Shown piece after piece: positions 1 through 27,613 of a stretch of 27,613 nucleotides of DNA. How positions within the stretch are numbered: position 1 is the first letter of the stretch; each line of letters opens with the position of its first letter. The translations under genes and the position numbers were made by a program. The stretch comes from a virus: IMG/VR virus record IMGVR_UViG_3300017746_000109, positions 1 through 27,613 of that record, one strand, 5' to 3'. The notes beneath the pieces were generated by a model that was not told where the DNA came from, searched no databases, and was given only the letters and a program-made list of their open reading frames with translations.

Positions 1-1
1 G

Positions 2-424
2 AAAATAACTGCAATAACAGCCTCAGCTACAGACACATATGCCTTAACTAAAGGTTCAGCATCATTCTTCCCTGCTACGGCAGAACAACTAATCGTATCT
101 GTAAATGGAGTAACTCAAGCACCTAACAACGCCTATAGTGTATCAGGGTCTAACATTATCTTTACTGAGAACCTAACCACAGCAGACACTATAGATTACA
201 TCTTGGCTTTAGGTGAGGTAGGTAATTCAGTAGTACCTACAGATGGCTCAGTTACTGGGGATAAGTTTAGTTCTACTGTCTATAGAGACGGTATCAGGAT
301 TAATGGAAGTTCAGCTACAGACAATGTAACGATTGCTAGTGGAGAAAGAGCCATGGTTGCAGGGGATTACACAATTCCCACAAACAAAACATTAACAGTA
401 AACGGAGTATTGACCATTGTCTAA
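2..424 (+). CDS. tail fibre protein, C-terminal part (5' end outside window)
   Basis: The reading frame is open from base 2 and ends with TAA at 422-424, so this is the last 140 residues of a longer gene. The sequence is rich in Thr, Ser, Ala, Asn and Gly. It contains the pattern VVPTDGSVTGDKFS, of a kind often seen in phage tail-fibre or receptor-binding proteins, and ends in a short beta-type repeat (DYTIPTNKTLTVNGVLTIV). No catalytic motif is visible. The next gene starts on a TTG inside the last codons, which suggests translational coupling in a tail operon. The role as a fibre or appendage component rests on composition and context; the N-terminal virion-attachment part is missing, so the exact type cannot be told. 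Confidence 0.7.
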   Translation, partial: KITAITASATDTYALTKGSASFFPATAEQLIVSVNGVTQAPNNAYSVSGSNIIFTENLTTADTIDYILALGEVGNSVVPTDGSVTGDKFSSTVYRDGIRINGSSATDNVTIASGERAMVAGDYTIPTNKTLTVNGVLTIV

Positions 425-923
425 ATTATTCGTTGACGAGATTCAACCCAAAACCACTGGTGGTATAATTACTTTTAACCCTAACAGACCTGCATGGTCG
501 TGTTATCTTAGCAATGCACAGAACGGACAAAACTTTACAGCAACTGCAATACCAATGCCTGTTGATACAAAAGAATTTGATATTGGCAATAATTTATCTG
601 TAAGTACAACTAATGGTGGTGTATTTACTGCTCCAGTTAGTGGTATTTACCAATTTAACATATTGGCTTCATTTAGTTCTGCTGCAAATGGTAATTATAT
701 AAGTGTGAAAATGTATGTAGATGGCTCTCCAATACTTGGTAATACTTCTCTTTCATATAGGTATTTAGAAGACCCACAAGGTGCTGAATTTTATACAGGA
801 ACTTTAAGTTCAATAATACAGATTACATCAGGTCAAACACTTACACCATTTATAAGAAGTAATAATGATACTTCAGTAGATATTCGCTACGGCTGTAGAT
901 TTAACGGATTTTTAGTAGGATAG
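417..923 (+). CDS. small tail fibre protein with C1q-like domain
   Basis: This 168-residue protein starts on TTG, with GGAG about ten bases upstream, and overlaps the end of the previous gene by eight bases. An N-terminal tag, SKLFVDEIQPKTTGG, resembles the short N-terminus of its downstream neighbours. The body carries the C1q/TNF-like signature GVFTAPVSGIYQF near residues 67-80 and ends on a beta-strand, FNGFLVG. C1q-like jelly-roll domains form trimers and occur at the tips of phage fibres, so host-surface binding is the likely role. No enzyme motif is seen. The family call is good; the place in the virion is inferred from neighbours. Confidence 0.75.
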   Translation: MSKLFVDEIQPKTTGGIITFNPNRPAWSCYLSNAQNGQNFTATAIPMPVDTKEFDIGNNLSVSTTNGGVFTAPVSGIYQFNILASFSSAANGNYISVKMYVDGSPILGNTSLSYRYLEDPQGAEFYTGTLSSIIQITSGQTLTPFIRSNNDTSVDIRYGCRFNGFLVG

Positions 924-935
924 GAGGATAGCATG
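920..935 (+). repeat. repeated gene-junction cassette ATAGGAGGATA-NN-ATG
   Basis: The same junction, ATAGGAGGATA plus two bases and then ATG, occurs at 920-935, 1442-1457 and 2019-2034. It holds the end of one fibre gene, an optimal ribosome binding site (GGAGG) and the next start. In the first two copies the stop is TAG inside the motif. In the third the frame is shifted, so the RBS encodes the terminal Gly-Gly and TAA follows. A nearly identical boundary between unrelated small genes suggests cassette-like duplication or exchange of fibre genes. Confidence 0.8.
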
Positions 936-1445
936 AGTAGTAAACTAGGTGTGCAAAACATAGCACACACCAACGGAACAAATGCTATGACAGTTAATTC
1001 TGATGCAGTTGTTTCCTTACCTAATATACCTTATTTAACTGCAAGAGTAGACAATAATAAAAATGTTAGCCCAAGTGGAACTACTGGAATTGTTATTTGG
1101 GATACTGTTTTAGCTTCAAGAGGAATTTTACTTAACACAACTACTGGTGTTTTTACTGTTCCTATCAATGGTCTTTATAATTTTAATGCAGCAGTTAGAT
1201 TAAATGCTGACTATAACTTTATATACTGGCAAGTAAGAAATCAAGATGATTCAGCTGCACTTCAAGGACAAAAGCTTGTTATGGCACATGGAAAAACTGG
1301 AGCAACTTTTTCAACTGCTGTAGGGAGTGTGTTGTTACCTTTAACAACAAGCACAAATTACGCCATAACAGTTGCGACTAATACAGCAACAAGTGTTGCC
1401 ATAAGCTCAAGTCAAACTTGGCTAGACATAAATTTCGTAGGATAG
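933..1445 (+). CDS. small tail fibre protein with C1q-like domain (second copy)
   Basis: This 170-residue protein has the C1q-type signature GVFTVPINGLYNF in the same relative place as its upstream neighbour, and the same kind of short N-terminal tag (SSKLGVQNIAHTNG). The two proteins otherwise differ widely, so they look like diverged paralogues or exchangeable tip modules. The start has a strong GGAGG site six bases upstream within the repeated junction motif. The likely role is a trimeric receptor-binding tip or short fibre. No catalytic residues are recognised. The function is inferred from the fold signature and from its place in a tail-gene string. Confidence 0.72.
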   Translation: MSSKLGVQNIAHTNGTNAMTVNSDAVVSLPNIPYLTARVDNNKNVSPSGTTGIVIWDTVLASRGILLNTTTGVFTVPINGLYNFNAAVRLNADYNFIYWQVRNQDDSAALQGQKLVMAHGKTGATFSTAVGSVLLPLTTSTNYAITVATNTATSVAISSSQTWLDINFVG

Positions 1446-1454
1446 GAGGATAAC

Positions 1455-2030
1455 ATGACATCAATTCTTAAAGTAGACACCCTCCAAGATGCTAGTGGTA
1501 CTGGCACTCCTTATATTAAAGGTCATACTCTTCAAACAATAGTTCAACAAGAAGATGGTGTTACAACTTTTACACAAAGTGGCACAAATGACATGATAAT
1601 GTTAGCTTCAAATGCAGGAGATTCAACTAGTCACTTATCATTGAGTATCACACCAAAGTCAGTTAACTCTAAGATACTACTTACTGCATGTGTATTTCAC
1701 GAAGTAAATAATACTGGAAATCATTCAACTTTATGGAGTTTTTATAGAGACAGTACAAAACTTGCAGCACCTAATGCAGGAAGTAGAAGAAGTGGTATTG
1801 GGCAAACTGCTATGGGTTATTACACTGCTGATGCTGCTAGTACACCTGATGTAGTTAATTATATGTATTATGATAGTCCTAATACAACGTCAGCCATTAC
1901 TTATGCTGTATCTTTTACTAACACTACTTCAGGTACTGTTTTATGTCTAAACAGAACGGCAAATGATGCTGATACAATAGGTTACGAAAGAGGTATATCC
2001 ATACTAATAGCACAAGAGATAGGAGGATAA
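1455..2030 (+). CDS. small tail fibre-like protein
   Basis: This 191-residue protein begins TSILKVDTLQDASG, the same N-terminal tag type as the two genes before it (S-x-L-x-V-D-x-[IL]). The central part has LSITPKSVNSKILLTACV, a beta-rich pattern frequent in marine phage structural proteins, and it ends ISILIAQEIGG. The next gene has a comparable core (TPLSSSSKLMFFVNI) and ending (ITIMEIKG), so the two look like a second pair of related modules without the C1q signature. It is probably a fibre or tail-tip subunit. No enzymatic motif is visible, and the assignment rests on similarity to its neighbours and position. Confidence 0.62.
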   Translation: MTSILKVDTLQDASGTGTPYIKGHTLQTIVQQEDGVTTFTQSGTNDMIMLASNAGDSTSHLSLSITPKSVNSKILLTACVFHEVNNTGNHSTLWSFYRDSTKLAAPNAGSRRSGIGQTAMGYYTADAASTPDVVNYMYYDSPNTTSAITYAVSFTNTTSGTVLCLNRTANDADTIGYERGISILIAQEIGG

Positions 2031-2031
2031 T

Positions 2032-2595
2032 ATGCCACTCACCAAATTAAATTCAGCAAGTGTCATTGAACGTCTTCCAACTGGTAGTGTGATACAGACA
2101 ATAACCACAACAGATAGTACTCGTAGAAAATTTACAAATGTTTCTAATAACACTTGGCTTGCTACTTACAACAACCTTAACACATCATTTACGCCACTAT
2201 CGTCATCATCTAAACTAATGTTCTTTGTGAATATTCATTATGGAACTGATAATGCAACTAGTATGGGTTCTGTATTTTGGAGAATTAAAGAGGGGAGTAC
2301 TGCTCACAGTGTATTAAATGGTGGCAGTTCTGAATCTTACCCTTCATTTTCTCAAGACAGGTGGTCGCACAGTGGTAGTGGTATGCAATATGGTACAAAG
2401 CGTGCATCAATTAATGGCATACAAATCAGTAACTCTTCAACCAATGCAAGAATTTATAGTATAGAATTTAGAGTACAAACAGCTTCACTAGATATAAGTG
2501 TAAACAGAGATGGCTCAGATTCTTCAGATAGCAGCCAAGGTGCTCACTCACCTACTTTAACTTCTAATATAACTATAATGGAGATCAAAGGCTAA
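2032..2595 (+). CDS. small tail fibre-like protein
   Basis: This 187-residue protein opens with PLTKLNSASVIERLPTGSVIQT. The body resembles the preceding gene in the pattern around SSSSKLMFFVNI and in the final ITIMEIKG strand. The ATG has GGAGG six bases upstream in the repeated junction motif, one base after the previous stop. Its own stop overlaps the next ATG as TAATG. It is probably a virion appendage subunit. The assignment rests on gene-string context and composition rather than on a named domain, so a different structural role is possible. Confidence 0.58.
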   Translation: MPLTKLNSASVIERLPTGSVIQTITTTDSTRRKFTNVSNNTWLATYNNLNTSFTPLSSSSKLMFFVNIHYGTDNATSMGSVFWRIKEGSTAHSVLNGGSSESYPSFSQDRWSHSGSGMQYGTKRASINGIQISNSSTNARIYSIEFRVQTASLDISVNRDGSDSSDSSQGAHSPTLTSNITIMEIKG

Positions 2596-2789
2596 TGAAA
2601 ATGCAAATGAAGCCTGAACTCCAAGTACAACTAGAACTTGATGCCCACGAGAAGGAGTGTGCCATAAGATATAAAATGGTAGAAGATAAACTTCACGCAC
2701 TTGATAAACGTATGTGGAGAATAGAAGCAATGATAATGGCAAGTACTATAACTGTAGTTGCTCTAATGATAAGTATAATAATTAAATAA
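2595..2789 (+). CDS. small holin-like protein, coiled coil plus one membrane segment
   Basis: This 64-residue protein has a charged helical first half (EKECAIRYKMVEDKLHALDKR) followed by WRIEAMIMAS and a hydrophobic C-terminal segment, TITVVALMISIIIK. This is the layout of XhlA-type small membrane proteins, which are often found beside phage endolysins. It is translationally coupled to the last fibre gene (TAATG) and lies 484 bases upstream of the endolysin. A holin or antiholin role is likely but unproven; a generic membrane anchor is the alternative. Confidence 0.55.
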   Translation: MKMQMKPELQVQLELDAHEKECAIRYKMVEDKLHALDKRMWRIEAMIMASTITVVALMISIIIK

Positions 2790-2819
2790 AATCTTACTAT
2801 AGCCTATTGGGAGAAATCA

Positions 2820-3272
2820 ATGGTAGATCCGATTAGTGCGTTTGGCGCACTTACGGCTGCTCATGGGGCTATTATGAAGTGCGTTCAAATGGGACGAGAT
2901 CTTTCGTCTGCTACTGGCGCTATTTCAAAATATGCCAAAGCAGAAGCCGAACTAGGACACGGTAAGGAGAGAAAAAAGAAATCAATATTTGGAGGAGTAA
3001 TGGACGATGCTATTGCCCAACATTTTAAAGAAGAAGAGCAACAAAGACTAAAAGATGAACTAAGATCCATGTTTCAACTTTATGGCTCTCCAGGACAATG
3101 GGAGAGACTTCAAGCAACTATTGCAGCTGCAAGAGCTGAACACAAAAAACATTTAAGAGAGCAACAAAAAATTAAAGACAGAAATTTAATAATTACTACT
3201 GTTACTTCTATTTTATTAATAGGAGTTAGTGCCATTTACTTTTTTGCAGCTTATTTAAAAGGAACACTATAA
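2820..3272 (+). CDS. unknown protein with C-terminal membrane segment, lysis region
   Basis: This 150-residue protein starts VDPISAFGALTAAHGAI, a hydrophobic, Ala/Gly-rich region. Next comes a strongly charged helix (residues about 40-125, rich in Lys, Glu, Gln and Arg), and then a C-terminal membrane helix, ITTVTSILLIGVSAIYFFAA, near residues 125-145. GGGAG upstream gives the ribosome site. The gene ends immediately before the endolysin start. Membrane-anchored coiled-coil proteins at this place in podoviruses can be spanin-like or virion-associated. I do not recognise a named family, so the role is left open. Confidence 0.55.
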   Translation: MVDPISAFGALTAAHGAIMKCVQMGRDLSSATGAISKYAKAEAELGHGKERKKKSIFGGVMDDAIAQHFKEEEQQRLKDELRSMFQLYGSPGQWERLQATIAAARAEHKKHLREQQKIKDRNLIITTVTSILLIGVSAIYFFAAYLKGTL

Positions 3273-3686
3273 ATGAAGCAATTATTAGAACAAATTGAAC
3301 GACACGAAGGATTGGAGCTAAAACCATACAGATGTACATCGGAAAAACTAACAATTGGAATTGGAAGAAATCTCGAAGATGTTGGAATATCCAAAGAAGA
3401 AGCATACATGCTACTAGAAAACGATGTAAAAACAGTTCAACAACAGATAGAAACATATATGCCTTGGGCGTCAACTCTGAATACTGCGAGACATGCAGCT
3501 CTAACAAATTTTGTATTCAATGTAGGAATAGGAACAGCACTCAAATTCGAAAACGCAATGGCAGCGCTAAAAGCCTCAGATTTCGACATCGCCGCAGAAC
3601 AACTACTAGACTCCAGGTGGGCAAATCAGGTTGGACAACGAAGCATGGAAATTTCAGAACAGATTAGAACAGGAGAATGGCAATGA
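3273..3686 (+). CDS. endolysin, T4-type lysozyme (GH24)
   Basis: The 137-residue protein is a muramidase that cuts the glycan strands of peptidoglycan at lysis. It shows the GH24 catalytic pattern Glu-8aa-(Asp/Cys)-5aa-Thr as E12, C21 and T27, in HEGLELKPYRC and LTIGIGRN. The usual Asp is therefore Cys, a variant known in this family. The central region ALTNFVFNVGIGTALKF matches the conserved 'fNvG' helix of lysozymes. There is no signal peptide, so a holin is needed for export; holin-type genes lie on both sides. The stop overlaps the next gene as ATGA, which couples endolysin and holin translation. Confidence 0.93.
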   Translation: MKQLLEQIERHEGLELKPYRCTSEKLTIGIGRNLEDVGISKEEAYMLLENDVKTVQQQIETYMPWASTLNTARHAALTNFVFNVGIGTALKFENAMAALKASDFDIAAEQLLDSRWANQVGQRSMEISEQIRTGEWQ

Positions 3687-4045
3687 TTGCTTTACTCGGT
3701 CAAGCTTTAGGTTTGGTTGGAAATGTAGCAGGTAGTTACATGGAACGAAAAGCTGAAGAGCAAAAAGCTAAAGGTCAAATAGCTAAAAAAATGGCAACTG
3801 CTGAAATCGATTGGGAACAGCAAATGGCAAAAAATGCAGGTAATGGTTGGTTAGATGAATTTTACGGTGTATGTTTATTTATACCTATCGCTCTCTGTTT
3901 TATTCCTGGCTATGCCCCAGTTGTAAAAGAAGGTTTTTTAGCACTAAGTGAATCAGTTCCAGAATGGTATATTGGAGCGTGGTTAACAGCTGTAGCTGCA
4001 GCATTTGGTGTGCGTGGTTTAGCTAAAATGAAAACAAAAAAATAA
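3683..4045 (+). CDS. holin-type membrane protein (GTA-holin-like, 3 TM)
   Basis: From ATG 3683 the protein has 120 residues. This start has GGAG seven bases upstream and overlaps the endolysin stop as ATGA; the earlier in-frame ATG at 3677 is too close to the GGAG. An N-terminal helix (LLGQALGLVGNVAGSYM) is followed by a charged stretch. Then comes WLDEFYGVCLFIPIALCFIPGYAPVV and a last hydrophobic segment, WYIGAWLTAVAAAFGVRGL. The W-x-DEF ... PEWY ... FG-x-RG pattern fits the 3-TM holin family known from gene transfer agents and marine phages. Its likely role is to permeabilise the inner membrane and release the endolysin. Confidence 0.72.
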   Translation: MIALLGQALGLVGNVAGSYMERKAEEQKAKGQIAKKMATAEIDWEQQMAKNAGNGWLDEFYGVCLFIPIALCFIPGYAPVVKEGFLALSESVPEWYIGAWLTAVAAAFGVRGLAKMKTKK

Positions 4046-4064
4046 TACGCCTCACTTAAGCAGA
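4043..4064 (+). promoter_or_regulatory. phage RNA polymerase promoter P1 (T7-like)
   Basis: TAATACGCCTCACTTAA then G (+1 at 4060) agrees with the T7 class III promoter core at 14 of 17 positions from -17 to -1; the differences are at -10, -3 and -2. The first TAA is also the stop codon of the holin gene. The same element recurs before the RNA polymerase gene and the reductase gene. A terminator follows 45 bases downstream. Confidence 0.85.
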
Positions 4065-4104
4065 AAGAGCTAAAATTTTCAGACGCACTTTTTGCATCTT
4101 GATG

Positions 4105-4134
4105 CACTGGTCCAATTGTGGACCGGTGTTTTTT
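4105..4134 (+). terminator. intrinsic terminator upstream of integrase
   Basis: CACTGGTCC and GGACCGGTG form a nine-pair stem (one G-U pair) with a six-base loop, followed by six T. It lies after P1 and before the integrase ribosome site, so it would stop most transcripts from the tail/lysis region and from P1 before they enter the integrase. Confidence 0.9.
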
Positions 4135-4150
4135 AAAACAGGAGTACAAG

Positions 4151-4975
4151 ATGAAGTTAAGTGAACTGCTGTCCGTAGCAGGCAAGCCTTTATGGCGTGA
4201 TAAAGTTGGTTGTTCTACATTTCATTCACAAACAAAACGTGCAATTGAAATAATGAATGATCCAATGATAGTTGATATTGATACAAATATGCTCGACAAG
4301 TATGTCGAAGTTCTTGAGACTTTAAAAAGTCATAAGGGCAAGCCATTAACCGGTACAACTATTAATCGCAATGTAAGTGTTATTAGCACTTTATTAGGCT
4401 ATGCACGTAAAAGAAACTGGATTGAAAAATTACCATATTTTCCAAGAAAGTCTGAGTCACCTCACAGAGTAAGATGGTTAGCACCTGCAGAAGAAACTGC
4501 TGTTTTTAATGCTATAGAAACTGCTAAATATCTTATTGCTAGAAAACATCGTGAAGAGATGAAAGCTGTTGTTCGTATTTTAATTGATACAGGCATGAGG
4601 CGAGGTGAAGTATTAGGATTAACTAAAGATAATCTTGATGGTAAATGGGTCAGGCTTTGGAAGACTAAAACTGGTAAAGCTAGATCCGTTCCTTTAACAC
4701 CTGAAGCACAAAGATTATTAGAAGAACATGTACCGTTTGAAATCAAACCGTGGCAAGTTCATCGTCTATGGGCTAAAGTAAGGGAAGATATTGGTTTAGA
4801 AAAAGATGAGCAATTTGTGCTACATACTTTACGTCATACTACTGCTACTCGTCTGCTAAAAAAGACAAGTAACATAGCTATGGTACAAAGAATGTTAGGT
4901 CATTCTAACATAAGTACTACGTTAAGATATGCTCATATTGATGACCAGGATCTGCTAGATGCAGTCAATTCCTGA
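4151..4975 (+). CDS. int: tyrosine integrase (site-specific recombinase)
   Basis: The 274-residue protein catalyses recombination between phage attP and the bacterial tRNA locus. All catalytic residues of the tyrosine recombinase family are visible: R150 in TGMRRGEVLGL, K173 in KTKTGKARSVPL, H225 and R228 in LHTLRHT, H251 in MLGHSN, and Y260 in LRYAHID. The N-terminal ~110 residues fit a SAM-like core-binding domain. I chose ATG 4151 because AGGAG lies six bases upstream; the in-frame GTG at 4118 sits inside the terminator stem-loop. A tRNA-Arg 3' fragment directly downstream is the expected attP arrangement. The terminator in front suggests that expression is controlled separately from the lytic operon. 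Confidence 0.95.
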   Translation: MKLSELLSVAGKPLWRDKVGCSTFHSQTKRAIEIMNDPMIVDIDTNMLDKYVEVLETLKSHKGKPLTGTTINRNVSVISTLLGYARKRNWIEKLPYFPRKSESPHRVRWLAPAEETAVFNAIETAKYLIARKHREEMKAVVRILIDTGMRRGEVLGLTKDNLDGKWVRLWKTKTGKARSVPLTPEAQRLLEEHVPFEIKPWQVHRLWAKVREDIGLEKDEQFVLHTLRHTTATRLLKKTSNIAMVQRMLGHSNISTTLRYAHIDDQDLLDAVNS

Positions 4976-4994
4976 TTGCAAAAGGACACAGTTT

Positions 4995-5058
4995 TGGTGC
5001 GCTCGAGAAGATTCGAACTCCTGACCCCCAGATTCGTAGTCTGGTGCTCTAACCGACC
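4995..5058 (-). other. attP core: 3' fragment of tRNA-Arg(ACG)
   Basis: On the minus strand the sequence reads as the 3' five-sixths of a tRNA. It has the D-loop and the 3' half of the D stem, an anticodon arm CCAGA-CTACGAA-TCTGG with anticodon ACG (Arg), the T arm AGGAG-TTCGAAT-CTTCT, the 3' acceptor strand CGAGCGC, the discriminator A, and CCA. The matching 5' acceptor strand (GCGCTCG) is absent: homology stops in the D-loop and AT-rich sequence follows. It is therefore not a functional tRNA. It is the identity block that would rebuild the host tRNA-Arg gene after integration. Its position 20 bases after the integrase supports this. Confidence 0.88.
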
Positions 5059-5159
5059 ACAAAAATAATAGGGTAAAGGAGAGAATAGAGTGCACCTTTA
5101 CTGTGTAATTAGGCAAATCTGGACGACAAAACCTATACGGACACTTTAGTAGTTGCTTT

Positions 5160-5181
5160 AAACTATTTAATTAACTAGTTT
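5160..5181. promoter_or_regulatory. 22-bp near-palindrome, operator candidate
   Basis: Bases 5160-5181 form an inverted repeat, AAACTA...TAGTTT with TTAATTAA at the centre, matching at 20 of 22 positions (one mismatched pair). It lies 38 bases before the HTH gene at 5220 and in the attP/early control region. It is a plausible binding site for that HTH protein, an integrase accessory factor or a host repressor. Which of these is not shown by the sequence. Confidence 0.45.
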
Positions 5182-5219
5182 ACAAAATTCTTAATAAGTA
5201 AGGATAAGTCTTTTCTAAT

Positions 5220-5639
5220 ATGTCCGGAATATTATTTCAAAAAATGTATAGCATTTCTATGGCTAATACAGAGTTTAGAACTGCGCTTAGAAAAATATAT
5301 ACACATTATGCAGCTACTGACGTTATGGGTGTATTAGGACAAGCTTATATGTATCAAATATTACAGCAAGCTGAGAGTTTAAATATGAAACTTCCTTATC
5401 TTGACGATCCTAAAAGACCAGTACCAATTAAAGATTTTACGGTATCAGCTTTGTCAATTTCTCAAATTTTAGCTATACCAAGAACCACAATTATTAGATG
5501 TTTAGATGCTCTAATAAAACAAGATTATGTGGTTAAAACTCCTAAGGGATACTACATCTCGTTAGAAGAGTTCAGAAGGGACACACTTCCCATATACCAA
5601 AAGTACTATAAAAAGTTAAATAACATCAAACATATTTAA
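5220..5639 (+). CDS. winged-helix/HTH DNA-binding protein
   Basis: The 139-residue protein has a helical N-terminal half (about residues 15-55). It is followed by a classic wHTH pattern: SALSISQILAIPRTTIIRCLDALIKQDYVV and then the wing KTPKGYYISLEEF. In MarR/GntR-type folds this segment reads DNA. It sits between the integrase/attP and the phage RNA polymerase, where temperate phages place regulators, and a palindrome lies just upstream. It may control the early region or the lysis-lysogeny choice. No strong ribosome site precedes ATG 5220 (AGGA is about 15 bases away), so a start at ATG 5244 or 5259 is possible. Confidence 0.7.
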   Translation: MSGILFQKMYSISMANTEFRTALRKIYTHYAATDVMGVLGQAYMYQILQQAESLNMKLPYLDDPKRPVPIKDFTVSALSISQILAIPRTTIIRCLDALIKQDYVVKTPKGYYISLEEFRRDTLPIYQKYYKKLNNIKHI

Positions 5640-5658
5640 TTAGCCTCACTTAAGCATA
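5637..5658 (+). promoter_or_regulatory. phage RNA polymerase promoter P2 (T7-like)
   Basis: TAATTAGCCTCACTTAA then G (+1 at 5654) is the same element as P1, differing only at -13 and -12 in the 17-base core. As in P1, the initial TAA is the stop codon of the preceding gene. It lies 27 bases before the RNA polymerase start, so the polymerase would amplify its own transcription. Confidence 0.82.
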
Positions 5659-5680
5659 AGGCTATAACTATGGAGGAAAT

Positions 5681-8191
5681 ATGTATTCTCTTAATGAGCT
5701 TACTATGATTTCTGATGGTGCAAAAAGGTGGGACAAACAAGAAGAACAACTTAGAAAAAATGGGATCTTAGGATCTATTGATACACAAATAACTAAGGGT
5801 GTTCTTCCTCTGGTCGCACATGAGCTACTTACAGAAATTGCTACCGTTGCAACTAACAGAGGTGCAAAACCATTTTGGTTAAAAGCTCTGGAAAACTTAG
5901 ATGTAAAAACCACATCTTATATTGGTTTAAACTATGCATTTATCGGTGTAGGTCAGCAAACTGATGTTACAAACATTTGCATAAATATAGGCAAAGCAGT
6001 CTGTATTGAATTGTGGTCTAAAGACTTTGAAACTACTAATAAGCCTTTATTTGATCGTCTTTTTAATATGGCTGTGCGCAATCATAATAGCCCAAGACAC
6101 AGACTTAAAGCTATTTCTGCTGTCGCACAAAGAGAAGGGTTTGGTTTAAATAGATGGAATGCAGAACAACAACTTAATGTTGGTCAAGCTATTTTAAATG
6201 CAGTTCTTCATTCTTCAAAGCTATTTGAACTTTTTGAACTACCAAGAAAAAATGGCAAAACGCAGCCTAAGCAATTAGGTCTAACTGAATTAGGTTCAAA
6301 GCTAGTATCTGAATTAACTGAAGATGTTAGATGGTTGTCGCCTATTTTCAAACCTATGTTACAAAAGCCTAAAGAGTGGACAGACTTTTCTTCTGGTGCT
6401 TATCACGATACTAAACTAGCTAGTTTGGTACCACTAGTAAGAATGGCTCCTCATGAGCAAAAGCAACGCATCGATATGCGAACTAAGTCAGGTAAAATGG
6501 ACAGAGTTTATGCTTCAATTAATGCTATTCAAAATACTGAATTAGCAATTAATAGAACTGTTTATGAGCAAGTAAAAGCTGCTTGGCATAGAGGAGATGT
6601 CATTAAAAAGTTTCCTCGTATGAAAAAAGTTAAGTCACCTAATAAAGTTAAAAATTGGGAAGAGCTTGACACTAAGCAAAGAAAAAAAGTAAAGAAAATA
6701 AAAGAGTCTATTGTTTTAAGAAATAGAGCAATTGATGCTGATATTGTAAACTTTACTTGTGATCTTCAAACTGCAGAAGACTTACTTAAGCATGATAAGT
6801 TTTATCAACCACATAACTTAGATAAGCGTGGTCGCATTTATCCTATACCTACATTTAATCATCAGCGTGCTGATCACATACGAGCTATGTTTCAGTTTGC
6901 TAAAGGTAAACCGCTAGGTAAAGATGGTGCATATTGGCTTGCTATTAGTATAGCTAATAATGGTGACTTTGAAAAAGTAAGTAAAAAGAGTTTAGATGCT
7001 CGCATTGAGTGGGTTAATAAAAATCAAAGATCAATTTATTTGATTGGCAAAAAACCTACACTCACTAGACACATATGGCAAAGCGCTGATAAGCCTTTTA
7101 GTTTTCTTGCAGCTTGTATTGAGTTTGCAGGATACATGGAAGAAGGTGATGAGTATGTGTCTTACTTACCTTGTTCACTTGATGGAACTAATTCAGGTGT
7201 TCAACACTATTGTGCCGCACTAAGAGATGCTGAAGGTGGCTCAACAGTAAATTTAGTACCTCATGAAATGCCTGCTGATGTTTATCAAATAGTAGCAGAC
7301 AATGTATTAGATCAAATTAGATCTGATACTGAGAATATTGAGATTGCTAAAATGTGGCTTGATTACGGTGTAACAAGATCTGTAGTTAAGCGTAATGTTA
7401 TGACTTTTGCTTATTCATCTGAAAAATATGGATTTAAGCAGCAGCAAATGGAAGATCTTATGAAACCATTAGCAGACGATGTGCTTGATGGAATTTTAAG
7501 TGAACACCCATTTGGTGAAGATGGAGGTCATAAAGCAGCAAGTTATTTAGCTGATAAAGTTTGGAAAGCTGTCAACATAGTAGTTAATAAAGCTGCTGTT
7601 GGCATGAAGTTTATTCAACGTTGTGCATCATTGTGTGCACATGAAGCTAAACCACTAACTTGGACTACTCCAATTGGGTTACCTATTGTTCATGCTTATC
7701 AACAATGGGATATAAACCGAGTACGCATATTCTTATATGATAAAGAAATAAACTTAGCTAATGCTAGTGTTAATAGCAAAGTTACGCCTGATGGTGATGT
7801 TTATAAATGTATTATGTGTAATATACGTACTAAACCTAAAGGTACTATAGATAAAATTAAACAGCGCAATGCTGCTGCACCAAATTTTATTCATAGTTTA
7901 GACGCTAGTCACCTTATGTTTACTGTTCTTGCAGGTGTTGAAGACGGTATTGAAGATTTCTTATTAATTCATGACTCATTTGCTACTCATATGGCTGATA
8001 CTCAAAGGTTTTTCTATTTAATTAGAGAACAGTTTGTAGCTATGTATGAGCATTTTGATGTCATGCAAGATCTTCATGATTCAACATTTGAGCAGTTAAG
8101 TCCTAATGGTCGAAACAACATTGTTGAAGCACCAGAAAAAGGCAACCTTAATATAACTAAAGTATTGGAGAGTGACTATGCATTTGCGTAA
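5681..8191 (+). CDS. T7-type single-subunit DNA-dependent RNA polymerase
   Basis: The 836-residue protein (T7 gp1 has 883) transcribes phage genes from the T7-like promoters seen here. Clear family motifs: KRGRIYPIPTFNHQ near 382; motif A SLDGTNSGVQHY with catalytic D501 (T7 D537); motif B TRSVVKRNVMTFAY with K570 and Y578 (T7 K631, Y639); APNFIHSLDASH near 733; and motif C LLIHDSFATHMAD with D765 (T7 D812). It ends LESDYAFA, like the T7 C-terminal 'foot'. The specificity-loop region lies around 695-725 and differs from T7, in line with promoter changes at -10 and -3/-2. GGAGG precedes the ATG. All key residues are present, so it should be active. Confidence 0.97.
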   Translation: MYSLNELTMISDGAKRWDKQEEQLRKNGILGSIDTQITKGVLPLVAHELLTEIATVATNRGAKPFWLKALENLDVKTTSYIGLNYAFIGVGQQTDVTNICINIGKAVCIELWSKDFETTNKPLFDRLFNMAVRNHNSPRHRLKAISAVAQREGFGLNRWNAEQQLNVGQAILNAVLHSSKLFELFELPRKNGKTQPKQLGLTELGSKLVSELTEDVRWLSPIFKPMLQKPKEWTDFSSGAYHDTKLASLVPLVRMAPHEQKQRIDMRTKSGKMDRVYASINAIQNTELAINRTVYEQVKAAWHRGDVIKKFPRMKKVKSPNKVKNWEELDTKQRKKVKKIKESIVLRNRAIDADIVNFTCDLQTAEDLLKHDKFYQPHNLDKRGRIYPIPTFNHQRADHIRAMFQFAKGKPLGKDGAYWLAISIANNGDFEKVSKKSLDARIEWVNKNQRSIYLIGKKPTLTRHIWQSADKPFSFLAACIEFAGYMEEGDEYVSYLPCSLDGTNSGVQHYCAALRDAEGGSTVNLVPHEMPADVYQIVADNVLDQIRSDTENIEIAKMWLDYGVTRSVVKRNVMTFAYSSEKYGFKQQQMEDLMKPLADDVLDGILSEHPFGEDGGHKAASYLADKVWKAVNIVVNKAAVGMKFIQRCASLCAHEAKPLTWTTPIGLPIVHAYQQWDINRVRIFLYDKEINLANASVNSKVTPDGDVYKCIMCNIRTKPKGTIDKIKQRNAAAPNFIHSLDASHLMFTVLAGVEDGIEDFLLIHDSFATHMADTQRFFYLIREQFVAMYEHFDVMQDLHDSTFEQLSPNGRNNIVEAPEKGNLNITKVLESDYAFA

Positions 8192-8429
8192 GCATGACAC
8201 CACGAAAGAGTGGCAAAGACTCTATGGAGATCGTGTTCATAGAGATGACGAAAAGGATCATTGGATAGCTACTGCTGTTGCTATGGTTCTTGAAAATAAA
8301 GCTATACCTGTTGATGTCTTAGCAAATTTAGACTTACACGGAGTAAGCATTAATTGGATTTTTAAAGAGGCAGCAAGCATGTCTCCTGATCCAGATCAAA
8401 CTAATTGTTATGTTGTAGGAGAAGACTAA
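8178..8429 (+). CDS. small protein of unknown function, after RNA polymerase
   Basis: This 83-residue protein starts at ATG 8178, seven bases after GGAG and overlapping the polymerase stop region; the GTG at 8172 is too close to that GGAG. It is acidic in the middle (RVHRDDEKDHW) and contains a likely helix, IATAVAMVLENKAIPVDVLANL. It ends just before the SSB start. I recognise no family. The tight overlap with the polymerase gene and the following SSB suggests early-to-middle expression and perhaps a role in host takeover or replication; this is inference only. Confidence 0.7.
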   Translation: MHLRKHDTTKEWQRLYGDRVHRDDEKDHWIATAVAMVLENKAIPVDVLANLDLHGVSINWIFKEAASMSPDPDQTNCYVVGED

Positions 8430-8430
8430 T

Positions 8431-8946
8431 ATGGCAAAAGCTAAATATACAAGCTCTAAAGGTACGGCTATGTGGCCGTGGTTAGCAAAACCTGATACTA
8501 GGTTTGATGCTGAAGGCAAGTATAAAACTGATCTTTTAGTTAAAAAAGAAGATGCACAAGAATTTGTTGATATGGCTAAACAAATTTTTATAGAAGAGTT
8601 TGGTGAGAAATCACTAGCAAAAGCAAAGTGGCCATTTATGAATGACGATGATGCTGGTGGCATAAAAATACGTGCTAAGTCTAGCAAAAAACCTACATTA
8701 TTTGATGCAAAAGGTAACGTCATAAAAACAGATTTACCTGTTGGTAATGGTTCAACTATTAAATTAAGTGGAGTCATGGGAACATACTCTGCAGGAGGTA
8801 ACATAGGAGTTACTGCATACCTTAATGCTGTTCAAATAATAGATCTTGTTGAATTTGGAGGTTCTACATTTGAAGAGGAAGATGGCTATGTTCATGAAGC
8901 TACGGAGAGTGCAAGTGACGCAACGGAAGAGTTCAACGACTTTTAA
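8431..8946 (+). CDS. ssDNA-binding protein, T7 gp2.5-like
   Basis: The 171-residue protein fits phage ssDNA-binding proteins of the gp2.5/DUF2815 type. It has a beta-rich OB-fold core (residues about 10-145, for example TAMWPWLAKPDTRFDAEGKYKTDLLV and VGNGSTIKLSGVMGTYSAGGNIGVTAYLNAVQI). A long acidic tail follows and ends in an aromatic residue, EEFNDF. In T7 that tail contacts DNA polymerase and primase-helicase, and the final Phe is essential. It coats ssDNA during replication and recombination. The next gene, endonuclease I, begins inside its acidic-tail coding region. Confidence 0.9.
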   Translation: MAKAKYTSSKGTAMWPWLAKPDTRFDAEGKYKTDLLVKKEDAQEFVDMAKQIFIEEFGEKSLAKAKWPFMNDDDAGGIKIRAKSSKKPTLFDAKGNVIKTDLPVGNGSTIKLSGVMGTYSAGGNIGVTAYLNAVQIIDLVEFGGSTFEEEDGYVHEATESASDATEEFNDF

Positions 8947-9313
8947 GAATATAAAGTTTGTTAATAACTATCGTAGTGGACTTGAAGCACAAGTAGCAGA
9001 ACAACTAGATAAAACAGGTATAAAATATGAGTATGAAACAATTAGATTACCATACAAGCTTGATGCTAAATATATACCTGATTTTATTATAGGTGATTTA
9101 ATAGTCGAGTGTAAGGGTCGCTTTACATCTGAAGATCGCAGAAAAATGCGACTAGTAAAAGAGCAGCACCCAGACTTAGATATTAGGTTTGTGTTTTCAC
9201 GTTCATCATCAAAAATCAATAAAGGTAGTAAAACAACATATGCTGACTGGTGTCATAAATATGGTTTTCCTTTTGCTGATAAATTAATACCAGAAATATG
9301 GTTAGGAGAGTAA
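8915..9313 (+). CDS. endonuclease I, Holliday-junction resolvase (T7 gp3-like)
   Basis: From GTG 8915 the protein has 132 residues (T7 has 149). This start has GGAG seven bases upstream; an in-frame ATG at 8846 lies deep within the SSB gene. It cuts branched DNA and in T7 helps degrade host DNA and resolve replication intermediates. The PD-(D/E)XK active site is intact: the Glu of YRSGLE, the Asp of YIPDF, and Glu and Lys of VECKG. The segments EQHPDLDIRFVF and FADKLIPEIW are close to T7 gp3. The 32-base overlap with the SSB reading frame suggests coupled translation. Confidence 0.94.
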   Translation: MTQRKSSTTFKNIKFVNNYRSGLEAQVAEQLDKTGIKYEYETIRLPYKLDAKYIPDFIIGDLIVECKGRFTSEDRRKMRLVKEQHPDLDIRFVFSRSSSKINKGSKTTYADWCHKYGFPFADKLIPEIWLGE

Positions 9314-9529
9314 ATGTCTCAGAGTACTGAAATGTTAAGCCACATGAAACGTGGTAAAAGACTTACAAGATTAATTGCTTTGTATGAATACAGAGTTCAA
9401 AATATAACTGCAAGAATACGCGACTTAAGACAAGCCGGTTGGAATATAAAAACCGACAAAAAGCGTGATGCGCATAATGCAATTTATGCTGAGTATTATC
9501 TCGGCAAACCTCATAAATTAGCAAATTAA
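9314..9529 (+). CDS. small HTH_39-like DNA-binding protein
   Basis: The 71-residue protein matches the layout of the phage helix-turn-helix domain HTH_39: STEMLSHMKRGKRLTRLIALYEYRVQNITARIRDLRQAGWNI, with the typical 'ARI-xx-LR-xx-G-x-x-I' end. It then has a basic C-terminal stretch. GGAG lies five bases upstream, and the ATG follows the endonuclease stop with no gap. It is the last gene before a strong terminator. It is probably a small transcription or DNA-binding modulator of the early operon. The target is unknown. Confidence 0.72.
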   Translation: MSQSTEMLSHMKRGKRLTRLIALYEYRVQNITARIRDLRQAGWNIKTDKKRDAHNAIYAEYYLGKPHKLAN

Positions 9530-9533
9530 ATAG

Positions 9534-9557
9534 CGGGGCTTCGGCCCCGTTTTTTTT
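9534..9557 (+). terminator. strong intrinsic terminator
   Basis: CGGGGC-TTCG-GCCCCG, a GC-rich stem with a UUCG tetraloop, is followed by eight T. It separates the early block (RNA polymerase to HTH_39) from the nucleotide-metabolism block. The ribosome site of the next gene begins right after the T-run, and no T7-like promoter is visible between them. Downstream genes may therefore depend on readthrough. Confidence 0.95.
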
Positions 9558-9567
9558 AGGAGTTTAT

Positions 9568-10341
9568 ATGAACGCAGATTTAGTTTGGAAACAAGCACTG
9601 CAAGATTGTGCAAAAGATTATCATTATGAAAGTAGTCCAAGAGATTTAAAAATACGTGAAAGATTAAACTACATTTATAGTGTCGACATGAAAGAACCAA
9701 TAGTTTGTAACGAAGCAAGAGACCTTAATTACAAATTTATGTTTGGTGAAGCAGCATGGATTTTAAAAGGCAGAAATGATTTAGAATACATAGAAAAATT
9801 TATGAAAAGCTATGCTAAATATAGTGACGATGGCTTTACATTAAATGGTGCTTACGGTCCTAAAATTATGGATCAATTATCATGGGCAGCAAATGAACTT
9901 AAAGAAGATAATGACTCACGACGTTGTTACATAAATATATGGCGTGAGCGTCCAGGTAAAAGTAAAGATATTCCTTGTACTACAGGTATGCAGTTTATTT
10001 TACGAGACGGCAAATTAAATGCTTTAGTTAATATGAGATCACAAGACGTAGTTTATGGAATGACATATGATATTTTTACATTTACCATGGTCGCTAAAGC
10101 TCTTCAGTTATTACTTTATTCTCATTGTAATCTTATGGTTGATATAGGTGAACTATGTGTTAGAGCAGGTTCAGCTCATATATATGAAACTGATTATGAT
10201 AAAGTTGATGAGTGGCTAAGTAATGATACATATAATAGACTTGTGCCAGAAGTACTTAAATCAGTTTTAGGTGCATCATTAACAATTAGTGATTTATCAA
10301 CAAAATTAGAAGTGTCAGGACAACACCTTGGTAATAATTGA
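9568..10341 (+). CDS. thymidylate synthase-fold enzyme, likely dCMP hydroxymethylase
   Basis: This 257-residue member of the ThyA family shows the phosphate-binding S-R-R (R118, R119), catalytic C137 in DIPCTTGMQF, R157/S158/D160 in NMRSQDVVYG, and H204/Y206 in AGSAHIYETD. E61 (GEAAW) matches ThyA E58. At the position of ThyA N177, which binds the uracil base, it has Asp (D168 in MTYDIF). In T4 dCMP hydroxymethylase the equivalent residue is Asp179, which selects cytosine. The His normally after the catalytic Cys is Thr. I infer methylene-tetrahydrofolate-dependent modification of dCMP, giving hydroxymethyl-dCMP. An unusual dUMP enzyme is the alternative. The gene overlaps a nucleotide kinase gene by 14 bases. 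Confidence 0.78.
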   Translation: MNADLVWKQALQDCAKDYHYESSPRDLKIRERLNYIYSVDMKEPIVCNEARDLNYKFMFGEAAWILKGRNDLEYIEKFMKSYAKYSDDGFTLNGAYGPKIMDQLSWAANELKEDNDSRRCYINIWRERPGKSKDIPCTTGMQFILRDGKLNALVNMRSQDVVYGMTYDIFTFTMVAKALQLLLYSHCNLMVDIGELCVRAGSAHIYETDYDKVDEWLSNDTYNRLVPEVLKSVLGASLTISDLSTKLEVSGQHLGNN

Positions 10342-10825
10342 AGGTGCTGATGGTACTGGCAAGACTACCTTAGGTCGTGCAATTGCAGATTATATAGGTG
10401 GTCAATATTTTCATTGTGGTTATAACGAAAAATGGAACATAGAAATATATCATAGGCATATAGTTCACACTGCTGCTCGGTTAGAAGAGCAAGCTAATAT
10501 TCCATGCGTTATAGATAGACTTGCACTAAGTGAAGAAATTTATGGGCATGCATATAGAGGTTGTCCTTCTTATAATACAAGTAATTTTATGAATGAAATT
10601 ATAAGAGATTATAAGCCAATGCTTATTCTTTGTAGCAATGAAAATGCAGAACAAAATCATGAGCTTAATAAACTAAACCGTACTGAAATGTTTGATACTA
10701 TTAAAGGTATTTCAGAAGCATATCAAAGACTTGTTTTAATGGGTAGGTATGGTCAATGGTTTAAATATGATTTTGATAAAAACAATATGAATAGTTTTAT
10801 TTCAAGTTATTTTAAGGAGAATTAA
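10328..10825 (+). CDS. P-loop deoxynucleoside monophosphate kinase-like protein
   Basis: The 165-residue protein begins on TTG inside the previous gene, with AGGA about eight bases upstream. The Walker A motif EGADGTGKTTL is at residues 5-15, and a DR motif (CVIDRLALSEEIYG) lies near residue 61, as in thymidylate-kinase-type enzymes. A lid-like region (NKLNRTEMF) follows. The likely reaction is ATP-dependent phosphorylation of a dNMP. The overlap with the ThyA-fold gene suggests it acts on that enzyme's product, as the T4 gp1 dNMP kinase does. Substrate preference cannot be told from sequence alone. Confidence 0.8.
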   Translation: MVIIEGADGTGKTTLGRAIADYIGGQYFHCGYNEKWNIEIYHRHIVHTAARLEEQANIPCVIDRLALSEEIYGHAYRGCPSYNTSNFMNEIIRDYKPMLILCSNENAEQNHELNKLNRTEMFDTIKGISEAYQRLVLMGRYGQWFKYDFDKNNMNSFISSYFKEN

Positions 10826-11214
10826 TGTCTACGTTAGTTGCAGATGTTTATGCTTTACAAGCAAAATATGGCTTTAATCACGAGCCTTTAAATAGTGAAA
10901 AATTAGCTCTTAGAGTTGATCAAGTTGAAGAAGAATTTGATGAGCTACTACAAGCCTTTCAAGACAAAGATGCTGAAGGTATGGTCGACGCTTTAATTGA
11001 CATAACGGTGTTTGCATTAGGCACTCTTGCTATTGCAGGTGTCGATGTTGAAGAAGCATGGCAAGAAGTACATATGGCTAACATGTCTAAAATACGCGGC
11101 ACTAAAGAGGGTCGTGACCACAGTGGTGGTTGGGATTTAATTAAACCTAAAAATTGGGAGGCACCAGATCATGCAGGAAACCTCGGCTTCATTCCAGACG
11201 CACTCGAACTGTGA
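10825..11214 (+). CDS. MazG-like all-alpha dNTP pyrophosphatase
   Basis: This 129-residue protein is coupled to the kinase by a TAATG overlap. It has the metal-binding EExxE pattern (E36, E37, E40 in VEEEFDELLQAF) and the second cluster VDALIDI (D55, D59), as in MazG/dUTPase-type all-alpha NTP pyrophosphatases. The end, GGWDLIKPKNWEAPDH, is typical of phage members. These enzymes hydrolyse (d)NTPs to NMP and pyrophosphate. T4 dCTPase (gp56) belongs to the same superfamily. Here it could remove unmodified dCTP or damaged nucleotides, or lower alarmone levels, as proposed for some MazG proteins. Confidence 0.82.
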   Translation: MSTLVADVYALQAKYGFNHEPLNSEKLALRVDQVEEEFDELLQAFQDKDAEGMVDALIDITVFALGTLAIAGVDVEEAWQEVHMANMSKIRGTKEGRDHSGGWDLIKPKNWEAPDHAGNLGFIPDALEL

Positions 11215-12766
11215 AGCATGTGGAAGCAGTGATGCAAAGGCTATCTATGACGATGGCCACGCATACTGTTTTGCATGCAATAAATACTATGGAGGAGATA
11301 GTGAAGAATCCAATAGCACGCCAACTGAGTTCTCCAAAACTGCGTCGCAAAATAACGCGGCAGCGGAAGCGGTATACGCGCAAGGTAAAATTCAGGAACT
11401 TAAAAGCCGAAATATTTCAACAGACACAGCAAGACATTTCGGCTATAAGGTTGGTAGTGGTAGACATCTTGCTCCTTATTATAAAAATGGCAAACTTATT
11501 GCGCTTAAAACGCGCGACCAAAATAAAAATTTTAGTGTTGTTGGTGAAGGTTCAAAGCTACCGCTCTTTGGACAAAACTTACAAAGCAAAGGTAAGAGAC
11601 TGTTTGTTGTAGAAGGTGAACTTGATGCACTTTCTTTATCTCAGGCATTAGGAAATAAATGGCCTGTAGTTTCTGTACCTAATGGAGCAAAGTCAGCTTC
11701 AGAAGCCATTAGAAGAGAACTAGAATACATCATGAACTTTGAGACAGTTGTCTTTATGTTTGATGAAGATAAACCAGGTCAAGAAGCAGTTGCACAATGC
11801 GCTGAATTGCTTGAACCAGGTAAAGCTCATGTAGCTAATTTACCTCTAAAAGATGCAAGTGAAATGCTTAAAAATAATAGAGTTAAAGAATTAATCAAAG
11901 CAGCATGGGACGCTCCAGTTTATAGACCTGATGGTATAGTAGCAGCAAAAGATCTTTTCCACTTAGTGGCAACGGAAGATAACGTAACAAGTATACCTTA
12001 TCCTTACGATTTTATGAATGATAAAACAAAAGGTCTTAGAAAAGGCGAACTTGTAACTATTACTGCAGGTAGTGGTATTGGCAAGTCAGCTTTTGTTCGT
12101 GAAATTGCTCATCACTTATTAACTCAAGGAGATAAAGTTGGTTTACTCTTTTTGGAAGAAAGCATTAAAAGAACTCTTACAGGCTTGGTCAGTATTGACA
12201 TTAATAAACCACTTCACATTGATAGATCCGGTGTTGAAGTTAATCAAATACGTAAGTCTTTTGACAATTTGTTCTCTAATGGGAACTGTTTTGTTTACGA
12301 TCATTTTGGCAGCGTTACTCTCGAGCATGTCCTTGCTAAGTTACGTTACTTGGCCCACGGAGAACAGTGTAATTGGATTATCATTGATCATCTTTCCATT
12401 ATGGTTAGTGGTCTTGATGTACCTGATGAGAGAAAAGCGATTGATATGATTATGACTAAACTACGTACATTTGTTGAAGAAACAGGTGTAGGTATGTTGT
12501 TAGTCTCACACTTGCGACGACCTGAAGGAAACAAAGGTTTTGAAGATGGTGCGCAGGTATCATTAAATTCTTTGCGAGGTTCACATTCAATAGGTCAGTT
12601 ATCAGATATGGTAATTGGTTTAGAACGTGATCAACAATCGCAAAGCAATGAAACTGTAGTGCGTGTAGTCAAAAATAGATTTACAGGTGCAACAGGTATG
12701 GCCGGAAGCCTCATGTATAATGAGGAAACTGGTAGATTGGAGAGTATAGATGCAGTTGGTTTTTGA
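11171..12766 (+). CDS. primase-helicase, T7 gp4-like
   Basis: The 531-residue protein (T7 has 566) unwinds the fork and makes RNA primers. The N-terminal zinc ribbon has C14, C17, C33 and C36. The TOPRIM motifs are VVEGELDALS (E148, D152) and MFDEDKPGQEA (D198, D200). The RecA-like helicase has Walker A GSGIGKSAFVREIA at 301-314 and Walker B WIIIDHLSI (D406), followed by VSHLRRP and an Arg-rich C-terminal region, VVKNRFTG. It starts with GGGAGG seven bases upstream, 44 bases inside the MazG-like gene. Full length and all motifs support activity. Confidence 0.96.
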   Translation: MQETSASFQTHSNCEACGSSDAKAIYDDGHAYCFACNKYYGGDSEESNSTPTEFSKTASQNNAAAEAVYAQGKIQELKSRNISTDTARHFGYKVGSGRHLAPYYKNGKLIALKTRDQNKNFSVVGEGSKLPLFGQNLQSKGKRLFVVEGELDALSLSQALGNKWPVVSVPNGAKSASEAIRRELEYIMNFETVVFMFDEDKPGQEAVAQCAELLEPGKAHVANLPLKDASEMLKNNRVKELIKAAWDAPVYRPDGIVAAKDLFHLVATEDNVTSIPYPYDFMNDKTKGLRKGELVTITAGSGIGKSAFVREIAHHLLTQGDKVGLLFLEESIKRTLTGLVSIDINKPLHIDRSGVEVNQIRKSFDNLFSNGNCFVYDHFGSVTLEHVLAKLRYLAHGEQCNWIIIDHLSIMVSGLDVPDERKAIDMIMTKLRTFVEETGVGMLLVSHLRRPEGNKGFEDGAQVSLNSLRGSHSIGQLSDMVIGLERDQQSQSNETVVRVVKNRFTGATGMAGSLMYNEETGRLESIDAVGF

Positions 12767-14468
12767 TATTGAAGCTGACAATTTTTTAGATAAATTAACA
12801 AGAATACATTGCATAGTTACTAAGGACGTTAAAACCGGTGAAATGGTTAGCTATCGTCCTCACCAAATAGACGACGCGATAAAAGCATTAGAAAATGCAG
12901 ACGAAATAATAGGTCATAACGTTATAGGTTATGATGTACCGGCAATACAAAAGCTTTACTTTAAATTTAAGCCAAAAAAAGTAACCGATACATTAGTTCT
13001 TTCTCGCCTTATATGGCCTAATATTAAAGACAAAGACTTTTTACAAAAACCAGACAACATGCCTACTAAATTATATGGAAGATATAGTTTAGCAGCTTGG
13101 GGTTACAGATTAGGAAACTACAAGGAAAACTATGCAGACGATTTCACTGAATACAACGAAGAGATGCTTACTTACTGCCAGCAAGACGTTAGCGTTACTA
13201 ACAGCCTTTTTACTCATTGCCGCAGCGCCGGGATTAGTAACAGTGCTGAAGTACTCGAACACAATATAGCAGAAGTATGCTCAAAAATGGAAGCAACAGG
13301 CTTTCACTTTAATACCGTTGCAGCAGCTGATCTGTATGGTCAGCTAGCTGCAAAGCGAGACATAATTAAAAAGTATATGGAGGAGAACTTTGAAGGAACT
13401 ATTAAAACGTTTAAAACTAAGCCTTCTGTTACAATACCCTTTAATCCGTCTAGCAGACAACAAATTGCTAATCAATTTATCAACAAATACCAATGGAAGC
13501 CGAAAGACTGGACACCAGCCGGTCAGCCTCGAATTGATGAGGAAACGCTAAGCAAACTAGATTATCCTGAAGCTAAACAGCTTGCAGAATATTTCTTACT
13601 TGAAAAGCGCATCGGCATGATTGCGGAGGGAAACAATGGGTACTTACGACTTATCGATGGCTGTTCCAAACTTAGGGGTAGGTATATCACAAATGGTGCT
13701 ATCACAGGACGAGCAACTCACTTCAGCCCAAACTTGGCACAAGTGCCCTCATTGCGGGTGCCTTACGGTAGCGAAATTAGAAAGTGTTTTACCGTGCCAG
13801 ATGGGTGGTCAATGGTCGGCTGCGACTTGTCGGGTATCGAGCTTAGATGCCTTGCGCACTACTTATCTAAATGGGATAAAGGAGATTATGCCAATATAAT
13901 TTTATCAGCTGATATTCATACTGCAAATCAAGAAGCAGCAGGATTACCTGATAGAGATGCTGCTAAGAAGTTTATTTATACTCTTGTATATGGTGGTGGT
14001 GATCAAAAGTTAGGTGAAATTATTGGTAAAGGTAGAGATGCAGGAAGACTTATGAAAAATAAGTTTTTTAAGTCAATACCTGCATTTAATGCTTTGCGAT
14101 CAGCAGTTGAAAGTGCGTTAGATATAAAAGGTCATTTAATTGGATTAGATGGGCGACTACTATATCCACGTTCACAACACGCAGCATTAAATACTTTATT
14201 ACAATCTGCAGGAGCACTTATAGCCAAACAATGGTTAATAATTGCTTTTGAAGATATTAGCAAAACTTATGAACATGGTTGGGGTAATCAATTTGTATTT
14301 TCAGGTTGGATACATGACGAGGTTCAAGTGTCTTGCAGAAAGGAAATAGCAGAAGATGTCGGTAATAGACTTAGAAGAGCAGCGGAAAAAGCTGGAGAGC
14401 ACTTTAAGTTCAGATGTAAAGTTGACGCAGAGTACGGCATCGGAACTGATTGGTCAGCAACCCACTAA
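12750..14468 (+). CDS. family A DNA polymerase with 3'-5' exonuclease (T7 gp5-like, short)
   Basis: This 572-residue replicative polymerase overlaps the helicase gene by 17 bases. The exonuclease domain has FDIEAD (D6, E8), GHNVIGYD (D62) and TYCQQD (Y142, D146). The polymerase domain has motif A VGCDLSGIELR (D359), the O-helix RDAAKKFIYTLVYG (R402, K406, Y410, Y414), and motif C WIHDEVQV (H522, D523, E524). T7 gp5 has 704 residues. The thumb region here (about 215-290) shows no long insertion, so the thioredoxin-binding loop appears to be missing. Bases 13801-13860 (motif A) are 34/60 G+C, against 16/60 in the next 60, a mosaic-like shift inside the gene. Confidence 0.96.
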   Translation: MQLVFDIEADNFLDKLTRIHCIVTKDVKTGEMVSYRPHQIDDAIKALENADEIIGHNVIGYDVPAIQKLYFKFKPKKVTDTLVLSRLIWPNIKDKDFLQKPDNMPTKLYGRYSLAAWGYRLGNYKENYADDFTEYNEEMLTYCQQDVSVTNSLFTHCRSAGISNSAEVLEHNIAEVCSKMEATGFHFNTVAAADLYGQLAAKRDIIKKYMEENFEGTIKTFKTKPSVTIPFNPSSRQQIANQFINKYQWKPKDWTPAGQPRIDEETLSKLDYPEAKQLAEYFLLEKRIGMIAEGNNGYLRLIDGCSKLRGRYITNGAITGRATHFSPNLAQVPSLRVPYGSEIRKCFTVPDGWSMVGCDLSGIELRCLAHYLSKWDKGDYANIILSADIHTANQEAAGLPDRDAAKKFIYTLVYGGGDQKLGEIIGKGRDAGRLMKNKFFKSIPAFNALRSAVESALDIKGHLIGLDGRLLYPRSQHAALNTLLQSAGALIAKQWLIIAFEDISKTYEHGWGNQFVFSGWIHDEVQVSCRKEIAEDVGNRLRRAAEKAGEHFKFRCKVDAEYGIGTDWSATH

Positions 14469-14703
14469 AGAAGACGCTGAAGCAGTTACAGTATTATGCC
14501 AAGCTCATTTCAAAGGTTTTACAACTAAAAGTGATTTTGCAAGAACACACGCAGACACAGTTGCAATGCTTACACGGTGTGGGCTTATATCTACAGAAAT
14601 TGGTAGAAATACTTGGACTAATATTTTTAAAATTACAGCAGAAGGTCTTCAATATTTAGAAGATCTTTTAGAAGAGGTACCTTATGAAACACCTATTAAT
14701 TGA
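14356..14703 (+). CDS. winged-helix-like small protein
   Basis: The 115-residue reading frame overlaps the polymerase end by 113 bases and the exonuclease start by 20. The C-terminal half, FTTKSDFARTHADTVAMLTRCGLISTEIG ... IFKITAEGLQYLEDLLEEV, looks like a winged helix (recognition helix, then wing, then 'it-x-x-G-x-x-yL'). The N-terminal 35 residues lie fully over polymerase codons and have only a distant AGGA, so the true start may be later. It could be a DNA-binding accessory or a regulator. The function is unknown. Confidence 0.6.
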   Translation: MSVIDLEEQRKKLESTLSSDVKLTQSTASELIGQQPTKEDAEAVTVLCQAHFKGFTTKSDFARTHADTVAMLTRCGLISTEIGRNTWTNIFKITAEGLQYLEDLLEEVPYETPIN

Positions 14704-15427
14704 TGGCGATGGAGTTGCATATAGTATTTGTGTTGGTGTTGAACAAGAAATAAAATGGGACGACAATTTACATACGCTACATTCACGATTAGAAGATTGT
14801 ATAGATATATTTAATAACTATTTAAATGATCTTAAAAATAAATTTGGTGAATATAAAGCAACATGGGTATTTAGTTCTAAAACTAATTTCAGAAAAATTG
14901 TTGATCCAACTTACAAATACCATCGTAAAAAAACTCGTAAGCCATTAGCATATAAATCTTTAATTGAATATATATGTGACAAATATCCTAATGAAACATG
15001 GGACGATTTAGAAGCAGATGATGTGCTTGGTTACTTAGCTACAACTGAGTCTAACTTAAATAAAGTAATAGTTATATCTGACGATAAAGACTTACTGACT
15101 ATACCTGGTCGAATATACAGATTAGGTGAAATGCATGAAATTACAGAAAAAGCTGCAGATTATAATTGGTTAACACAAACGCTTACTGGAGATACTGCAG
15201 ACGGTTATAAAGGTTGTCCTGGTATTGGTCCAAAAGCTGCTATGAGCATACTAAATAAAGACTGTTCGTTTAATGCAGTATTAAAGGCGTTTGAAAACGC
15301 AGGCTTAACGTATGATGACGCACTTCGTCAAGCAAGACTAGCTCGTATATTAAGGTATGAAGACTATAACTTTGAACATAAAAAGGTAAATCTATGGGAA
15401 CCAAAGCAAGAGTCTATCTCGAGTTAG
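14684..15427 (+). CDS. 5'-3' exonuclease, FEN/T7 gp6-like
   Basis: This 247-residue structure-specific nuclease removes primers and, in T7, degrades host DNA. It shows LLIDGDGVAYS (metal-binding Asp), KYHRKKTRKP (the basic arch region), DLEADDVLGYLAT and VISDDKDLLT (acidic metal-binding clusters). A helix-hairpin-helix follows: LTGDTADGYKGCPGIGPKAA. The start has AGAGG about seven bases upstream and overlaps the previous gene. All expected acidic residues are present. It completes the T7-type replication set. Confidence 0.93.
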   Translation: MKHLLIDGDGVAYSICVGVEQEIKWDDNLHTLHSRLEDCIDIFNNYLNDLKNKFGEYKATWVFSSKTNFRKIVDPTYKYHRKKTRKPLAYKSLIEYICDKYPNETWDDLEADDVLGYLATTESNLNKVIVISDDKDLLTIPGRIYRLGEMHEITEKAADYNWLTQTLTGDTADGYKGCPGIGPKAAMSILNKDCSFNAVLKAFENAGLTYDDALRQARLARILRYEDYNFEHKKVNLWEPKQESISS

Positions 15428-15507
15428 CAAGATACTTCGGTAAAATACACAGTTATTTTTATATGAAGCACGTGAAAACAATACGTAAAGGTCAGGAACG
15501 CTTATGA
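15394..15507 (+). CDS. 37-aa basic small protein
   Basis: ATG 15394, preceded by AAGG about eight bases upstream, opens a 37-codon frame that overlaps the exonuclease end. It stops on a TGA sharing bases with the next ATG (TTATGA). The peptide is basic and aromatic (LELARYFGKIHSYFYMKH, then VKTIRKGQERL), which fits one amphipathic helix. Coupled overlaps on both sides and the absence of any other gene here support real translation. The function is unknown. Confidence 0.58.
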   Translation: MGTKARVYLELARYFGKIHSYFYMKHVKTIRKGQERL

Positions 15508-15764
15508 GACATATGGAGTTTATGAAGATGCAGCAAGAAATGTTTGATGTAATAGAAAAGCCTAAACACTATAATATAGGTATTGAACCTGCAGAATATA
15601 TGGAAAGCCTAAATATTGCTGAAAACTATTATGCAGGTAATATTATTAAGTATATTTCCAGATATAAATACAAAAATGGCATAGAAGATGTCAGGAAAGC
15701 GAAACAGTACTGTAAGATGCTTATAGAACTGTTAGAGAGTCAGTCTACAGAGGGAGAGCTGTAG
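15504..15764 (+). CDS. DUF3310-family protein
   Basis: The 86-residue protein has the DUF3310 pattern: KPKHYNIGIEPAEYMESLNI, then AGNIIKYISRYKYKNGIEDVRKAKQYCKMLIELL. The family is common in phages beside replication and nucleotide genes and has no settled function; some members are labelled nucleotide-kinase-like. AGGA lies about seven bases before ATG 15504. A second in-frame ATG at 15513 is less well spaced. It is the last gene before the structured non-coding region. Confidence 0.85.
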   Translation: MRHMEFMKMQQEMFDVIEKPKHYNIGIEPAEYMESLNIAENYYAGNIIKYISRYKYKNGIEDVRKAKQYCKMLIELLESQSTEGEL

Positions 15765-15772
15765 GCTTATCA

Positions 15773-15848
15773 GCAAAAAGGCAGTCTGACTACCTATGGT
15801 GATCTAAGGATCTATAAACTGTGTTTGTAGTTTCAGACGCCTTTTTGC
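15773..15848 (+). other. structured RNA element with 16-bp closing stem
   Basis: GCAAAAAGGC plus GTCTGA (15773-15789, one bulged A) pairs with TCAGAC plus GCCTTTTTGC (15833-15848). Two small hairpins can form inside: GATC-TAAG-GATC and AAACT-N8-AGTTT. The whole resembles a three-way junction starting nine bases after the DUF3310 stop. It could be a terminator with A/T-flanked stem, an RNase III processing site as in T7, or a small RNA. The 335-base gap from 15765 to 16099 holds no convincing gene. It also contains a 7-bp hairpin at 15873-15892, the terminator at 15975 and promoter P3. Confidence 0.55.
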
Positions 15849-15974
15849 ACACTACATGAAATTAAACTACATACATACTCCAAAAAGTATGTTGTCCAAG
15901 CATATCATTGGCAGCTTTAGCAGCCATTAATCTACAAATGTGATTTGAAATACTAATCGGTAGAGTTATGCATG

Positions 15975-16007
15975 CCCTCAGAGCCTCGTGTTCTGAGGGT
16001 TTTTTTT
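15975..16007 (+). terminator. intrinsic terminator before reductase operon
   Basis: CCCTCAGA and TCTGAGGG form an eight-pair stem with a nine-base loop, followed by eight T. It closes the replication operon. Promoter P3 begins five bases later and restarts transcription for the reductase. Confidence 0.93.
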
Positions 16008-16011
16008 CGAT

Positions 16012-16034
16012 TTATACGCCGCACTTAAGAGAGC
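16012..16034 (+). promoter_or_regulatory. phage RNA polymerase promoter P3 (T7-like)
   Basis: TTATACGCCGCACTTAA then GAGAG (+1 at 16029) matches P1 at 15 of 17 core positions. The start of the transcript, GAGAG, resembles the T7 initial sequence GGGAGA. A 71-base leader with dyads around CCTAAG and AGGATATCCT leads to the reductase ATG. Confidence 0.82.
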
Positions 16035-16099
16035 CCTAAGGTCTTAGGATATCCTTAAGTATGAAGAACTAGAACATCTATATAAGGAATTAAAGATCT

Positions 16100-17995
16100 A
16101 TGAGTACTATAGAACAAACCTATGGTGACTTTATACATAAGTCACGTTATGCAAGATACTTAGAAAACCAACAGAGAAGAGAGACTTGGGAAGAAACCGT
16201 AGATCGATATGTCGATTTTATGGAAACCAAAGCACCTGAAATAGGTAGAGATACTTTTGTCGAGCTTAGAAGAGCTATCGTAATGAAAGACGTTATGCCA
16301 TCTATGAGAGCCTTAATGACCTCAGGAGCTGCATTAGACCGTGATAATACTTGTGGTTACAATTGCTCGTATTTAGTCGCTGATGATCCCAAAGCTTTTG
16401 ACGAAGCTATGTTCATACTAATGTGTGGTACAGGTGTAGGCTTTTCTGTAGAGAGACAATATATTACTAAGCTACCTGAGATCCCTGAGAAGATGTTTAA
16501 GTCTGACACATGCATTAGTGTGTCTGATAGTAAAGAGGGTTGGTCTAAGGCTTTTAGAATGCTGATAGCATTACTATATGCAGGCGAAATACCAACTTGG
16601 GATACGTCAAAGGTACGAGCAGCAGGAGAACGACTAAAGCAGTTCGGTGGAAGAGCTTCAGGTCCTGAGCCGTTGGTAGAGTTATTTAAGTTTACTGTTA
16701 ATATGTTTAAGAAAGCTAAAGGTAGACGATTGTCTTCCATAGAAGCTCACGATTTGTTTTGTAAAATAGGGGAAATTGTTGTCGTAGGAGGAGTGCGCAG
16801 AAGCGCTATGATAAGTCTAAGTAACTTAACTGACGACAGAATGAGACATGCTAAGAGTGGCGAATGGTGGAACCAAAACGGCCAAAGAGCCTTAGCTAAT
16901 AACTCAGTATCATTTACTGAGAAACCTGATGTAGGTGCATTCTTACGAGAATGGACATCGCTATATGAAAGCAAGTCAGGTGAACGAGGAATTTTTAATA
17001 GGACGGCTAGTCAGAAACAAGCCGAAAAGTATGGTAAAAGAGATCCGAACTTTGAGTTTGGTACTAATCCATGTTCAGAAATAATTTTACGACCATATCA
17101 GTTTTGTAATTTAACAGAGGTCGTTATAAGACCAAGTGATAATGAAGATAGCCTTAAAAATAAAGTTAGGCTCGCCACTATACTTGGCACTGTACAATCG
17201 AAACTAACTCACTTTCCGTATTTGCGTAAAATATGGCAAAAGAATACTGAAGAAGAGAGATTGTTAGGAGTATCGTTAACAGGTATTTTAGATAATGAGA
17301 TCACATCAGGTATTGATAAGACTGTTAACCTCGAAGCAATATTACAAAGTATGCGTAATGTAGCAGACGAAGTTAATGTTAAATATGCTGAGATGTTAGG
17401 TATCCCAAGATCGGCTGCTATTACTTGTGTTAAACCAAGTGGTACGGTTAGTCAGCTAGTTAATGCTGCATCGGGTATTCATACTCGTCATAGCAGGTAT
17501 TACTTGCGTACGGTCAGAGGTGATAACAAAGATCCGTTAACTCAGCATATGATAAACGTTGGAGTTCACAACGAGCCATGTGTTATGAAACCTGATACGA
17601 CTACTGTATTTACTTTTCCGATAGAAGCACCTGAAGGTTGCTTAACTCGTGAAGACTTAACTGCCGTTGAGCACCTCGAGTTATGGAAAATGTATCAAGA
17701 AAACTGGTGCGAACATAAACCATCTATAACTGTTAGTGTTAAAGAACACGAATGGCCAGAAGTTGGCTCGTGGGTATTTAATAACTTTGACGACATATCA
17801 GGTATTTCATTTTTACCTTACGATGGTGGTAGTTATCGTCAAGCACCTTATCAAGAAGTTGAACGAGAAGAATACCTCGAATTTGCAGGTAGATTTCCGT
17901 CTGACATCGACTGGTCATCAATGATTGAAGTCGAAGATTTAACAACTGGATCGCAAGAGTTAGCCTGTTCGTCAGGTAGTTGCGAAATATTATAG
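16100..17995 (+). CDS. nrdJ: class II (B12-dependent) ribonucleotide reductase, monomeric RTPR type
   Basis: The 631-residue enzyme reduces ribonucleotides to deoxyribonucleotides with adenosylcobalamin. Against the Lactobacillus leichmannii enzyme the key residues are in place: NPCSEI with N323, C325 (thiyl Cys) and E327; C336 (QFCNL) as one active-site redox Cys and C89 (GYNCS) as its likely partner; the GTGVGFSVER region; the phosphate-binding CVKPSGTVSQL; and a C-terminal shuttle pair C623/C628 (CSSGSC). The Cys spacings 325-336 and 623-628 match those of the bacterial enzyme. AAGGA lies 11 bases before the ATG. A dedicated phage promoter and the gene's position after the replication operon suggest it boosts dNTP supply late in replication. 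It implies a host that contains cobalamin. Confidence 0.95.
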   Translation: MSTIEQTYGDFIHKSRYARYLENQQRRETWEETVDRYVDFMETKAPEIGRDTFVELRRAIVMKDVMPSMRALMTSGAALDRDNTCGYNCSYLVADDPKAFDEAMFILMCGTGVGFSVERQYITKLPEIPEKMFKSDTCISVSDSKEGWSKAFRMLIALLYAGEIPTWDTSKVRAAGERLKQFGGRASGPEPLVELFKFTVNMFKKAKGRRLSSIEAHDLFCKIGEIVVVGGVRRSAMISLSNLTDDRMRHAKSGEWWNQNGQRALANNSVSFTEKPDVGAFLREWTSLYESKSGERGIFNRTASQKQAEKYGKRDPNFEFGTNPCSEIILRPYQFCNLTEVVIRPSDNEDSLKNKVRLATILGTVQSKLTHFPYLRKIWQKNTEEERLLGVSLTGILDNEITSGIDKTVNLEAILQSMRNVADEVNVKYAEMLGIPRSAAITCVKPSGTVSQLVNAASGIHTRHSRYYLRTVRGDNKDPLTQHMINVGVHNEPCVMKPDTTTVFTFPIEAPEGCLTREDLTAVEHLELWKMYQENWCEHKPSITVSVKEHEWPEVGSWVFNNFDDISGISFLPYDGGSYRQAPYQEVEREEYLEFAGRFPSDIDWSSMIEVEDLTTGSQELACSSGSCEIL

Positions 17996-18004
17996 GAGTT
18001 ACCG

Positions 18005-18046
18005 ATGGGTAAATGTAAAGAAGGTTACGGCGGTAGGAAAAAATAA
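18005..18046 (+). CDS. 13-aa basic peptide MGKCKEGYGGRKK
   Basis: This tiny frame directly follows the reductase. It has GGAG seven bases before ATG 18005 and its stop overlaps the next ATG as TAATG. The peptide is basic, with one Cys and a Gly-rich end. The good ribosome site may serve mainly to couple translation into the next gene. Function unknown; it could be only a leader. Confidence 0.45.
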   Translation: MGKCKEGYGGRKK

Positions 18047-18198
18047 TGGGTGGGAAACGTGGACTATGGGATAATATCCATGCGAAACGTAAGCGTATCA
18101 AAAGTGGTTCTGGTGAAACTATGCGTAAACCAGGATCAAAAGGTGCGCCTACTCGTACTGCACTAAAAAAATCACAAACGAAAAAAAAGAGCACATAA
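18046..18198 (+). CDS. 50-aa basic protein of the marine-phage 'KRGLWDNIHAKRKRI' type
   Basis: The 50-residue protein is very basic: GGKRGLWDNIHAKRKRI followed by SGSGETMRKPGSKGAPT and a Lys-rich tail. I recognise this sequence type as a small conserved protein widely seen in marine phages and metagenomes; its function is not established. Nucleic-acid binding is plausible from charge alone. It is translationally coupled to the 13-aa frame. Its last codons lie within the hairpin that terminates the oncoming minus-strand genes. Confidence 0.72.
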   Translation: MGGKRGLWDNIHAKRKRIKSGSGETMRKPGSKGAPTRTALKKSQTKKKST

Positions 18199-18206
18199 AA
18201 GTGCTC
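18181..18206 (-). terminator. terminator of the leftward cluster at the convergent junction
   Basis: Read on the minus strand, GAGCAC-TTTTAT-GTGCTC is followed by eight T. The stem overlaps the stop codon of the last leftward gene and the end of the rightward 50-aa gene. In the rightward direction the downstream T-run is poor, so the hairpin acts chiefly on leftward transcripts. Confidence 0.88.
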
Positions 18207-18391
18207 TAAAATTGTGGATCATATAAAACGCCTTTACGAACTAGTTCTCGGTAATAGTTCGCTTGGCTTTTATAAAATTCAGCTTTTATATTATCGCCTT
18301 CCCACTCGCAATCATGTTGCAAAGTGCGAAGGCGTTTTTGTTCTGATATAACATCAACTAAGTGTGAAGTCGTATCACTATGCTCGTGCAT
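18206..18391 (-). CDS. 61-aa protein of unknown function
   Basis: Last gene of the leftward cluster. The 61-residue protein is charged and helical (VISEQKRLRTLQHDCEWEGDNIKAEFYKSQANYYRELVRKG), with a coiled-coil look. Its ATG lies 14 bases inside the end of the upstream gene, with a modest TAGG about four bases before it. I recognise no family. Confidence 0.6.
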   Translation of the reverse strand: MHEHSDTTSHLVDVISEQKRLRTLQHDCEWEGDNIKAEFYKSQANYYRELVRKGVLYDPQF

Positions 18392-18593
18392 ATTGCCTAC
18401 TCATACGTTCCATAGCTTCATGAGATTTACGCTCATATTCACCTTTGGCTTCGTATACTGCATTTAAAAATTTTTCATCATCGAACTTTGAATTAGAAAA
18501 TTTGAAGTAATCCATTAGATCCATAACACCCGAATTATCTATTCGGTGTTCTACTACAAATCTAACGAACCATTTAAAGTCTTTACTAGTCAT
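18378..18593 (-). CDS. 71-aa protein of unknown function
   Basis: Starts at ATG 18593, which overlaps the upstream stop as TAATG and has GGAGG seven bases upstream; the in-frame TTG at 18599 is too close to that site. The sequence TSKDFKWFVRFVVEHRID, then VMDLMDYFKFSNSKFDDEKF, is followed by a charged helix. It is probably a small soluble helical protein. No family is recognised. Confidence 0.68.
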   Translation of the reverse strand: MTSKDFKWFVRFVVEHRIDNSGVMDLMDYFKFSNSKFDDEKFLNAVYEAKGEYERKSHEAMERMSRQYARA

Positions 18594-18820
18594 TAGCAAG
18601 CCTCCAATTGTTCGATGTCTGCTGCATATTCTTTTTCGAGATATTTACAAACATCATGCCATGTTTTTTGTAACTTATCGTCGCGTTCAGCCCAGACACC
18701 ATCTTGAGTTTCATCATCGCAAACTACTGAGATATTTGAATCCCATTTAAGTTCGCCATAACACCAGATAGTGCCTCCGTCTTTACGCTTATATTCATAT
18801 TTTTCATTAATATTTTTCAT
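18593..18820 (-). CDS. 75-aa protein of unknown function
   Basis: Starts at ATG 18820, with GGAG six bases upstream; the in-frame ATG at 18841 lacks a site and would overlap the small membrane peptide more. The protein has aromatic beta-like strands (GGTIWCYGELKWDSNISVVCDDE) followed by an acidic helix. Three Cys are spread along the chain. The start overlaps the stop of the upstream peptide as ATGA, so it is part of a coupled group of small genes. Function unknown. Confidence 0.7.
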   Translation of the reverse strand: MKNINEKYEYKRKDGGTIWCYGELKWDSNISVVCDDETQDGVWAERDDKLQKTWHDVCKYLEKEYAADIEQLEAC

Positions 18821-18924
18821 TGATCTCTCCGAGGTTTCCATAATAAAAGAACAACGGCCACTACAATAAATGTAATGACCGCTATGAGAATATTTTTGAT
18901 AAATTTAATCAGTTGGCGTAACAT
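18817..18924 (-). CDS. 35-aa single-pass membrane peptide
   Basis: ATG 18924 (or the adjacent ATG 18927) opens a short frame overlapping the end of the upstream gene. Its TGA overlaps the next start as ATGA. The peptide has a basic N-terminus (MLRQLIKFIKN), one long hydrophobic helix (ILIAVITFIVVAVVLLLW) and a basic tail (KPRRDQ). This is a textbook one-pass membrane microprotein. No strong ribosome site is visible, so it probably relies on coupling. Such phage peptides can be membrane-active accessory or superinfection proteins; that is inference. Confidence 0.68.
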   Translation of the reverse strand: MLRQLIKFIKNILIAVITFIVVAVVLLLWKPRRDQ

Positions 18925-19357
18925 CATAAATCTCATCAATTTCAGAGTTGTTGCTTATAACGTCAAAATTATATGATTCACCTTGAACGAGATCTTCAAC
19001 ACACACATCATAAATGTTATCACGAAAGTCTTGTTCACTTTCAAAAGGCTCGTTTGATTGTACCTCAATTATTGAAGTAACTCTGATCGTAGCAGTAAAG
19101 TGCTTGTCAGCTATTTCTTCTTCAATATTAGAAATAACATCTAACCAGTATTCGTCACCTTTTGTTGTTTCACGGTTAACAATAAATTCACGTAATAAAT
19201 GAATTATAAATTCACCTTGATCTTTATCATCACAACGACTAACTATTTCTGCAATTTCTTTATATCCCTCAGCTTCCATACGATCTTTAGTATTTAAGTG
19301 AGATGTATCGCTTGCATAATTAGTAAATATTTTAACATTAATATCTTTAATAGACAT
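18905..19357 (-). CDS. 150-aa very acidic protein of unknown function
   Basis: Starts at ATG 19357; the ATGGAG at 19369 contains the ribosome site itself and is a decoy. About 36 of 150 residues are Asp or Glu against roughly 13 Lys/Arg, so the net charge is strongly negative, spread along the chain, with the end NNSEIDEIYDVTPTD. No catalytic motif is seen. Host-promoter-driven, strongly acidic early proteins in T7-like phages include DNA mimics such as Ocr, but no sequence match is claimed. It has its own sigma70-like promoter. Confidence 0.75.
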   Translation of the reverse strand: MSIKDINVKIFTNYASDTSHLNTKDRMEAEGYKEIAEIVSRCDDKDQGEFIIHLLREFIVNRETTKGDEYWLDVISNIEEEIADKHFTATIRVTSIIEVQSNEPFESEQDFRDNIYDVCVEDLVQGESYNFDVISNNSEIDEIYDVTPTD

Positions 19358-19378
19358 TAGTTTCTCCATAAGTTGTTA

Positions 19379-19413
19379 GTTGTCCATTAGGTACTAAAAT
19401 GTGCGTCTGTAAT
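19379..19413 (-). promoter_or_regulatory. leftward promoter, copy A
   Basis: On the minus strand: ATTACA, 16-base spacer with ACGC, CCTAAT, then GGACAAC. It has the same spacing as the five other copies. It lies downstream of the terminator at 19420-19442 and about 20 bases before the ribosome site of the 150-aa gene. Confidence 0.75.
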
Positions 19414-19419
19414 TATTCG

Positions 19420-19442
19420 AAAAAAAGAGCGCCGAAGCGCTC
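19420..19442 (-). terminator. leftward intrinsic terminator
   Basis: On the minus strand GAGCGC-TTCG-GCGCTC is followed by seven T. It ends the unit 20088-19446 directly in front of promoter copy A. Confidence 0.92.
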
Positions 19443-19445
19443 GAT

Positions 19446-19775
19446 TTATGGCCATACAATATCTTCACGACCAATACGATCAGGTTTTAATTGCACAATT
19501 TGATTTTGACACCATTTAATATCAGCATCATCATAATAACTACAACCGCTACCATAATGATGATCGAGTAATAAATCGGTTAATATAGCACGACTAGTAC
19601 AATACACATAAAAACCATAATGACCGTTTGGTCTTGTATGATTATAAACGTATGTTATTTTATCGTCGCCTACCCATCTGGAATTATCTTTTTCGTAATC
19701 GTCTATTTCACCTTTAATTAAATCAGGGTGCATCGCTGACATATTACAAACTAAATCTATTTCTGCGTAATACAT
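19446..19775 (-). CDS. 109-aa protein of unknown function
   Basis: Starts at ATG 19775, with GGAGG seven bases upstream and one base after the upstream stop; an in-frame ATG at 19835 would lie deep inside the upstream gene. The sequence is aromatic and mixed alpha/beta (YYAEIDLVCN, then WVGDDKITYVYNHTRPNGHYGFYVYC, then SGCSYYDDADIKWCQNQI), with several Cys. No known motif. It forms a two-gene unit with the gene upstream. Confidence 0.7.
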   Translation of the reverse strand: MYYAEIDLVCNMSAMHPDLIKGEIDDYEKDNSRWVGDDKITYVYNHTRPNGHYGFYVYCTSRAILTDLLLDHHYGSGCSYYDDADIKWCQNQIVQLKPDRIGREDIVWP

Positions 19776-19776
19776 A

Positions 19777-20088
19777 TTATCTGCCTCCGTTTTTAAGTGC
19801 TTTGTAATTTTCGTAATTCTCTTCCCATTGCACACATAAACGTTTAATCAATTTGTATTGAATTTCGTTTACAATGTCGTGAGCAACTGGATCGGTATCA
19901 TCTTCTTGAATTTCGTATTTATCCATAAGATTCCATACGTGTTGTAAAAGATCAGGAGCGAGATCATCGAAGAAACAATTACTAAACCATTCTTCAAACC
20001 ATTCGTACGATGCGTGATCTTTTATCACTTCGTCAGCAAGTTCGTCAGTAATACGTTCAACAGTTTTGTCTTGTACATATTTTTTCAT
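19777..20088 (-). CDS. 103-aa acidic helical protein of unknown function
   Basis: Starts at ATG 20088, six bases after GGAG; the ATG at 20094 abuts that site. The protein is acidic (about 24 Asp/Glu against 12 Lys/Arg) and helical, with many Trp (SYEWFEEWFSNCFFDD, then HVWNLMDKYEIQEDD). No family is recognised. It has its own promoter (copy B) and is followed directly by the 109-aa gene. Confidence 0.7.
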   Translation of the reverse strand: MKKYVQDKTVERITDELADEVIKDHASYEWFEEWFSNCFFDDLAPDLLQHVWNLMDKYEIQEDDTDPVAHDIVNEIQYKLIKRLCVQWEENYENYKALKNGGR

Positions 20089-20109
20089 TAACATCTCCGT
20101 TGGTTGTTA

Positions 20110-20144
20110 GTTGTCCATAAAGTGTTAAAATTAGCGTTTGTAAA
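20110..20144 (-). promoter_or_regulatory. leftward promoter, copy B
   Basis: On the minus strand: TTTACA (5 of 6 to the sigma70 -35 box), 16-base spacer containing ACGC, CTTTAT, then GGACAAC. It precedes the 103-aa gene. Confidence 0.78.
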
Positions 20145-20149
20145 TAAAC

Positions 20150-20174
20150 GAAAAAAAACCTCTCCGAAGAGAGG
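20150..20174 (-). terminator. leftward intrinsic terminator
   Basis: On the minus strand CCTCTC-TTCG-GAGAGG is followed by eight T. It ends the unit carrying the 181-aa gene, just in front of promoter copy B. Confidence 0.92.
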
Positions 20175-20181
20175 TCTTTAT

Positions 20182-20727
20182 TTAATAAGCAAAGTCGCGT
20201 CGATATACTTCGATGTTACCTGCGTCGTGATATGCTTTCATTTTTATTTTATGTATTTCGGTATCAAGTTGTTGAATTTGCTTTCGTCTATGTGCTGTTA
20301 TTCCAAATTGTATTTCGTCATCAAGTTGTGACAATGCACGAGTATCTTCGGAAACATATACATCAAAACTAGTACCAAATTCATGTCGTAACGATTGATC
20401 TTGGTTCCAATGAACGACACCATTTTTACTGATTAACGGTTTACGTTTACCAATATAATATTCTGGATTTACATTAAGTTTTATACAATCATTGTACGTT
20501 AAATACTCATTTGTACTTTTACGAGGACCACGAGCCATTATTCGTATTTTGTAAAGTTTATCATAATCTTTTGATATTTTTTTACGAGCACGACAATGAT
20601 GACGCGTATCTTTATTATGAGTTTTTATTTGTGTTTTTAATGCAATTAAGTTTTCATCGTCTTTAGATTTTACTGTAAATCTATAATCAGATGTTCGTGT
20701 ACCGTCTTTTGAAAGTTTGTATTGCAT
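20182..20727 (-). CDS. 181-aa basic protein of unknown function
   Basis: ATG 20727 has GGAG six bases upstream. The protein is rich in Lys, Arg and His (ARKKISKDYDKLYKIRIMARGPRK), with a middle section STNEYLTYNDCIKLNVNPEYYIGKRK and a C-terminal helix. The segments NEYLTYNDCIKL and EYYIGKRKPLI look like a small DNA-reading module, as in phage homing or AP2-type proteins, but no firm family is claimed. It forms a single-gene transcription unit between promoter copy C and a terminator. Confidence 0.68.
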   Translation of the reverse strand: MQYKLSKDGTRTSDYRFTVKSKDDENLIALKTQIKTHNKDTRHHCRARKKISKDYDKLYKIRIMARGPRKSTNEYLTYNDCIKLNVNPEYYIGKRKPLISKNGVVHWNQDQSLRHEFGTSFDVYVSEDTRALSQLDDEIQFGITAHRRKQIQQLDTEIHKIKMKAYHDAGNIEVYRRDFAY

Positions 20728-20750
20728 TCAATTCTCCGTAGTTAGTTGTT

Positions 20751-20785
20751 GTTGTCCATTAGGTACTGAAAAATGCGTATGAAAT
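20751..20785 (-). promoter_or_regulatory. leftward promoter, copy C
   Basis: On the minus strand: ATTTCA, 16-base spacer with ACGC, CCTAAT, then GGACAAC. It precedes the 181-aa gene. Confidence 0.75.
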
Positions 20786-20791
20786 TATTCG

Positions 20792-20818
20792 AAAAAAAAA
20801 GAGCGAAATTAATCGCTC
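20792..20818 (-). terminator. leftward intrinsic terminator
   Basis: On the minus strand GAGCGA-TTAATT-TCGCTC is followed by nine T. It ends the membrane-protein unit in front of promoter copy C. Confidence 0.9.
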
Positions 20819-20824
20819 TCATTT

Positions 20825-21046
20825 TTATCTTCGTCTTTTACGAATATTATTTATTTTTTTAGTGTCACCGAATATAGCAAAACCACACGCAATAATAAGC
20901 ATGCTAACAAGTGACATCGGTAATACTAATGCATAAAATTCAAAATCTGTTGTGATTACATCGACAAATGCAAAACTAAAACAAAATAAACATACGCCGA
21001 CTATAACCATAAATGTTCCGTACACATATCCAAAAATATCGTCCAT
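20825..21046 (-). CDS. 73-aa two-pass membrane protein
   Basis: Starts at ATG 21046; the ATG at 21058 contains the GGAG ribosome site, which is placed correctly for 21046. Two hydrophobic helices are visible: YGTFMVIVGVCLFCFSFAFV and FYALVLPMSLVSMLIIACGF. A basic tail follows (KKINNIRKRRR), which would lie in the cytoplasm. It has its own promoter (copy D) and terminator. A role at the host membrane, such as superinfection exclusion, is possible; the sequence does not decide. Confidence 0.72.
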   Translation of the reverse strand: MDDIFGYVYGTFMVIVGVCLFCFSFAFVDVITTDFEFYALVLPMSLVSMLIIACGFAIFGDTKKINNIRKRRR

Positions 21047-21071
21047 TAATAACTCCATAAGTTAAATAGTT

Positions 21072-21106
21072 GTTGTCCATAAAGTCTTGAAATTTGCGTA
21101 TGAAAA
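21072..21106 (-). promoter_or_regulatory. leftward promoter, copy D
   Basis: On the minus strand: TTTTCA, 16-base spacer with ACGC, CTTTAT, then GGACAAC. It precedes the two-pass membrane protein gene. Confidence 0.75.
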
Positions 21107-21108
21107 TG

Positions 21109-21132
21109 AAAAAAAAGAACGCTTACGCGCTC
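21109..21132 (-). terminator. leftward intrinsic terminator overlapping a stop codon
   Basis: On the minus strand GAGCGC-GTAA-GCGTTC (one G-U pair) is followed by eight T. The loop contains the TAA stop of the HEMTH-motif gene, so coding region and terminator overlap. Confidence 0.87.
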
Positions 21133-21629
21133 TTCTTCTTTTTAGATTTTTTAGTCGATGAAACTACATTCCACACTTGATCAATATACTTTTCTTGATT
21201 TGCTCGTGCTTCAATTTCCCACGGTAAATTTAAATATGCATCGTGATCTTTATTATTATCAACGACTTTATATTCTTTATTTTCAAATACTGAAATCTTA
21301 GCATTTTTGTGAGATAACTTTTTAGTTTCGAATTGTTGTGCATGAGTCATTTCATGTATAATAGTCGACACAATATCTTTTAGATTATATCGTCTAATAT
21401 CAATTGAAATTGTATTTTTCGCACTAATACAAACACCTAAAGTATTTTTCTTACGAATATTATTTATTAACATAGAATAATTTTTAACATTTAATAATTT
21501 TTTACATTCATCGAATGCAATCATTAATTTATCAATGTTTGCTCTGAAATATTCTCGTAATTCTTTTTCGTCTGAAGCAACAGAACCAGTTACGAATACG
21601 TCATTTCTTATTTCAAATGTTTTTGGCAT
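21123..21629 (-). CDS. zincin-type metallopeptidase-like protein (HEMTH)
   Basis: Starts at ATG 21629; the TTG at 21644 overlaps the GGAG site. The 168-residue protein has a helix with the zinc-binding motif HExxH: IIHEMTHAQQF, H92, E93, H96. A later PWEIEARANQE, E138 or E140, is a good candidate third ligand, as in phage and IrrE-like gluzincins. The N-terminal part is mixed alpha/beta and the C-terminus is a run of Lys. The predicted activity is peptide hydrolysis, possibly on a host protein. It heads the leftward cluster behind two tandem promoters, so it may be the first and most strongly expressed of these genes. The substrate is unknown. Confidence 0.75.
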   Translation of the reverse strand: MPKTFEIRNDVFVTGSVASDEKELREYFRANIDKLMIAFDECKKLLNVKNYSMLINNIRKKNTLGVCISAKNTISIDIRRYNLKDIVSTIIHEMTHAQQFETKKLSHKNAKISVFENKEYKVVDNNKDHDAYLNLPWEIEARANQEKYIDQVWNVVSSTKKSKKKKSA

Positions 21630-21651
21630 AGTAAAATTCTCCAATTTAATT

Positions 21652-21686
21652 GTTGTCCATTAAATATAAAAATATGCGTATGAAAT
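21652..21686 (-). promoter_or_regulatory. leftward promoter, copy E
   Basis: On the minus strand: ATTTCA, 16-base spacer with ACGC, TTTAAT, then GGACAAC, about 15 bases before the ribosome site of the metallopeptidase-like gene. Confidence 0.77.
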
Positions 21687-21696
21687 TCTTATATTC

Positions 21697-21724
21697 ATTA
21701 TATGTTGAAATGTGCGTATGAAAT
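21697..21724 (-). promoter_or_regulatory. leftward promoter, upstream tandem copy E'
   Basis: On the minus strand: ATTTCA, 16-base spacer with ACGC, and a perfect TATAAT. It lacks the GGACAAC that follows the other copies. It lies 38 bases upstream of copy E, giving the first leftward gene two promoters. Confidence 0.75.
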
Positions 21725-21728
21725 CGCA

Positions 21729-21796
21729 AATGTCTAATGTGAATGTCAATGTGTCGAATTTTGAAAAAAATAAAATCTCACATAAATAAAATTCGA
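21729..21796. repeat. AATGT direct repeats and 9-bp inverted repeat in AT-rich control region
   Basis: AATGT occurs at 21729, 21736, 21742 and 21748 (6-7 base spacing). It is followed by a perfect inverted repeat, TCGAATTTT (21754-21762) and AAAATTCGA (21788-21796). The 385 bases between the divergent genes (21630-22014) are very AT-rich and hold no gene. Apart from leftward promoters E and E' I find no clear promoter for the rightward tail genes. The region may be a regulatory hub or replication origin. Confidence 0.5.
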
Positions 21797-22014
21797 TTTT
21801 AATTAACGTATATATTTATAATTAGATACTTCATCTAACAACAGTTTACATATTATTACTATAAAATATTCAACAAAATCAATGACTTATAACCTTACTT
21901 TTCGTGTTGTTTACCTTCACTTTTAGCAAATAGTTATTACGTTTTAAATTTTTCGGGAATTGTTGTTGTTTGACCTACGACACAAATTTGTCCCACAAAA
22001 AAATAGGAGCTCCT

Positions 22015-22839
22015 ATGGCACTAGAAACTGCTACATATATCAATAGCTTAGTTGCTACAAACCCGACTAGTTCAGATAACGTCTCACAAGGAGATGATCA
22101 CCTACGTCTAATTAAAAGCACAATAAAAGCTACCTTTCCAAACATTACTGGAGCTGTAACAGCCACACAAGATCAGTTAAACACAGACCCTAGCTCACTT
22201 TTAGACAGCGCTGCTGCAACAAGAGTAGCTGCTACTACTACAGGTGCAACAGTTACCGGTACTCTTGTAGTATCCTCAGATATTAACATTACTGGCAACA
22301 TTACTCTAGGTGGCTCAGGATTGACCCTAGGGACACATACTGCAGGTAACTATGTAGAAGACATCACAGGTGGAACAGGTGTCACAGTGAGTGGTGGTGG
22401 AGCAGAGGGAGCAACTCCTACAATTGCTATAGGTCAACCAGTAGGAACTACAGATAATGTAACATTTGGTGTAACTAACGCAAGTGAAGTACGCTCAACA
22501 GGTAACGTTACTGCTTACTATTCAGATATGAGATTAAAGACATCTGTGCAACCAATTACAAACGCCCTTTCTAAAGTAAATGCATTATCAGGTTTTACAT
22601 TTAGACCTAATGATATTGCTATAAATATGGGATATGAAGATAAAGAAGAAGTTGGAGTATCTGCTCAAGAAGTAGAAGCTGTATTACCTCAGATAATAGC
22701 GCCTGCTCCAATAGATGAAAATTACAAAACTGTACATTATGAAAAACTAGTACCTTTGCTTATTGAAGCAATTAAAGAATTAAAATCAGAATTTGATACT
22801 CATAAGAAAGGTTGTACTTGTCATGGCTCTACAGACTAG
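22015..22839 (+). CDS. tail fibre/spike protein with C-terminal S74 intramolecular chaperone
   Basis: Starts at ATG 22015 with GGAG five bases upstream; an in-frame TTG at 21970 has no site. The N-terminus, ALETATYINSLVATNPTSSDNVSQGDDHLRLIK, is a common phage tail-fibre opening. A Thr/Gly-rich beta region follows. The C-terminal ~105 residues are the peptidase S74 chaperone: YYSDMRLKTSVQPI, with the Ser-Asp cleavage site at S170 and K175 as the catalytic dyad, then VGVSAQEVEAVLPQI and VHYEKLVPLLIEAIKELK. The domain helps trimer assembly and then cuts itself off. The protein ends with two Cys (CTC). The gene overlaps the next by 17 bases. Confidence 0.9.
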   Translation: MALETATYINSLVATNPTSSDNVSQGDDHLRLIKSTIKATFPNITGAVTATQDQLNTDPSSLLDSAAATRVAATTTGATVTGTLVVSSDINITGNITLGGSGLTLGTHTAGNYVEDITGGTGVTVSGGGAEGATPTIAIGQPVGTTDNVTFGVTNASEVRSTGNVTAYYSDMRLKTSVQPITNALSKVNALSGFTFRPNDIAINMGYEDKEEVGVSAQEVEAVLPQIIAPAPIDENYKTVHYEKLVPLLIEAIKELKSEFDTHKKGCTCHGSTD

Positions 22840-23443
22840 CGGTGCCATTTCGATGGATAATATTAGAACTGAGTTTGGAGACACAGGTTCTATAGCATTA
22901 TCGGAATGTTATAAAGGAGGTAGTATTATACCTGCATCTTTGTCAGCTACTGCTACTGCAGGTTCTACATCAGCATCAACTAATAACTCAGGTCGTAGCA
23001 TTGATACTGGGTTAACATTTAATAGTGGTAGATTATTTGGTTATTCTAGGTGGTCAGATAATGGTGCAGCCAATATTCAATCATGGTCTTTTACAGTTAA
23101 CAAAACTGGTACTTATCATTATTATTTTGGGTATTATTATGGTGGTTCAGGTAATGCAAATACAGCTACAATTGTTATAAAGAAAAATGGTGTAAACACA
23201 CTTAATCGAGGGTTAAGCTCTAACGACAGTACAGCAACTTATACTGGTAGTTGTGCAGCTAATGCAGGTGATACAATTTCAGGTTCATTTACTGGAACAT
23301 CTAACGGTTGGTCATCTAATACATTTTATATTGGTGGTAATAACTACAGTACTAGAACAATAACTGTTGGAGCTAATGCAAACGTTCCTGCATCAGGAGC
23401 TATTAACCTTAATAACTTTTACGGCGCAACTAATTCAATATAA
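22823..23443 (+). CDS. tail-associated structural protein
   Basis: From ATG 22823, inside the end of the S74 fibre gene, the 206-residue protein begins ALQTSGAISMDNIRTEFGDTGSIALSECY, an opening of a kind seen in phage tail and virion-associated proteins. The rest is Ser/Thr/Asn/Gly-rich and beta-like (WSFTVNKTGTYHYYFGYYYGG ...), with a fibronectin/Ig-like look, and ends INLNNFYGATNSI. The ribosome site is weak (AAGG about 11 bases away), which fits coupling to the upstream gene. Exact role unknown. Confidence 0.72.
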   Translation: MALQTSGAISMDNIRTEFGDTGSIALSECYKGGSIIPASLSATATAGSTSASTNNSGRSIDTGLTFNSGRLFGYSRWSDNGAANIQSWSFTVNKTGTYHYYFGYYYGGSGNANTATIVIKKNGVNTLNRGLSSNDSTATYTGSCAANAGDTISGSFTGTSNGWSSNTFYIGGNNYSTRTITVGANANVPASGAINLNNFYGATNSI

Positions 23444-23454
23444 GAGGTTTTATT

Positions 23455-25122
23455 ATGGCTACTTTACCTGTAAGAAATTTAGGTAGTTCAGGTCTTATTA
23501 CAGATATGGACGCCCAAGATATACCTATGAGTGCCTTTTCAGATTGTCGTAATGTTGTGTTTGATCAAGGTAGTGTCAAAAGATCTCCTGGCTTTAAACG
23601 TATATATGAACTTCCAGTAAGTGAAGCTGTTCCATGGTCTTCTGTTTCAGGTGATTATGATAGCTATGCATACACTTGGTACGGAGGTTTAGCTACAGAC
23701 AATGCTGATCAAACAAGGCATATAGCTTCTTATTATTCACCTACAAATGGTGCAGTTCTTATTGGCTGTAATACTGATGGTAGTGTTTATGATTATGTTA
23801 ATGGTGAGTTTGAAGATGTTAGTCCAGCTAATAGTACTACTTCTTCTGATTTAGTAGGGTGGACACACAATCAAATCTCAGGTTTGTCAGTGGTTAATCG
23901 GTATGGTTATAGTCCATACATTAGAGATATTATTTCAGATGCTAACTATTCAAAAATGACTGTTGGTGATTGGCCTACTACTGATTATGCAGTTTCAATG
24001 AGAACATTTAAAGATTTTATTATTGCACTTAATGTTTATGAAACTAATACACAAAAACATACTATGGTTAAATGGACAGATCCTATTGGCTATAGAGCAA
24101 GTAAATCAACTGGTGTTATATGGACATCTACATCAAGTAATAGTGCAGGTTCAAATATACTTGGGCAAGCTAAAACTCCAATTGAAGATGGCTTAGCATT
24201 AGGAAACGTATTTATAATATACACACAAACTGAAGCTGTTTTAATGGAATACACTGCTTCTACGTTAGTGTTTAACTTTAGAGAGTTATTTAATGACGAT
24301 GGTGTTATTAATTTAAACTGTGTTTCTGAGGTTGGTGGTCAACATTACGTTTTTGGTTTTAATAACATTTATATGCATAATGGTAATGCTAAACAAAACT
24401 TAGCTACTAATGCTGTAAGAGATAGAATTTATAATGAGCTTGATAGAAGTAAATCAAGTAAATTTTTTGTTCACTACGATAACTCATTACAACTAATTTA
24501 TTTTTGTTATGTATCTAGTGAATCTGATATTGGTTTTCCTAATAGTACATATTGTAATAAAGCTGCAGTTTATAACATGATTAATAAAACTTGGTCATTT
24601 ATAGATTTACCAAATGTTGTTGGTGCTGCTTCTTTAAATATTAGTACAAATTTAGGTTTGTCTTCAGAAACTACTGAAATGGCAGTTATGGTTGGTGCTA
24701 GACAAACAGCAATTAATCATACCGGAAGTAGAGCATATGCATTAGATATGTTAGAAAATGGTCAATTAAGTGCAACTCAAGAATTAGAAACTATAAAGCC
24801 TGCATTTGTAGAGCGATATGGTTTAGATTTAGATGAAACACAGGCACCATTACGATCTGCTAAACATTTAAAAACTATTACACCTATAATAACAATGCCT
24901 AATACATCAGGTTCGTTGTCTATTAAAACTGGTTTTAGTGAATATTCTACTACTGCACCTCCAACTTATGCTGAAACTACTACTTACACGCCTTCGTCAA
25001 TGTATAAACTTGACTCAAGGGCAAATGGTAGACTTTTAGCTTACAAAGTTGAAGAAACTGCAGGTGATGCATTTAATTTTTCAGGTGCAGATTTTGATAT
25101 TACATTAACAAGCAGGAGATAA
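23455..25122 (+). CDS. large tail protein, candidate tail tubular/nozzle protein
   Basis: The 555-residue protein opens with ATLPVRNLGSSGLITDMDAQDIPMSAFSDCRNVVFDQGSVKRSPGF. This 'N-x-x-F-x-x-G-x-x-x-R-x-x-G' layout is seen at the N-termini of podovirus tail tubular or stabilisation proteins. The remainder is beta-rich with many aromatic residues and resembles a propeller-type nozzle. No enzymatic motif. Its position between fibre genes and internal-protein genes fits a tail-tube component such as T7 gp12. A DNA-stabilisation protein of P22 type is an alternative. AGAGG before the ATG supports the start. Confidence 0.62.
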   Translation: MATLPVRNLGSSGLITDMDAQDIPMSAFSDCRNVVFDQGSVKRSPGFKRIYELPVSEAVPWSSVSGDYDSYAYTWYGGLATDNADQTRHIASYYSPTNGAVLIGCNTDGSVYDYVNGEFEDVSPANSTTSSDLVGWTHNQISGLSVVNRYGYSPYIRDIISDANYSKMTVGDWPTTDYAVSMRTFKDFIIALNVYETNTQKHTMVKWTDPIGYRASKSTGVIWTSTSSNSAGSNILGQAKTPIEDGLALGNVFIIYTQTEAVLMEYTASTLVFNFRELFNDDGVINLNCVSEVGGQHYVFGFNNIYMHNGNAKQNLATNAVRDRIYNELDRSKSSKFFVHYDNSLQLIYFCYVSSESDIGFPNSTYCNKAAVYNMINKTWSFIDLPNVVGAASLNISTNLGLSSETTEMAVMVGARQTAINHTGSRAYALDMLENGQLSATQELETIKPAFVERYGLDLDETQAPLRSAKHLKTITPIITMPNTSGSLSIKTGFSEYSTTAPPTYAETTTYTPSSMYKLDSRANGRLLAYKVEETAGDAFNFSGADFDITLTSRR

Positions 25123-25123
25123 T

Positions 25124-25357
25124 ATGGCTTTTGGCGTTAAAAGTGGTCATAAACGATCTGTAAAACAAGGCGCAGGATTAACAAAAAAAGGTGTTGCAAA
25201 ATACCGCAAAGAAAATCCAGGCAGCAAGTTAAAAACTGCAGTTACCTCTAAAAATCCATCAAAAAAAGATCAATCAAGACGTAAAAGTTTTTGTGCACGG
25301 TCAAAAGGGTGGACTGGTGAAAGAGGTAAAGCTGCAAGGAAAAGATGGAGATGTTAA
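25124..25357 (+). CDS. small basic protein, DUF6321-like
   Basis: The 77-residue, strongly basic protein contains GAGLTKKGVAKYRKENPGSKLKTAVT and RRKSFCARSKGW, the two conserved blocks I associate with the DUF6321 family of small phage proteins. GGAG lies seven bases upstream and the ATG is one base after the previous stop. It may bind DNA in the virion or during packaging; the family role is not established. Confidence 0.72.
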   Translation: MAFGVKSGHKRSVKQGAGLTKKGVAKYRKENPGSKLKTAVTSKNPSKKDQSRRKSFCARSKGWTGERGKAARKRWRC

Positions 25358-25358
25358 T

Positions 25359-25532
25359 ATGTCTTACTCAATACTTAATGAGCAATACAAACTACAAAAC
25401 CCTCCTCCAAACGATCCTGAGCAATTAGTTTCTTATTTATATGAAGAATTAAAAAAGCTATCTGCAGCTCAGGAAAGATTACAACAAATAATAACAGAAA
25501 TCGACACTAGACTTACTGCAGGAAGTTTGTAA
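25359..25532 (+). CDS. 57-aa helical protein of unknown function
   Basis: Starts at ATG 25359, with GGAG nine bases upstream and one base after the previous stop; a further upstream in-frame ATG (25293) lies in the basic-protein gene. The sequence NPPPNDPEQLVSYLYEELKKLSAAQERLQQIITEIDTRL predicts a single long coiled-coil helix. A small virion or assembly protein is likely from context. Confidence 0.68.
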   Translation: MSYSILNEQYKLQNPPPNDPEQLVSYLYEELKKLSAAQERLQQIITEIDTRLTAGSL

Positions 25533-25822
25533 TGCACAGTTTAAGAGTGCCTGTAGTAAGGCGATGGTGTTATGTCATCTCGTTAGAGCATGTTCAACCA
25601 GATTTAACACTAATACATTGTGAAATCAAAACGAAATGGTCAAAACAAGTTGATATAGAATTAAAAGATGGTTGGTATTTATTAAAGTTATGCCACAAAG
25701 GTCCGATCCATGCAATGCACGATCCTAGCGACAAAAAACACGAAAAATTTTTAAAAAAGTTTGGTTTTAAATTTAAAGCAACGCTTGAAGATCAAATGGA
25801 AATATGGATATGGGAGAAATAA
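25532..25822 (+). CDS. 96-aa protein of unknown function, weakly GNAT-like end
   Basis: Coupled to the previous gene by TAATG. The sequence has beta-strands (WCYVISLEHVQPDLTLIHCEI, GWYLLKLCHKG), then a helix and final strand, KKHEKFLKKFGFKFKATLEDQMEIWIWEK. The 'flkkFGFkf ... W' ending recalls acetyltransferase-fold phage proteins found near internal-protein genes, such as T7 gp13-type proteins. The resemblance is weak, and I give no function. Confidence 0.65.
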   Translation: MHSLRVPVVRRWCYVISLEHVQPDLTLIHCEIKTKWSKQVDIELKDGWYLLKLCHKGPIHAMHDPSDKKHEKFLKKFGFKFKATLEDQMEIWIWEK

Positions 25823-25825
25823 AAA

Positions 25826-26959
25826 ATGGGTAGCTTATTTAGTGGTCCAAAAACCACCACAACTAGAAATGATCCAAATGCTGATGCTGCATTTGGCATG
25901 GCTAAACCACTATTAGATTATGCATCTAATCAAGGTTTAACTTTTGGTAAAAATGCAATTAATGCTGGTGTATATGATGGACCAACTTTTGCAGGTTTTA
26001 CTGATTACCAAGACAAAGCTCAATTAGGTGCAGGCAATTACGCAGATACTGCTTCTAGTAATGCTAATGCAGTAAATGCAGCTTCTTTGAATAATTTAGC
26101 TAATACCGGAGACTTTGGTAAAGGCTTTGCAAATATGTTTTCAATGACCCAAAATCCATTTGGTGCATTTAACATGGGAAATCAATTAGCTAATAGCGAT
26201 ATGGCTAATAATATGATTAATGCATCTACAAGAGATATTGGTAGAAATTTATATGAAAATGCTCTTCCTAATGCAAATAGAGGATATGCAGCAACAGGTA
26301 ATATGAACTCAAACCGAGCAGGTATGCAAGATGCTATGCTTATGAGAGGTGCCGAAGATAGAGCTGCAGACGTATCAGCAGATATTAGAAACTCAATGTT
26401 TAACCAAGGTGTAAACCAATATAATACCAACTTTGGTCAAGGTATGAGTGCTTTAGGTGGTATGTCTAATGCTTTCAATAATAGTATTGCAAATCTTGGT
26501 ACAGGTATGAACATGGACTCTCAAGGTATCAACATGCTTAATAAGTTTGGTACTTTAGGCCAAATGAATAATCAAGGTCAAATGGACGCAGATCAAAAGG
26601 CATTTTATGACCAATTTAATGTTCCAATGAACCAACTTCAGCAAATGATGTCACTTGCTTCAGGTAATCAAGGTTATGGTGGAAGTACATCAGGTACATC
26701 ACAAGAAAACCCATCAACAATGCAAAATATAGGTAATATTATTGGTATTGCTTCAATGTTTTGTTGGGTTGCTAGAGAAGTATATGGACCTGAAAATCCT
26801 AAGTGGCTTGAGTTTAGAGAATATATGGTTGAAAGAGCGCCTTGGTGGTTAAATAAACTTTACTGGAAATTTGGTCAAAGGTTCGCAGCTTTTATTAGTA
26901 ATAAACCAATAACTAAAAAGTTTCTTGAAAAAATCATGGATAAATTGGTGGAGGCGTAA
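25826..26959 (+). CDS. internal virion / DNA-ejection protein candidate
   Basis: The 377-residue protein is rich in Asn, Met, Ala, Gly and Gln over its first ~300 residues (for example NALPNANRGYAATGNMNSNR), a composition common in podovirus ejection and internal core proteins. The C-terminal 60 residues form a distinct module: CWVAREVYGPENPKWLEFREYM followed by APWWLNKLYWKFGQRFAAFI. This Trp-rich motif is found at the ends of various phage structural proteins. The position after the tail tubular candidate and before another Gln/Asn-rich protein fits. The exact role is unproven. Confidence 0.65.
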   Translation: MGSLFSGPKTTTTRNDPNADAAFGMAKPLLDYASNQGLTFGKNAINAGVYDGPTFAGFTDYQDKAQLGAGNYADTASSNANAVNAASLNNLANTGDFGKGFANMFSMTQNPFGAFNMGNQLANSDMANNMINASTRDIGRNLYENALPNANRGYAATGNMNSNRAGMQDAMLMRGAEDRAADVSADIRNSMFNQGVNQYNTNFGQGMSALGGMSNAFNNSIANLGTGMNMDSQGINMLNKFGTLGQMNNQGQMDADQKAFYDQFNVPMNQLQQMMSLASGNQGYGGSTSGTSQENPSTMQNIGNIIGIASMFCWVAREVYGPENPKWLEFREYMVERAPWWLNKLYWKFGQRFAAFISNKPITKKFLEKIMDKLVEA

Positions 26960-27613
26960 ATGGGTAAATTGTTTGAAGGTGGTTTATTCGACAATAGTGG
27001 GCCACAAATTAATCCCGATCCAAATTTAGGCATGGGTAACAACAACATGCTTCCTCCTAATTCACCTCAAAGCATGATGTCTAATATGCACGATCAAAAT
27101 GCAATGTTAAAAATGTATGAGCAATATAATAAGCCTTCTTTTTCTCAAAAATTAGGTGATCTTGGAGCTGCGTTTAGAGCAGCAGGTGCAGCACCATCTC
27201 AGCAAGGTGCTTTATGGAACCAATTAACCCAAACTAGAACTAATCGTACATCAGATATTAGAAATAGGTTTAGGCAACTTCAACAAGATAAGAGGCAAAA
27301 TAGACTTGATAAACAAAATCTCGATCAGCAAAATTTTACAAATACTTTGTCAACAGACAAGTTTGATTTTCTTAAAGATCAGTACAATACTAAACAAGAT
27401 CAGCTTACTGAAAAAAATGCACTCATTGGTAGTAACTTTAATTACACTGTTGGCCAACCTCAAGGTACGGTTAATAAATCAATTGAAGTTATGGATCAAA
27501 TGGGTAACCCAGAAACTATTTTCCCAGGCGATCCACGCTACAACTATTACAACTCTGCTCTCAAAGCTAAAGAAAAAGCACTTGAACTTAAACAGAAAAA
27601 AGCTCAAGACAAA
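26960..27613 (+). CDS. internal virion protein, N-terminal part (3' end outside window)
   Basis: ATG 26960 follows the previous stop directly, with GGAGG seven bases upstream. The frame stays open for 218 codons to the window end. The N-terminus is Pro/Asn/Met-rich (GKLFEGGLFDNSGPQINPDPNL), then LGDLGAAFRAAGAAPSQQGA, then a long Gln/Asp/Lys/Arg-rich coiled coil (FRQLQQDKRQNRLDKQNLDQQ). It is likely an ejection or core protein like its neighbour. The complete length cannot be known here. Confidence 0.68.
   Translation, partial: MGKLFEGGLFDNSGPQINPDPNLGMGNNNMLPPNSPQSMMSNMHDQNAMLKMYEQYNKPSFSQKLGDLGAAFRAAGAAPSQQGALWNQLTQTRTNRTSDIRNRFRQLQQDKRQNRLDKQNLDQQNFTNTLSTDKFDFLKDQYNTKQDQLTEKNALIGSNFNYTVGQPQGTVNKSIEVMDQMGNPETIFPGDPRYNYYNSALKAKEKALELKQKKAQDK

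Follow-up and report, generated by a model that had tools for sequence, protein, structure and literature searches.

Phage systems related to the cassette

In phage T4, gp42, gp1 and gp56 replace dCTP by 5-hydroxymethyl-dCTP in three steps, and the resulting hydroxymethylcytosine is decorated (T4 carries an annotated beta-glucosyltransferase). Xanthomonas phage Xp12 encodes a dCMP methylase that makes 5-methyl-dCMP. Among phage contigs selected for modified cytosine, the MetaGPA study found clusters in which thymidylate synthase (TS) homologs, mostly presenting Asp at ThyA position 177, co-occur with PRA-PH domains; positions 177 and 147 were the two top residues linked to modified cytosine, and the main text contains no word beginning with "kinase" (PMC8670742). 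The DNA of Stenotrophomonas phage AXL3 resisted 35 of 37 restriction enzymes, the only two that cut having A/T-only sites, and its authors interpret gp28 as a dTMP-making enzyme (PMC7504290). Two further comparisons come from marine phages with related genes: the cultured Pelagibacter (SAR11) phages HTVC200P and HTVC119P, and Votkovvirus S28C10 (AP013540) of the Autographiviridae, in which a kinase, a pyrophosphatase and a deaminase of the same families lie between the lysozyme and primase genes.

Here we analyze the 27,613-nucleotide viral record IMGVR_UViG_3300017746_000109 (hereafter the window, meaning this whole stretch of DNA), which shares the three-step logic of T4 and probably encodes a cassette for substituting 5-hydroxymethyl-dCTP for dCTP in phage replication. 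The cassette was characterized directly with regard to its genes, their families and folds, active-site identities, gene association across relatives and gene fusions.

A three-gene cassette next to T7-type replication genes

As a preliminary description had claimed for positions 9568-11214, three overlapping or abutting genes are present on the plus strand, and their assignment as a ThyA-fold enzyme, a P-loop kinase and a MazG-like protein is borne out by PF00303, a thymidylate-kinase-fold model and PF01503, respectively. The TS-fold enzyme, a predicted dCMP hydroxymethylase identified from its open reading frame (ORF), Pfam match, model and residues, spans 9568..10341 (257 aa, ATG start). 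It is followed by a thymidylate-kinase-fold P-loop kinase at 10328..10825 (165 aa, TTG start), the predicted 5-hydroxymethyl-dCMP kinase, and by a PRA-PH/MazG-type NTP pyrophosphatase at 10825..11214 (129 aa, ATG start), the predicted dCTPase. To the left lie endonuclease I (8846..9313, plus strand; PF05367, E=1e-49), a small HTH_39 ORF (9314-9529; PF14090, E=2.3e-12) and, directly upstream of the cassette, a terminator-like hairpin followed by a T run (9532..9551, plus strand), recognized as a consensus match only. The right neighbor, a T7-type primase-helicase (11171..12766, plus strand), overlaps the pyrophosphatase ORF. Searches of the window for tRNAs and Rfam families returned no match. 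The description of the phage as T7-like applies to its replication genes, but the portal and capsid of G001, a relative 98% identical to the window over 14 kb, are of SU10 type.

In the proposed mechanism, the pyrophosphatase would convert dCTP to dCMP, thereby clearing ordinary dCTP, and the TS-fold enzyme would transfer the methylene of methylene-tetrahydrofolate to C5 of dCMP: C137 would attack C6, D168 would recognize and protonate cytosine N3, and D134 would activate the water that yields 5-hydroxymethyl-dCMP. The kinase would then produce 5-hydroxymethyl-dCDP, the host would make the triphosphate and the phage DNA polymerase would insert it, the final base being either plain 5-hydroxymethylcytosine (5hmC) or a form decorated by an enzyme not recognized in this analysis. 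We infer the substrates, the products, the incorporation into DNA and the protection from restriction, and likewise the modified base of this phage.

The TS-fold enzyme carries the active-site residues of T4 gp42

The first gene product matched PF00303 with E=2.6e-22 and was modeled by AlphaFold with pLDDT 87.4 and pTM 0.89. A structure search with this model ranked the CMP hydroxymethylase MilA (Z 24.5) above the phage dCMP hydroxylase AfhB (Z 22.2) and ThyA (Z 21.6), MilA being the top match among solved proteins by both sequence and structure; T4 gp42 structures were absent from the best 50 rows of either structure search. Alignment identified C137 as the catalytic Cys, as previously proposed, and placed D168 opposite E. 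coli ThyA N177 and T4 gp42 D179, which is the outcome of a check that the preliminary description had named for its reading of this Asp as the specificity switch. A second switch residue, absent from that description, is D134, located three residues before the catalytic Cys in the stretch of lowest model confidence (D134-P136, pLDDT <50) and matching T4 Asp145. This T4 position is described as the water-activating residue in hydroxymethylation, and Asp at -3 as a signature of that reaction (PMC6400193). The ThyA residue at -3 is Leu according to its sequence and two alignments. The remaining key residues are E61, Y96, R118, R157, S158, D160, H204 and Y206. The suggestion of a hydroxymethylcytosine pathway thus gains support for the dCMP substrate and for the hydroxymethylation chemistry from D134, T138, M156 and D168 and from the AXL3 restriction data, the modified base itself being predicted.

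Over 15 compared active-site positions, the window enzyme is identical to T4 gp42 at all 15, and ThyA, the dUMP hydroxymethylases (SPO1 gp29 and PaMx11), an AfhB-like enzyme and MilA each deviate within the same set; on these residues, therefore, it is very probably a dCMP hydroxymethylase of the T4 gp42 functional class. Overall identity to gp42 is 31%, over 138 residues only. The published signature places Ser (or Thr) two positions ahead of the conserved Tyr (Ser94 and Tyr96 in T4), where the window reads Gly94-Ala95-Tyr96; Gly occupies this position in 104 of 109 aligned rows. Because the annotated dUMP hydroxymethylase SPO1 gp29 has Ala here and PaMx11 has Gly, the Ser may be dispensable; given the departure from the signature, our claim extends to gp42-like function and stops short of orthology or certified family membership.

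Several other identities were considered and rejected for the window enzyme. A ThyA identity is contradicted by Asp, Asp and Thr in place of Asn177, Leu143 and His147, and by a ThyA C-terminal tail that has no aligned counterpart (E. coli ThyA rows stop at residue 247-248 of 264). Two hydroxymethylase readings were rejected in the same way: a dUMP hydroxymethylase of the SPO1 gp29 type would present Asn at 177, 147 and 165, where the window has Asp, Thr and Met, and MilA, despite having Asp at both switch positions, presents Lys133 and Ala176 at two ribose-reading positions where the window residues R118 and S158 are of deoxyribose type. ThyA W80 was dropped as a discriminator, being kept by T4 and S28C10 and not by the window enzyme.

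The second-best structural relative (9iqc, solved with dCMP and FAD) raises the alternative of a flavin-dependent 5-hydroxy-dCMP synthase of the AfhB type, whose product would be 5-hydroxycytosine rather than 5hmC. Such enzymes also have Asp at 177, and a homologous 5-hodCMP synthase is described in PMC13390438. In a comparison covering two closely related AfhB-type sequences (9iqc and PhiKpNIH-6), however, the -3 residue is Glu, and the pterin-binding D169, G173 and Y209 are replaced by Asn, Val and Phe, respectively, where the window has Asp (D134), Asp (D160), Gly and Tyr (Y206) like the folate enzymes, and we regard this alternative as extremely unlikely.

Asp at 177 would likewise be expected of a dCMP methylase, which would reductively methylate dCMP to 5-methyl-dCMP and give 5-methylcytosine (5mC) DNA. 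In a canonical ThyA, replacing Asn177 by Asp is reported to shift the substrate to dCMP and the product to 5-methyl-dCMP (PMC8670742), and the AXL3 data are compatible with this reading because many restriction enzymes would be blocked by cytosine methylation too. Against it, D134 stands where ThyA has L143, ThyA W83 is replaced (Tyr in the window, Val in T4), the ThyA tail is unaligned, and the S28C10 enzyme offers a contrast, combining Asp at 177 with Val at -3. From these residues S28C10 looks like the methylase type, a predicted dCMP methylase, and a methylase in the window is improbable.

Kinase and pyrophosphatase

The sequence of the kinase matched the thymidylate kinase family PF02223 below the Pfam cut-off (E=8e-4), and its sequence on its own found no convincing match in the PDB. 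Its structural model (pLDDT 95.3) was most similar to YorR of B. subtilis (Z 15.6, 150 residues, rmsd 3.1), tied with thymidylate kinases (Z up to 14.9, 160 residues, rmsd 3.2), so that, as modeled, the 165-aa protein has a thymidylate-kinase fold. Residues G6, D8, G11, K12, T14, H29, D63, R64, E69 and Y72 are invariant in 36 aligned rows. The pyrophosphatase belongs to PF01503 PRA-PH (E=8.4e-12), with E36, E37, E40, D55 and D59 identical in 54 of 54 aligned rows; its PDB matches are weak, the top one being the MazG-like DR2231 (E 1.6e-4).

That T4 uses exactly these three activities, as had been proposed, stands for the activity types, which fit the same route, but not for the families. The kinase has no Pfam match to PF21448 DNMK, the family of T4 gp1 (gp1 itself scores 3e-107), and shows no BLASTP similarity to gp1. 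Entries for gp1 were also missing from the best 50 structural rows of its model, an absence that, like that of gp42 above, excludes nothing. Similarly, the pyrophosphatase lies outside PF08761 dUTPase_2, the family of the T4 gp56 dCTPase, and its BLASTP similarity to gp56 is marginal (E=0.034, one single comparison); the two probably belong to a common all-alpha superfamily. On this sequence evidence, both proteins are T4-like in logic, and the likeness is claimed for logic, not for descent. The specificities for 5-hydroxymethyl-dCMP and for dCTP are predicted from gene context.

Conservation of the cassette across viral relatives

Relatives of the TS-fold enzyme were collected with a pattern spanning ThyA positions 164-173, of whose 593 confirmed matches the best 80 loci were used. 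From a total of 104 loci, 34 were dropped as more than 90% alike, four references (L026-L029) being set aside, and 70 distinct relatives were compared. Because the pattern spanned 164-173, part of the constancy at positions 165, 166, 167, 169 and 173 is built in; positions 143 and 177 lie outside the selecting pattern, and Asp occupies both in 70 of 70 relatives (the ThyA row of this alignment is shifted by one and displays Ala at -3). Position 127, which belongs to the 15-position set and not to the 70-relative alignment, is Gln in AXL3 and most distant relatives. In a tree of 76 TS proteins, a viral group of 68 rows (support 93/58, not starred) unites the window with AXL3 and HTVC200P and is separate from ThyA and the SPO1/PaMx11 enzymes; branches are long for the AfhB-like enzyme, ThyA and MilA, and very long for T4 gp42.

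The gene association is conserved as well. Of the 70 relatives, 66 have the kinase and 53 the pyrophosphatase, and in 64 the kinase gene lies no more than 300 bp from the TS gene, in the same orientation; a dCMP deaminase adjoins the TS gene in 45, a SAM-methyltransferase is present in 35 and an unassigned ~350-aa ORF (phrog_14998) in eight. Some loci are cut short, and restricting the set to the 56 that extend 2.5 kb or more upstream and 1.5 kb or more downstream leaves the kinase in 55, the pyrophosphatase in 45, the deaminase in 38 and the methyltransferase in 32. Three ORFs (L061, L073 and L099) are kinase-pyrophosphatase fusions, all with PF01503 above the cut-off and with PF02223 above it in L073 and L099 and slightly below in L061.

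Within AXL3, gp28-gp30 comprise a TS 37% identical to the window enzyme and equal at 14 of the 15 positions, together with the kinase and the pyrophosphatase. The gene order differs (pyrophosphatase-kinase-TS), and AXL3 has a dCMP deaminase, a methyltransferase and ThyX in addition. Its restriction resistance supports the replacement of dCTP by 5-hydroxymethyl-dCTP as the best experimental evidence, indirect and from a relative. The TS of HTVC200P and HTVC119P are 42.6% and 41.5% identical to the window enzyme, with Gln for Arg at 127, and lie directly downstream of the kinase (order kinase-TS) in a T7-like replication block as in the window. Neither phage gave a PRA-PH match, so the module is sometimes incomplete. 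Unlike the MetaGPA clusters, the window has no deaminase or carbamoyltransferase match; the deaminase also went unmatched in HTVC200P, HTVC119P and the related records G001, G002 and G003, which may be fragments.

Public records label the homologs thymidylate synthase, or in several cases deoxyuridylate hydroxymethyltransferase, and the kinase thymidylate kinase, in keeping with an ordinary thymidylate synthase or dUMP hydroxymethylase whose companions would supply dTTP as thymidylate kinase and dUTPase. The kinase fold and the deaminase beside 45 relatives agree with that reading, but the invariant Asp at 177 sets the group apart from SPO1 and PaMx11, which have Asn, and the window lacks a deaminase match. 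Moreover, AXL3 and PW916 both carry ThyX, and the D-type enzyme is therefore unneeded for dTMP in them (PMC9004378 treats ThyX only). A dTTP-supply role is thus very improbable.

Decoration, host range and annotation

A refinement of 5-hydroxymethyl-dCTP incorporation, rather than a competitor to it, is that the 5hmC is further decorated by a sugar, carbamoyl, methyl or other group through an unrecognized gene. T4 provides a precedent, methyltransferase and phrog_14998 genes accompany some relatives, and six of seven scanned minus-strand ORFs in the window have no PHROGs match. On the other hand, in line with the reported lack of a glucosyltransferase, the T4 beta-glucosyltransferase family PF09198, detected in T4 itself as positive control, and the carbamoyltransferase family PF16861 were each found in 0 of 10 records; none of the 14 Pfam families matched by 34 G001 ORFs is a sugar or carbamoyl transferase; and in window-clade loci the surroundings of the TS gene gave neither a methyltransferase nor a phrog_14998 match. 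The PHROGs scan of G001, with 25 of 67 families listed, cannot prove the absence of anything. Decoration in this phage appears rather unlikely.

We tentatively entertain, while leaning somewhat against it, a broader scheme in which marine T7-like replicons would swap enzymes in one slot of a widespread C5-modified-dCTP cassette, the window clade and HTVC200P using a hydroxymethylase there and S28C10 a methylase. Some of these phages, cultured SAR11 phages among them, would package undecorated 5hmC or 5mC DNA. To our knowledge, such undecorated DNA has not been shown for T7-like phages.

Among 70 DNA-similar phage records, 26 are Pelagibacter phages, and this similarity and a GC content of 35.5% only suggest SAR11 or another AT-rich marine bacterium as host. 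If the proposed route is correct, cytosine replacement would not be confined to large T4-like phages and would extend, as a compact cassette, to 40-kb phages including those of SAR11-type hosts. Because SAR11 bacteria have small genomes with few restriction systems, its selective reason there would become a question. Annotation would need correcting as well: the 70 distinct viral TS-like genes carry the dCMP-type residue pair, including those of HTVC200P, HTVC119P, AXL3 and PW916, four records that label the gene thymidylate synthase or deoxyuridylate hydroxymethyltransferase. In virome work, modified cytosine can bias both enzymatic methods and the preparation of libraries.

Bacterial genomes scanned for a host or prophage yielded one match, at 47% identity, in a Mollicutes MAG contig, which does not name the host of the window. 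This contig carries one ORF matched by both the kinase and the pyrophosphatase profiles, together with methyltransferase and deaminase matches.

Family and fold of the cassette proteins

The TS-fold enzyme of the cassette is very probably a dCMP hydroxymethylase acting within a cassette that supplies hm-dCTP. The three ORFs of the preliminary description were recovered at window 9568-10341, 10328-10825 and 10825-11214. The TS fold proposed for the first (257 aa) was borne out by Pfam (PF00303, E=2.6e-22) and by a structure model (pLDDT 87.4, pTM 0.89). The CMP hydroxymethylase MilA is its top solved relative by sequence (E=2.4e-22) and the top structural match to the model (Z 24.5, 243 residues, rmsd 2.6), ahead of AfhB, a dCMP hydroxylase from a phage (Z 22.2), and of ThyA (Z 21.6). 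T4 gp42, the dCMP hydroxymethylase, is matched in sequence with E=2.6e-10 (31% over 138 residues) and is absent among the 50 structure matches listed. The second ORF is, as proposed, a P-loop kinase, with thymidylate-kinase scores below cut-off. Its structure model (pLDDT 95.3) matches B. subtilis YorR at Z 15.6, and thymidylate kinases follow with Z up to 14.9 over 160 residues. The third is a MazG-like pyrophosphatase of the PRA-PH/MazG type (PF01503, E=8.4e-12), again as described. The cassette matches the suggested T4 pathway in its logic but not in its gene families: by Pfam, the kinase falls outside the family of the T4 dNMP kinase gp1 (PF21448) and the pyrophosphatase outside that of the T4 dCTPase gp56 (PF08761).

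Active-site residues

Fifteen active-site positions (E. coli ThyA numbering) were compared in a MAFFT alignment with reference enzymes. The window enzyme equals T4 gp42 at all 15, whereas ThyA differs from it at 143, 147, 165 and 177; the Asp assigned earlier to the place of ThyA Asn177 (window D168) does align there. SPO1 gp29, annotated as a dUMP hydroxymethylase, and the enzyme of PaMx11, whose base is thymine-derived, carry Asn at 147, 165 and 177, keep Asp 143 and have a residue other than the window's at 173. Klebsiella phage PhiKpNIH-6 has an AfhB-like enzyme, close to 9iqc (E=1e-129), that presents Glu 143, Asn 169, Val 173 and Phe 209, and MilA presents Lys 126 and Ala 167. In the Stenotrophomonas phage AXL3, the cultured Pelagibacter phage HTVC200P and most of the distant relatives, Gln for Arg at 127 is the sole difference from the window. 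One element of the published signature is absent, T4 Ser94 being Gly94 in the window and Gly in 104 of 109 aligned rows; since both dUMP-type references also lack Ser there (Ala in SPO1 gp29, Gly in PaMx11), this was not counted as excluding a hydroxymethylase.

Positions 177 and 147 head the list of residues linked to modified cytosine in PMC8670742, and PMC6400193 gives Asp three residues before the Cys as a signature of water addition. Read from the residues, two separate switches agree, Asp 177 pointing to cytosine and Asp 143 (window D134, three before C137) to water addition. D134-P136 is the lowest-confidence stretch of the model, and the C-terminal tail of ThyA has no aligned counterpart in the window enzyme (the E. 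coli rows stop at 247-248 of 264).

Conservation of the module

A search of viral contigs with the window TS protein gave 16 loci; a second search, based on a broader alignment, contributed the best 80 of its 593 confirmed matches. Removal of TS proteins more than 90% alike left 70 of 104 loci, to which profiles built from module proteins were applied. Among the matches listed, 66 of these 70 distinct loci carry the kinase, 53 the pyrophosphatase and 45 a dCMP deaminase. TS gene and kinase share a strand and lie no more than 300 bp apart in 64 loci, and all 70 have Asp at both 143 and 177. The first 13 records gave 13 kinases, nine PRA-PH proteins and seven deaminases. The profile search returned no deaminase match in the window, its relatives G001-G003 or the two pelagiphages HTVC200P and HTVC119P. 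Kinase and pyrophosphatase form one ORF in three loci: that of L099 matches PF01503 (E=2e-15) and PF02223 (E=4e-8), that of L073 exceeds both Pfam cut-offs, and that of L061 exceeds the PF01503 cut-off and lies slightly below that of PF02223. The order TS-kinase-pyrophosphatase occurs in 12 loci, including the window's 98% relative, and the commonest alternative, methyltransferase-pyrophosphatase-kinase-TS-deaminase, in 22, with four more missing the methyltransferase.

A SAM-methyltransferase (PF13489) near the module in 35 of the 70 loci among the matches listed (e.g. L020:6650-7474) possibly acts on the modified nucleotide or base. A protein of about 350 aa (phrog_14998), without a Pfam match over cut-off, lies near the module in 8/70 of these listed loci (e.g. 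L080:2396-3454) and is a candidate hmC-decorating enzyme. A Mollicutes MAG contig (L116) encodes a D-type TS and one ORF that the kinase profile and the pyrophosphatase profile both match, and it also gave matches for methyltransferase and deaminase; it may be phage DNA that was binned with bacterial sequences.

As the preliminary description had it, no glucosyltransferase was seen: T4 beta-glucosyltransferase was found in 0 of 10 records, with a positive T4 control. The record search likewise found no carbamoyltransferase PF16861, and the 34 further ORFs of G001 (39.8 kb) match 14 Pfam families, with no sugar or carbamoyl transferase among those. A decorating enzyme of an unrecognised family may be present.

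Relatives and probable cytosine modification

AXL3 resembles the window in its D-type TS and module. According to PMC7504290, AXL3 DNA was cut, out of 37 restriction enzymes, by TasI and Tru1I only, whose sites contain only A/T; there, its authors read gp28 as dTMP-forming, with HTVC200P as best match. ThyX is encoded by AXL3 and PW916 (2/8 records). TS and PRA-PH domains co-occur in contigs selected for modified cytosine, as PMC8670742 states.

The uncultured Autographiviridae genome Votkovvirus S28C10 (AP013540) carries a pyrophosphatase-kinase-TS-deaminase module (L120:1798-3819) between lysozyme and primase, with kinase, pyrophosphatase and deaminase of the same families as in the window's relatives (profile E 1e-36, 4e-30 and 6e-63). 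Its TS shares Asp 177 with the window but has Val three before the Cys; two of three further loci repeat this pattern (L121, again from the S28C10 genome, and L122), and the third, L123, has Asp 177 and Gln-Val-Leu-Pro ahead of the Cys, without Asp at -3. Judged by the ThyA Asp mutants that PMC8670742 cites, the S28C10 TS should be a dCMP methylase. Given this contrast, the slot appears devoted to chemistry at C5 of cytosine, one enzyme having been swapped for another, a reading drawn from the residues and mainly from that at -3.

A literature search on HTVC200P, HTVC119P and Votkovvirus found the AXL3 paper alone, and none of the matches listed (titles and abstract openings, few subscription journals) reports that pelagiphages or T7-like phages modify cytosine. 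That pelagiphages may modify their DNA at all is not a new idea, since PMC9599517 predicts thymine hypermodification for those of the HTVC023P type. Cultured relatives make the cassette idea directly testable, hence its moderate interest.

The phage and the insertion site

The T7-like character proposed for the phage holds for its replication genes but not for the virion genes of its relative G001, which matches the window at 98% identity across 14 kb and whose portal and capsid are SU10-type; the window phage also has an integrase. In Pelagibacter phage Jormungand the stretch from endonuclease I to primase contains a lysozyme gene and one small ORF and lacks a TS gene; the cassette is therefore an optional insert at this place.

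A 48-nt element (GTTGTCCAT...) occurs in five copies and a shorter sixth (window 19379, 20110, 20751, 21072, 21652 and 21696), in gaps upstream of minus-strand ORFs mostly without a PHROGs match; these copies may be promoters from which the phage transcribes an early gene block. Among the virion genes of G001, next after the gene cut by the window's 3' end, L031:7962-13214 encodes a 1751-aa protein with a C-terminal T7-type RNA polymerase domain (PF00940, E=5e-10) and stretches that we take to be RNA polymerase motifs A, B and C, even though this genome encodes a T7-like polymerase of 836 aa elsewhere. For the last 605 aa of the 1751-aa protein, tblastn against 50,697 phage records gave no match at E 1e-5, and the best PDB match is N4-type RNAP2 (E=0.014); the protein is a candidate virion-packaged RNA polymerase.
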